Source of the DNA: Sarcomyxa edulis
Lineage: Eukaryota > Basidiomycota > Agaricomycetes > Agaricales > Mycenaceae
Direction of reading: 5' to 3'
Length of the DNA stretch: 64,000 nucleotides
Assembly: GCA_009761415.1 (NCBI GenBank)
Contig: QUOL01000018.1
Coordinates: 1 to 64,000 of the forward strand
Under the pieces are notes generated by a model. The model had not been told where the DNA came from. It saw nothing but the letters and a program-made list of their open reading frames with translations, and did not search any database. The position numbers were made by a program, and so were the translations under genes. Numbering within the stretch: position 1 is the stretch's first letter; the number at the start of each line of letters is the position of its first letter. This document shows positions 1 to 64,000 of the stretch, one piece after another.

Positions 1-3000
1 CCCTAACACTAACATAACGCCGAACGCCTAACACTAACCCTAACCGCTAACTACCCAACCTAACGTCCCAGCTGGGGGGGTAGCGGCTGATTCGATTACG
101 GGTCTAACGGCTTCATCCCTGTTTTACTTGCGTTTTGACCGTTCTTTTGTCTTGTATCGGTCTGTCCACTTCGATGGTTCCCTCTTTGATCTCATATTTT
201 TGCGTCTCTGATGCATACACTTCATCTCGATCTTGGGGTTGCACGGCTGAAGGTTGATTGCCTTCTTGTCTTGCTCTCAGAGTTGGTTTTTCGTTTTTGT
301 CGCAACTGATGCTTTGACCGTTCACTTTGGTCTTGGTGTATGGTTGACGTCTTCTCCACTTCGATGGTTCCCTCTTTGATCCATGATTTTTTACTTTTCT
401 CTCAGACACGTTCTTGGTACTCGCTTTTGCATTCTTGGATGTTCCAAATAACAAGCCAGTGTCTTATTTGGAAAATGCTCTGGCTCCTACTGTTGTGTCA
501 AAGAACGCCCTATTCCGTCACAGGACGCCCTATTCCGTGACCGAACGCCCTATTCCGTCACAAAACACCCTATTCCGTGACATTTCGTGACTGAACGCCC
601 TATTCCGTCACCTTTTTCGTCCGTTTTGCCTTGAAATGACCTCGGGGTTAGTGGAATAGGGCGCCCTATTCCCGGATAAGAAACATAGGGTAGCGGCTGA
701 TTCCGATTACGGGTCTAACGGCTTCATCCCTGTTTCACTTGCGTTTTGACCGTTCTTTGTCTTGATCGTCTTGTATCGGTCTGTCCACTTCGATGGTTCG
801 CTCTTTGATCTGATATTTTTGCGTCTCTGATGCATACACTTCATCTCCATCTTGGCGTTGCACGGCTGAAGGTTGGTCTGCCTTCTTGTCTTGCCTCTCA
901 GAGTCAGTCTCTGTTTTTGTCGCAACTGATGCGTTGACCGTTCACTTTGGTCTTTGTCTCGCGCTTGGTGGATGGTTGACGTCTTCTCCACTTCGATGGT
1001 TCCCTCTTTGATACCTGATTTTTACTTCTCACTCAGACATCTCTTGTCACTCGCTTTTGCGTTTTTTGATGTTTCCAAATAACAAGTCAGTGTCTTATTT
1101 GAAAAATGCTCTGGTTCCCTCTTTGATCCATGATTTTTTACTTTTCTCTCAGACACGTCTTGGTAGTCGCTTTTGCATTCTTGGATGTTCCAAATAACAA
1201 GCCAGTGTCTTATTTGGAAAATGCTCTGGCTCCTACTGTTGTGTCAAAGAACGCCCTATTCCGTCACAGGACGCCCTATTCCGTGACCGAACGCCCTATT
1301 CCGTCACAAAACACCCTATTCCGTGACATTTCGTGACTGAACGCCCTATTCCGTCACCTTTTTCGTCCGTTTTGCCTTGAAATGACCTCGGGGTTAGTGG
1401 AATAGGGCGCCCTATTCCCGGATAAGAAACATAGTGTCTTATTTGGAAAATGCTCTGGCTCCTACTGTTGTGTCAAAGAACGCCCTATTCCGTCACAGGA
1501 CGCCCTATTCCGTGACCGAACGCCCTATTCCGTCACAAAACACCCTATTCCGTGACATTTCGTGACTGAACGCCCTATTCCGTCACCTTTTTCATCCGTT
1601 TTGCCTTGAAATGACCTCGGGGTTAGTGGAATAGGGCGCCCTATTCCCGGATAAGAAACATAGTGTCTTATTTGGAAAATGCTCTGGCTCCTACTGTTGT
1701 GTCAAAGAACGCCCTATTCCGTCACAGGACGCCCTATTCCGTGACCGAACGCCCTATTCCGTCACAAAACACCCTATTCCGTGACATTTCGTGACTGAAC
1801 GCCCTATTCCGTCACCTTTTTCATCCGTTTTGCCTTGAAATGACCTCGGGGTTAGTGGAATAGGGTGCCCTATTCCCGGATAAGAAACATAGTCTTGCCT
1901 CTCAGAGTCAGTTTCTGTTTTTGTCGCAACTGATGCGTTGACCGTTCACTTTGGTCTTTGTCTCGCGCTTGGTGGATGGTTGACGTCTTCTCCACTTCGA
2001 TGGTTCCCTCTTTGATACCTGATTTTTACTTCTCACTCAGACACGCCTTGTCACTCGCTTTTGCGTTTTTTGATGTTTCCAAATAACAAGCCAGTGTCTT
2101 ATTTGAAAAATGCTCTGGTTCCCTCTTTGATCCCTGATTTTTACTTGTCTCTCTCAGACACGTCTTGGTAGTCGCTTTTGCATTCTTGGATGTTCCAAAT
2201 AACAAGCCAGTGTCTTATTTGGAAAATGCTCTGGCTCCTACTGTTGTGTCAAAGAACGCCCTATTCCGTCACAGGACGCCCTATTCCGTGACCGAACGCC
2301 CTATTCCGTCACAAAACACCCTATTCCGTGACATTTCGTGACTGAACGCCCTATTCCGTCACCTTTTTCGTCCGTTTTGCCTTGAAATGACCTCGGGGTT
2401 AGTGGAATAGGGCGCCCTATTCCCGGATAAGAAACATAGTGTCTTATTTGAAAAATGCTCTGGTTCCCTCTTTGATCCCTGATTTTTACTTGTCTCTCTC
2501 AGACACGTCTTGGTACTCGCTTTTGCATTCTTGGATGTTCCAAATAACAAGCCAGTGTCTTATTTGGAAAATGCTCTGGCTCCTACTGTTGTGTCAAAGA
2601 ACGCCCTATTCCGTCACAGGACGCCCTATTCCGTGACCGAACGCCCTATTCCGTCACAAAACACCCTATTCCGTGACATTTCGTGACTGAACGCCCTATT
2701 CCGTCACCTTTTTCGTCCGTTTTGCCTTGAAATGACCTCGGGGTTAGTGGAATAGGGCGCCCTATTCCCGGATAAGAAACATAGGGTAGCGGCTGATTCC
2801 GATTACGGGTCTAACGGCTTCATCCCTGTTTCACTTGCGTTTTGACCGTTCTTTGTCTTGATCGTCTTGTATCGGTCTGTCCACTTCGATGGTTCGCTCT
2901 TTGATCTGATATTTTTGCGTCTCTGATGCATACACTTCATCTCCATCTTGGCGTTGCACGGCTGAAGGTTGGTCTGCCTTCTTGTCTTGCCTCTCAGAGT

Positions 3001-3987
3001 CAGTCTCTGTTTTTGTCGCAACTGATGCGTTGACCGTTCACTTTGGTCTTTGTCTCGCGCTTGGTGGATGGTTGACGTCTTCTCCACTTCGATGGTTCCC
3101 TCTTTGATACCTGATTTTTACTTCTCACTCAGACATCTCTTGTCACTCGCTTTTGCGTTTTTTGATGTTTCCAAATAACAAGTCAGTGTCTTATTTGAAA
3201 AATGCTCTGGTTCCCTCTTTGATCCATGATTTTTTACTTTTCTCTCAGACACGTCTTGGTAGTCGCTTTTGCATTCTTGGATGTTCCAAATAACAAGCCA
3301 GTGTCTTATTTGGAAAATGCTCTGGCTCCTACTGTTGTGTCAAAGAACGCCCTATTCCGTCACAGGACGCCCTATTCCGTGACCGAACGCCCTATTCCGT
3401 CACAAAACACCCTATTCCGTGACATTTCGTGACTGAACGCCCTATTCCGTCACCTTTTTCGTCCGTTTTGCCTTGAAATGACCTCGGGGTTAGTGGAATA
3501 GGGCGCCCTATTCCCGGATAAGAAACATAGTGTCTTATTTGGAAAATGCTCTGGCTCCTACTGTTGTGTCAAAGAACGCCCTATTCCGTCACAGGACGCC
3601 CTATTCCGTGACCGAACGCCCTATTCCGTCACAAAACACCCTATTCCGTGACATTTCGTGACTGAACGCCCTATTCCGTCACCTTTTTCATCCGTTTTGC
3701 CTTGAAATGACCTCGGGGTTAGTGGAATAGGGCGCCCTATTCCCGGATAAGAAACATAGTGTCTTATTTGGAAAATGCTCTGGCTCCTACTGTTGTGTCA
3801 AAGAACGCCCTATTCCGTCACAGGACGCCCTATTCCGTGACCGAACGCCCTATTCCGTCACAAAACACCCTATTCCGTGACATTTCGTGACTGAACGCCC
3901 TATTCCGTCACCTTTTTCATCCGTTTTGCCTTGAAATGACCTCGGGGTTAGTGGAATAGGGTGCCCTATTCCCGGATAAGAAACATA
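1..3987 (+). repeat. Nine left-truncated family-A units
   Basis: The units end at 687, 1433, 1662, 1891, 2438, 2783, 3529, 3758 and 3987. Several are only 229-230 bp long and start at GTGTCTTATTTGG. The block 688-1891 recurs almost unchanged at 2784-3987, so part of this region grew by duplication of multi-unit blocks. The last palindrome of each block (1857-1876 and 3953-3972) carries the same single-base change that breaks its perfect symmetry, which supports the block copying. Confidence 0.85.
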
Positions 3988-5505
3988 TGATCCGGTCGCT
4001 TCTCATAGCGTGACGCTGGGGTAGCTTGGAGTTGTTTCCTTGTCGTTTGTCGTAAATGAGCTCGGGGTTACTCGGGGTTATTTCTGTGCTGTTTGAGCTC
4101 GGGGTTACACGGGGTTATTTCCATGTCGTTTGAACTCGGGGTCACACGGGGTTACTCGGGGTTAGTTTGGACTCACTTGGTGTCGATGGCTCCAAATAGT
4201 GGAGTGTCATCTTATTTGAAACATTGTAACCCTAAGTGTTCTTGCATCAGACTTGGTGTTGGTGACTCAGTTTCCAAATAGTGGGATGTCGTCTTATTTG
4301 GAATGTGAGTCTGACTATGTTGACTTGATCCACAATTCATCTTAGACTTGGTGTTGGTGACTGGTGTTGGTGACTCAGTTTCAAATAGTGGGGTGTCGTC
4401 TTATTTGGAATGTGGGCTGTTAGAGTTTTCTTGGACTTGGTGTTGGTGACTCAGTTTCAAATAGTGGGGCGTCATCTTATTTGGAATGTGGGTCTGACTG
4501 ACTCTGTTGACTTGATCCACAATTGATCTTAGACTTGGTGTTGGTGACTTAGTTTCCAAATAGTGGGGTGCCGTCTTATGTGGAATGTGAGTCTGACTGA
4601 CTATGTTGACTTGATCCACAATTGATTGTGATGCACATTTTATTTTTGAAACGGTCGCTCGTTGACTTGTTTGAGATAGGTCGGTTGCTGACTTGACTGA
4701 CTGTCTGATTTGATGTCTGCACTGATGCTGACTCTGACCTGCACTGATACTGACACTGACACTGACACTCTGACTCTGATACTGACTCGCACTTTTTTTT
4801 TATATGATCCTCAACCCTAACACCTAACACTAACCCGAACGCCTAACACTAACCCTAACCGCCTAACTACCCCAACCCTAACGTCCCAGCTGGGGGGGTA
4901 GCGGCTGATTCCGATTACGGGTCTAACGGCTTCATCCCTGTTTTACTTGCGTTTTGACCGTTCTTTGTCTTGTATCGGTCTGTCCACTTCGATGGTTCCC
5001 TCTTTGATCTCATATTTTTGCGTCTCTGATGCATACACTTCATCTCGATCTTGGGGTTGCACGGCTGAAGGTTGATTGCCTTCTTGTCTTGCCTCTCAGA
5101 GTTGGTTTTTCGTTTTTGTCGCAACCGATGCTTTGACCGTTCACTTTGGTCTTGGTGTATGGTTGACGTCTTCTCCACTTCGATGGTTCCCTCTTTGATC
5201 CATGATTTTTTACTTTTCTCTCAGACACGTCTTGGTACTCGCTTTTGCATTCTTGGATGTTCCAAATAACAAGCCAGTGTCTTATTTGGAAAATGCTCTG
5301 GCTCCTACTGTTGTGTCAAAGAACGCCCTATTCCGTCACAGGACGCCCTATTCCGTGACCGAACGCCCTATTCCGTCACAAAACACCCTATTCCGTGACA
5401 TTTCGTGACTGAACGCCCTATTCCGTCACCTTTTTCATCCGTTTTGCCTTGAAATGACCTCGGGGTTAGTGGAATAGGGCGCCCTATTCCCGGATAAGAA
5501 ACATA
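3988..5505 (+). mobile_element. Full-length family-A unit, copy 1
   Basis: The unit starts TGATCCGG right after the right end of the unit to its left. The same start point recurs at 11456 and 15150, so it is probably the true left end. In order it holds: GGGGTTAC-type short repeats (4040-4170); a tandemly repeated block of about 130-150 bp built on the words TTCAAATAGTGG and CTTGGTGTTGGTGACT (4190-4620); a CTGACA microsatellite (4690-4790); a T-run; a telomere-like tract (4813-4882); the palindrome CCCAGCTGGG; a T-rich stretch repeating TTCGATGGTTCCCTC; CCCTATTCC iterons (5326-5429); the terminal palindrome (5471-5490); and a 15-nt tail. It encodes no recognisable protein, so it must be non-autonomous if mobile. 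Confidence 0.8.
5326..5505 (+). promoter_or_regulatory. Family-A terminal module: iterons, palindrome, tail
   Basis: Five copies of CCCTATTCCGT(C/G)AC at irregular spacing (5326-5429) alternate between GTCAC and GTGAC, which are reverse complements. They are followed by the perfect palindrome GGAATAGGGCGCCCTATTCC (5471-5490) and the tail CGGATAAGAAACATA (5491-5505). The same module closes every longer family-A unit. Iterons next to a hairpin are known from replication origins used by HUH-type initiators. A role in transposition or end replication here is inference. Confidence 0.7.
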
Positions 5506-8500
5506 GGGTAGCGGCTGATTCCGATTACGGGTCTAACGGCTTCATCCCTGTTTTACTTGCGTTTTGACCGTTCTTTGTCTTGTATCGGTCTGTCCACTTC
5601 GATGGTTCCCTCTTTGATCTCATATTTTTGCGTCTCTGATGCATACACTTCATCTCGATCTTGGGGTTGCACGGCTGAAGGTTGATTGCCTTCTTGTCTT
5701 GCCTCTCAGAGTTGGTTTTTCGTTTTTGTCGCAACTGATGCTTTGACCGTTCACTTTGGTCTTGGTGTATGGTTGACGTCTTCTCCACTTCGATGGTTCC
5801 CTCTTTGATCCATGATTTTTTACTTTTCTCTCAGACACGTCTTGGTACTCGCTTTTGCATTCTTGGATGTTCCAAATAACAAGCCAGTGTCTTATTTGGA
5901 AAATGCTCTGGCTCCTACTGTTGTGTCAAAGAACGCCCTATTCCGTCACAGGACGCCCTATTCCGTGACCGAACGCCCTATTCCGTCACAAAACACCCTA
6001 TTCCGTGACATTTCGTGACTGAACGCCCTATTCCGTCACCTTTTTCGTCCGTTTTGCCTTGAAATGACCTCGGGGTTAGTGGAATAGGGCGCCCTATTCC
6101 CGGATAAGAAACATAGGTCTGACTGACTCTGTTGACTTGATCCACAATTGATTGTGATGCACATTTTATTTTTGAAACGGTCGCTCGTTGACTTGTTTGA
6201 GATAGGTCGGTTGCTCACTTGACTGACTGTCTGACTATCTTGATTTTGTATGTGAGTTGATGTCTGCACTGACACTGACACTGACACTCTGACTCTGATA
6301 CTAACTCGCACTTTTTTTTTATATGATCCTCAACCCTAACACCTAACACTAACCCTAACGCCTAACACTAACCCTAACCGCCTAACTACCCCAACCCTAA
6401 CGTCCCAGCTGGGGGGGTAGCGGCTGATTCCGATTACGGGTCTAACGGCTTCATCCCTGTTTCACTTGCGTTTTGACCGTTCTTTGTCTTGTATCGGTCT
6501 GTCCACTTCGATGGTTCCCTCTTTGATCTCATATTTTTGCGTCTCTGATGCATACACTTCATCTCGATCTTGGGGTTGCACGGCTGAAGGTTGATTGCCT
6601 TCTTGTCTTGCCTCTCAGAGTTGGTTTTTCGTTTTTGTCGCAACTGATGCTTTGACCGTTCACTTTGGTCTTGGTGTATGGTTGACGTCTTCTCCACTTC
6701 GATGGTTCCCTCTTTGATCCATGATTTTTTACTTTTCTCTCAGACACGTCTTGTCACTCGCTTTTGCGTTTTTTGATGTTTCCAAATAACAAGCCAGTGT
6801 CTTATTTGAAAAATGCTCTGGTTCCCTCTTTGATCCCTGATTTTTACTTGTCTCTCTCAGACACGTCTTGGTAGTCGCTTTTGCATTCTTGGATGTTCCA
6901 AATAACAAGCCAGTGTCTTATTTGGAAAATGCTCTGGCTCCTACTGTTGTGTCAGAGAACGCCCTATTCCGTCACAGGACGCCCTATTCCGTGACCGAAC
7001 GCCCTATTCCGTCACAAAACACCCTATTCCGTGACATTTCGTGACTGAACGCCCTATTCCGTCACCTTTTTCGTCCGTTTTGCCTTGAAATGACCTCGGG
7101 GTTAGTGGAATAGGGCGCCCTATTCCCGGATAAGAAACATAGCCTCTCAGAGTTGGTTTTTCGTTTTTGTCGCAACTGATGCTTTGACCGTTCACTTTGG
7201 TCTTGGTGTATGGTTGACGTCTTCTCCACTTCGATGGTTCCCTCTTTGATCCATGATTTTTTACTTTTCTCTCAGACACGTCTTGTCACTCGCTTTTGCG
7301 TTTTTTGATGTTTCCAAATAACAAGCCAGTGTCTTATTTGAAAAATACTCTGGTTCCCTCTTTGATCCCTGATTTTTACTTGTCTCTCTCAGACACGTCT
7401 TGGTAGTCGCTTTTGCATTCTTGGATGTTCCAAATAACAAGCCAGTGTCTTATTTGGAAAATGCTCTGGCTCCTACTGTTGTGTCAGAGAACGCCCTATT
7501 CCGTCACAGGACGCCCTATTCCGTGACCGAACGCCCTATTCCGTCACAAAACACCCTATTCCGTGACATTTCGTGACTGAACGCCCTATTCCGTCACCTT
7601 TTTCGTCCGTTTTGCCTTGAAATGACCTCGGGGTTAGTGGAATAGGGCGCCCTATTCCCGGATAAGAAACATAGTGTCTTATTTGGAAAATGCTCTGGCT
7701 CCTACTGTTGTGTCAAAGAACGCCCTATTCCGTCACAGGACGCCCTATTCCGTGACCGAACGCCCTATTCCGTCACAAAACACCCTATTCCGTGACATTT
7801 CGTGACTGAACGCCCTATTCCGTCACCTTTTTCATCCGTTTTGCCTTGAAATGACCTCGGGGTTAGTGGAATAGGGCGCCCTATTCCCGGATAAGAAACA
7901 TAGGGCGCCCTATTCCCGGATAAGAAACATAGTGTCTTATTTGGAAAATGCTCTGGCTCCTACTGTTGTGTCAAAGAACGCCCTATTCCGTCACAGGACG
8001 CCCTATTCCGTGACCGAACGCCCTATTCCGTCACAAAACACCCTATTCCGTGACATTTCGTGACTGAACGCCCTATTCCGTCACCTTTTTCATCCGTTTT
8101 GCCTTGAAATGACCTCGGGGTTAGTGGAATAGGGCGCCCTATTCCCGGATAAGAAACATAGGTCTGACTGACTCTGTTGACTTGATCCACAATTGATTGT
8201 GATGCACATTTTATTTTTGAAACGGTCGCTCGTTGACTTGTTTGAGATAGGTCGGTTGCTCACTTGACTGACTGTCTGACTATCTTGATTTTGTATGTGA
8301 GTTGATGTCTGCACTGACACTGACACTGACACTCTGACTCTGATACTAACTCGCACTTTTTTTTTATATGATCCTCAACCCTAACACCTAACACTAACCC
8401 TAACGCCTAACACTAACCCTAACCGCCTAACTACCCCAACCCTAACGTCCCAGCTGGGGGGGTAGCGGCTGATTCCGATTACGGGTCTAACGGCTTCATC

Positions 8501-9186
8501 CCTGTTTCACTTGCGTTTTGACCGTTCTTTGTCTTGTATCGGTCTGTCCACTTCGATGGTTCCCTCTTTGATCTCATATTTTTGCGTCTCTGATGCATAC
8601 ACTTCATCTCGATCTTGGGGTTGCACGGCTGAAGGTTGATTGCCTTCTTGTCTTGCCTCTCAGAGTTGGTTTTTCGTTTTTGTCGCAACTGATGCTTTGA
8701 CCGTTCACTTTGGTCTTGGTGTATGGTTGACGTCTTCTCCACTTCGATGGTTCCCTCTTTGATCCATGATTTTTTACTTTTCTCTCAGACACGTCTTGTC
8801 ACTCGCTTTTGCGTTTTTTGATGTTTCCAAATAACAAGCCAGTGTCTTATTTGAAAAATGCTCTGGTTCCCTCTTTGATCCCTGATTTTTACTTGTCTCT
8901 CTCAGACACGTCTTGGTAGTCGCTTTTGCATTCTTGGATGTTCCAAATAACAAGTCAGTGTCTTATTTGGAAAATGCTCTGGCTCCTACTGTTGTGTCAG
9001 AGAACGCCCTATTCCGTCACAGGACGCCCTATTCCGTGACCGAACGCCCTATTCCGTCACAAAACACCCTATTCCGTGACATTTCGTGACTGAACGCCCT
9101 ATTCCGTCACCTTTTTCGTCCGTTTTGCCTTGAAATGACCTCGGGGTTAGTGGAATAGGGCGCCCTATTCCCGGATAAGAAACATA
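5506..9186 (+). repeat. Left-truncated family-A units
   Basis: Right ends are at 6115, 7141, 7673, 7902, 7931, 8160 and 9186. The units start at different internal points of the full-length element: 5506 just before the GTAGCGG motif, 6116 and 8161 at GGTCTGACTG, 7142 at GCCTCTCAG, and 7903 in the middle of the terminal palindrome. The unit at 7903-7931 is therefore only 29 bp long. Confidence 0.85.
6332..6401. repeat. Telomere-like tract inside family-A units
   Basis: This is an irregular run of CCCTAA, CACTAA and CGCCTAA words. Equivalent tracts lie at 1-75 (left edge), 4813-4882, 8376-8447, 10096-10167, 12124-12194, 15890-15960 and 16735-16805. All are embedded at the same place in a unit, so they are carried by the element and are not independent chromosome ends. 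They read as the C-rich strand towards the chromosome interior, which fits a left chromosome end. Confidence 0.8.
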
Positions 9187-9443
9187 GGGTATACATAGTG
9201 TTTTGGGTTGCCTGAACGTCGTGCCGCAGTCAAAATTTGGATCCAAGCATGTTGGCGCCGGGGCTCCCGATGGCTGGCTAGGCGCCGGCGCTTATGGGCC
9301 TGCTGTGAGCTCAAACCAGAGGTGTTTTGCAAATGCTCTTGGGCACAAGGTCCTGGGACCCTAACACAACTTTTCAGATGCCTACGGGCCGAAACACCTG
9401 ACCCTTCTTAACGGGCCCCCCCGTTAAGGGCCTAATTAGAGTA
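9187..9443 (+). mobile_element. Family-D unit
   Basis: This 257-bp GC-rich segment is unrelated in sequence to family A but sits in the array in the same way. It ends with a 9-bp hairpin (arms CTTAACGGG 9407-9415 and CCCGTTAAG 9420-9428, loop CCCC) and a 15-nt tail GGCCTAATTAGAGTA, after which a truncated family-A unit starts with G at 9444. Only one copy is seen, and its left end may be truncated. Confidence 0.6.
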
Positions 9444-11455
9444 GGTTACTCGGGGTTATTTCTGTGCTGTTTGAGCTCGGGGTTACACGGGGTTATTTCC
9501 ATGTCGTTTGAACTCGGGGTTACTCGGGGTTAGTTTGGACTCACTTGGTGTCGATGGCTCCAAATAGTGGAGTGTCATCTTATTTGAAACATTGTAACCC
9601 TAAGTGTTCTTGCATCAGACTTGGTGTTGGTGACTCAGTTTCAAATAGTGGGATGTCGTCTTATTTGGAATGCGAGTCTGACTATGTTGACTTGATCCAC
9701 AATTCATCTTAGACTTGGTGTTGGTGACTGGTGTTGGTGACTCAGTTTCAAATAGTGGGGCGTCATCTTATTTGGAATGTGGGTCTGACTGACTCTGTTG
9801 AGTTGATCCACAATTGATCTTAGACTTGGTGTTGGTGACTTAGTTTCCAAATAGTGGGGTGCCGTCTTATGTGGAATGTGAGTCTGACTGACTATGTTGA
9901 CTTGATCCACAATTGATTGTGATGCACATTTTATTTTTGAAACGGTCGCTCGTTGACTTGTTTGAGATAGGTCGGTTGCTCACTTGACTGACTGTCTGAC
10001 TATCTTGATTTTGTATGTGAGTTGATGTCTGCACTGACACTGACACTGACACTCTGACTCTGATACTAACTCGCACTTTTTTTTTATATGATCCTCAACC
10101 CTAACACCTAACACTAACCCTAACGCCTAACACTAACCCTAACCGCCTAACTACCCCAACCCTAACGTCCCAGCTGGGGGGGTAGCGGCTGATTCCGATT
10201 ACGGGTCTAACGGCTTCATCCCTGTTTCACTTGCGTTTTGACCGTTCTTTGTCTTGATCGTCTTGTATCGGTCTGTCCACTTCGATGGTTCGCTCTTTGA
10301 TCTGATATTTTTGCGTCTCTGATGCATACACTTCATCTCCATCTTGGGGTTGCACGGCTGAAGGTTGGTCTGCCTTCTTGTCTTGCCTCTCAGAGTCAGT
10401 CTCTGTTTTTGTCGCAACTGATGCGTTGACCGTTCACTTTGGTCTTTGTCTCGCGCTTGGTGGATGGTTGACGTCTTCTCCACTTCGATGGTTCCCTCTT
10501 TGATACCTGATTTTTACTTCTCACTCAGACATCTCTTGTCACTCGCTTTTGCGTTTTTTGATGTTTCCAAATAACAAGTCAGTGTCTTATTTGAAAAATG
10601 CTCTGGTTCCCTCTTTGATCCATGATTTTTTACTTTTCTCTCAGACACGTCTTGGTAGTCGCTTTTGCATTCTTGGATGTTCCAAATAACAAGCCAGTGT
10701 CTTATTTGGAAAATGCTCTGGCTCCTACTGTTGTGTCAAAGAACGCCCTATTCCGTCACAGGACGCCCTATTCCGTGACCGAACGCCCTATTCCGTCACA
10801 AAACACCCTATTCCGTGACATTTCGTGACTGAACGCCCTATTCCGTCACCTTTTTCGTCCGTTTTGCCTTGAAATGACCTCGGGGTTAGTGGAATAGGGC
10901 GCCCTATTCCCGGATAAGAAACATAGTGTCTTATTTGGAAAATGCTCTGGCTCCTACTGTTGTGTCAAAGAACGCCCTATTCCGTCACAGGACGCCCTAT
11001 TCCGTGACCGAACGCCCTATTCCGTCACAAAACACCCTATTCCGTGACATTTCGTGACTGAACGCCCTATTCCGTCACCTTTTTCATCCGTTTTGCCTTG
11101 AAATGACCTCGGGGTTAGTGGAATAGGGCGCCCTATTCCCGGATAAGAAACATAGGGCGCCCTATTCCCGGATAAGAAACATAGTGTCTTATTTGGAAAA
11201 TGCTCTGGCTCCTACTGTTGTGTCAAAAAACGCCCTATTCCGTCACAGGACGCCCTATTCCGTGACCGAACGCCCTATTCCGTCACAAAACACCCTATTC
11301 CGTGACATTTCGTGACTGAACGCCCTATTCCGTCACCTTTTTCATCCGTTTTGCCTTGAAATGACCTCGGGGTTAGTGGAATAGGGCGCCCTATTCCCGG
11401 ATAAGAAACATAGGGTTAGTGGAATAGGGCGCCCTATTCCCGGATAAGAAACATA
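9444..11455 (+). repeat. Left-truncated family-A units
   Basis: Right ends are at 10925, 11154, 11183, 11412 and 11455. The first unit (9444-10925) is nearly full length and starts at GGTTACTCGG inside the short-repeat region. The last (11413-11455) is a 43-bp remnant starting just before the terminal palindrome. Confidence 0.85.
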
Positions 11456-12940
11456 TAATCCGGTCGCTTCTCATAGCGTGACACTGGGGTAGCTTGGAGT
11501 TGTTTCCTTGTCCTTTGTCGTAAATGAGCTCGGGGTTACTCGGGGTTATTTCTGTGCTGTTTGAGCTCGGGGTTACACGGGGTTATTTCCATGTCGTTTG
11601 AACTCGGGGTTACACGGGGTTATTTCCGTGTTGTTTCAGCTCGAAGTTACTCGGGGTTGGTTTGGACTCACTTGGTGTCGATGGCTCCAAATAGTGGAGT
11701 GTCATCTTATTTGAAACATTGTAACCCTAAGTGTTCTTGCATCAGACTTGGTGTTGGTGACTCAGTTTCAAATAGTGGGATGTCGTCTTATTTGGAATGT
11801 GAGTCTGACTATGTTGACTTGATCCACAATTCATCTTAGACTTGGTGTTGGTGACTGGTGTTGGTGACTCACTTTCAAATAGTGGGGCGTCATCTTATTT
11901 GGAATGTGGGTCTGACTGACTCTGTTGACTTGATCCACAATTGATTGTGATGCACATTTTATTTTTGAAACGGTCGCTCGTTGACTTGTTTGAGATAGAT
12001 CGGTTGCTCACTTGACTGACTGTCTGACTATCTTGATTTTGTATGTGAGTTGATGTCTGCACTGACACTGACACTGACACTCTGACTCTGATACTAACTC
12101 GCACTTTTTTTTTATATGATCCTCAACCCTAACACCTAACACTAACCCTAACGCCTAACACTAACCCTAACCGCCTAACTACCCCAACCCTAACGTCCCA
12201 GCTGGGGGGGTAGCGGCTGATTCCGATTACGGGTCTAACGGCTTCATCCCTGTTTCACTTGCGTTTTGACCGTTCTTTGTCTTGATCGCCTTGTATCGGT
12301 CTGTCCACTTCGATGGTTCGCTCTTTGATCTGATATTTTTGCGTCTCTGATGCATACACTTCATCTCAATCTTGGGGTTGCACGGCTGAAGGTTGATTGC
12401 CTTCTTGTCTTACCTCTCAGAGTTAGTTTTTCGTTTTTGTCGCAACTGATGCTTTGACCGTTCACTTTGGTCTTGGTGTATGGTTGACGTCTTCTCCACT
12501 TCGATGGTTCCCTCTTTGATACCTGATTTTTACTTCTCACTCAGACACGCCTTGTCACTCGCTTTTGCGTTTTTTGATGTTTCCAAATAACAAGTCAGTG
12601 TCTTATTTGAAAAATGCTCTGGTTCCCTCTTTGATCCCTGATTTTTACTTCTCACTCAGACACGTCTTGGTACTCGCTTTTGCATTCTTGGATGTTCCAA
12701 ATAACAAGCCAGTGTCTTATTTGGAAAATGCTCTGGCTCCTACTGTTGTGTCAAAGAACGCCCTATTCCGTCACAGGACGCCCTATTCCGTGACCGAACG
12801 CCCTATTCCGTCACAAAACACCCTATTCCGTGACATTTCGTGACTGAACGCCCTATTCCGTCACCTTTTTCGTCCGTTTTGCCTTGAAATGACCTCGGGG
12901 TTAGTGGAATAGGGCGCCCTATTCCCGGATAAGAAACATA
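11456..12940 (+). mobile_element. Full-length family-A unit, copy 2
   Basis: It has the same left end as the units at 3988 and 15150 except for one base (TAATCCGG), the telomere-like tract at about 12124-12194, and the terminal palindrome at 12906-12925. It is the innermost unit of the main A block. To its right begins a different family (C1). Confidence 0.8.
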
Positions 12941-14806
12941 GCGATTTTGCGCGATAATTCAAATCATTATCGTGATTTGAAGAGGACTTACCGTAGATCG
13001 ACGTCTGATAGTGGCGCGGTATCCCTATGAAGTTGAGTCTGGGCTGAACCTGAATATTTCGAGTAATTAATTTTTTGGACGCGTTTCTAGGCTTGCAGAA
13101 CTAAAACGTACCTGTTTTCGAGGCTTTTCTTGATGCGACGCGGTTGGAAAACGAGGGGTAAGAGATGGACGCCAACGAGAATTGGACTTAGAGTGAATGC
13201 GGACTGGGCTGAGGCTTGGGATTCAAACACGAGTAAACCGGCTTGAAAGTGCCGAATGTTACCCGATCCCGGAATTCCCGGGATCCGTGTGACGTGACGT
13301 CACAGCCTCGAGAACACAGACAAAACAAATCATCCCACTATGAATTATATACCAAAAAATCGGGAAAAAATGCGAATAAATTTTAGAAATATCATGGATC
13401 AGATGTAGGATCTCAACAAGAGGCTTTGACACATAAGTACTGCTGCACTCATAAAATAATTGACATTCAAGTCAGAAACACATATATACCAAGGCATCAA
13501 TAAGTTTGCGGGTGTACACGGATGACGGGAAGTATTAGTATACTCTCAAAATATATCATGCAACACTTATTGGCCAGAGCGGTGAGCTGAAACAACTCTA
13601 AACTCAGGTTTTGAAAGTAGTCACATAAGTCACAGCATAATGTGCGTATATGGAAATGAATTGACACACACTGCCAAAGAAGACCCAAGATAACCCTAAG
13701 TGCCTCTGACCTGAATGATAACTCTAACACCAACCCTAACTCTCCTAACCCTGAAGACATGGTTTTTTTTTTTTTTATGCACCTAGACCCAAACCGCTAA
13801 CACTAACCCTAACTTCTAACACTAACCCTAACCCTCCTAACATCCTAGTTTTGAGTTGACAGCTAATTCCTAGTCTTTGGGAGTCTGCAGCATGATATTG
13901 ATCCCCCTGAGGGCAGATCCGGTAGCATTTTAATAGTTCGCTGGCTTGGAAAATGAATTATCTGACCGTGGGAAAGTAAGATAATCTGTATATACCATCA
14001 TGATCGGAATCATCAAGTTTCCTAGGTAGGTTTTTTTTTTGAAACCTGAATGTCAAAACCCGTGTAATACGGCAGATGATACCAAAGTGATACCATTGAT
14101 ACCAAGCTTGATACCATTCGATACCAGCTTAATAGTGGGCAGGACTGGCTGAACCAATATACACCAAAATTTGAGGGTACAGAGATATACCCTATCCAAT
14201 GAACTCCTCAAATTCCCACGGTCATCGGATGCTATATAGTGGCAGCGCAGCCTCTTTAATATTCTAAATCTCAATTTAACGATTATTTTGCTATAAAACA
14301 AGGTGTGCCTCTGCCTATACTCAACCCAAAAATATGAAACTTTGTGTGGAGTATCTGATGATGTATCCAAACATATTCCAAAGAGAAAGTATGCAAACGT
14401 ACATGCTCTCACTTCACTCGGTGCCCCATATCATTGAGATTCTTCCCAAATCCAAATCAGCTCTAGCGGGGTGGGATATATAGGTACCTCATAAATCTCT
14501 CTGGTTTGGGTGTTCTTTATAACCCAAAAATACATACCATTCAAAAAAATAGTGAAATTCCCCAGGCGCGGGTCAGCGCAGCATTTCGGTATCGGATGAA
14601 AAGTGCTTACGCCTGCTCTGTGGAAATGAGGCTATTATATATTAAGGGTATATACATATAGGTAAAAATTTTATATTTTCCGGAAGCTGAGATGCGTGCG
14701 CTCACTTTCTGATACTTTTTATGACATTTGGATACAGGCGCAGGTCAGCGCAGCTCAATTCCCAAAAGTTTTGCCAATGCCCCATCGGCAAAATTCCAAG
14801 AAGATA
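12941..14806 (+). mobile_element. Family-C1 unit, long copy
   Basis: The unit starts GCGATTTTGC after a family-A end. It contains a diverged telomere-like tract (about 13722-13850) followed by a motif resembling family A (GACAGCTAATTCC against GGTAGCGGCTGATTCC). It ends with a hairpin of arms TTTTGCC (14769-14775) and GGCAAAA (14787-14793), an ATG/CAT inner pair around CCC, and the 13-nt tail TTCCAAGAAGATA. The 400 bp before the right end recur at 17706-18123. Short open frames here have no recognisable family. Confidence 0.65.
13722..13850. repeat. Diverged telomere-like tract of family C1
   Basis: Words such as ACCCTAACTCTCCTAACCCT and CTAACACTAACCCTAACTTC flank a run of T. It occupies the same relative place in the C1 unit as the tract in family A, upstream of a GCTAATTCC motif, so families A and C probably share an ancestor. 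Confidence 0.6.
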
Positions 14807-15149
14807 GTCTTATTTGAAAAATGCTCTGGTTCCCTCTTTGATCCCTGATTTTTACTTGTCTCTCTCAGACACGTCTTGGTAGTCGCTTTTGCATTCTTGG
14901 ATGTTCCAAATAACAAGCCAGTGTCTTATTTGGAAAATGCTCTGGCTCCTACTGTTGTGTCAAAGAACGCCCTATTCCGTCACAGGACGCCCTATTCCGT
15001 GACCGAACGCCCTATTCCGTCACAAAACACCCTATTCCGTGACATTTCGTGACTGAACGCCCTATTCCGTCACCTTTTTCGTCCGTTTTGCCTTGAAATG
15101 ACCTCGGGGTTAGTGGAATAGGGCGCCCTATTCCCGGATAAGAAACATA
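14807..15149 (+). repeat. Left-truncated family-A unit
   Basis: It begins GTCTTATTTG directly after the C1 tail and ends with the standard family-A palindrome (15115-15134) and tail. It shows that A units were placed to the right of C1 units as well as to the left. Confidence 0.8.
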
Positions 15150-16700
15150 TGATCCGGTCGCTTCTCATAGCGTGACGCTGGGGTAGCTTGGAGTTGTTTC
15201 CTTGTCGTTTGTCGTAAATGAGCTCGGGGTTACTCGGGGTTATTTCTGTGCTGTTTGAGCTCGGGGTTACACGGGGTTATTTCCATGTCGTTTGAACTCG
15301 GGGTTACACGGGGTTACTCGGGGTTAGTTTGGACTCACTTGGTGTCGATGGCTCCAAATAGTGGAGTGTCATCTTATTTGAAACATTGTAACCCTAAGTG
15401 TTCTTGCATCAGACTTGGTGTTGGTGACTCAGTTTCAAATAGTGGGATGTCGTCTTATTTGGAATGTGAGTCTGACTATGTTGACTTGATCCACAATTCA
15501 TCTTAGACTTGGTGTTGGTGACTGGTGTTGGTGACTCAGTTTCAAATAGTGGGGCGTCATCTTATTTGGAATGTGGGTCTGACTGACTCTGTTGACTTGA
15601 TCCACAATTGATCTTAGACTTGGTGTTGGTGACTTAGTTTCCAAATAGTGGGGTGCCGTCTTATGTGGAATGTGAGTCTGACTGACTATGTTGACTTGAT
15701 CCACAATTGATTGTGATGCACATTTTATTTTTGAAACGGTCGCTCGTTGACTTGTTTGAGATAGGTCGGTTGCTCACTTGACTGACTGTCTGACTATCTT
15801 GATTTTGTATGTGAGTTGATGTCTGCACTGACACTGACACTGACACTCTGACTCTGATACTAACTCGCACTTTTTTTTTATATGATCCTCAACCCTAACA
15901 CCTAACACTAACCCTAACGCCTAACACTAACCCTAACCGCCTAACTACCCCAACCCTAACGTCCCAGCTGGGGGGGTAGCGGCTGATTCCGATTACGGGT
16001 CTAACGGCTTCATCCCTGTTTTACTTGCGTTTTGACCGTTCTTTGTCTTGTATCGGTCTGTCCACTTCGATGGTTCCCTCTTTGATCTCATATTTTTGCG
16101 TCTCTGATGCATACACTTCATCTCGATCTTGGGGTTGCACGGCTGAAGGTTGATTGCCTTCTTGTCTTGCCTCTCAGAGTTGGTTTTTCGTTTTTGTCGC
16201 AACTGATGCTTTGACCGTTCACTTTGGTCTTGGTGTATGGTTGACGTCTTCTCCACTTCGATGGTTCCCTCTTTGATCCATGATTTTTTACTTTTCTCTC
16301 AGACACGTCTTGTCACTCGCTTTTGCGTTTTTTGATGTTTCCAAATAACAAGCCAGTGTCTTATTTGAAAAATGCTCTGGTTCCCTCTTTGATCCCTGAT
16401 TTTCACTTGTCTCTCTCAGACACGTCTTGGTAGTCGCTTTTGCATTCTTGGATGTTCCAAATAACAAGCCAGTGTCTTATTTGGAAAATGCTCTGGCTCC
16501 TACTGTTGTGTCAAAGAACGCCCTATTCCGTCACAGGACGCCCTATTCCGTGACCGAACGCCCTATTCCGTCACAAAACACCCTATTCCGTGACATTTCG
16601 TGACTGAACGCCCTATTCCGTCACCTTTTTCGTCCGTTTTGCCTTGAAATGACCTCGGGGTTAGTGGAATAGGGCGCCCTATTCCCGGATAAGAAACATA
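15150..16700 (+). mobile_element. Full-length family-A unit, copy 3
   Basis: It starts TGATCCGG at the point shared with 3988. The telomere-like tract is at 15890-15960, the terminal palindrome at 16666-16685 and the right end at 16700. Family-A fragments lie on both sides (14807-15149 and 16701-17545), themselves bounded by C-family units, so the A and C families alternate along the array. Confidence 0.8.
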
Positions 16701-17545
16701 GATACTAACTCGCACTTTTTTTTTATATGATCCTCAACCCTAACACCTAACACTAACCCTAACGCCTAACACTAACCCTAACCGCCTAACTACCCCAACC
16801 CTAACGTCCCAGCTGGGGGGGTAGCGGCTGATTCCGATTACGGGTCTAACGGCTTCATCCCTGTTTTACTTGCGTTTTGACCGTTCTTTGTCTTGTATCG
16901 GTCTGTCCACTTCGATGGTTCCCTCTTTGATCTCATATTTTTGCGTCTCTGATGCATACACTTCATCTCGATCTTGGGGTTGCACGGCTGAAGGTTGATT
17001 GCCTTCTTGTCTTGCCTCTCAGAGTTGGTTTTTCGTTTTTGTCGCAACTGATGCTTTGACCGTTCACTTTGGTCTTGGTGTATGGTTGACGTCTTCTCCA
17101 CTTCGATGGTTCCCTCTTTGATCCATGATTTTTTACTTTTCTCTCAGACACGTCTTGTCACTCGCTTTTGCGTTTTTTGATGTTTCCAAATAACAAGCCA
17201 GTGTCTTATTTGAAAAATGCTCTGGTTCCCTCTTTGATCCCTGATTTTCACTTGTCTCTCTCAGACACGTCTTGGTAGTCGCTTTTGCATTCTTGGATGT
17301 TCCAAATAACAAGCCAGTGTCTTATTTGGAAAATGCTCTGGCTCCTACTGTTGTGTCAAAGAACGCCCTATTCCGTCACAGGACGCCCTATTCCGTGACC
17401 GAACGCCCTATTCCGTCACAAAACACCCTATTCCGTGACATTTCGTGACTGAACGCCCTATTCCGTCACCTTTTTCGTCCGTTTTGCCTTGAAATGACCT
17501 CGGGGTTAGTGGAATAGGGCGCCCTATTCCCGGATAAGAAACATA
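16701..17545 (+). repeat. Left-truncated family-A unit
   Basis: It starts GATACTAACTCGC, just upstream of the telomere-like tract (16735-16805), and ends with the palindrome 17511-17530 and tail. Confidence 0.8.
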
Positions 17546-17605
17546 GGCGTAGCCCCAAACTTTTCAAATTGGAAAATGCGGCATCTTCCAACTTCTAAGT
17601 TATTA
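17546..17605 (+). repeat. Family-C2 unit, 60-bp remnant
   Basis: The last 60 bases match the end of the longer C2 unit at 18124-18543. The terminal hairpin has arms GGAA (17571-17574) and TTCC (17586-17589), one mismatch, ATG/CAT pairs and a CGG loop, then a 16-nt tail AACTTCTAAGTTATTA. Confidence 0.6.
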
Positions 17606-17705
17606 GAAATATGCATGAGTATACAGTGCGGTGTTTAGGCCTCATTTTTCCAAAAAAAATTAAATTTTGAGAAATCAAGCTTGATTTCTGGAGGGAATAC
17701 TAGTA
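17606..17705 (+). repeat. Family-E unit, 100-bp remnant
   Basis: It ends with the perfect 20-bp palindrome AGAAATCAAGCTTGATTTCT (17670-17689) and the 16-nt tail GGAGGGAATACTAGTA, followed by G. The sequence is unrelated to families A-D, but the terminal plan is the same. Only one copy is seen. Confidence 0.6.
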
Positions 17706-18123
17706 GTATGCAAACGTACATGTTCTCACTTCACTCGGTGCCCCCTATCATTGAGATTCTTTCCAAATCCAAATCAGCTCTAGAGGGGTGGGATATATAG
17801 CTATCTCATAAATCTCTCTGGTTTAGGTGTTCTTTATATCCCAAAAATACATACCATTCAAAAAAATAGTGAAATTCCCAAGGCGCGGGTCAGCGCAGCA
17901 TTTCGGTATCGGATGAAAAGTGCTTACGCCTGCTCTGTGGAAATGAGGCTATTATATATTAAGGGTATATACATATAGGTGAAAATTTTATATTTTCCGG
18001 AAGCTGAGATGTGTGCGCTCACTTTCTGATACCTTTTATGACATTTGGATACAGGCGCAGGTCAGCGCAGCTCAATTCCCAAAAGTTTTGCCAATGCCCC
18101 ATCGGCAAAATTCCAAGAAGATA
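17706..18123 (+). repeat. Family-C1 unit, left-truncated
   Basis: It matches 14390-14806 with a few substitutions and shares the terminal hairpin (18086-18110) and the tail TTCCAAGAAGATA. Confidence 0.75.
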
Positions 18124-18543
18124 GGCCCATAGAAGATTCAGCCGCTGACAACATCACCCGCTTGCAATGAACAATAAAGTATGGGCCAAACTTAAATGCA
18201 GTATTATAGACTATGCTCTATACATGGTCACCAATGCTTTTGGGAGGGGTGTCACATGACCATATATTCTATCCCCAAGTCAAAACATTTCGTGTTTTCT
18301 TCTTCCTTTGCCTTGGCGTAGCCTGGTATCACCAAATTTCCCATTTAGTACCTCTGAATCTTTGTGGCTAGAAAATAATAACACCAAATATACATACATG
18401 ATATTTTTATATTTTCTGGAAGCCAAGACGTATACATTCGCACTGGTATAAAATTTATGATGTATTGTATACCGGAGTACCTTGGCATAGCCCCAAACTT
18501 TTCAAATCGGAAAATGCGGCATCTTCCAACTTCTAAGTTATTA
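18124..18543 (+). mobile_element. Family-C2 unit
   Basis: The unit ends at the hairpin 18509-18527 and the 16-nt tail AACTTCTAAGTTATTA. Its last 150 bp align loosely with those of C1 and C3 (a TATTTTCTGGAAGCC-like block, then a GCGTAGCC-like block), so the three C families look related. Confidence 0.6.
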
Positions 18544-18961
18544 GATTTTTACTTCTCACTCAGACACGCCTTGTCACTCGCTTTTGCGTTTTTTGATGTT
18601 TCCAAATAACAAGCCAGTGTCTTATTTGAAAAATGCTCTGGTTCCCTCTTTGATCCCTGATTTTTACTTGTCTCTCTCAGACACGTCTTGGTAGTCGCTT
18701 TTGCATTCTTGGATGTTCCAAATAACAAGCCAGTGTCTTATTTGGAAAATGCTCTGGCTCCTACTGTTGTGTCAAAGAACGCCCTATTCCGTCACAGGAC
18801 GCCCTATTCCGTGACCGAACGCCCTATTCCGTCACAAAACACCCTATTCCGTGACATTTCGTGACTGAACGCCCTATTTCGTCACCTTTTTCGTCCGTTT
18901 TGCCTTGAAATGACCTCGGGGTTAGTGGAATAGGGCGCCCTATTCCCGGATAAGAAACATA
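18544..18961 (+). repeat. Innermost family-A unit, left-truncated
   Basis: It starts GATTTTTACTTC after the C2 tail and ends with the palindrome 18927-18946 and the standard tail. One iteron carries a T for C change (CCCTATTTCG), which suggests an older copy. Confidence 0.8.
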
Positions 18962-20110
18962 GTGTTTCTGATATAAAACTACTGGTCCATGACAAGATCA
19001 TTCAGCCTTTGGTTCTAAGAAAACATGAGTGAGAAAGCAATGTAAAATCAAGAACCAAACTTACATGAACAAATGCTGCATTGAGTTGTGCCTGTAGAAA
19101 GATCAGAAAAGAAAGAAAGATAGGTTCAACAACAAAAAGACAGACTGCCAAGTCCAGAGCAGCTTGATTGTTCTGAACAAAAAAGGGTACAAATATGAAT
19201 GAGGAAGGACAGAGAATAGAAAGAAAACGACTTGCTGTGTTGTATGGAATTGGATGACATTCTTGGACCATGTAAGGATGAGCAAAGACTTGAGTCTAAC
19301 AGCAGACTATATGTGTGAGATGGAGCAGATATAGTAGATAAAAACTGACCTGAGCTTGTACAATACCAGAGCCCATTTGAGAGCAAGGCATCACATCTGT
19401 CACAACCTACAGAAAGGTGGGACAGGTGATGGATGAGATATGAGATGATGAACTTACCAGTGACTGAGAGGTGCCCTGAATAGGGGTTGCAGAAATAGGG
19501 GTTGCCTGGGATGATGAGTGAATAAGCAGGATACTGACAGATATAACACATGACAAAGAACAGACTTGGGGAGAGGACATTGACACTGGAACAATGAAAG
19601 GAAAAAGTAGGGGATGGTGGGGGAAAGAGGGAAGAAAGGAAGAGCTAAAGCTCAGGTATTTATATCAAAATAGGAGGATATAAAAATAGATGGTAACTGC
19701 CAAGACCGTTGTTATGCTTGGCCAATGAGCTTCTCAAGCCTTATTTGTAGGGGATAAAATACATACAGACTGCAGACAACCCAATGCAGCAGGTGCATTG
19801 AGTCTGAATAGAGTTTGTATCTGTATCAAGTCATTTGGCTATCTCTCTCGACTCAATTCTGTGTACCCTTGTGATGAGGTCTCTTGAAATTGATGTCAGT
19901 CATGTCGTGTGAATGATCTACTTGTCCTACACTGGTGAGTCTGTCGATGGTGCTTTTGTGAACGTCTTTGTAGCAATGCATAGCATGCACAATGAATCGG
20001 CATTGCATGTTGGAACTGAAGGTACGTAAAGTAAGATAGAGCACCGTGAAATCAAGATGTCGTCGCACAAAGTTTATATGTCTGAAATGTAGCAGATATA
20101 AAAATTGCTA
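18962..20110 (+). mobile_element. Family-F unit
   Basis: This segment lies between a family-A end and the first family-B start. Its right end has an imperfect inverted repeat (TTATATGTCTG ... CAGATATAA, 20070-20100) and a short tail AAATTGCTA followed by G. A related motif occurs at about 19307-19332 and inside family B. Small open frames on the minus strand around 19000-19550 are not recognisable. The boundaries are less certain than for the other families, and F and B may be one element. Confidence 0.4.
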
Positions 20111-20568
20111 GAGCGGTTCTCCAAGCATCACTTTACTGACGCATAATAGATTGTTCAGGCGTAATATATAGTATGACATTATATTTGTATGACTACATAT
20201 GACGGTGAACATATATGCAGACTGAGACTCAAACAGTCAGGTGGTTGAACCAAGTCTATATGTGTGAGACTGAGCAGATATATGAAGCCAAGATAGATGG
20301 AGTAGAGATTGGTTTCTACAAGAGTGATACAGTGTAGGTGCAGTTTTGAGTCTATATGTGTGAGAGTTGGCAGATATAGAATGTACATATTTTGAGACAG
20401 AACACATCTGATGGAATAGGGAATTTCAATTCCCCTTTTCCAAGAAACCACTCGTGTGTTGGAATAGGGGGCTAAATAAAGCCCTATTCCACAGATTTTT
20501 CGCCAAATTAGGCCCAATTAGGCCACAAAAGATGGAATAGGGTACCCTATTCCAGGATCAGAAGGATA
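20111..20568 (+). mobile_element. Family-B unit, copy 1
   Basis: This 458-bp unit ends with the perfect palindrome GGAATAGGGTACCCTATTCC (20534-20553) and the 15-nt tail AGGATCAGAAGGATA. A second hairpin, GGAATAGGG ... CCCTATTCC, lies upstream (about 20461-20491). It is tandemly repeated at 20569-21026 with about 95 per cent identity judged by eye. Its palindrome differs from that of family A only in the two central bases, and its tail resembles the family-A tail. Confidence 0.75.
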
Positions 20569-21026
20569 GAACGGTTCTCCAAGCATCACTTTACTGACGC
20601 ATAACAGATTGTTCAGGCGTAATATGTAGTATGACATTATATTTGTATGACTATATATGACGGTGAACATGTATGCAAACTGAGACTCAAATAGTCAGGT
20701 GGTTGAACCAAGTCTATATGTGTGAGAATGAGCAGATATATGAAGCCAAGATAGATGGAGTAGAGATTGGTTTCTACAAGAGTGATACAGTGTAGGTGCA
20801 GTTTTGAGTTTATATGTGTGAGAGTTGGCACATATAGAATGTACATATTTTGAGACAGAACACATCTGATGGAATAGGGAATTTCAATTCCCCTTTTCCA
20901 AGATACCACTCGTGTGTTGGAATAGGGGGCTAAATAATGCCCTATTCCACAGATTTTTTGCCAAATTAGGCCCAATTAGGCCAAAAAAAATGGAATAGGG
21001 TACCCTATTCCAGGATCAGAAGGATA
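20569..21026 (+). mobile_element. Family-B unit, copy 2
   Basis: It is a second copy of the 458-bp unit, starting GAACGGTTCTCC (copy 1 has GAGCGG) and ending with the palindrome 20992-21011 and the same tail. Both copies start at the same point, so this may be the true left end or the result of a tandem duplication. Confidence 0.75.
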
Positions 21027-21960
21027 GCGGTTAGCGGCTAATTCCGATTTCTTGTCTGAAGGCTTAATCCTAGTCTTTGTGCATAATCAGAGTAAACTCT
21101 GATTATAATAACACTGACTGCTAATATTGAAAACTTGACCGTGGGAATATTTTGGAATGTGCATATACCATCATGACCGGAATCATGACATTTCATAACA
21201 AGGTTTTTTTCTTGAAATCTGTACTTCGAAACTGGTCTTATACGGATAATGCAATTATAATGCTGTTAAATGCTTATTAATTCAAGCCAAATATTCCTGC
21301 AGGTTCATTGGCTGGACCGATGGACATGAAATTTTTTGAGGGTAGGCGTATGCATATTAGAACTATATTCCCAAAGTTTCAAGGTTGGCGCACACTATAC
21401 AGGTGCTGGCGTAGCTATATAATGGGTGGAAAATAGGAATTTGGGTGTAAACTGGCAATGGCGCAGAGGTATATACACAAGAAAATTTCCAAACTCTGCG
21501 GTAGTCAGCTCTGGACATATACGCTGGTATTTCAAAAGAAACCTAAGGATTTGGACGGATACCCGCGCCCTACGCTTAGATACAACTTTGGCATTCTGGC
21601 CAAAGTTAAATATGCATATATAGGCTACGCCTTATATATTTTTATGAATGGACTCTTGGGACGGGTCACCTGACCATGTACGCCAACCCTCATTTCAAAA
21701 AAAGTGGGTATATAGCAAGGCGTACCCAGGCGTAGCCTGTTCTTTCAGCCAAATCAGATTTCTGACACCTCTGGATGTTTGTGGCTGAAACCAAACAAAG
21801 GCAAACACATACACATCAGATTTTTGCATTTTCCGGAAGCCAAGAAGCATACGCTCATGACGGTATAACTTTTTTGACATATTGCATACGGGCGTAGCCA
21901 GGCGTAGCTTGAAACTTTCCAAGCCGGACAATGGGGCATTGTCAAATTTCCCACCCATTA
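21027..21960 (+). mobile_element. Family-C3 unit, innermost of the array
   Basis: It starts near GCGGTTAGCGGCTAATTCCG, which resembles the GTAGCGGCTGATTCCG of family A. It ends with a hairpin GACAATG/CATTGTC around GGG (21927-21943) and the 17-nt tail AAATTTCCCACCCATTA. The next base is G, and from there the sequence is ordinary gene-region DNA. This is the inner boundary of the array. Confidence 0.65.
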
Positions 21961-23407
21961 GCTCCGTCGGCAAGGATTGTGCCTCCTCGACATTGACGTC
22001 TCATGCTTCACTAGTAGCAAAAGTCACAGTATGAGAACCGTTTCCGCTACATCACTTGCCTAGAACGATGTAGCGACAATTTTTTATCGCAGCTCTTACT
22101 TCTATCTTGTTCTCGCCGGACTCACCGTAAATCATCTGTCTCGAATTATCTAACTCCGCGTTTCTACCTCGTACCGTACATGCTCAGTCCTGTCCACTTT
22201 GTTCTCTGCACCCCCAAAACTCACATCAATCAGAATTTGAACGTGTTCCAGGCCAACACCAGCGACTTGACCATCTTCGATGCACACCTACGAGTACGAG
22301 TCCAAGTCGGCGCCTCAAAACTCGTTTCAATCATTCCATGACGACGCTCCATCCCATCGAGGCATTCTCGTTCGACTCTACGATCGGCCAAGAACTCAAC
22401 GCGAGGTCGAACTACGAAATACTGCAACTCAGTTATACGACTAAATACCGCACGTTTCAGTACTAGCACAAGAGGAACGTCGCTTCAGTCGGAGCGACTT
22501 ATCTAGTCTAAGGTCAGCATCTCGCAACTCATCACTATCCTCACTCGGAAGCTGAACATGATCTAGATACGACATCTAAATCAAACTTGAGTCCACCTCG
22601 CAATCTTCGGTCGATACGCCGTGCAGAAACATACACAGTGGCCTATCATTATGTTCAGTATTTGCTAATCATCAGCGAAACGGCGGACTAGGAAGTTTCA
22701 GGGACAAGTACCCCAGGACAAGCATCGGATATAGGAGTCGAACTAGGCGTCGGAAGTTGGGCCTCTTATCAGTAGTGGGACGTCGTCATCGTTTGGGAGA
22801 GACTGGTCTGGTGTAAGTACGATCAGCGTCGTCACCACACTCACTCGAAGGCTAAACATGACATAAACCTGCTGCTGGAGGTCCTCATCCTGTTCCAACA
22901 AACCATCAATCTTATCGACCTCGCACCAAAGACAACGACGACGACGTAGATGTCATTGCATTATCTTCAGGCGATGGAGAGGTCCGAAAAATCAGACAGC
23001 GGCCGACCGTATCTCGGCAAAAGACTAGGGCTCGGTGGACGACATTGTCGCAATAACTTCAACTGACGAACGTGCTCCCTTTCTAATTGAATTGTTTCCA
23101 AAACGAAACAAGCTGTTCTACAGATGATTCCTGCCTGTCCATCGCGAGGTCCCGCTTGAAAGCAGTAGCGCATGAAATCTTCTCCCAACGCCTGCTCCTA
23201 GAAAAATCAATTCAACTACCGAGCATTGAAAGGGAAATCTTGATGTCCTCCTCTTTTTTGTGAGTACTCTATCTGGCTCGGAAGCAGCTACCAGAGTGTA
23301 ACATCTGTTATAGTTCAGATGGGTCTCTTATTACTTCCATCTTTGTCGACTCGGCGAACAACCTCAGTCGAAACCGCAAGAACTAATGAACTCATCGAAA
23401 GCATGAC
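21961..23407. other. Gene-poor stretch after the array
   Basis: Base composition turns to that of ordinary fungal gene DNA, but I cannot assemble a gene. Open frames are short and unlike any family I recognise. It may hold eroded coding remnants. Confidence 0.5.
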
Positions 23408-23967
23408 ATGACCCAGCTCATCGCTGCTCTCGCCATTGTTGGTCGCAGATTCCTTCCAAAGCTCGCCCATGCATCCCTCGTAGACATCTACCTACCTTTC
23501 AAACGTGCTCGAGCGATTCTAGGACCCGCCATGGACGCACTCCCGACTTTCCTCACGATTCCAGCTATCCTCTTCATCGTTGGACTCCTCAACACCATCT
23601 TTCCTCATGCCTCCCAGCTGTCCGAGTCATCAGGAGCCATACGTACCACCGCATGGGTTTCAGCAGTAGCTATTTATCCTTGTACTCGGCGTATTTCTGT
23701 CGCAGGCTTGCACTGAGCCAAGTGCATTACCCTTTCGAAACGCTGACCTGTTCTCAGACCTGCTCTCGGATATTCGGAATGCCTTGTTCGACACCTACTG
23801 CCCGTTCTCTTTGCTCTATTGCGGACCAAATCTCGAAATGTGCGAAAGACGAGCTCCTCGTGACCGTCCTCCTCATACTAGCTCAGACTCGAGCAAAAAA
23901 CAGAGAGACCCATAAGTATGGCTCGCTTGACCAAGCCCTCTGCTGCCCTGTCTGTCATCCTCAATGA
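23408..23967 (+). pseudogene. Possible DUF6535-like membrane protein remnant
   Basis: The frame from 23408 contains a segment KRAR...MDALPTFLTIPAILFIVGLL (residues about 33-60). It resembles the stretch before a transmembrane helix in basidiomycete DUF6535 proteins (a KRAR word, then a Leu-rich helix after ALPTLL). A second frame overlapping from 23653 carries a YPFETL word that fits the same family after a frame change. Only about 200 residues can be recovered, no upstream start region is seen, and two frames are needed, so this looks like a broken fragment. The assignment rests on memory of the family pattern. Confidence 0.35.
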
Positions 23968-24389
23968 GAAACAGAAGCTCGGCCTCCCCTTGCGTTTCTT
24001 TTTCGGTTGTCGGGATTATAGGTCGACGATGGAGAACGATGACGGTGCTTCGTATCCCAGATGGAGTTGAAACTCTCCGTTCTTGCTGTCGCCCGAAGCA
24101 AGATACTGCATCAATCCATGCGACTGGAGCATACCTAGGTGAGCTCTACACGCTATGGTTCCAACAATCGTTCAATTGACTTGACTTGGTTTGGCATCAA
24201 TTTCCCTGTATGCACTGCAGCTGGCAGAAATACGCTTATCAGCTGCGAGCGTCATAGTGTCGACCTTGGGCACTCTGTCTTTCTGCGAACTAGCACGGTC
24301 TTCCTTGTTCGTAATCATTGTCCCATCACAAAGAGCATCATCATTTCAACCTTGTACATACATAGATAACAAGTGGCTAACTGCAATTG

Positions 24390-25631
24390 CTAGGGCGCCT
24401 TTCCCGCTGATCCAAACAACTTGAAGAACCGTTCACACACGCTCGCAAATACCTCCGTAGCCTCCTCAATAGCTTCTGGGAAGGGTTTGGTACGAAGCGC
24501 CTCTGATAGATACTCGACATACGGATCCCGCGCCCAACTGTTCACATTGATCTACAAGTCGAGGCGTCAGAGCAGAGGTTAGAGGGTGATCGATAAACTA
24601 GAAGCAGCGAACCTTGCTGATACCGTTCTTGATACATTCAACGAACAATTCATCGGGGAGACTGTCCGTACCATGGAGACATAGGGGGATTTTACCGCGG
24701 AATGTCGATTGCAAGTCTTTCAAGCTATTGGGCAATCAAGGCACGCCACCATGTACAATGCATGCAGACTCACATATCTTGACGAAAGTTGGGAGGGTTG
24801 AGGTATGACCCGTGCAAGTTCCCGATACTCGGCGCTAGAATGACTGCGCCAGTGCTGGATGTATATCAGCTGGAATGCAATGTCTGCCAAGTGCGACGCA
24901 CCCCTCGATAAACTGGGTCGCCTTGGTGGGGTTTGTGAGTTTCGAGTCAGACATGACCCTTAGACCAGCCTCGCCGCCTTCCAAACGTCCGAGCTCAACC
25001 TCGACGGCAATACCGCATCGTGAAGCACGCTCGACGTGAGGTCGGGCAAAGGCGATGTTCTCTTCGTCTGTCTATAGTGCGTCCGAGGTTAGGAGTTAGG
25101 ATGGTTTACGGTGAGTAGATGAAACGCACATCGGCATGACTAGCATCGACCATGATACTGTCGAACGCAATTCCCTGCTCTGCGAGAGTGAGGGCGAGAT
25201 CGATGTCTTCGACGGTGGTGGCATGGTCGAGGTGGACGGCGATGGGTACCGATGCTTGATGTGCACTACCTCAGAAATGTGTTCACCTATCATTGCAAGG
25301 GATCACTGAAAGCCACTGGGTCACGAGCTGCCAGTTCACTCGCACCCAGGGCATCTCGATGGAAACTCACGCATTCAAACAGAACTGTAGAAATGGGCCT
25401 TTGCCGTAATGAAGGGTGACCGGGAAGAGCAGTAGCATGGCTGGACTCTTGTCTCTTTCTGCAGCTCGTACGAGGGCAATCACGGAATGTGCATCGTAGC
25501 TGCGCGACGTACCGTACGTTAATGAGGCGAGTTTTCCAAGTCGTCGTGGGTGCTCACCAAACTTGTGCTAGGATGCCATATCCTTCACGTTCTGCTTTTG
25601 CGAGGATCTGCAATGTGAGGTTTCCTTCCAT
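24390..25631 (-). CDS. Class II ketose-bisphosphate aldolase family protein
   Basis: The spliced minus-strand product starts MEGNLTLQILAKAEREGYG at 25631. The first intron is 25500-25557, with several short introns following. Family hallmarks seen in order: AQVCYDAHSV near the N terminus, AVHLDHATT (first zinc-ligand His region), FDSIMVDASHAD, AVEVELGRLEGGEAG, APSIGNLHGSY, LCLHGTDSLPDELF (second His region), and INVNSWARDPY, ending in CERFFKLFGSAGKAP with a TAG stop at 24390. These fit the class II fructose/tagatose-bisphosphate aldolase fold, which cleaves ketose bisphosphates using Zn2+. The exact substrate cannot be read. Fungal members of this subgroup are linked with sugar-acid breakdown. 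It is divergent with the neighbouring dehydrogenase across about 170 bp. An extra 5' exon cannot be excluded, because a CAG precedes the ATG. Confidence 0.85.
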
Positions 25632-25803
25632 CTGGCAGTGGCAGGTGAGAGTACCAACGTACCCACCTAGGGGTTCTCAAGTCGGCCACCTGATGGTCGC
25701 GTGAGTAGATGAGACACGGTTCCGGCCCGAGCTTAGCCGAAGTGTTCCTGCTTCTTCCCTCAATGTCCCACCGAGTGGCGGCGACTGCCTGCGTCTGTTC
25801 CCA
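25632..25803. promoter_or_regulatory. Short bidirectional promoter region
   Basis: Only about 172 bp separates the two divergent start codons of the aldolase (minus) and the SDR dehydrogenase (plus). Such a shared promoter usually means joint expression. I see no clear named operator site in it. Confidence 0.5.
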
Positions 25804-27023
25804 ATGGATGACATCCACAGAGACAGCGTCGTACTTATCACTGGTGCTTCTGGCTGGCTAGGAAGTCTCGTGAGCACACATCCAACCGCTTACTAACTCG
25901 ATACTCATCTACCCAACAGCTTGCATCTGCCCTCGCTGACGATCCGAAAACACCCAACTTGCATCTCATCGTCGCAGATATTGTTCAACCCAATGGACCC
26001 CAAGGCATCCCTTCGATCGCTCTCAAATGTGACTTGACAGACAAAGCACAAGTCGATGACCTGTTCACCACTCGGTTCGGTGTACCAGACACAGTCTATT
26101 GCATGCACGGAATCATGTCTCGAGGATCTGAGGACAATTTTGATCTAGGGTTAAAGGTACTCGCTGTCGTGTCTCTCTCTTCTCTCTCTAACGGATTGCA
26201 CAGGTCAACATCGATTCCGTTCGGATCGTTCTCGATGCTGCGCGTCACCACGGAGCAGCAGCAGGCGTTCTCATCAAATTCCTCTTCACATCGTCACTAG
26301 CTGTCTACGGAGGACCCTTGGTGAGTATACAGCACAACACAGCACGCACCCCCTAATCTACTGCCAGCCCAAGATCGTAACACCGGATACCATCGCAACC
26401 CCAGAAAGTGCATACGGTTGGGGTAAACTTGTCTCGGAGCTCTTTATCAACGAGTATACGAGAAGAGGTTTTGTTGATGGTCGGATCATGCGTCTTCCCA
26501 CCATCACTGTTCGTCCAGGCGTTCCCTCAGCAGCCACTTCCGCTTTTATATCCGGTACGTCCATCCACCACTCCCATTATCATCCACCTTCACCCTCTCC
26601 ACAGGCATCATCCGCGAGCCACTCAAAGGCCTCCAATCCACCTGCCCCATCGGCAACTCCCTCACCGCCCCAGAACTCGATCTCTCCTGCTGGCTCGCAA
26701 GCCCATCCACCACTATCAAGAACATCGTACACGCCAAACACGTCCCCGCATCCTCATTTCTTACACACACTCGTGTCGTCTTTCTCCCGGGCTTCACGGC
26801 CAGCGTCCGCGATGAGCTCGAGGCGTTGGAGACGGTAGCAGGGAAAGAGGCGCTGGGGCTCGTCAAGTTCAAGGACGATCCCACAAATCGGAGGATCGTG
26901 TCGTCTTGGCCTGCGAGGTTTGATAATACTTATCCCTTGAGTCTTGGGTTTGTCGTGGATGAGGGTGGCATGGTGCCGATTGTAGAGCAGTTTAGGAAGG
27001 ATGTATTGGCTGGCATTGTGTAA
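25804..27023 (+). CDS. D-erythronate dehydrogenase-like extended SDR
   Basis: Five exons (25804-25869, 25920-26156, 26204-26320, 26368-26554, 26605-27023) give about 341 residues. All four introns are 47-50 nt, GT-AG. The Rossmann motif TGASGWLG is at residues 13-20, the catalytic pair Tyr156-x3-Lys160 lies in YGWGK, and TSSLAVYGG precedes it. The segment RLPTITVRPGVPSAATSAFI and the C-terminal SSWPARFD...LGF block are typical of DenD, the NAD-dependent D-erythronate dehydrogenase within the NDP-sugar-epimerase-like SDRs. DenD oxidises D-erythronate to 2-dehydro-D-erythronate in four-carbon sugar-acid use. A class II aldolase next door supports a sugar-acid route, but the substrate is inferred from family resemblance. 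Confidence 0.85.
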
Positions 27024-27322
27024 TGGTGAGTGCCACATCTGTAGATACCTCATACGTACCGGAGCTGATTATCTCGAAGTTCCATGTAAACGTAGGGAAT
27101 CAAATATTGTATTTTTCCTCATCTATGACGTGCGTGAGCTTTGTTTCCGGACTACTGAACTCGCATAGTGGTCTTGTACTCTCATTTCAATTTCCGCACT
27201 CACCATCCAATCATCGCCATCCACTCACCGCTATCCAATCAACTCCCATGTGCCATGTGCTAAGTCACGAGACCATATTTAAACTCCCATTCTCTCTTTG
27301 ACATGGTCTCTCTACCACCAAC

Positions 27323-28249
27323 ATGTCCGACTACACTCCCTCCTTCGAATCCCACCAACGATACATCGAAACTAACCAACGTATCCAGAAATGGCTTAAC
27401 GAGACTCTGGCACACACTGCCGAGTTTTGCGACCCTAATAACGGCATGCCACTCCCCGCATCTACTCGTGCCACCCAACACTCTCAGACACCATCCGTCT
27501 CCCGGCTCAAGGAGATCTTCTCTCGTTCAGTTCTCATCAACTACCAGCATGCCACAACATCGCCATCCCGAATTCCAACCCTGTCTCGCCAACTTCCCTC
27601 GCCAAAACGCCAAAACACCCAATCTCCCTACTCCGCACTCTTAACACCCCACTCCGAGCGTCATCCCCCCATCGCATCAGACTCATATCAATACACCCCC
27701 TCAGAACGCGCCAATGTCATGGGACGTATGTACGCCGAACTAGGCAGCTACCCTCCGCGACCGCGCTACCCTCTATCCTCCTCCACATCCGTCGACGCGT
27801 TTCGCGCCGTCCTCGCTCGCGCACCAGCTTCCCCTCTAGATATCGGAATGAGGATGATATACAGTAATGCCACTGGGACACCGGTTCACTTCTGGGGCGA
27901 CGAGTATATGGATGGATTGTTCCAGGCTCTGATCGACGTCATCCATGAACATGGGCTCGGGGAGTATGGGTGGGAGAGTGCGCGTTGGGAGGTATATGAC
28001 AAGGTATGTCGATATTCGCTTCGACCAAATCTTTCATCTAATCAGTGTTTCTAGTATTCGAAGTGCATCGGAGGGGTTAGATACATCCGAACAGGCCCGG
28101 GCGCACAAGGACTGTGGCACGATGACGCGAAGGATTGGTTACGGGGTTATATCAAGCCTTCGAGGGATTTTCTGTTGACGGTCAGGAGAGACCAATGCTC
28201 GATGAAGGGAGGCGTTTACAACAGGATGCTTCCCGTGGTCACTTTCTAG
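27323..28249 (+). CDS. Conserved hypothetical protein, paralogue of the gene at 35615-36609
   Basis: Two exons (27323-28003 and 28055-28249) give 291 residues. I do not recognise the family. The N-terminal half is rich in Ser, Pro and Thr and probably disordered. The C-terminal half holds ELGSYPPRP, a VDAFRAVLARAP...SP block, WGDEYMDGLFQALIDVI and RWEVYDK. The second exon encodes YSKCIGGVRYIRTG, WHDDAKDWLRG and GVYNRMLPV near the end. Every one of these blocks, and the intron position after VYDK, is shared with the inverted paralogue 7.4 kb away. There is no signal peptide or membrane segment. The start at 27323 gives the N terminus most like the paralogue in its Gln/Lys-rich helix. Confidence 0.75.
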
Positions 28250-29888
28250 ACAAGACTTCGTCAATCGATGTAATCCTTATGTCACTATGTACTGTCCTGC
28301 TTACTAAAAATCGACGATAATTTCTACCTGTATCACGACAAGGCTTCCCGAATGCAGGGTGATGTCCATTGTAGAAATGAGTCCTCCAGCCCTGAACGAA
28401 TTCGATACGACAATCATTGTGAACGCATTTCGGTGTGGTATATAGACCAGAACCTCAGGCGAAGTCATATTCGCGTCAGAGCGCTTCGCATGGGGCAGTA
28501 CGTTCCATCGTCAAGAGCCATAGAGAGGACGGGAACAACACATTTCGCGATGGGATGGTAGAAAGTTGGTGGCATTCCAGGTTACGGCGAAGTGGGACAG
28601 TCTGAATTGCCAGCGACACATGTTCCAGTGGAGCGACAAGAGAAAGAGCTACATTTCGAGCTCTCCTTCCCTCCGATTCTCACTATCCAACTCCACTCTT
28701 CCCCTACTTACCACAAAACGCACATTCCTCCGTGGTCAAGATCCTGTGAGACATGAATCGATTAGCATGGTGACTTGGCATGAGAGAGCATCGCACCAGA
28801 CGTAGATACTCACCGAGATTCACAGATCTTAGCGGCCAAACTCGAGCATCGATCGCCAACTGAGCAGTTTCTGTGCGAAGCTCATAGAGAGGTCCGGTTC
28901 GAGTTCGAGCACCATGCAGTCCTGCTCCCGATGCAGGCTTTGATCCTCGAGTGTTCGAACTTGAGCGCTGAAGAGCTTCGACAGCAAGTACAGAAAGCAG
29001 ACACGTTCCGAGATGACGACACAGTAAATTGACGTGCAAGTAGGTGGATTCAAGGAACGAAAGGACGTGATGCAGAGAGAACAAGATGAGGACAATCGAA
29101 AGAAACCTAATCATTATTGTCAGTCGTGAGTCTACTAAGAGAGGAGGAAGGAAGACGACGTACCGGACGGAAAGCGGATTGAGTTCAAAGACGATCAAAA
29201 TCGGATACAGACGAAAAGACATATGTCATCGCATCAATCTCTGCAGGTCAGGATAGACAAGTGTTACTATCGTCGCCGATTACACGTTCGAGGGAACAGT
29301 CAGCTCACTGAGATCGGTGAGGACGGATATATGGGCGAGTCGAAGTACGATTCGTTCGGAAATTGAAACGTCGATTAAATTCGCCACAGGCGTTCAGGCA
29401 TTTTGTCGAGATGCAGGTATATCGCAAAATCCGAATCAGTCGTTTGACTACGAGCTCTGGTTCCACGGTGTCAACCTCAGAGATCGATACGTCGAAGCCG
29501 TCTTGCGCTTGCAGCCGTCCTTCCCCGAAGGAATGAGATGCTCATGAGTAATGATGGTCGACTGAAGATGATGGTCGACTGAGAGTTGCAGAGATAGTCT
29601 CTGCTCAGAGTTACAAAGTCAGTGCGACGCAGGGCAACAAAATCTCGGACAAAGATTCGGAAATGATAGAAAAACTGAAAGATGTTTGTCTACGGCGACG
29701 AGAAAAAGCAAGCCTCTTCCGTGATAATAAATAAATTAAATTGACATGCTCGAAAGTAGATCTCAATCTAGAGTCTACATTTGAGAAAATCCGTCCATTG
29801 AACAACCACGCATCGACCATGAGGGGTTGTCAACTTTTGAGTGAAATCGTACAAATCCGCTCCCTCCCTCCGAGTCGCCACCACTCGT
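28250..29888. other. No gene recognised
   Basis: Scattered open frames occur on both strands (for example 28704-29222 minus, with a hydrophobic N terminus, and 29317-29547 plus). None shows a family pattern or a convincing exon set. The stretch is likely intergenic or eroded. Confidence 0.45.
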
Positions 29889-32481
29889 TCAAGCTACTGC
29901 ATTGACATGAGCTTCGGCCTCCTTCTCCTTGACCTCCTGTTCTTTAGCAGGCTTGCGAACGCCATCCGCGGACATTCCATCGAGAGGTTCACCGGCCAAA
30001 TTGACGTTCTCCACAGCGTTCTGCTGGTCTCCGAGGTACCAATTCGGCATAAATAGAGAGATGATCAAAGGAAGGACGGCGATGCATGTTGATGCAATAA
30101 CCATCGTCCGCATGACGTCGCTATAAGCTATTGGGAATCATCAGCATCACGGAACATGCGGAACGACTGCACAAAGCAACGTACCACTGATAACACCCTG
30201 TCGTGTCGGGTCGGAGTGGAGAAGGGCAGTAACGGATGTGATGTCACCATAGAGAGTATCGCGCTCTGTTTGGGAGAGGGCCGGAAGGTAGTGGGCCATC
30301 TTTCCAGGCATCGTATTCGACCAGATGGATCCAGCTGCAAGAACCGCAAGGATTCAGGATACAGGCAATACATTGATGTGAGCCACCACGCACCGATAGC
30401 TTGACCAACAGCCCCACCGATCTCCGTCAACAAGAGCACCAAAGCAGTGGCGATACCTACATCAGCATGGGGTACCGATGCCTGGGCACCAACCTGGATG
30501 GAGACGGCTGCCATACCTCCACCGATACCCTGGAGGAGTTGAGTCCACACTACTTCTGCATCCGAAGCGTTGGCTCCACGAGAGTGGATCATGATACCGG
30601 CACCACTGTGAAATGAATTCAGTCATGTAGCACAGTACAGACGCAACGCGGGTAGACGTACAGAAGACGAATGGCAAGACCGACCACAAGAAGGGACTAA
30701 ACATGGAGATCCATGAGCACGGTGGAGAAAGGATGTTAAACTAATATGCTGACCTTGTATCGGTGTAGATATCTCATGGCGATACCTGCTGAGATACCGA
30801 ATATAGTCAACGCAACTGTCTGGGTCTCGGAGAAATACGTGTCGTTGACGAGAGACCTGAAGATTCAAAGACGTCACAAACTGGTAGAAACAAGAAGAAT
30901 AAACCGTGCACATACCAATCTTTGACAACAATGACGAACGAATAGAGGTACGTGTAATTCAGGTAGAACGAGACCTAAAGACTCGAGATTAACAACACAA
31001 GTACGAATGACAGAGAAGAAAATTCGACGTACATAATCGAAGAATCCGATCCATGCTGCACCCATAACACTTCCGTTTCTCAAGAACCTCATGGCGAGAA
31101 CGGGGTGTTTCGCGAACTTGTAATCCCATACACCGACGACGGGAAGGAGACAGCAACCAATGACAACCATAGCGATCATCGAGGCTAGAATAGTATCAGC
31201 AAGATTGCACTGAAGGAATAGAGGAAAAGGACGCACGATTGTGCCATTTGCCCTTCGCGGTAGAGACGAGAGTCAATGGCAGAAGGATCAGAGCGACAGC
31301 AGCGGCTAATAGCACTAGTCCAACTACATCGAGAGCCTCTGTGACATCATAAATTTTGCGCCAGATGGACCTGTGGTCGGCTTCTTCGGGAGCTGCGACA
31401 GCAGATGGACCGATAGTAATGTCAGGTGCAAGTCCAAGCTTGGCAGCCTTGCGCTCTGACCACAAAAGTGTGATGACGAGGGGGCCAATGGAAACAGGTA
31501 TCAAAATGGCGAACATGCCGTCTACGAAATATATCAGCTCTCTGTACGCACATGGAGGCAAGACCGTACTCACATCCCCATCTCCACCCTGAGTGTTCGA
31601 CGATACTAGCACTGATGTTACTTCCGACGAAGGCATTGATGATGAATGGTAGGGACGTCATTGATGAGACCATGCCACGGTAGGAAAGGGTCGTGATATC
31701 GGCGATGATGATTTGCATCAATAGTTGTAGACCGGTGTATCCACTACGATTTCCGAATTAGCGAGCAATGATGGGATCATAGCTGATCAACGTACACGGC
31801 GTAGATGATGATACCTCCGGCGACTGTTCCTACGCTGTGAGCTGAAGCAATAACGATGTATCCTATATAGGAAGTCCTGTGTGAGCATCAGGCAGAAGAG
31901 ACATGATTGGAAGAACGGACCAACGACATAGAATATCACTGGAATACTGTCAATCAAGGGCTCATATCAATAAATAGGAAAAGATACTCACAGACAGCAA
32001 GGTAAGCCGTTCCTCGGGATCCTACATCTGCAATTTTGGCGATGACGGGCTTGCCAACCGCGACTGCGAGGGAGAAATGAGGATCCAGGTGACGAACAGA
32101 AACGCACTACTCACCAATGATGGACTGCGCAACCTGGATTGTACTAATGAGCGTATGGTCTCCAAAACTCGACGTCGCATAGGCCAAGTACGTGTACGTC
32201 GTCGTTCCATCAAGCGAGTAAATGTACGCTGCTAGACCGATACTATTCACCAGCCACGTCAATAACGCAATCTTCGAGGATACCAAAAAAACGCACCTGA
32301 TGAAAAGGCACCACTTGGAGTACTTTCCAAAGACCTTCTCCGACGCCTCTACCCTTCTAACACCCAGATGAGCTGCATCTGCGGTCAGCTTGGGTTTTTC
32401 ACCAGGCAACGAACCAGCCTCGAAATCGTGTCCAGCGTCACGCGAAGCGACGTCCTCGTTGGAATGCTTTGTGAGAGACAT
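29889..32481 (-). CDS. Siderophore-iron MFS transporter (SIT/ARN type)
   Basis: The spliced minus-strand product starts at 32481 (MSLTKHSNEDVASRD) and ends at 29889 with a charged tail KEQEVKEKEAEAHVNAVA. About ten short introns are present, the first at 32243-32296. Family signatures in order: GLAAYIYSLDGTTTYTYLAYATSSFG, QVAQSIIG, KPVIAKIADVGSRGTAYL, ADITTLSYRGMVSSMTSLPFI, NAFVGSNI, HSGWRWGYGMFAILIPV, a large cytosolic loop, QLLQGIGGG, GQAIG, WSNTMPGKMAHYLP and YGDITSVTALL. These are typical of fungal siderophore-iron:H+ symporters (14 transmembrane helices, plasma membrane or endosome), which import Fe3+-siderophore complexes. The cargo siderophore cannot be predicted. Two iron-type GATA sites lie upstream. 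Confidence 0.9.
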
Positions 32482-32568
32482 GGGGAGGGAACGGGCAAGA
32501 ACGAAACATAGCGTGTCTAGAGTTGTCTTATAGAAAAAGATGGGAGAAAGGGCGGGACGTCGCGATCA

Positions 32569-32577
32569 ATCTGATAA
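32569..32577 (+). promoter_or_regulatory. ATCTGATAA iron-GATA site 1
   Basis: This is an exact match to ATCWGATAA, the site bound by fungal iron-responsive GATA repressors (SreA/Urbs1 group). It lies 88 bp upstream of the siderophore transporter start. Confidence 0.6.
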
Positions 32578-32600
32578 CGGGTTGATGTCCCCATCTCGTT

Positions 32601-32609
32601 ATCTGATAA
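32601..32609 (+). promoter_or_regulatory. ATCTGATAA iron-GATA site 2
   Basis: A second exact ATCTGATAA, in the same orientation and 32 bp from the first, lies 120 bp upstream of the transporter start. Paired sites are common in genes repressed by iron. Confidence 0.6.
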
Positions 32610-35600
32610 ATGTTCAACCCTTTTTTGGATTTCATCATCAGATTAGATCAAATCCTTGCCGGTGCGAAGATCGTACGTTCCAGCTACCTAAAAAAAAGTA
32701 TTGTGCAACTTGGGGGATAAGTAACTCAGCCTGTGCCTGTTGACAAACTCGCGACTTTGAATCTAGGTTTGGTTTCTTAAACTAGACTCAAAGGGTACCA
32801 AGTTGACACCAAGAAGTGCCAGGAAGTACCAAGAGTGCAAAGCCTGCGCGTCACGGTTTAACCCAAGTCTAGCAAAGTTTAACAGAGTTTAACCTCTCCT
32901 TGAACATCCTCGATCGGTCGATTTTTCATCCGTTCCGACCGCCATGTACGTGCCTGTGTCAATATTTATATTTCTCAACTCTCCAGCAGCCATCGCAAGT
33001 TCGTGGACGTTGCACCCGACTGATTGATGGGGAGGATCCTCAGGACAACAACCAACGAAACAATCAATCTGGACGTTAGTCGAAGGTTTAGACCAGATTA
33101 AGAGTCCTGCTTTTTGTCCAGTAGAGCGGTAACGCGCCGGCTGCTCTGCATCGGAAGTTCAGTTCTCGCCAATACCAAACGATTTCAGGACTTTCGCGTA
33201 CAGTTGGGAAACCATGTTTAGCTTTGGGTTGGGCTCGGCCACCGATGAAAGAGCATTTGTCTGCGCTAGATGCCATAGATCGGCTGGGGGTCATCTTACG
33301 AGCGAGAGGCATAGTGCGAGGACGCGCCAAACTCACTGGGATTCGTCGTTGGGTCTTTTATCGACGTTATAGATGCAAGTAAGAGGTCCGGTCAATCATG
33401 GTCAATCCTGTGCGTTGTATTTTGCACCGGTGATTAACCATACCCATGGCCGACGGGGAGGGGTACAAGGAAAGGAAAGCTGGGCGGTTCTCGTGTGAGA
33501 TGAGATTCAAGAGGTGACTGGGGTAAGGTACACCGAATCTCGATCATCCATGTGGACGAAAACTTGAGCGGGGCCTGGCAAGAGCTTCAAGATGCTTCAC
33601 GACAACTTCACGAGGCTTCAGAGCGTATGAAAAGTGGCGTATCGTTCTGGAGTTGAGCCTAGAAGGATGGATATGCTGTAAATAATGAGGTGGCATGGCC
33701 ATGGATTACTGCGTTTCTCGTTTTCATCAGGGACTCGTAGTCGGTAGCGGATAGAATGCGCAGTAAGGCTGCAATTTGCCCTAGATTTCGCGAAATGAAA
33801 GTGAAATGAAAAGCAGATCTCGTATGTGGGCGCCCTGAATATTCCAAATCTGCACTACGAATTGGAAACACATGGCGATGGTGTCAGCTCACCTGAGTAG
33901 TATTCGGCCTAGCTGTTATTCTACGTGGAGAGTTATGGAAGTATTTATTGAGGAATGTGCTAATGACAGAAGAGTTCCTTGTGAAACAGTGATGCTTAAT
34001 GCTGAGTTCATCGACAAGTATTTCTATTCTGAAGATAGAGATGACGAAGAGATGAGAAGAGCCGAGGACGATCGTACCAGGCGAAAAAAACTTTGCCGAG
34101 CAGTTGCCGAGGGCTCTTTGCATCCTTGCCTTAGATGTAAATAATTTTGCACTGCTTTCCTCGTTCCGAGATTTGACGATTTTTTCTCATCATTTTCATC
34201 ATTTTCATCGTGGACATCCTTCCCTTTCATCGCGCGACAGGACATCCTGGTTGAACCCCGTCGAACCTTTGGTATCGACATGAGTGATTCTAGGGAATCA
34301 AAACCTGCCTTCAAAATCGAATCTCAGCGGACACTGCAGGCTCGTCGAGGTTTGTCGTGTCTCATCTGAAATCAGGAGTTGATCAGTCTGCTTCCGAGTT
34401 CACAGGCCTCGCAATATCTCGTACTACTTTCCCTATGGGATGAGACTATGTGAGTTGATTGGGTCTATTTCTCCGTTACAACTTCCGACTCGTTGTCTAT
34501 GGTCATGATGACACCTTTTTTTTTACTGTATAACTGAACGTCGACGTCTCGAACGCCGGCGTTTTGAGGTTAACTTTCTACAACGGTATCTGAACCATTT
34601 TATTCTCTGCATTGTTGCCTTGCCTTTAATACTCTCGATTCTCCGATAATGACAGCGGGTTCTTACAGGTGGAAATTATACATCTCACATCGCCATGTAG
34701 ATTATGGAAAGCTGAATCATGAAATCACTCAGATACGTACACCCTTCATGCTTCTTACCGCACCTCAATCTCGCTGTCCTGGATCGGTTCGGAATAGAGC
34801 GAGGATGTGTAGTTGATATGTGCCACTGGTCTTATCACAGCATCCGATTTCGTGAATGTCGTCTCACAAGCCAATCGATCATGTCGATCTGTCTAGATCT
34901 CTTCGTAACGTGGTCGAAATAAACTTGACCATAGTCCAAGGAGTTTGTACAAAGCAGAATGTCTACTCGATGATAATTCTCTCAAGCACAGTCGGATATT
35001 TCTCGACGTACAGACCTCAACAGCGCTCGATTTGATATCCAATTCAAGACGTTCAATGTACAAGGTGATTGGGATACTTGGATCTTTGCAACTTCTCGAG
35101 CGCAACTTCTTCGAACGCGCATGCTGGCCGTATAACACGAACGATTCGAAAGCTCCAAGTCTCGAAGGCGTTCGCTTTCAATTGTGAGGCCTGGAAGTGT
35201 GAACAAGTTGAGGATGTATCCCAGATCAGGCTAATTGATCTTTCAAGTGTCGTATGTTATGACAAACTCGATGTTTTGGAACGAGCATACTAATTGAGTA
35301 TGCTGATCACCAACGCGTGAAAGGAAGGGCAGCGATGTTTTCGACGCTGCATGTTTCGCATCAAGGTGAAACCCACACTGGAGTCGAGTATAGAAAGCTC
35401 GAATATGGTCGACATTCAGTACTTAGGGCTCAAGCTTGCAAGTCAACTGCAAGAATCGGATTCTCGTTTGTTGGGGCCGCCCTGAAGCGTCATGGTGAGC
35501 AGGTCATGGACGGGAATTCCTAGTTCGTCCTAAATCCGACCGGGAGGTTCACGCTGATTTCCAGGTTTCGAAGCATTGGATTTATTAGATAGTACAGATT

Positions 35601-35614
35601 TTGTCTCGTTTGTG
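32610..35614. other. No gene recognised
   Basis: Only short unrelated frames are seen (for example 33088-33336 minus and 33872-34144 plus, the latter with an acidic DRDDEEMRRAEDD run). Parts around 33870-35500 are AT-richer and may be eroded genes. No family could be named. Confidence 0.45.
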
Positions 35615-36609
35615 TCAGAATATAGTCACGGGAAGCATCTTGTTGTAGATCGCACCCTTGCCGAAGGCTCGATATCTTCTGATCTTCAGGATGTCGTTCG
35701 AAGGTTTGCTATAACCTCGGTGATCACCTCGCAACCAGTCCTTGGCGGCATCGTGCCACATCCCTTCTGGACCTGAACCCGTACGGACGTATCCGATTCC
35801 CCCCACACAAGTAGAATACTGGATGCGTAGCTGGATGAGTACCTTGATTGTCAAAGATAAAGCCATGGACGCACTTTATCATACACCTCCCAACGGATGT
35901 TTCCCCAGCCATTCGCTCCTACTCCGTGGCATTTAATGACGCGGATGAGAGCTTGGAATAATTGATCCATGTATCTATCGCCCCAGGTATATATTGAGTG
36001 ACCCGATTTATCGTAGAACACGTTCATACGAGGATCCTTGGGCGAAGTCGGTGCACCGGCGAGGACCTTCCTCAACGCGTCTACCGGAGGAGAGGAACGT
36101 AAAGAGAAGTCTGGGCGCTGTGGGTAACTACCCAGTTCGTTTTCTAAGCGCGTGATGATCTTGTGGCATTCTGATAACGAGTAGGGATATGAGTCCTGTA
36201 GGTTTAGTTGTGGATGAGGCAAGGTGTAGCAAGTTTGGTCGACGTCGGCAACCGGGTTTTCTAGTGGTAGATATACTTCAGAGCATCGTGCGTATCTCTT
36301 CGGTTGATAGATCGGGGCTGGAATGCGTGATCTACGAGCGGTGCGCCTGGCGGCTTTGTTTGACAAAGGGTGTGATGGTTGGCGACCCACGCCCTGGGTA
36401 GACCTTAACTCGGTTGAAGGTCCGTTTGAGAGTGTTGATTTGTGTTTAGGATCCTTCGGCGCCAATGGGTCCAAGGAGCTGCATAATTCAAGTGCGTGCT
36501 TTTGCGTTTGGTCGATCCATCGTCCAAAATGATGGCTTTGTTGCTTGTACTTCTCGTAGGCTCTACGGAATGCGTCTGACCCAGGTACTACGTGGTCCGA
36601 TGTCGACAT
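35615..36609 (-). CDS. Conserved hypothetical protein, paralogue of the gene at 27323-28249
   Basis: Two exons (36609-35875 and 35818-35615; intron 35819-35874) give 312 residues. The family is not recognised. It shares with the paralogue ELGSYPQRPDFSLRSSPPVD, a LRKVLAGAP...SP block, WGDRYMDQLFQALIRVI, RWEVYDK just before the intron, then YSTCVGGIGYVRTG, WHDAAKDWLRG and YNKMLPV at the end. The intron sits at the same codon. The N-terminal part (residues 1-110) is poorly conserved, Lys/Ser-rich and probably disordered. The reading frame is open further upstream to an ATG at 36708, but the start at 36609 fits the paralogue better. Confidence 0.75.
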
Positions 36610-39110
36610 GATTCGAGGAAATAAGATCGAAGAAAACGAGGTGGTTGAAGGTTGGAGACAAGTGGCGGATGGAGCACGTGCCCGTAGACCATTACATTCA
36701 ACGTCCAAGCGTGTGCCGACATTCCGACTCCATTACGCCTGGAGTTCTTCGTGTACAATATATGGACGTCTGAAAGGATGATCATAATAACCAAGCCAAT
36801 GCCGAGCGCTGGAGTGCAATATCAGAGAATTCTGCTCAACACAACTTACCCGTCAATCTGCGACTTGAGCTAAACGAAAATTTGCTGTCTCTGGTTTGAC
36901 GACCCGTATCGTCGAATCTACAAAGATGTTCAAATTGAGCTAAGGAGTGGATCCTGATGGAGATACCTGAACTCGACCACCGAGAAGACACATTTTCGCC
37001 AATTTTTTCGTGAACTAGGAGACCTATTGACCCATTGTCAGAGATTCGTACGATGACGCTCATAAAGTCAATCTTACAATACTAATCATTCTACGAGGAT
37101 GTATATTTGAATTGACTATCGAACAAATTTCACTTGCAAGAACGAAGAATATTGCTTTGTCATGTCGAGTACCACATGCATGAGGTGTCGTATCCTCGGA
37201 TTGTCCTCAAAGGGACAGTCCACATTGTCGTCGACAATTGCGTGTCTTAGGAAGCGATTATTCGGCGTCCCACGGAGAATTGGCCATCTAAACAACAACA
37301 GAGCGCTAATGGAAAGCCGGATCATTCCATCCAGCAGCAAGCCGAAAGACTCCAGGTATTTGTACCAATTGTGGATATTGCTGAGCTGCCAAGAATCGCC
37401 GTAGCGTCACAAGCTTGTTGAGAGTGGAATGCAATCGGACAGAAGACTATCCAAATTGAACCGCACCGAGAGAATCTGCACATAAGAAAATATGAGAAAC
37501 GAGCTGCTGATGCAAGGACAAGGGTGAACTCGTGCTGAATTACATGCTCCCAAATCAGGTTTGTGTAGTCGCGTCACTGATTTCGAGTCGCAGATCTGGT
37601 CTCAAACGACCATCTTCGCAGGTGTGTGGCATGGTGCGATAGCAGATTTCCAGTTTTGCCTTCAGATATGGGGCGAGGTCAACGTAGGAGCGGTCCCTAG
37701 TTCCTAAGCGATACTGACGTCTACAGATATACGTCAATAATGCAGAATTGACACTCAAATGTCGAATAAGACTTACTTCCAATCAAGACAATGTCCCCGC
37801 TCTTGACGCTTCCCCAAGTATCGGCGACATCTCGCTACACGGTGAATTTACAAAGGTTTTCGTCTTCATCGCCAGGGATCATTTTCATCCTTGCTAGCCT
37901 GAGCAACTGTACTTTTTTTATACAGATCGTATCGAGACTTTCTACTGGCAGCACGGCTAGCAATAAAGTCGTCTTCTTGGATTGTTTCGGCACTGCAGTG
38001 ATAAAGACGACAACGACGTGAGAGTATGTGAACTGAAAGGGAATGCTGGGAATCGACGGATGGTAGAAGCGTCTGAATAGTTGTACGAGTCTTTTCGATG
38101 TCGAAGGTCTGGGATAGAGACTGGTAAGATTCGAGACAAGAAGACAAAAAAGACGCGTCTACATTACGATTTTCACTGCCAACATCCCCGTCTGTGATCC
38201 TGGTGTGTTCTGAACAATTAACGGTCCATATAGGAAAGGAAGAAAAAAGTACAAAAACCGCACCTGCAGGCTGGAAGTCTGGAATTCACTGGCCTCGAGC
38301 TCGAGCTCGTCGGCACTATGGTCATCAAAGATATTGTTCTGGTACAAAAGCGAGACACGTCTACTGGCAGTCCCTGAAGTTGCTGGTGGAGATATCCCGG
38401 AAGTTTTTGCCTTGCTCGTTGCTCAAGATTATCTCAGTGTCCTACTTCGGTCCGCCGGTCTCCCAGTGATCTCTTCTACCCGAATCGGTCGACGTCTGTC
38501 TTTGCAGATCCTCCTTGAATGGTGCAGAAAACTCATAACATGCAGTGGAAGATTGAGGCAAGGTAAATAGAAGGCCACGCCGCCACGCGGAGTCGGGCAG
38601 ATCGGAGTTAAAAATACTCTTTTCTTCAAATGGGTACTTATGTCCCAAACGTCCATTCCGATTGTTCTCCTACTACGCATGCCACTTGCAGGAACTGACC
38701 TAGGCCAATGTGCGTGTCTCTAAAACCAGAATTTACACCGAATTTCCTTGACAGTGATCGCATGTTGTCTACGTGGCTCGCTCACAGGTCAAATAACACA
38801 TATCGAGGTCTCTGCCATATGATGTGTCGAGAGCACCATTGTTCTAGATACGAAGCCGTATCTTGGCTGCGTCCTTGAGCATCTACTGTAGATGCCGAAA
38901 CCATACGCAAACATTAGTCGGAGGCGCCACGGTGGTATTCTCCCTGTCTGCGCAGTATATGCTCCAAAATTCTACGTGTTTGATTAAAGCCACAACTATG
39001 CCTGGGAGGATACGCAAGCACTGTAGGCATGACTGGACTTGGTGCGCAGTCTCTTGTAGGCGACACTGGAGTATATGAAGGAGCAGCTGAAAACTCGAGA
39101 TACAACAAAT
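36610..39110. other. No gene recognised
   Basis: Many short frames lie on both strands with no consistent exon chain or family pattern. The stretch is intergenic or holds unrecognised remnants. Confidence 0.45.
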
Positions 39111-39979
39111 ATGGCTCAAAAGGTACTCGTGATCGGAGGATCCAGAAACATAGACTACCTTTCTGCTCTGGGGTTTCTAGGTGAGATTTTAATTTTATTC
39201 GTTCATCTTGCCAGTCAAAAATTGACCTACTTATATCTAGAATCCGGGGCAACCGTGACGTTCCTCCTGCGCTCACCCGCGATATTCGATGCGGACGATG
39301 TCATCCAGGGCTACGTCAGTCTCGGAAAAGCTAGCCTTCTCATGGGCGATGCTCTCATCCTACAAGACGTCGAATGCGCTTGGAAGGAACCCGCCAGAGG
39401 AGAAGGTCAACCTCTGGTCGATGTTTTGGTGTTCACCGTCGGTGAATTTTTTTTCTGGTATATATGTAGCCGCGCACACCTTTTTACGTCGCGTTTGCTT
39501 TCACATAGGCGGAATACCAAAAATATCCCTTACGAAAGGTTTCGTATTAGATCCCCCCAATCTCGTCACCCAATCCCTTCTCAACGTCGTTTGCACGATG
39601 CCTCACCCGGCGAATCTTCCTCAGACCAAGATAATCGCTATAACATCCATGGGCATTAGTCATTCCTCGCATGCAAGCCTCCCGTTCACTTGCTCTCAGT
39701 GTTCCACATGCAAACAAACGCGGTGCAGAACGCGTCCTTGCCCACTGTGCAGGGTGGAAATGAAACCCAGCAGATGACGGAGAGCCTAACGATGAAATAA
39801 TGGGTGATTGGACCCACCGTGAAGGATTGCCCGGCTTTGGGACGCTGAAGAACATTCTGGTGGTGAAGCCCGCCCTGTTCACTGACGGGGAGCGTAAAAC
39901 GGGGAAGACAGGCAGCGATGTCGGATATAATGTGACCGAGCAGGAATCGGGCGGATGGACAATCTCGAGGAAGGACGTC
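39111..39979 (+). pseudogene. NAD(P)-binding (NmrA-like) gene, 5' part, broken by a transposon
   Basis: The start MAQKVLVIGGSRNI is the same as in the intact paralogue at 62939-63886, and so are the intron positions (39181-39240, and one after FTVG near 39440-39509). Conserved blocks: SGATVTFLLRSPAIFDAD, GDALI, KGFV..PPNLVTQSLLN, TKIIAITSMGISHSSHASLP, GDWTHREGLP, ILVVKPAL, and GGWTISRKDV, where it stops. Two further lesions are visible: a frame change after SHASLPF (an indel in the region matching LLKPLYSHFLELPHED) and a TGA where the paralogue continues from CAGW into EWN (near 39768). The transposon interrupts the codons after KDV at 39979/39980. Confidence 0.85.
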
Positions 39980-39993
39980 CATCAGCAAACCGG
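39980..39993 (+). repeat. Left terminal inverted repeat of the Plavaka-type element
   Basis: CATCAGCAAACCGG, perfectly complementary in reverse to 48334-48347. Beyond these 14 bp the two ends differ. Confidence 0.85.
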
Positions 39994-40557
39994 CCACCGG
40001 CTTTGAGGTGCTGCAGAGTAATGCATAGTGAGTTATAGATCCAAAGATCCCATAGAATGGGTCCTTGGGTTTATAGACCTTCAGAGTTGTGAATGCCATC
40101 TATGTAGTTCTACGAGATTTCCCCATAGTTCAGGCGGGTCTCTACGAACTTCCCCCTAGTTTAGACTTGTCTCTACAGACATCTTCATAGGTATATGTCT
40201 TTGCTATGGATGTTTTTGTAGCCGTAGTCCTCTACTATGGATGCCTACATAGCTGTGTGTCTTCTCTACATAATTCTCTCAATTTCTTCGAAGCTTCTTC
40301 TGTAGTACCTTAGTTGTAGCGCACAAATGACTACCCGTAGCTCGAGATTCATTTGACCAGCAGAATTTAATTCGAAAATGAGTACTATTATTGCTTCGTG
40401 TTATGGTATCATCCAACTAGAGCCCCAAAAAGTATATGTGCAGTGTAACAGTATGTGAGTTAGTCGAGGACTACACCAAGATTGTAATCCTCAGGCTCTC
40501 CTTGATGCTCAAACCCCGAGCGAGAACTGTGGAGAAGAGCGAATCCCGTTGTCACGT

Positions 40558-43500
40558 CATTGCCGTTTTTCAACAAAAGAAGACGACATATATGCGTACC
40601 TTCCGTTGGATGCCCATTGCTGTCGCGATGCGAGGAGCTTCGCTCCGTGGTAATCGTCTCTCTCCGTTCTCCTGATGAGTGACATGATGGCCTTCCAAAT
40701 CCCTTCGTATTTCAATCGGTTGAATCGTTCCGTGATGTGTATACCTGTACTCCACTCCTGTAGGCAGTGATTTAGCTAAAGACATGCGCCGGATAATGAT
40801 AAGTAAGCAACTGGGACGCAACGGCTAGAATGTCAGACTTACGCAGGTAGCGGCTAAGCAGAGTGCACCACACGGAAGAACCTTGAACTCGTTCGGGAAC
40901 AAGACGGCGAGACCTTCCTGGTGGCCATAATAAAACTCCGTGCAAAGATCGCGTAAAGCGGGATGTGCGAAGTTATTTGTTCGGTCCTGAGAGCGGCCGA
41001 TAATGTAGTAATTGTCAGCGCGGATTAATCGATAAGAACCAGAAGCTTACCTGTTCATCTTTGCCATTCTGAAGGAAAGCCCCCTTATCGAGGAGCTTCT
41101 TGACTTTCTTCACCGTATAATTCAACTTTTGTGCTGCGGTAAGGCCTTGTTTTTGCGTAAAGAGCTTATAGTGTGCTGTCACCATGATACGGGCTTTTTC
41201 TTTAAGTCGAGAGCGGAATGCCGATCCTTCTTCGTACACCTGTGTCATAGCAGCAAAGAACGGAAAGGTTCGTCGAGAGACTAAGCTGCTGAGAGATTAA
41301 TTTGGCGCACCAATGTTTTCATGTCATGTTGATGATCTTCATAGTATTCTGTATAGAAAAGGCGATGAGCTGGCTACGGCAGTGAGATTTGGGGCTGGTG
41401 GAAGACACTTACTTGGCTCAACCATCCCGCCACCATCCTCGTGCGCTGCCATAGCCTCGGTCAGACAATCAGAAGCGCGACTGATGTCCTTCTTGGGATG
41501 GGGGAAGCCGATCTCCGTAGCGACAACCAACCGATATCTTCTTTTTGCTGATTCCAAAACATCGGTCCATTGACTTGGATAGAACTGGAGTTGGGTCGGT
41601 GTCCCCACTGCCGGACGAGAAGTCTTCGAGTGTCGTTTGGCCCTCTTCCTGACAGGATATGGCTCGGAGTCTGACTCCCGGCCAGACTCGGAGTCGTCTT
41701 TCGAACCGTCGAGTTCATCAGCCCCGTGAGTTCCATCAGCGCCGTGAGTTCCATCAGCGCCGTGAGTTCCATCAGCGCGGTTAGAGCCATCTCCAGTGGT
41801 CTGTAAATCAGCAGATGCCTTGAGATGACCAACACCTGGAGGACGGGGTCCTCGATTGCGTTTGCGATGTTCCTGTAGAACATCGTTGCCGCTGTCGCTC
41901 TCACGGCTCTCCAACTCATCTTGGTTCTCGTTGTGGCCCTCGCTCTCACGGTCTACTGTAACTGACCCGGTCTGATTCTCACCATTGTCTTCGCTCTCAT
42001 GATGTCTCGGCCCGGTCTGGTTCTCACCGTATCCAGGTTCGTGCCATTTGAGCTGTAGATTGAGAGTGAGATCAGCCGTAAGTTCAACGCAGCTAGTGGT
42101 CACTAACCGCCGCTGGAGCATCACCATCACCATCAACACTCGTCTGAGCATTCGAGTCTAACAGGGACCACCTATAAGAAATACGACATAAAAGAACAAT
42201 CAAATGCACGTACCACTGCGTTTGCGCTTACTTCCAAAGCCGTTGCTTGGGCGCGAATTTCTGAGGAACTCCATCGCGTTCCGCTCATCTTCGTCATCAG
42301 AATGCTCATCTAAAGATGAATTGAAGTTAGTCAATCGAAATCCCGAATAGCTGCTACAACGCACCTATAATCATACCGTCCAGCTCAGCCTCGGAAGCTC
42401 TGTTTGGACCGTACTTGTACTCTCCAAACTCTTCAGGATCATTGTAGAAATCCCGTCCTTCGAATTCGGCAGAGCCCTCATAGTGGAATTTGCTAGGAGG
42501 TTCGTCGTTGTAGTCATCGATATCGGTTAACTGGAGCTGGGTCTTGTCAGGCTTATGATCGTAGTCGATGGCATGACTCGGGGTCTGAGATTGTCGAGGA
42601 ATAGATGGGGATAATTGTGGAACAGGTTGAGAAGCAGATTGTCGAGGAACGGATGATCGTGGGACAGGTTGTTGAGCAATGGACTGTTGCGAAGCAGGTT
42701 GTCGAAAGATAGATTGTCGGGGAGCCGCTTCTTGGGGAATTGCTCCCTCAGAAACAAGTTGTCGAGGAGCCGCTGCAGTAGACGTGATGGCCTTGAACAG
42801 CTGCGGAGTTATTTTGGCTGATGGCTTGACAGTTAGAAGATTGGGGTCTATGATTGGAGATTGACGGTGGTCAAGGTTTCCACGACCGAACTCGGGGCTT
42901 GTTTCCTCGTTTGATGCCTGTGAATGAGATTGTTTGCTTGTAGCCGGCCGTGAGAGTTGAGAGTACCGTTTGCCAGTCTTGAGATCTAGATAAGGTTGCA
43001 CGTCTGCAGAATGAGAGTTCGCCGGTTCAGATCTGGAACCAGAGGCAGTACGAATATCGCCTGGATTGAGGCCGAACCTACTACCATCTCTAGCGCGCTG
43101 TAGCCTAGGACTTCGCGGTCCATTTAGACTTGGCTCGGTTCCAGGTGGTATCATATACGTCACGGGAGCACGAGCATCCTGTGTAGCAGGAGGCAACTCC
43201 AATTTCTCGGCAGCTATCTCCTGTACCCTCGCCCCTTTGAGTGAGTAGAAATAGTGATAGAATAGGTCCGACGTACAGCCTTAGTCCTACGGGTTCTTTT
43301 AGCCGGGGGGGGAGGAGCCATAGGATTGACAGGAGCAGTAGCGGGAATGCCTTCGACATGAGTCTTCCTGGGGCGTGGGACGTGAGTGATTTTTTCGCTG
43401 AGACTTGCCATGCGTTCAAGCCGTCCTCTGGTCCCGCGGGTGGAACGTTGAGGGCGCTGACTTGCATTCGAAGGTCCTTCTATGGTGTTTGCATGAGATC

Positions 43501-43600
43501 ACTTTTTAGATCTGAAAGGAGTTGTATATATCGTACCTTCGTTGCCCTCGTCAACCACAGGGTCCTTTGGAGCTGATTTACTAGACTTTTGTCGAGCCAT
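40558..43600 (-). CDS. DUF6532-containing protein carried by the transposon
   Basis: The minus-strand multi-exon gene starts MARQKSSKSAPKDPVVDEGNE at 43600 and stops at 40558. The N-terminal half is low complexity: an AT-hook-like KRTRRTK segment, Pro/Gln/Ser repeats (RQS, QPVPQ) at 42580-42780, and an ADGTHG repeat. The C-terminal half holds the DUF6532 pattern: a helical RSRLKEKARIMVTAHYKLF block, FAHPALRDLCTEFYYGHQEG followed by LAVLFPNEFKVLPCGALCLAATC, then LQEWSTGIHITERFNRLKYE. The function is unknown. Similar proteins are abundant in Agaricomycetes. Being enclosed by the terminal repeats, it travels with the element, and a DNA-binding or accessory role is only a guess. Exon limits in the middle (41250-42350) are approximate. 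Confidence 0.7.
41726..41779 (-). repeat. 18-bp coding minisatellite, three copies
   Basis: Three exact or near-exact copies of an 18-bp unit encode ADGTHG repeats within the DUF6532 gene. Copy number is likely variable between alleles. Confidence 0.8.
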
Positions 43601-43947
43601 CGTCTGGGTGCATCGAGTAGGTAGACGTAGTTTGAGGATGGGATTTGAAGCGCCCAATGGCCGCCAGCACATCCGAGTCTGACGTAAATCTCCGACTTGG
43701 AAATCTATGCAATTTCGGAGCTGTATACAATTTTGAGGCTAATAACAAGTCATTGCAGACATATATCCTGAAGTGAGTACTAGATATTCGAGGGATACAA
43801 CTGCACAGAGTTACAATAACATCCACCCAAGATCATTCCATCAATCCAACTTTACCCCAAGTACTCTCCCACCGATTTTAACATAGTAATCATCTTTTGA
43901 AGGCTTGAGAAAGCAGTATCAGATAGATAATATAAGTATGCACATAC

Positions 43948-44380
43948 CTTTATACTGCTGAACATGAGTGCGTACATCTTGACGGGTCCGCTTTAAAATA
44001 GAGAAGTGCCCACTCTTTCGCACCGAATGTCGAACCCTTCCAACGTAGAGATTGGCCTCGTCAAGACATCGTTTGGCCTCATCTAGTCTTTGTTGTGCAC
44101 GTTGGTGTCTGATGCGACAGAGCTTGGCCTGGAGTGCGGTCTCCTTGAGCTGACATTCTGCGAGTAGTTGTTGAACGTGGCAAGTATCTCGTCTTGCATC
44201 TGCAACGTCGAGGATGCATTTCGCTTCTGAGACAGATCTGATGGGAGTATGCTGATAGTGTAGGATCTATGAGATATGAATCAGCGGAGAACCCATATAG
44301 AAACTTACCTTGCTTTCGTCTCCCAAAAATGCGGTATCCGAGCTGACTGGTGGTCCGAGTCCTGAGAGTTCGGCAGACAT
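43948..44380 (-). CDS. Small helical protein carried by the transposon
   Basis: Exon 1 (44380-44309) encodes MSAELSGLGPPVSSDTAFLG, and exon 2 (44276-43948) encodes ILHYQHTPIRSVSEAKCILD followed by a long helix-prone stretch rich in Arg, Gln, Leu and Glu with RRDTCHVQQLLAECQLKE, QRAQQRLDEAKRCLDEANLY and GRVRHSVRKSG. A last small exon probably follows, as a GT donor ends exon 2 at 43947, but its end is unclear. I know no function. Heptad-like Leu spacing suggests a coiled coil. It is divergent from the transposase (start codons 236 bp apart) and lies between the transposase and the DUF6532 gene. Confidence 0.65.
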
Positions 44381-44615
44381 CCTGGAAGAATCAGAAGTAT
44401 TGGGGCCTCGTGAGCTTCAAAAGCAACAGACAAGATGATGAACGTACGGTATATTGTTTGGTACAATCCTACGTTGGAGGTCAGATGAAGACGATAAGAC
44501 GAAAGTTACGCCGAAGTCTGTTTGTAACTCCGCAATAACTCCGCCACCTCGCGTTGCCATTGTCTTCCTCGACGTCGAGGCATTCGGAATCGTTGCTCGC
44601 TATTGGCAGATCACC

Positions 44616-47600
44616 ATGGCTCGTTGCCCACAATGCAACAAAAACTTCAAAAATCAGGCATCCGTTCTCAATCATATGAACCAGCCGCTCGGATCCTGTC
44701 ATTCGTATCCCAAAGGACTTGTCAGAATATCCGACATGCTCCGCCAGCAGCAAAGCACCTCACAGCGACAGAGAGGAGAAAATCAGCAACCATCAGTGTC
44801 TGTTCCAGCACAAGGCTCCCTTCCCCATGCTGAAGATCAACCCATGTACACGCACGTTGATAACGAGACCGATCCCATGGATGTTGATGAATCGGACGTC
44901 GATCTTATGGATATCGATAAATCGGATACCGACGAAACTGATTCCAATTCTCACTCCGAGGCTACAGATCCACCATATTAGTTGAAGAGTATCCCGGTGC
45001 CTCAAAAATCTATGGCTCCGGTTCGACATTCATGGAATCATTTGAGGCTGATCCCTATGCCAGCGAGCGTAACGAGGTTCCTTATTATCCGTTTTCCTCC
45101 AAGGAAGAGTGGGAGGTTGCCTCGTTTCTTCTTCGATCGAACTTGAGTATGTCTGCTATCGATGAATTCTTATCGCTGCATCTTGTGGTGAGTCATAATA
45201 TCTTTTTTTTCTCTCGTCTTTTGAAGCTGAGGTTTTCTACAGGTCAATAAACTTCATCTATCGTTTCGAACTGCCAAAGACTTGCGAGCGCGTATGGAAA
45301 TTCTCCCCAAGGGCCCCGAGTGGAAGTGCAAACGAATCACTACGGTCTATCCCACAAAACATGTCATCCGTCTCTTTTACCGCGATCCGCTAGCTTGCAT
45401 CCAGTCACTTCTCGAAAGTCCGCTTATCAAAGACCACATCCATTTTTCACCTCTCCGTATTTTCAAGACCGCTGAAAAGCTCGTGCGCGTGTACAATGAG
45501 TGGTTGACGGGCGATGTTGCTTGGCGGATGCAGGTAAGCCTCTCGTATTGTATTTAAGTAAATTGCATATTCTGAGTTGCTTCTAGAGCAAACTACCACC
45601 CGGTGCTACCTTGCTTGGAACGATTCTCTCCTCCGATAAAACTAACATCTCGGCAATGACCGGAAATCGGATCGCTCACCCCCTTCTCATCAGCCTTGCA
45701 AACCTCGACATGGACTTTCTTATGAAAGCCGCCCACCAGGCCTTTCTCCTTCTCGCGCTTGTTCCAATACCCATCTTTCTTCACCGTAAAAAAGACGTTT
45801 GCGGTGTCTTGGAATCTCGGCTCTTTCATCAATGCCTCGACTTCATCGTTCACCCTCTAAAAACTGCAGCGCGTATCGGCATTATGATGTCCGATCCCTT
45901 AGGATCGAGCCGATACTGTTTCACCCCATTCGCAGCTGCTATCATTGACACACCTGAGTCTGCGCTATACGCCGGTGTGGCTGGAAAGACGTCGTCAGTT
46001 ACCACGGCAAGCTATAAGGAGTTTGGTGACAGATTTCAGCATCCCCCTCGAACCTCTGCGTACACGCTAAGAAAGCTCAGAAAGCTTCGTCGAAAGGTCC
46101 ATCCGTGGGATATTGAGAAATATATCCGTGAGGCGAAGAAGCTTCGTTTGAACGGTGTGCACTTACCGTTCTGGAGAGACTGGTCGGGATCAGAGCCACC
46201 TCTAGTATATACACCCGAACCACTCCACCACTGGCATAAGTTCTTCTGGGACCACGAAGCGAAGTGGTGTATCCGTCTACTCGGTGCTGCCGAGATCGAC
46301 TTCCGTTTTTCCATCCTTCACCCTCATACAGGCTTCCGTCACTTCAAAGAAGGGATATCGAAGCTGAAGCAGGTCACAGGGCGCGAACATCGCGATATTC
46401 AACGCTATATCATCTCAGTTATCGCCGGGGCCGCTCCCAAAGACTTTGTTATCGCCGTTCGTGCACTTACAGAGTTTCGGTACCGCGGACAAGCTCCGGA
46501 GCATGATGACACCGCGCTAGATCGTATATCGAGTGCTTTGAATGAGTTCCATGACCACAAAGCGGCCATTCTTGCTGCGGGGGTCCGTGTCGGTAAAGCG
46601 AATCGCCCAATCAACAACTGGGAAATCCCGAAGCTTGAATTTATGCAGAGCGTCGTGGCCAACATTCGAGCAAACGGAACTCCCATCAAGTTTTCCGCAG
46701 ATCGCACGGAGAATGCTCACATCACAGAGATCAAAGATCCTGCTCGCGCCGGAAACAACCAGAACTACGACGATCAAATATGCCGATTCCTTGACCGTCG
46801 CGAAAAATGCCGCCGCTTTGATCTCGCTACAGCAATCCGTGACGCTGGCATCAATTTTGGGGAACCACCAGCAGATGCTAAGTTTGATGATGCTGCCAGT
46901 GTCGATGGCTCTGACATCGATGACTCCGAATCTCAACTGGACAACGACGATTCGAGCAACACCCACATAACCACCACATCGGCCCTTCTCGAACTCATAA
47001 GTCCTGTTTCTACCTCTACGCTTGGAAAAGCAAAGCGGGTGACCGTGAATTATTTCGACTCAGCATCACGACTTCATCGCGGCGAGTATCCCCGTGCCCC
47101 TTTACCCTTCCGAACGTTCACCGACTCTACCGCCAACACGGCTTTTCGGGTGAACTCACACTCAAGCCTCAAATTAACCTCCGTCGACGATGTTGCAGCG
47201 TTATACGACATCGCGGATCTACGTTCTGCGCTTGCCGACTTTTTACACCGTGTTAAATCAGGGATAAAGGACCATACCATTGCGGGGCGCAGAACGGCTC
47301 CACCAGATGCACCTTTGCCTTTCGATACCTTGCAGGTTTGGTCTAACTTCCGGATCCAATCAAGGACATATCATCAACCGCACACTATACTCCCGCCGCA
47401 GACTATCAATGCATTTGCACCGTCTGACAAAACACCGTGGAAGTTCGGCCGCTATGATCCAGTCATCCTCAACACCGATTCTGCTTCACGTTGGCCAACC
47501 TCCGGCCTTACAGGTTAGTTCTTTTTCCGCCGTTAATCCAATTTGAAACTGATTCCTCATTGACATTCAGGTCACCTCGTTGCTCAGATCTGCCTCGTTA

Positions 47601-47956
47601 TGCGCGCTGTACCCCGACACGGCTACAATCCATCTCCAGGCACAGATCAATTTCTATGTTATGCCCGTCGTTTCGAGATCGTCCCTCAGCTCAATCCGCG
47701 TCTGTCCAACGAAAGAGGTTCGTACCCAGATCCCACCACTGCATTCTACATCGTCAAACGTAGCCGACGCGCGGATGGAACTGCGATGGGTGACGTTGTT
47801 CCCCTACATCAAGTCCGAGCTCTTGTGGAGTTGACACCGTGTCTAGGGCAGAAGGCGAATCCCCAGTTGACGAAAGAAACCAGTTTGCATCATTCTCAGC
47901 AGTTCTATCTCGATAAATTCTTCGATAAAGAATTGTTTTACGCTCTCGATGTATGA
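44616..47956 (+). pseudogene. Plavaka-type (KDZ) transposase with one frame break
   Basis: Four exons (44616-45187, 45243-45533, 45587-47513, 47571-47956) encode about 1058 residues. The N terminus is a C2H2-like finger, ARCPQCNKNFKNQASVLNHM. An acidic linker follows, then the core: YGSGSTFMESF, YYPFSSKEEWEVASFLL, WKCKRITTVYPTK, LFYRDPLACIQSLL, FKTAEKLVRVYNEWLTG, and the catalytic-region signature LLGTILSSDKTNISAMTGNR followed by HPLLISLANLDM. The C terminus has the DUF6830-like part up to QFYLDKFFDKELFYALDV. The frame shifts between ATDPPY and VEEYPGASK near 44979, where a TAG appears. One missing base would explain it. Either the copy is recently inactivated or the sequence has a base error. 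Confidence 0.8.
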
Positions 47957-48137
47957 TTTTATCTCAGACTTTACTAGTAGGCCGAATAGGATGTGCTTCA
48001 AATGTGATCAAATTTAACAGGGCGACTTGACTACTATCTGACTAACTACTATGAGTAGCACTGTGAATAAGCCAAGTTATACACCGAGTCTCCAAAGCTC
48101 TTTGTAGATACGTCGTGTATCTATGGTGTTCTTTGTA

Positions 48138-48199
48138 GAGTCCGGCCAAGTCTATGGAGGGCTTTGAAGAGTCCGGCCAAGTCTATGGAGGGCTTTGAA
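48138..48199 (+). repeat. 31-bp direct repeat, two copies, near the right transposon end
   Basis: Two exact 31-bp copies contain GAGTCCGGCCAAGTCTATGG. A partial third match lies just upstream (TCTATGGTG). Related CCATAG words lie near the left end in the opposite sense. Such subterminal repeats often serve as transposase contacts; that role is inferred. Confidence 0.6.
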
Positions 48200-48333
48200 G
48201 ACGCCGTACTTCTTTACAGAACTCCGACTAGCTAGGGATTTACACAGTTTGCTATGCTTTCTATGTGATCTCTATGATATCTATAAGTGCCTATGTTTCG
48301 AGGTATGTGCTATATATTTCTATGGGAAGAAAT

Positions 48334-48347
48334 CCGGTTTGCTGATG
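48334..48347 (-). repeat. Right terminal inverted repeat of the Plavaka-type element
   Basis: CCGGTTTGCTGATG, the reverse complement of the left end. It is followed by TC and the resumed host reading frame. Confidence 0.85.
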
Positions 48348-48349
48348 TC

Positions 48350-48424
48350 GCCCACTTCATCGTCGAGGTTGGATCAAGAAAATGGGATGAGTTTGGGAAT
48401 AAGCGGGTCTACCTTTCGTACTGA
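48350..48424 (+). pseudogene. 3' end of the interrupted NAD(P)-binding gene
   Basis: Directly after the right end of the transposon the frame reads AHFIVEVGSRKWDEFGNKR and ends with SY and a stop. The intact paralogue ends AHFVVEAGTQRWADYEGKR...SY. It joins the left part at KDV with no loss once one TC is counted as the duplicated target. Confidence 0.85.
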
Positions 48425-49183
48425 TTGCCCTCTTCTTCGGCTGATTGCTCTACAATGCATCCCTGCTCTTTTTGTTTGCCAATATCTTCACCAACGCTCT
48501 TTTCCTATAGGACTCTTGAGCGGTTCACACCGTTTCAGCAACTCTCTGCTGCACATGATTGTCCTCAGTCCCTACTTTGCACCTCGAATATCATTCTTCC
48601 ATTCTACATGATGCACTAGTGTACGACTTCCGTCATGTACCGATTTTTTTCGAAGGTGTGTCTTCTACTTAGCTAGGGATTTGACCTCTGAACGTGTTTT
48701 CAGCAAGGTTTCGAAGTTCCAAGACAACGAAATGCCAGTGAGGTTCAGCACCCCGACTTATGAGTGCATGGATGACCCTCTAGACCACCTCATGATTCTG
48801 TGCTAGCTAAGGGTTGGATTTACGGGTATCTATCAACCCAATCTACGACGAAGAGACTTGACTTAAGAGCAAATCCTAGACTAGGTGAGAACCTGGCATC
48901 ACTTGGGTCATATGTAATCTATTCAGAGACGCAGACTTGTTCCATTTGTTGGACTATATGTGGTCCAGGGTTATTCTCGATGAATGCGCCCTTCCATTGG
49001 TGGTCTATTCATTCGAAGCCTGGGCTGGTGACCAGACACTCTCGTACAAGCAGCGCTTCGAGGAAGCTCTCCCAGCGCTTACTATAAAGTTCAGCCCCGT
49101 GGGGAACCTCGTTATATGAGCGCTCCAAGCCTCGAGCCATCGAAAAGCCATCGATACCAACCACCGCCATCATCTCCTGAAGG
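48425..49183. other. Leader region of cassette unit 1
   Basis: No gene is recognised. Its right half is the duplicated leader of the methyltransferase gene, so it may hold promoter or 5' untranslated exons. Confidence 0.5.
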
Positions 49184-50275
49184 ATGGACAAATACGTTAT
49201 TCCTCACCGTCGTCTTTCTCCCATAACAGTCCAAAAAATATACGATAATCCCATTGTGGCTTATTTCCGCCAAACCTCATCAGTCTATTCGAAATGGTTG
49301 AAAGTTAAGGACGCTTACGGGGGAGATTCAGCCGTCGAAAACAAGTTCAGGAGCCGACGAGAGAAACAGCAAAGAGAGCTACAATCGCGCGACGTTGATG
49401 CATCCTTGATATATCGCGATCAGTTCAAGTCCGCCATAGACGACGTCAATCACCAGGCTGGGGAGGCTATGTTTAATGTGGGCACATTCCTGGATTTGGG
49501 ATGTGCTCCGGGAGGATTCTCAAAGTGGTTGCTCGAGTCAAACCAGACTGCTCGCGGGTTCGGCCTCTCCTTGCCCGTTAGAGATGCTGGCCTTCCGATG
49601 CAGATGGTAGATTGGAGCAAACATGAACGGTCCCGTTATAAATTCATCGAAGCGAACATAGTGAATGACCCCGAATCATTCTATCCTTTGATGCACGACT
49701 TCTTCTCTCAGACGCGTGTAGATCTTGTCGTGTGTGGGGCCCGACACCGAGATGCAAACACCACTTTCGCCCGCCGCCCAGATCGCCTTGATTATGATCA
49801 TTCATGCCACGATCGGCTCATTTTGTCGCAGCTGCTTATTGCGTTCCGGACGTTGGCAGCTGGAGGTACACTTGTTCTGGTCACCTCCATCAAGATTTCC
49901 TTCCCCATCATCGATAACCTCGTTTTTCTTCGCGAGCATTTTGCCGTCCTTACCCCAACCAAAGGCTTGCATCTACACGGGATAAGGAGTTCATATTATC
50001 TCGTCTGCCAAGGTTTCGTTTTGGACGAGAAGCGGAGAACAGACGCAGTTGGCAGAATAGAGATGGCTTTACGTGAATTAACTAGGGAGACTGAAAGAGT
50101 TTATGGCTTGTCGATGTTCGAGGGTGAACAAATCGATCTCGCGAGGCAAGAGGCTGACTTTGTGATAGACCATTTTACGCCGTTGTGGAATAGTCAGATC
50201 GTGGCTTTGGAGCAAGATATCAGACGCTTGAATAGAGGGACAGAATACCGTACGCGTGGTCGTATTCTCAAATGA
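49184..50275 (+). CDS. FtsJ-like SAM-dependent methyltransferase, copy 1
   Basis: This single-exon gene of 363 residues has the Rossmann methyltransferase motif I at residues 103-112 (LDLGCAPGGF), followed by SKWLL. Asp180 lies in VDLVVCGARH (motif IV), and Lys237 in a GGTLVLVTSIK strand (motif VI). The motif that usually carries the fourth catalytic residue, a Glu before YxVC, reads SSYYLVC (269-275). FtsJ enzymes make 2'-O-methyl marks on rRNA, tRNA or the mRNA cap through a K-D-K-E tetrad. The missing Glu makes activity on such substrates uncertain. There is no signal peptide. It is 64 per cent or so like copy 2 by eye. Confidence 0.8.
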   Translation: MDKYVIPHRRLSPITVQKIYDNPIVAYFRQTSSVYSKWLKVKDAYGGDSAVENKFRSRREKQQRELQSRDVDASLIYRDQFKSAIDDVNHQAGEAMFNVGTFLDLGCAPGGFSKWLLESNQTARGFGLSLPVRDAGLPMQMVDWSKHERSRYKFIEANIVNDPESFYPLMHDFFSQTRVDLVVCGARHRDANTTFARRPDRLDYDHSCHDRLILSQLLIAFRTLAAGGTLVLVTSIKISFPIIDNLVFLREHFAVLTPTKGLHLHGIRSSYYLVCQGFVLDEKRRTDAVGRIEMALRELTRETERVYGLSMFEGEQIDLARQEADFVIDHFTPLWNSQIVALEQDIRRLNRGTEYRTRGRILK

Positions 50276-50736
50276 TGAAGAATCAGGGATATCGTTCATT
50301 ATTCGTTTCACTACTGGTGACGTGCAGTAGGGTTGGACCAGGGTGGCACTTGATGACCGACTGTAAAACAGCAATACAAATCAGATAATGTACTATTTAC
50401 AAGCTTGTACAGCTCGATGGAATACCAACCGCGCTGCCGGGCGAAATGAGAGTGTCTCACTATGAGAAGCGTTGGAACCCTTGCGTATGGCGGGCGGTCA
50501 CGGTCACGGTCACATAGCAATCGAATTTTCAAGAACAAAGATCTTGTGATTTTGAAGATCTCTCCCGTTCGGTAAACACTCTGAGTCAAGAGAATATCCT
50601 AGGATATTTGTTATACTAGCTGGGCTACTCAGAGTCACCGTCGGAGCCGAGGCAATTGATGGGCATTCATAAATTGAATCTCCAGCGGCCCACTGGCACC
50701 ATCTTTCATTCCCTCGACTGCTCCACCCACAAGCTG

Positions 50737-52480
50737 ATGCCTATCGACGCACCAGCAAAAAGCCCTGATCCGCCATACCAAAATCCATACTCCCTCGAGA
50801 GTCTAACCCTATATTTCGAGACTCGATTCCACTGTCATGAGATTCCTCCCGAGGAGTATCCAGGATGGTTTTATAGTGATTTCATCGGGCGCATCGATCC
50901 CGTTCGATGGTTGACGGCTCGTGACGAGAAGGGTCCAGTGTTCACTTTTCTAAGGGACGCGTATCAGAACATGGTCAAACCTCTAGAATTTCCCGACGCC
51001 CTCCCTTCCAAGAAGCGCAGATTGACGCCAAGTGCAATTGAGGGTTGCACGAGATCAAAGGGGGCGAGTGGTCTTGGCGAGAACCTGGTCGAGTCTGATC
51101 AGATAGCAGTGGAAGACGAGACTGATGGGATTGCGGGTTCTGAAATGGTACTCGAGCCACATAACCGTCGTGTCCTCGAAAGCTCCACTTGCAAGACAAC
51201 CACCAGTCCCGAAGGGAGGCAAGATCCGACTGGGCAGAGCTTGTGTCACGCGTAAGATTTTTCGTGTCTCGTACGCACATTTATAGAACTAAGCTTCCGT
51301 GTTCTTCTTGACGTGTAGTTGTGGTCTACGTTATGCCCGATCTCGTGTCCAGTTAAGAGGTCAAACTCCCGTCCGACCTCAGCGCAAGGACGATGCTGAT
51401 TCGAGATCAATTCTAATCCTCAGTACCAAAGGGAAAGCGACGGTGGATTCCACCGAAAAAAGAATAGAGAATCTTTCAATTTCAGCACCACCGTCTCCCC
51501 CTCTCGTCTCTGAAAGTGGAAGGAGAGTGGATACAGCTCTTAGTAGAGGTACAGCAGCCATTATCCAAAGAAGGCCAAGGAGGATACCAATCGTCTTGAT
51601 GGAGGCGCCGAAAAGATCGAGGTTGGCCCCGTCCCATCGCGAGGAAGAACCTTTCATATCGGTTCCTATTGACGACGACTCGGAGTCGGAGGCTACAGAT
51701 GCATTATCGAACAAAGCGCGCACAAAATATCCTAAGGAACATTCACCCAGAGCTTCACATCGGGCAAGAGAGCGGATTCCGTCGCGTGTGGGCAAAGTGA
51801 CTGATTCCACTTCTGCTCGAGTGGCGCGTCGAGGTGTACGTCAATCTCTCTTGTCATATTCGAATGTAGTTCTCATTCAAAGCAGATGCGTCGGTGCACA
51901 CGATGCATCAAACACGGAATTCTAACATGCGAAGGGATATTTTCGATGGCATGTCTCCAATGTAGGTCCAAGCATGAGGTATGTTCTTTGGCGTCAGGTA
52001 TGCTTGCCTCTTCTTTTTTTCTTTTATAACAATATTCAACCAGAAAATATTACCGCAGGTCGCGAGAAAGAAAAAACGCACCCAAACTTAGTAGATGTTG
52101 CCATTTCGTCGTTCAGCGACCCGGGTGATGCTTGTAAGTGTCCTCTTCCATTCCCTCATCGTTCCCAACTACTAATACCACGAATTGTAGTGAACGGTTC
52201 TCGAGTTCCCAATAAGCGACTTCGTCAAGAAAACGATGACTGGCGTCCATCCAAGAGGTTCTGCGATCTGCAGGCTGAGAAAGAAGATATACCAGAATCG
52301 CTGGTGAACGAGATTGTCCGGCGTTCAGTGCCGTTGATCGTCAGTATATGCAGAGAAGTGATACCCGGACATCTGCATCACGGCGGATCGACGTCGAAGT
52401 ATCGCAACAGGGATGATGAGATTGATACCGCGAACATTGCTGGGCCATCGGGTTTGAGAAAAAGCAAACACACCAGGTAG
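50737..52480 (+). CDS. Zn2Cys6-like zinc-cluster protein, copy 1
   Basis: Five exons (50737-51251, 51319-51835, 51883-51997, 52059-52133, 52191-52480) give 503 residues in a continuous frame. The N-terminal domain has YFETRFHCHEIPPEEYPGWF and GRIDPVRWLT. A long Ser/Arg-rich linker follows. The cluster has Cys349, 352, 360, 368, 371 and 378 (C-x2-C-x7-C-x7-C-x2-C-x6-C), close to the fungal binuclear zinc cluster, inside CTRCIKHGILTCEG. The C-terminal part contains PESLVNEIVRRSVPLIVSIC, a predicted helix. It may be a DNA-binding regulator. The N-terminal domain is not recognised. The start at 50737 was chosen by comparison with copy 2; an ATG at 50656 is in frame upstream. Confidence 0.75.
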
Positions 52481-53611
52481 AGTTGAGGTAGAGCATTACG
52501 ATAAGCTGACAATGTACATAGACAAGTTCATGCCTGCGACGTATGAACATCTTCTCATCAAGAATCTGAGCAATAAGCAGCACAAAAGTTAGGAAGTGGA
52601 AGTTTGGTGGAAGTGTGGACCGTGACGCACTCCGCGACCCAACTCTGACCTCCCTTGCCACCTTCCCCATCTTTGGATGATTTCCTTGAAAACTCAACAC
52701 CTAATTCGTATTCCCGTTTCTCGTACTTATGTACCCTGATTTTGAATGGCCGACGCAAGGTTCCGATGGACAATTGGGAGTTAAAGGTGGGTAAAAGTAC
52801 CTGCAGAAGGAATGCAGAAGGGCAGGCTCACTCGAGTAAGGGGACACAAGTCGTAAGTGTTATCCACGCCCTCCAGCCATCCCAGCGCCTAAGAAACGCG
52901 TAGTAGTCAAAATTGGTACTAGTATCGTATCACTGGCACCAACGGCGGAATCTGTCATCTTGGAATGAAACTCACTGTGAGCTGTGTTTAGCTAGTCTGA
53001 CCTTTCTTCACAGGTTGCTTGAAAGCATGTCGCTGTATCAAGAAATCCCTGGTTCACTCCCTTTCCCTCAGTTGTTACTATGCACCCCGGATATTATCTT
53101 TCCATTCAACGTCACAGTGCCCAGAGCGGTACCGAATTCACAAGGTGCCAGTGCGTTCAGATACTTTTGGCGTCTGGTATGCTAGAAGTGTTGACGGCTG
53201 AGCATATTTGCGTCAAGGTTTCGAAGTCCATCACGAAATGAAGATAACTGACACCCCAGAACTCTGTGCTCTTTGATGACCACCTTGACGCGTATCTATT
53301 GTCTCAGAATCTCGTGACGAGGAGCGTCTATAAGCTCTGTGAGTGGATGCCTTACAATTCATGGTTATGGGTGTCCCCCAACGAATGCGAGACTCTTCCT
53401 GTCAGACGTGATATTTGTGGTTTGGGGTCAACACGCCTTTCAATTGGCAGTATTTATGTTCATACGGAAGTTGGCCTGGTGACCATACACTCTCGTACGA
53501 ACTGCGCTTCATAGAAGCCTCCCAGCGCTTACTTCTGAGTTCAGCCTCGTGGTGAACTCGTTATAATGAACGCTCCAAGCCTCGAGTTTATCGATAGCAA
53601 TAAGCAAGATC
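52481..53611. other. Junction and leader of cassette unit 2
   Basis: No gene is recognised. From about 53040 on it matches the leader before copy 1 (from 48540), so the duplication joint lies between 52600 and 53040. Confidence 0.55.
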
Positions 53612-54709
53612 ATGTCCTCGAGAACCGCAGTGTACGTCCACCCTCACCGTCGGCTTTCTCCCATAGCGCCCTCCAATGATCCCATTGTTCGGCTTATCCA
53701 AGAAGGATCGGAGGTCTATTCGAACTGGTTGGATGTTAAGAACGCTTACGGGGGAAACTCAGCAGTAGAACAGAGCTATAGGGCGAGGCGAGAGCAACGG
53801 GGAAGCAATCCGAACGTTTATGAATCCTCGCTGTATCGCGACCAGTTCATGTCCGCCATCGACGATATCAATCTTCAGGCTGGAGGAATTATGTGGAATG
53901 TGGGCACGTTTTTGGACTTGGGATGTGCTCCGGGAGGATTCTCGAAGTGGTTGCTCGGAACAAACCAGGCTCCTCGCGGGTTTGGCCTCTCCTTGCCCGT
54001 TAAGGATGCTGGTCTTCCGATGCAGATGGGAGATTGGAGCCAAGCTGAACAATCACGTTATAAATTCGTTGAAGCGAATATACTGGATGATCCCGAATCA
54101 CTATATCCCCTCATCCGCGACTTCTTCTCCCGAACTCCTGTGGATCTTGTCGTTTGTGGAGCCCGACACGGAATCGGAAACCCCATCGTTGAACCCGAGA
54201 CTAGCGAAGACTATGACCAATCGTGCCATGATCGTATTATTCTGTCGCAGCTCCTCATTGCGTTCCGGACATTGGCACCTGGAGGCACACTTGTTTTGCT
54301 CACCACCCTGAAAATTTCGTTCCGCATCATCGACAACCTCGTATTTCTTCGCGAACATTTCTCCATCATTACCCCAACCAAGGCATGGCGTATGCATGGA
54401 ACGCGGAGTTCTTACTATCTCGTCTGCCAAGGATTCGTTTTGGACGAGACACGGAAAATGGACGCAATTCGTAGGTTAGAGATGATTTTGCAGGGCTTGA
54501 CGGAAGAGAATCGGATAATTCCTAGACTGTCGATGTTCGAGGGTAGCGAACTTGACCTCGTCAAGGAAGAGAGTGATTATCTGATAAACCATTTCACGCC
54601 GATGTGGAACCATCAGATCCAGGCTATGAGGTGTAATATGCAGCGCTTGAACAGTGGACGGGGATATCTCCCATGGGGTCAGGGTCGTTATCGATTCCGA
54701 AGATCATGA
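53612..54709 (+). CDS. FtsJ-like SAM-dependent methyltransferase, copy 2
   Basis: This single-exon gene of 365 residues is colinear with copy 1. It keeps LDLGCAPGGFSKWLL, VDLVVCGARHG, GGTLVLLTTLK and RSSYYLVCQGF, and shares the unusual SSYY in place of the usual Glu motif. Conserved blocks outside the motifs include HRRLSPI, VKNAYGG, LPVKDAGLPMQM and HFTPMWN, so both copies appear to be under constraint. The C terminus differs, ending in an Arg/Gly-rich YRFRRS tail. Confidence 0.8.
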   Translation: MSSRTAVYVHPHRRLSPIAPSNDPIVRLIQEGSEVYSNWLDVKNAYGGNSAVEQSYRARREQRGSNPNVYESSLYRDQFMSAIDDINLQAGGIMWNVGTFLDLGCAPGGFSKWLLGTNQAPRGFGLSLPVKDAGLPMQMGDWSQAEQSRYKFVEANILDDPESLYPLIRDFFSRTPVDLVVCGARHGIGNPIVEPETSEDYDQSCHDRIILSQLLIAFRTLAPGGTLVLLTTLKISFRIIDNLVFLREHFSIITPTKAWRMHGTRSSYYLVCQGFVLDETRKMDAIRRLEMILQGLTEENRIIPRLSMFEGSELDLVKEESDYLINHFTPMWNHQIQAMRCNMQRLNSGRGYLPWGQGRYRFRRS

Positions 54710-55335
54710 ATTCGAGAAGATTGTGTGCATTGTTTAGTTTTTGATGTACCGACTGGAATGCCAGGAGAAGTATATAGGTCAATGAATGACTGTAAAATAG
54801 CAATACGAATCAGATCATGTACCAGCAGAGTCCGATTAAAGAACAACCGCCTCGAAGTCATTAGTATCTAGAGCGTCGGTCACTGTTGCAAAGAACTATT
54901 TATCGAAGGTATAGGTATTTTGAGATTGCAAAAATGGGGTAGGTTATTGATCGTCCCGGCGAATCGATGATGAAAACGATCACATAGGAAAGAAATAGAT
55001 GATAATCATGTGAAATACATATTTGACCATTGGGAATGTCTTCACCATCCGTTAAGTGACATACTGTATTGTCCGCGCTAGACCATGAGGTCAGAGGTAG
55101 CGAGGATCAGCAGGTAGACAGTGGGACATACATATGTATTCAGGCTGCTTTCCGAGTCCCTGAACCCTCTGGATTTGTCGAAGCTCGGTTGAGCATAAGG
55201 TCAAAGTGACGGAACATGAATCTGAGGACGCGGAACCTAGATGAATAAGTTGGTGCTTTTTGAATCGCGTTATGTCTTTTCGAGTTCCGACTGACCGACT
55301 GCCTCCATTTCTCTTTTCCACCCCTTCTTTCGCTC
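54710..55335. other. Intergenic region of cassette unit 2
   Basis: No gene is recognised. It corresponds to 50276-50736 of unit 1. Confidence 0.5.
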
Positions 55336-56902
55336 ATGTCCAACAATCCAGTTCGAACCAAACCCGCAGAACCTCCCGATACGGATCCACATTCTGTTGA
55401 AAGATTGACAGAATATTTCGAGACCCAATTTCACCGTCACGAAATTCCTCCCACTGAATACCCAAACTGGTTTTACGACGAGTTTGTCGGGCGTATCGAT
55501 CCTGTTAGGTGGTTGACGGATCGTAATGAGAAAGGTCCCGTTTTTGCCTTTCTCAGAGACGCGCGCACAACGTCCATCTCCGTTGGTCATCCGACAAATG
55601 ATCTTGAGAAGAATATCAACGATTTTGATCGTATGACAATGGATGATGATTGCAGTAGCGACGATAGTATGGATGTTGAGATAGAGGACAACGATATTTC
55701 ATGCATCGACCCGCATGGGAGCGCATCTCGCGGCGCTAAGAGCGCCACAGAGGACGATGAAAAGGTCAGAACATCCGTCAGCAGTGAAGACAAGGAGGAT
55801 GATGTCCTCGCTATAGTTGGGAAGGGAAAGGGTAAGGCACTTCCCGCACTCCACACTGAGAGATTTTGAAGTCCGGGACACAAGGGAATGCGACGATCGA
55901 CCTCAACGGCAAAAAAGAAAAAGGTATTCATCACAGCAGCAGGATCTTCATATCCTGCCGCAGATAAAGCAGTCAACAAAAAAAGCGCCGATGCAAAGGG
56001 AGGGCAAGGCACAGCAGCCGCCATTCCGAACGTCCAAACATAGCCGATTGTCTTGATGGACGCTCCAAGGATGCATAGGTTTCAACCGCGCGAAACGTTC
56101 CCACTCACCTCGGTTCCTTCAGATGATGAGGGTACAAAGTGCTGCGTCATCTCGTCGTTACGAGGAGAGAAATCGATCGCATGCAGGGAAATGTTGGTTT
56201 GAACACCACTAAACACAAGGCTGCCTCGAGTGGCGCGTCGAAATGTAAGTCACTGCTGGTCCTCTTTGAGACCTTTTCTCAACGAGACAGGGGAGTCGAT
56301 GTGAAAGATGGATCAAATCGAACAACGCGCGTTGCGAAGGCCTCTTTGAAAGATCGTGCCTCCAATCTAAACCTTTGCGCCTAGTATGTTCGGTGGCATC
56401 CGGTGAGTTATCCTCACCCGAATGCGAGTCATTGGGGGTTTGCGGTTGATGGCTCCTACGAATAGGTCGCAAGAGGAAAGACATCCATCCAGACTTCATA
56501 TACCTAGATCCAGTAGTCGATGTCCCCATCCCGTCGTTCGACTCGGGCCCACGTGATCCGGGGAAGATCTCTCTCTCTCTCCTTGCTCTCTCCGTTTTTT
56601 GCATCGCTCCAGATTGACACCACAATATCCATTGAAAATTTCCAGGGCCATCTCTGTGCAGAATAAGCGAGTGAACCAGGATAATCATGAATCGTCCATC
56701 GAAGAGGTTGCGTGCGTTGCTGACGCGGGAAGAGCCCGTGCCAGAATCTCTGCTCAACGAGACTGTTCGGCAGGCAGTTCCGCTGATCCTCGAGATATGT
56801 AAAGAAATGATTCCTGAGCGCCTGGGACATGGCGGGTCGTCAAAAAGCGATGCTGGGAGTCAGACGGACGAGGTAGCGCGCATCGTCCCGAGTCCCGAGT
56901 GA
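55336..56902 (+). pseudogene. Zinc-cluster protein, copy 2, decaying
   Basis: The N-terminal domain is intact (YFETQFHRHEIPPTEYPNWF, GRIDPVRWLTDRNEKGPVF). A region matching the second exon of copy 1 is found near 56035-56110 (PIVLMDAPRMHRF). The zinc-cluster exon is present at about 56295-56399 but reads CERWIKSNNARCEG...CLQSK...VC, so the second and fifth Cys are replaced by Trp and Ser. In the last exon a 2-base deletion relative to copy 1 (near 56690) shifts the frame between NKRVNQDNH and NRPSKRL. The helix PESLLNETVRQAVPLILEIC is still readable. It is most likely a pseudogene; an alternative shortened protein of 177 residues (55336-55869) may still be made. Confidence 0.7.
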
Positions 56903-59247
56903 GTTCGGCTGGACAGGCTTTTCAGTCACATCGTAACAGTCACGGCCTCTCACTTCAATCAGTCATTCTCGCAAAGCAACTTGAAGGACTCCGAGTTGAC
57001 TCCGAGGATGGTGAATTTGTTATCCTGATGTCCGCTAGTCCTGTTGTAAGGTATCGATACAATCGACACCAGTAATACCCCGTCTTCGTCCTCGTCTATC
57101 AATCCTTAGCTGTCTTGAAATGTAGACCATCATGATGCTTGTGATGGATACGAGAGCTTGGGAGTCAGACCGTGAGTCGTGACAAGGAAACAGACATGCC
57201 TCGGACGCGACCGCGACAGCATGGAGCGCGTGGAGGACCGGGACTTTGATAGGTATGAACTATCGTGAAGAGGTGCTTACTAGAAGGGGTATAAACCCAA
57301 TAGTGGATAGAGGAAAATAATGATGGCCATAGGTCCGTACAAATACATCATTCATTTCATCTTCTGCATTGAAGACACTGATGATGAGTTGTGATCGTAG
57401 GATGGACAGAACGCTTGTCCGTACGAGTTCGTTTGATTTATGAGGAATTGTCACTGAAAAGGACTCCCAGTTGGGATCGTCGGTCATGATACCCTTCTTC
57501 CTTTGGGGTCCCAGCGTCGTCGCAAGACCACAAAAGAATTGAGCGAGCACTGAGGATATCCAGGTTATGATACCTAGGCCTTAGGCCCTAGGACAACCCG
57601 CCTTGACGTCCCCATCCATCCCAAGACCAACGCACTACTCTCAAAATACACACTCTCATACCCTCCGCATGTCTTCATCCACATACAAGACCACGCGTAC
57701 ACACACGCTGTCATAAATATTGGCAAGGACCGGTATAGGTACGCACTTTCCCCCACAAGTTCGTCAATGGAAGACGGCTCAGAGACTGGTGGCAGCGTAT
57801 CGTGTTCTGCATATCTTCATTTTCAGTCGTCCCAGTCCAGTCAATTAATTAACCCTCCTTGATAGATCAGGCCTCGGGCTTCGGTGCCGTTCTCATGCTG
57901 AGCTTGATGCATGAACGATTGATCAATCGCAATGGACGTTACCCGTTCCAACTATAATTGTTTCTCGGAGGCACTCCCAATCCTCCCGAGTCATCCCACG
58001 TTCCAAACACCAATAAATCACCCACTTGCAATCTCCCCTGAAGGACGTCCGTCGATTCGAAAGATCAGTGTCTCAGCGGCGTTAGCCTAAACTGCATTCG
58101 CACTGCAACTCCTCGTCCAGCCCATCCATCGAGAACTCTCCTGTGTTCCTTGCATCTGCCATACTCAGCGATCTATCGAATACCGAATGTAACGCTCCAA
58201 TCGTAGCATCATCTCCGGTATGTACCTGACCTACTTCTACTTATAACTGCTTTCTAATTAACTTTTGAAGAAGCTTCTCTGTCCACGAAAATAAATCCGT
58301 CCTATCGATCGATTGTCGACCTTGGGTCTATTTGCTGTGATGTGGTTTTCCTTCAGGATTATTTCCTCTTTCTCGGCTTGCCAGCTGTTGGGTGCCATGT
58401 GCTGGAATACCTGCTAAACGTCCATATGCATATTTTCATCCACCTAGAGAGATGCATATTTCCATCCACCTAAAGAGGAAATCCTATCACCTCTACGAGA
58501 CCTGATATCTACAGTATGTATTTCTCTCTCTCGGGCAACCTTCATTCAATCGGTCTGTCTTAAGGGTCTTTCCCAATTACTCTTCCACCCACTCGCACTG
58601 ATACACCGCCACTTGGAAGATACCATCACGACAGAGACGCATCTCGAAAAATTGCCCAACACGGACACGCATTCTCTTCTTCCAGCAGAGGCACTTGGCT
58701 TAATTATCACCTTGTGCAATACGCCTTATCCCGTATATCCCCCGCTCCGTCATGATACTGAACGATCCTTCCCAAACTAGGCCTCTTTTCTTTCCGTGAC
58801 GAGGCGTTCTTGTTCCGGTTCTCGTTGCCACACTGTCACCGCCTTCCTTCCTCTGCACTCCTCTGTCTTCCTTCTGTATGTCTTTCCCAAGGTCGCTCCC
58901 TCGTCGAAGCCCATGATGATGACAGATGTTCTTTCTGGCGTCCTTCATTCTGGGAATGTATTCTGGTTCTGCCAGCAGTACATTATTGTCAGCCGCGCAC
59001 GTATATGTACAAGTATAAGAACAAGACCAAGAACAAGAACGAACGAGCAGACTAGCCTGATCATTCATTCTAGTGATCATGATCTCTACATCTATCTCAG
59101 TGATCTGGCTCATCCTGCTCACTTCCCCCAACATACACGTATTCGCGTGGTTCAGGCTTCCTTGCACCAACCCTCTAGTCCAAGGTCATTTTTTGCGTTT
59201 TCTTCGCCTTTGTTGGTAGTTGTGCTGACTTACCTTGCGATCTGCAG
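56903..59247. other. No gene recognised
   Basis: This stretch of about 2.3 kb has only short frames (for example 57260-57550 minus and 58700-59170 minus). The last few hundred bases probably contain the first exon of the DUF1996 gene, which I could not place. Confidence 0.45.
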
Positions 59248-61046
59248 AACGCATCGATCCCATCATCTCACCAGGTCAAAACCCGTCGCAACACGCTCAC
59301 GTTAGTCTTTTCATAGATTTTCTGATTATTGGTGCTTGGTTTGAATTCCCATTGGATATACTGAACGCATGTCGTCTCCTTCCGTAGACCGTCCACGGCG
59401 CATCAGGTAAGTCTCTACTCTTCGTTTTGCAATAAGACATACTCGTATTGACCTAACCCATTCCAGCTTTCGGACCTTCCAGTACTTACGACACCCTTCG
59501 AGCATCTCAATGTACTTCTTGTCAAGTATCTGATGTTAGTCCCCAGTCCTCTCTTCACCCCCGCCATCAAAGGAGATGTCTTACGCGTACTCACCTCTCT
59601 GTTCCTTTTTCCTTGTGTTTTTGTATATAGGACCATTCTAACTACTGTGAGTTCTGCTCGAACTCTGCTCCCTAAACACCTCGAGAAGGCTGACCGGGAC
59701 CTTCTGCGTCGGAAGGGTTTCCAACACTCTACTTCCGGGATCCAAAAACGGGAACATTCGAGTCTGTCTCTAACAACGGTACGTCCCATATCAATCCGAC
59801 ATCGCAAACTCCACCTCATCAGTTATTCGTCCATCTGAAACGGTCCCGGACCCAATCCTAGGTCTTCTGGTATACTACCAAAACCGAGGAGACCTCGACA
59901 AATCAAACGGTGGACCAGGTCTTCAAGCATTTCCTCCTGGATTGAAGATGATTAGCGGGAACCCTGCTTTGCGGTCGAAGAAGTACGTTTGATACTGACA
60001 TAAATATTGGTATTGACGACACCGCGATGCGTAGATACCCCGACGGCCTAGGAACGCAAGAAGAATTAGCAGAACGCGCTATCACATGGGATTGCCTGCG
60101 TTATACTACACCCAATCCGGACTATACAGGTGAGGATTGAATCGTACTACCGGCCTGCTAAAGCGTAATTGATTCGACTGTTCATAAGGTTTTGGCTTCC
60201 CCACTACGGATTGCGAAGCTGGTTTTAATGCCCGCATCCACTTCCCTGCGTGCTGGGACGGCGTAGTACGCGCTTGTCCATACTCATATTCAATACTATC
60301 TGACGCCCCCCTTAGAATCTTGACAGTCCTGATCACACCTCGCACGTCGCGTTCCTTTCAGAGTTGGATAATGGTTCTTGTCCTCCGACACATCCTGTGG
60401 GCTTCATGAAGTTGTTCTACGAGGTCTGTCGTAATCCTCTCTTTTTCGTTCACATTCGTATTCATTTCGTGTTGTATCCTCGTGTGCTCGGCGATAGGTT
60501 ACTTGGGGCGTCCACGAGTTCGCGTCTCGATGGACGGCTGAGGATGGTTGGCCCTTCGTTTATGCTACAGGGTATGTCATTCACTCTTCGAAGTCGTACT
60601 AGTCTCATATGATTACTTGGTTTCATTCACAGAGATCCTACCGGATATTCCTGGCACGGGGACTTCCAGAATGGATGGGATACTACGTACGTCACACACC
60701 TCATCCTAACCATAACACAGCTGCCTATTCATGTACCAATAGGGTCCTCCAAGATGCCATCGACGACTGCAACAACCCAAACGACGACACAGGCGCAGGC
60801 GTCGTCTCCGCATGCCCCTTCTTCACCATGATCCAACCCGACACGGCCATGATGTGTCAACTTGCACCTGTTGTTGCTGGGGAAGTTGTCAATGGGACGT
60901 TGAGTAAGCTCGCTGGGTGAGTTTCTCGCTCTTGACTCGTTGAGAACCCGTTTGGTTGATGTCTATGCGGTTGTTATAGATGCAATCCGATTCAGAGTGG
61001 ACCGGAAGATGCGACGTTGTATGTAGATTCTAATTGTCCCTTCTAA
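59248..61046 (+). CDS. DUF1996-domain protein, probably secreted
   Basis: Many small exons from 59248 to a stop at 61046. In order they read RIDPIISPGQNPSQHAH, TVHGAS, AFGPSSTYDTLRASQCTSC, DHSNYWFPTLYFRDPKTGTF, LLVYYQNRGDLDKSNGGPG, GLKMISGNPALRSKKYPDG, ITWDCLRYTTPNPDYTG, FGFPTTDCEAGFNARIHFPA, CWDG, FLSELDNGSCPPTHPVGFMK, VTWGVHEFASRW, DPTGYSWHGDFQNGWD and a Cys-rich end CNPIQSGPEDATLYVDSNCP. This is the DUF1996 pattern, common in fungal secreted proteins of unknown function. Two introns seem to use GTTAGT donors (after 59300 and near 59530). The first exon with the expected signal peptide lies upstream and is not resolved. Confidence 0.8.
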
Positions 61047-61236
61047 GTGAAGGGTCAGTCTCCACGGAGGGTCCAATAGATGCGTCGATTTTTATTCAAT
61101 ACGTACCTATTCTGTTCGATATCAATATCTGTCAGAAAATCAATATCTGTCTGCCGTTTCAAGTAAATGCCAATGAACCTATCGCGATCGCTGATGCAGG
61201 CCACTTGATGAACATAAAGTCGAACGCGGAATTCAC

Positions 61237-61340
61237 GCCTCCCTGGTCTAGCTGGTTATGATTTCGGTCTCATAGAAGACTATGACTGTGTTTATGCACG
61301 GGCAATCCGAAGGTCGCCAGTTCGATCCTGGCGGGGGGCA
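61237..61340 (+). tRNA. tRNA-Met (CAT), elongator type, with intron
   Basis: The acceptor stem GCCTCCC (61237-61243) pairs with GGGGGGC (61333-61339), with discriminator A at 61340. The anticodon loop is CTCATAA after splicing. A 30-nt intron (61275-61304) sits at the canonical place, one base after the anticodon. The T arm GCCAG-TTCGATC-CTGGC is perfect. The GCCTCC start and CTCATAA loop match eukaryotic elongator Met tRNA. A T5 run follows at about 61344, fitting a Pol III terminator. Confidence 0.8.
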
Positions 61341-61660
61341 CGCTTTTTGTTTCCCTCTTGTATCTCAAAACGATCGGACCACCACGGTCGCTTCGGACAG
61401 TTGTAACTTGAAGGATCCTCTCAAAGTCCTCCATCTACGCTCCATCACCTTTGTGTTTTGTACCACCATCTTCGACGGTGAAAGATCGGATATATATAGG
61501 CGGTAAGTAGGCTTCGCATGATTGTGCCTAAGGCTACCCCAGCTTCAAGTTCTGCCATTCGCCAGTCCGATATAACTTGAACTAAGTTTCTTACGAGGAA
61601 AGGGCTTATCTCTCAGTCCTCAAAGTTCGCTAGGATCTGACAAGGATTCGAACGACCATC

Positions 61661-62269
61661 ATGTCTGCACAAGCAACGGCTCAGAATGCGCCCCAGGTCT
61701 ACAGTGGATCTTGTCTCTGTAAAGATGTGCAATACGAGCTCAAAGGGAAACCATTCACATTCCACGTATGCCACTGCGTCAACTGTAAGAAAGGCAGCGG
61801 CTCCGCCTTCATGGCTAATGCATTCTTCAAGTCAGAGGTCCGTCCCATCCCACTTACCACTTATCTATCTATCTTCTCTGGCAGCTTCCCCACGACCCGC
61901 AGATGTTACTAACTTGAACCCATTTCATTATGACTAGCAACTTACGATCGTCAAGGGAGATGGGAGTATCAAAGTATACAATGACGAGGATACATTGAGC
62001 CGCACACCCATCGCTCGCTCGTTCTGCGCAAATTGCGGTTCGTCTTTGTTTTTGAGACCGGGAAAGGCCCAGGGTTTTGTCATTGTGCCTACGGGGACGA
62101 TAGATGGTCCAATAGATTGGGGCAAGTCTCAACTTTGAACAATCTTTGATTCTCATGCTCATGTGGATTTCCTACAGTACCACGGAAGGAGAACTTTTGT
62201 GATGGTAGGAGGGACTGGGTTGAGATCATACGTCCCACAGGCAGTACTTCCACCTCGAGTAAGCTGTAA
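61661..62269 (+). CDS. GFA/CENP-V family enzyme (glutathione-dependent formaldehyde-activating-like)
   Basis: Three exons (61661-61837, 61938-62121, 62178-62269) give 150 residues. The zinc-binding cysteines appear in the family pattern: SCLCKDVQYE, CHCVNCKKGSGSAF and SFCANCGSSLFLRPG, and the C terminus has NFCDGRRDWVE. The fold holds structural and catalytic zinc and binds glutathione-type adducts in some members; many fungal copies have no proven substrate. The second intron begins with GC (GGG|GCAAGT) and ends in CAG. Reading through it would stop after WGKSQL and lose the conserved FCDGRRDWVE end, which argues that the GC-AG intron is real. The first intron donor is also weak (GTCCGT). 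Confidence 0.85.
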
Positions 62270-62938
62270 CCTATGTACGTGGACTGATGGCTTGAAGAAG
62301 TCTTGATATCTGACCCATATCCATTCTGACAGTTTCTCGCTTGCGTGTTCATTCCTTACTCATTCGTATACCGCTGAACAACCTTTTGCTGAACACGCGT
62401 CGCGAAAGCCCAAGTCAATTTCTTCAACAATTCACTTCCATAGGACGAGAAGCTCACCCGACTCTGCCTATTGACACCGTTTGTTATTCTGCCACAACTC
62501 GCCATGATTTCACCTAGTTCTGCGAAGGCGTACTGTCAACCACCGGAGACCAAGCGGATCCCTCCGTTTCGTAGCATTTCAAAAATGAAATAATCGGCCA
62601 TAGCGTGCATAGGCCCAGCAAGCAGACTCAGCATTCGATGTCGCCCTGGTCCTCGCGATTGTCTATACTGGATAACAGTTAACATGTGAGTGAGAATCCC
62701 CGAGTCACAAGTATCAGACTTTCTGCACGTCGAGGATAGGCCGAGATAGTCATGAGGTGGAATTGGAGAGAAATGTTCAGGATGAGAGCTAGTCCCAAAT
62801 TTTGAAGGCATAAACATGTAGGGACAAGATGAGATATTACAAAACTTCCGTAAGATACAACACAGAGAATAGGAGAAAGGAATCAAAGTCCAAGCGCTGA
62901 AGAGAGTGATACTCTCACTAGATATCTGGCTTTGAGAA
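62270..62938. other. Intergenic, convergent gene ends
   Basis: It lies between the convergent GFA and NAD(P)-binding genes. No gene is recognised; an open frame at 62536-63006 minus overlaps the end of the next gene in another frame and is a shadow. Confidence 0.5.
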
Positions 62939-63886
62939 TCAGTATGAGATATTGACGCGCTTCCCCTCATAGTCAGCCCATCTCTGCGTCCCAGCCTCAA
63001 CGACAAAATGCGCCACGTCCTTCCTCGAGACGGTCCATCCTCCCAGCTCCTGCTCGCTCACTTTATACCCCGTGTCCTTCCCTTTCTTACCAGCTTTACG
63101 CTCACCGTCCGTTAACAAAGCGGGCCTGACCACCAATATCTTCTTCAGTGTCCCAGAATCGGGTAGACCCTCCCGGTGTGTCCAATCGCCCAAGATCTCC
63201 TCACTGGGTTCACCCTCATCTTCAGCATTCCATTCCCATCCGGCACAATGAGCCAGAACGCGCTCGGCACCACGTTTATCTTCATGTGGAAGTTCGAGGA
63301 AATGAGAGTATAATGGCTTCAAGAGGAATGGAAGACTCGCGTGTGATGAGCGACTTATACCCATAGATGTTATAGCGATTATCTTGGTCTGGGGCAGTGT
63401 CTCTGATCGAGGTAGTGTGCAAACGGTATTGAGAAAGGATTGGGTAACGAGGTTGGCAGGAGTTATAATGAAACCTTTCGTAGCAGAGAATTTTGGCGTT
63501 CCACCTGTTTGGATGTAAGGAAGTGCGGGTAAAAATACATCCGTTCGAAAACGTACCGACAGTGAAAATGAGGAGATCCACGACGTGTTCACCCTCTCCC
63601 GCGGCAGCCTCCTCCCAGGCACGTTTAACGTCCTGCTGGACGAGAGCGTCGCCCTTGATTAATCTGGCTTTCCCAGATTTGACGTATTCCTGAACGACTT
63701 TATCTGCGTCGAATACCGCAGGTGAGCGCAGAAGAAAAGTCACTGTCGCTCCGGATTCTAAGTGAGAGACAAAAGTGAGTCATGTTATAATTGATAGAGT
63801 GATAAGTTGAATTCACGTAAGAAGCCTATAGCAGAGTAGTATCCTATGTTTCTGGAACCGCCGATAACCAGTACTTTCTGAGCCAT
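62939..63886 (-). CDS. NAD(P)-binding Rossmann-fold (NmrA-like) protein, intact paralogue
   Basis: Three exons (63886-63817, 63757-63557, 63504-62939) give 278 residues. The N terminus MAQKVLVIGGSRNIGYYSAI carries the dinucleotide-binding GGSRNIG loop. SGATVTFLLRSPAVFDAD, KARLIKGDALV, LLIFTVGGTPKF, TKIIAITSMGISRSSHASLP, GAERVLAHCAGWEW, KILVVRPALLTDGERKAGKK, LGGWTVSRKDVAHFV and RWADYEGKRVNISY follow. It belongs to the extended or atypical SDR group common in Agaricomycetes. No catalytic YxxxK is evident, so it may be a redox sensor or reductase of unknown substrate. It is the intact relative of the transposon-broken gene at 39111/48424, in the opposite orientation. The start codon is identical in context in both. 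Confidence 0.8.
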
Positions 63887-64000
63887 GTTGGATTTGTTGG
63901 ATATGTTGAATTGTGTTCAAGCTTCCAGCTGAGCTACTCCTTTATACCCAAGGCTAGCTGCGGAACCTCTACCGAACATCCCAAGAAAAATGAGACATCC

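Follow-up and report, generated by a model that had tools for sequence, protein, structure and literature searches.

The first 21,960 nucleotides of the window, by which we mean the whole 64,000-nucleotide stretch analysed, at the start of contig C10 in a Sarcomyxa edulis genome of 35.6 Mb and 40 contigs, hold a subtelomeric array of head-to-tail elements on the plus strand, mostly left-truncated, with the telomere side to the left (1..21960, from the segment table and right-end positions). We propose that these are chromosome-end mobile elements whose hairpin edges are joined by the predicted tyrosine recombinase (YR) of a coding member of type F, which would serve the other families in trans, and we put the probability of this reading at a little below one half (about 0.48). 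It draws on the anatomy of the elements, their orientation in the places listed, the G rule at their joints and the linkage of the F end to telomere-linked helicase (TLH) genes.

Composition and placement of the array

Within 1-21960 there are 36 right ends (27 of A, two each of E, C1 and C2, and one each of C3, D and F), and all seven end types consist of a hairpin or palindrome followed by a tail ending in TA. Over the whole window, 36 right ends lie on the plus strand and 0 on the minus strand, which bears out the single orientation described in the initial annotation. That annotation had counted at least eight families and 37 ends; its plan of the ends stands, but the count becomes seven types and 36 ends, its B segment being the left part of the A unit.

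The full A unit at 3988..5505 (plus strand, as are all features below unless stated) spans the former B and A segments, starts with TGATCCGG, ends with GGATAAGAAACATA and carries a degenerate telomere-like block, CCCTAAC-like by sequence, at 4814..4884. Two further full units lie at 11456..12940 (start TAATCCGG) and 15150..16700 (start TGATCCGG). An example of the A right end, at 653..687, is made up of the palindrome GGAATAGGGCGCCCTATTCC and the tail CGGATAAGAAACATA, and the shortest A copy (7903..7931, 29 nt, first base G) comprises hairpin part and tail only. Successive A segments have the right end in common and differ in their start points. Nested insertion is disfavoured, as, judged by length, the A segments extend from their starts as far as the right end.

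Among the other elements, F occupies 9187..9443 and is truncated at G, with its right end at 9407..9443 (hairpin CTTAACGGG/CCCGTTAAG, tail GGCCTAATTAGAGTA). A C1 element, also truncated at G, follows at 12941..14806, with degenerate telomere-like blocks related to that of the A unit (13719..13850) and a right end of hairpin plus 13-nt tail (14769..14806); its copies on contigs C1 and C38 extend further left, and copies are also found on contig C35. Next to one another lie a 60-nt C2 piece including the right end (17546..17605), a D piece with the palindrome AGAAATCAAGCTTGATTTCT and a tail ending in ACTAGTA (17606..17705), a truncated C1 copy (17706..18123) and a C2 copy (18124..18543), the last two including their right ends. 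DNA without other match in the genome search (18962..19756) separates an A right end from the E element at 19757..20568 and contains the sole ATG open reading frame of at least 100 aa in 1-21960 (19126-19551, minus strand). Matches to this E element on contigs C2, C29 and C40 begin at the same base. An E copy (20569..21026) and a C3 element (21027..21960), both truncated at G, complete the array, the latter providing the final right end before non-array DNA. Rfam searching of 1-22500 returned seven matches up to E 1, all under the curated scores, and no hammerhead.

The bodies had been described as unrelated and united only by their right-end plan, which does not hold. Besides the merging of A and B, similarities were found between C1 and C3 (75% over 110 bp), C2 and C3 (71% over 184 bp), A and C3 (81% over 42 bp) and B and C1 (74% over 145 bp), and F is homologous to the region 5' of a TLH gene. 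C1, C2 and C3 are related to the A unit via the degenerate telomere-like stretch and a short adjoining stretch, and A and E have their end palindrome in common.

A genome-wide profile search, as suggested by the initial annotation, found 286 A/E ends when two mismatches were allowed (159 plus, 127 minus), against 0 for a reversed-pattern control. By reading, the listed A/E ends lie on the plus strand toward contig starts and on the minus strand toward contig ends, among 100 of the 286, 100 of the 202 and 78 of the 78 matches listed in three overlapping sets; for contigs C2 and C15 the nearer end was taken from other matches, and contig ends serve as a proxy for chromosome ends. The same rule is followed by the 87 genome matches to window positions 1-3000 and by 27 of 27 F ends on the contigs first placed, those on contigs C15, C18 and C23 fitting too. 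On contig C29 (86.7 kb), where the listed copies are all on the minus strand, one F end (36751) lies closer to the start and another (43760) closer to the end, and E and C3 matches at 31-36 kb do not fit; nor do old relics on contigs C21 (nearer its start) and C28. An internal match at 1.31 Mb on contig C12 consists of the telomere-like block only, without a right end. Apart from these cases, copies among the places listed occur near contig ends and in one orientation toward them, a point on which the initial annotation had asked for a check, and no other internal copies with these right ends, let alone many, were seen there.

Telomere repeats were read at the end of contig C13 and the starts of contigs C37 and C40, and matched at other contig ends; among the 100 of 302 matches listed, they also occur 14 kb short of the end of contig C9, where A ends flank them, and 10 kb short of the end of contig C3. 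At the start of contig C37 the true telomere repeats pass directly into the telomere-like block within an A unit (L060), and at the start of contig C40 they run into a copy beginning with G. One may speculate that the block in the A unit derives from telomerase RNA.

Joints and hairpins

Across the window and 15 further loci there are 45 distinct joint types, of which 42 have G as the first base after the tail, two have T and one has A (L078); the G share of the A unit is 23%. TGATCC and TAATCC, with which full-length A copies start, account for the two T-first types. All eight F joint types show GG, the first G being selected in six of them by a search pattern that ended in G; leaving F aside, 34 of 37 joint types begin with G. 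Exact A/E tails are followed genome-wide by G 202 times and by the full-length start 78 times (compared with the 286 tails at up to two mismatches). These 78 non-G joints have one start sequence in common, with one varying base, and the full-length joint, TA followed by TGATCC, may go back to one amplified founder. Alignment with the unit shows that in most truncated copies the G belongs to the copy itself, so that the joint shares at least one base with whatever the end supplies. None of the 45 joint types starts with a telomere repeat.

A blind scan for a hairpin, a 9-18 nt tail and TA followed by G, which leaves out ends where T follows, gave 35 places on the plus strand of 1-22000, some of them spurious, and 12 on the minus strand, nine of which are one hairpin across the commonest A-A joint; in 22001-64000 it gave one on the plus and five on the minus strand. 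Fold energies stood out clearly from dinucleotide shuffles for some ends only: z was -2.4 to -4.7 for the two C1 ends, for D and E, and for four of the five F ends. It was no stronger than -0.5 to -1.7 for A, the two C2 ends, C3, the F2 end (L075) and a partly fetched C1-like end (L072). Base changes that preserve pairing are the stronger argument for a hairpin. In C1, C2 and C3, four distinct rows in all, the stem is kept via double changes at four of 10 pairs, one of them an outermost pair including G-U, and 85% of cells are paired, a value reached by 6 of 500 shuffles; versions slid along the alignment give 27.5-45%. Among F ends the tail CCTAATTAGAGTA is constant while the stem varies: F1 and F3 stems differ by four double changes, F1 lacking two outer pairs, the F3b stem has one mismatch, and F2 has a different stem altogether.

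A helicase gene linked to the F end

Contig C13 ends in a telomere, and directly below its (CCCTAA)n is a RecQ-type helicase gene oriented toward the telomere; on the gene's 5' side an F end meets a cut A copy at G. The F element in the window aligns with this 5' region (L056) at 59% over 234 columns, with E 4.6e-8 when the end is counted in; once hairpin and tail are left out, the local score is 40, compared with at most 20 in 300 shuffles and at most 18 for 24 control pieces. The main TLH exon has 14 genome matches, and an N-terminal query added two further cut copies. In 13 of the 14, an F tail lies 3.4-4.4 kb away on the 5' side of the exon, on the opposite strand; the copy at C4:18175 has no F tail by exact pattern. 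Distances between the other full copies and a contig end are 1-50 kb. The telomere side of the gene is missing from the five cut copies; where joints were read, the gene breaks off at G beneath an F end (L071) and beneath a C1-like end (L072), and at about 604,722 on contig C13 an A end and then G meet a cut TLH gene, by position.

The TLH protein is ordered as a C2H2-type (OrsD) region, a YR region and a RecQ-type helicase. The helicase is matched in the TLH frames by PF00270 (E 1.3e-10) and PF00271 (E 6.4e-9) and by RecQ chains, by sequence and by fold. What we take to be the catalytic R, K, R, H/W and Y, assigned after the general YR pattern, are present in 38 of 38 rows of one alignment and in 47-50 of 50 rows of another. 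The domain has a predicted YR-like fold and conserved residues, and may move these elements. Database searches gave no YR: Foldseek returned no significant YR row for either TLH model, PDB sequence searches returned helicases and one chance row for the exon and helicases and ribosomal rows for the 50-row profile, and Pfam YR and captain families had no match in four TLH frames, DUF3435 giving none up to E 1, although remote kinship with Starship captains may still exist. The initial annotation had seen a non-autonomous group at a chromosome end; its elements are indeed non-coding, unidirectional and located at ends, but the coding F member, with its RecQ and predicted YR domains, had been missed.

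To our knowledge, fungal telomere-linked helicases have no settled role. They have been known since at least 1998 (reference in PMC7473861), and excerpts of three papers describe telomeric Penelope-like elements (PLEs) or LINEs together with subtelomeric or telomere-linked helicases (PMC7473861, PMC4522978, PMC12857005). A recombinase domain in TLHs goes unmentioned in the excerpts of PMC7473861, PMC9674265, PMC4522978, PMC12857005 and PMC10799480, and the open-licence literature, as far as excerpts extend, yielded no description of a YR domain in TLHs, absence there being weak evidence. As with known TLH genes and yeast Y', a RecQ-type helicase is found near telomeres in many near-identical copies, of which cut ones are common; what differs here is the YR-like domain and an element with a fixed hairpin edge as on non-coding families.

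Formation of the array

A fixed edge 5' of the YR gene, one-sided truncation and mixed F, A and C joints suggest that a single joining machinery serves every family. The predicted TLH recombinase, the one enzyme of a DNA-joining kind seen within such an element, is proposed as the joiner. The F element has a single constant boundary, 5' of its TLH gene: the hairpin with its short tail ending in TA, next to G. With the helicase exposing single strands, the YR would recognise the hairpin by shape rather than sequence, cut immediately after the TA and join the resulting end to a G within a different chromosome end. DNA distal to the target G would be replaced, by exchange rather than copying, with the incoming segment and its own telomere or telomere-like block. 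Repeated rounds would produce one-way arrays in which the older members have been cut back to a G on their telomere side, and A, C1-C3, D and E would be non-coding families that have this type of edge and are acted on in trans.

In Starships the YR gene sits close to one fixed edge and points into the element. The TLH element resembles Starships and Cryptons in this DNA-level arrangement and differs in its location at chromosome ends, its one variable end, its RecQ fusion and the lack of a Pfam YR or captain match. The integron integrase IntI is a YR that recognises folded attC hairpins of varied sequence and joins at G. If the model holds, the elements described here would work alike; they are eukaryotic and telomeric, and there is no evidence of common ancestry beyond the YR-like fold.

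End-primed retrotransposition in the style of HeT-A/TART or endonuclease-less Penelope-like elements is rather unlikely as an explanation. A plus-strand RNA would finish with the hairpin followed by UAG, its final base or bases would pair with the terminal C of the chromosome 3' end, and outward copying would leave copies short on the telomere side. This would give the same polarity and one-sided truncation, the one-base overlap at A joints and the GG at all eight F joints would fit RNA-end pairing, and telomere-dwelling PLEs or LINEs occur in other fungi, according to excerpts of PMC7473861, PMC4522978 and PMC12857005. Polarity, head-to-tail arrays and telomere-side truncation are likewise shared with HeT-A/TART, MoTeR, FoTeR and Coprina-type elements, from which the array differs in its joint of hairpin, TA and G and in that no reverse transcriptase was found: the one frame of at least 100 aa in 1-21960 lies in DNA without other match, no frame there is of reverse-transcriptase size, and the joints show neither 3' poly(A) nor telomere repeats. 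Genome-wide there are 111 RVT_1 matches, of which eight were read (contigs C13, C38, C5 and C1, and two each on C39 and C16); none is Penelope-like by eye, and from their motifs we take them to be Ngaro/DIRS, Tad and gypsy. Three RVT_1 matches lie in or distal to arrays by position: C1:4137.7k, gypsy-like when read, C12:14552, equal in score and length to a set dispersed throughout the genome, and C38:58201. The TLH gene of the one coding element would also be antisense to the presumed RNA. For the autonomous partner with the same right end that the initial annotation proposed to look for, the link between the F end and a TLH with a YR-like domain offers a candidate; no RepHel was found in four TLH frames, nor a Penelope-like enzyme among the eight of 111 places.

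Ordinary subtelomere dynamics, that is breakage, telomere loss, break-induced replication and unequal exchange with the TLH gene riding along as in yeast Y', is also an unlikely source of the whole pattern. Homologous exchange does happen, as shown by contig C14, where the 1514-bp A unit stands in head-to-tail tandem with two identical neighbours and blocks spaced 2141 bp also occur, and the single start of the 78 non-G A joints means that one founder could have been amplified. However, such dynamics predict neither a centromere-side boundary that is always hairpin and tail nor a G start in 42 of 45 joint types by the same rule across end types.

Helitrons end in CTRR, insert between A and T and have a 3' hairpin near the end, and a Helitron-like rolling-circle group with one active end is highly improbable: the hairpin and the 33 Helitron_like_N matches in the genome would suit it, but the ends here are TA with G next, as the initial annotation held in setting Helitrons aside, and Helitron_like_N has no match on C10:1-22000 or in four TLH frames. 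None of the A, E, C1, C2 or C3 tails occurs in the Helitron loci covered, 20 short ones and seven stretches, a weak test with element ends unmapped, and no common end was seen in the seven stretches around six Helitron loci, where element ends are likewise unmapped.

Joining of hairpin edges by the TLH recombinase would lead to a more tentative proposal, namely that mushroom TLHs act as transposases. As proteins of YR-RecQ type they would exchange or add entire chromosome ends through one site-specific, shape-recognised hairpin-to-G joining event, with non-coding satellites sharing the edge. The recombinase-like domain and the fixed mobile-element edge make the role of TLHs directly testable. 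If right, the proposal would help explain the polymorphic subtelomeres of mushrooms, and chromosome ends would be a new target class for YR elements. DNA-based end renewal of this kind would, if true, be a third route of chromosome-end rebuilding besides telomerase and retrotransposons.

Joints and candidate partners of the end families

GG is present in all eight types of joint between an F right end and the next copy (the F end at 9443 in the window and seven others), whereas a single G is enough at A joints, and so the target bases required may differ between end families. A second, distant family resembling TLH, the telomere-linked RecQ-type helicase gene associated with F ends, was found at 25-29% identity in three places, two on contig C30 (3253-4071 and 43506-45208) and one on contig C7 (773539-773847). 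The K, the box-II Arg and a Tyr are retained in the C30 stretch that was read (L080), and this family may be partnered with a different type of end.

Helitron-type loci and unmatched DNA

Two Helitron-type loci lie at the ends of contigs C34 (1349-9999) and C38 (from 1762000) and share 99.9% identity across 8.65 kb; by length, the Helitron frames of the genome form about three groups. Window positions 18962-19756, which separate an A right end from the E element, gave no further match elsewhere in a genome search. This stretch holds an ORF of 141 aa on the minus strand, the predicted product of which, judged by eye, starts at its N-terminus like a secreted protein.

Telomere repeats and telomere-like blocks

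Perfect telomere repeats also occur internally, 14 kb inside a contig end on C9 (679855-679920), where they are flanked by A right ends, and 10 kb inside a contig end on contig C3 (1226330-1226377). Degenerate telomere-like repeats form part of an A element (window 4814-4884) and of a C element (window 13719-13850). At the start of contig C37, true telomere repeats seem, from the sequence read, to continue into the degenerate block of an element, and match positions suggest that they similarly enter such a block at the starts of C38, C23 and C39 and at the end of C40. It looks as though the built-in block of A and C elements acted as a telomere seed.
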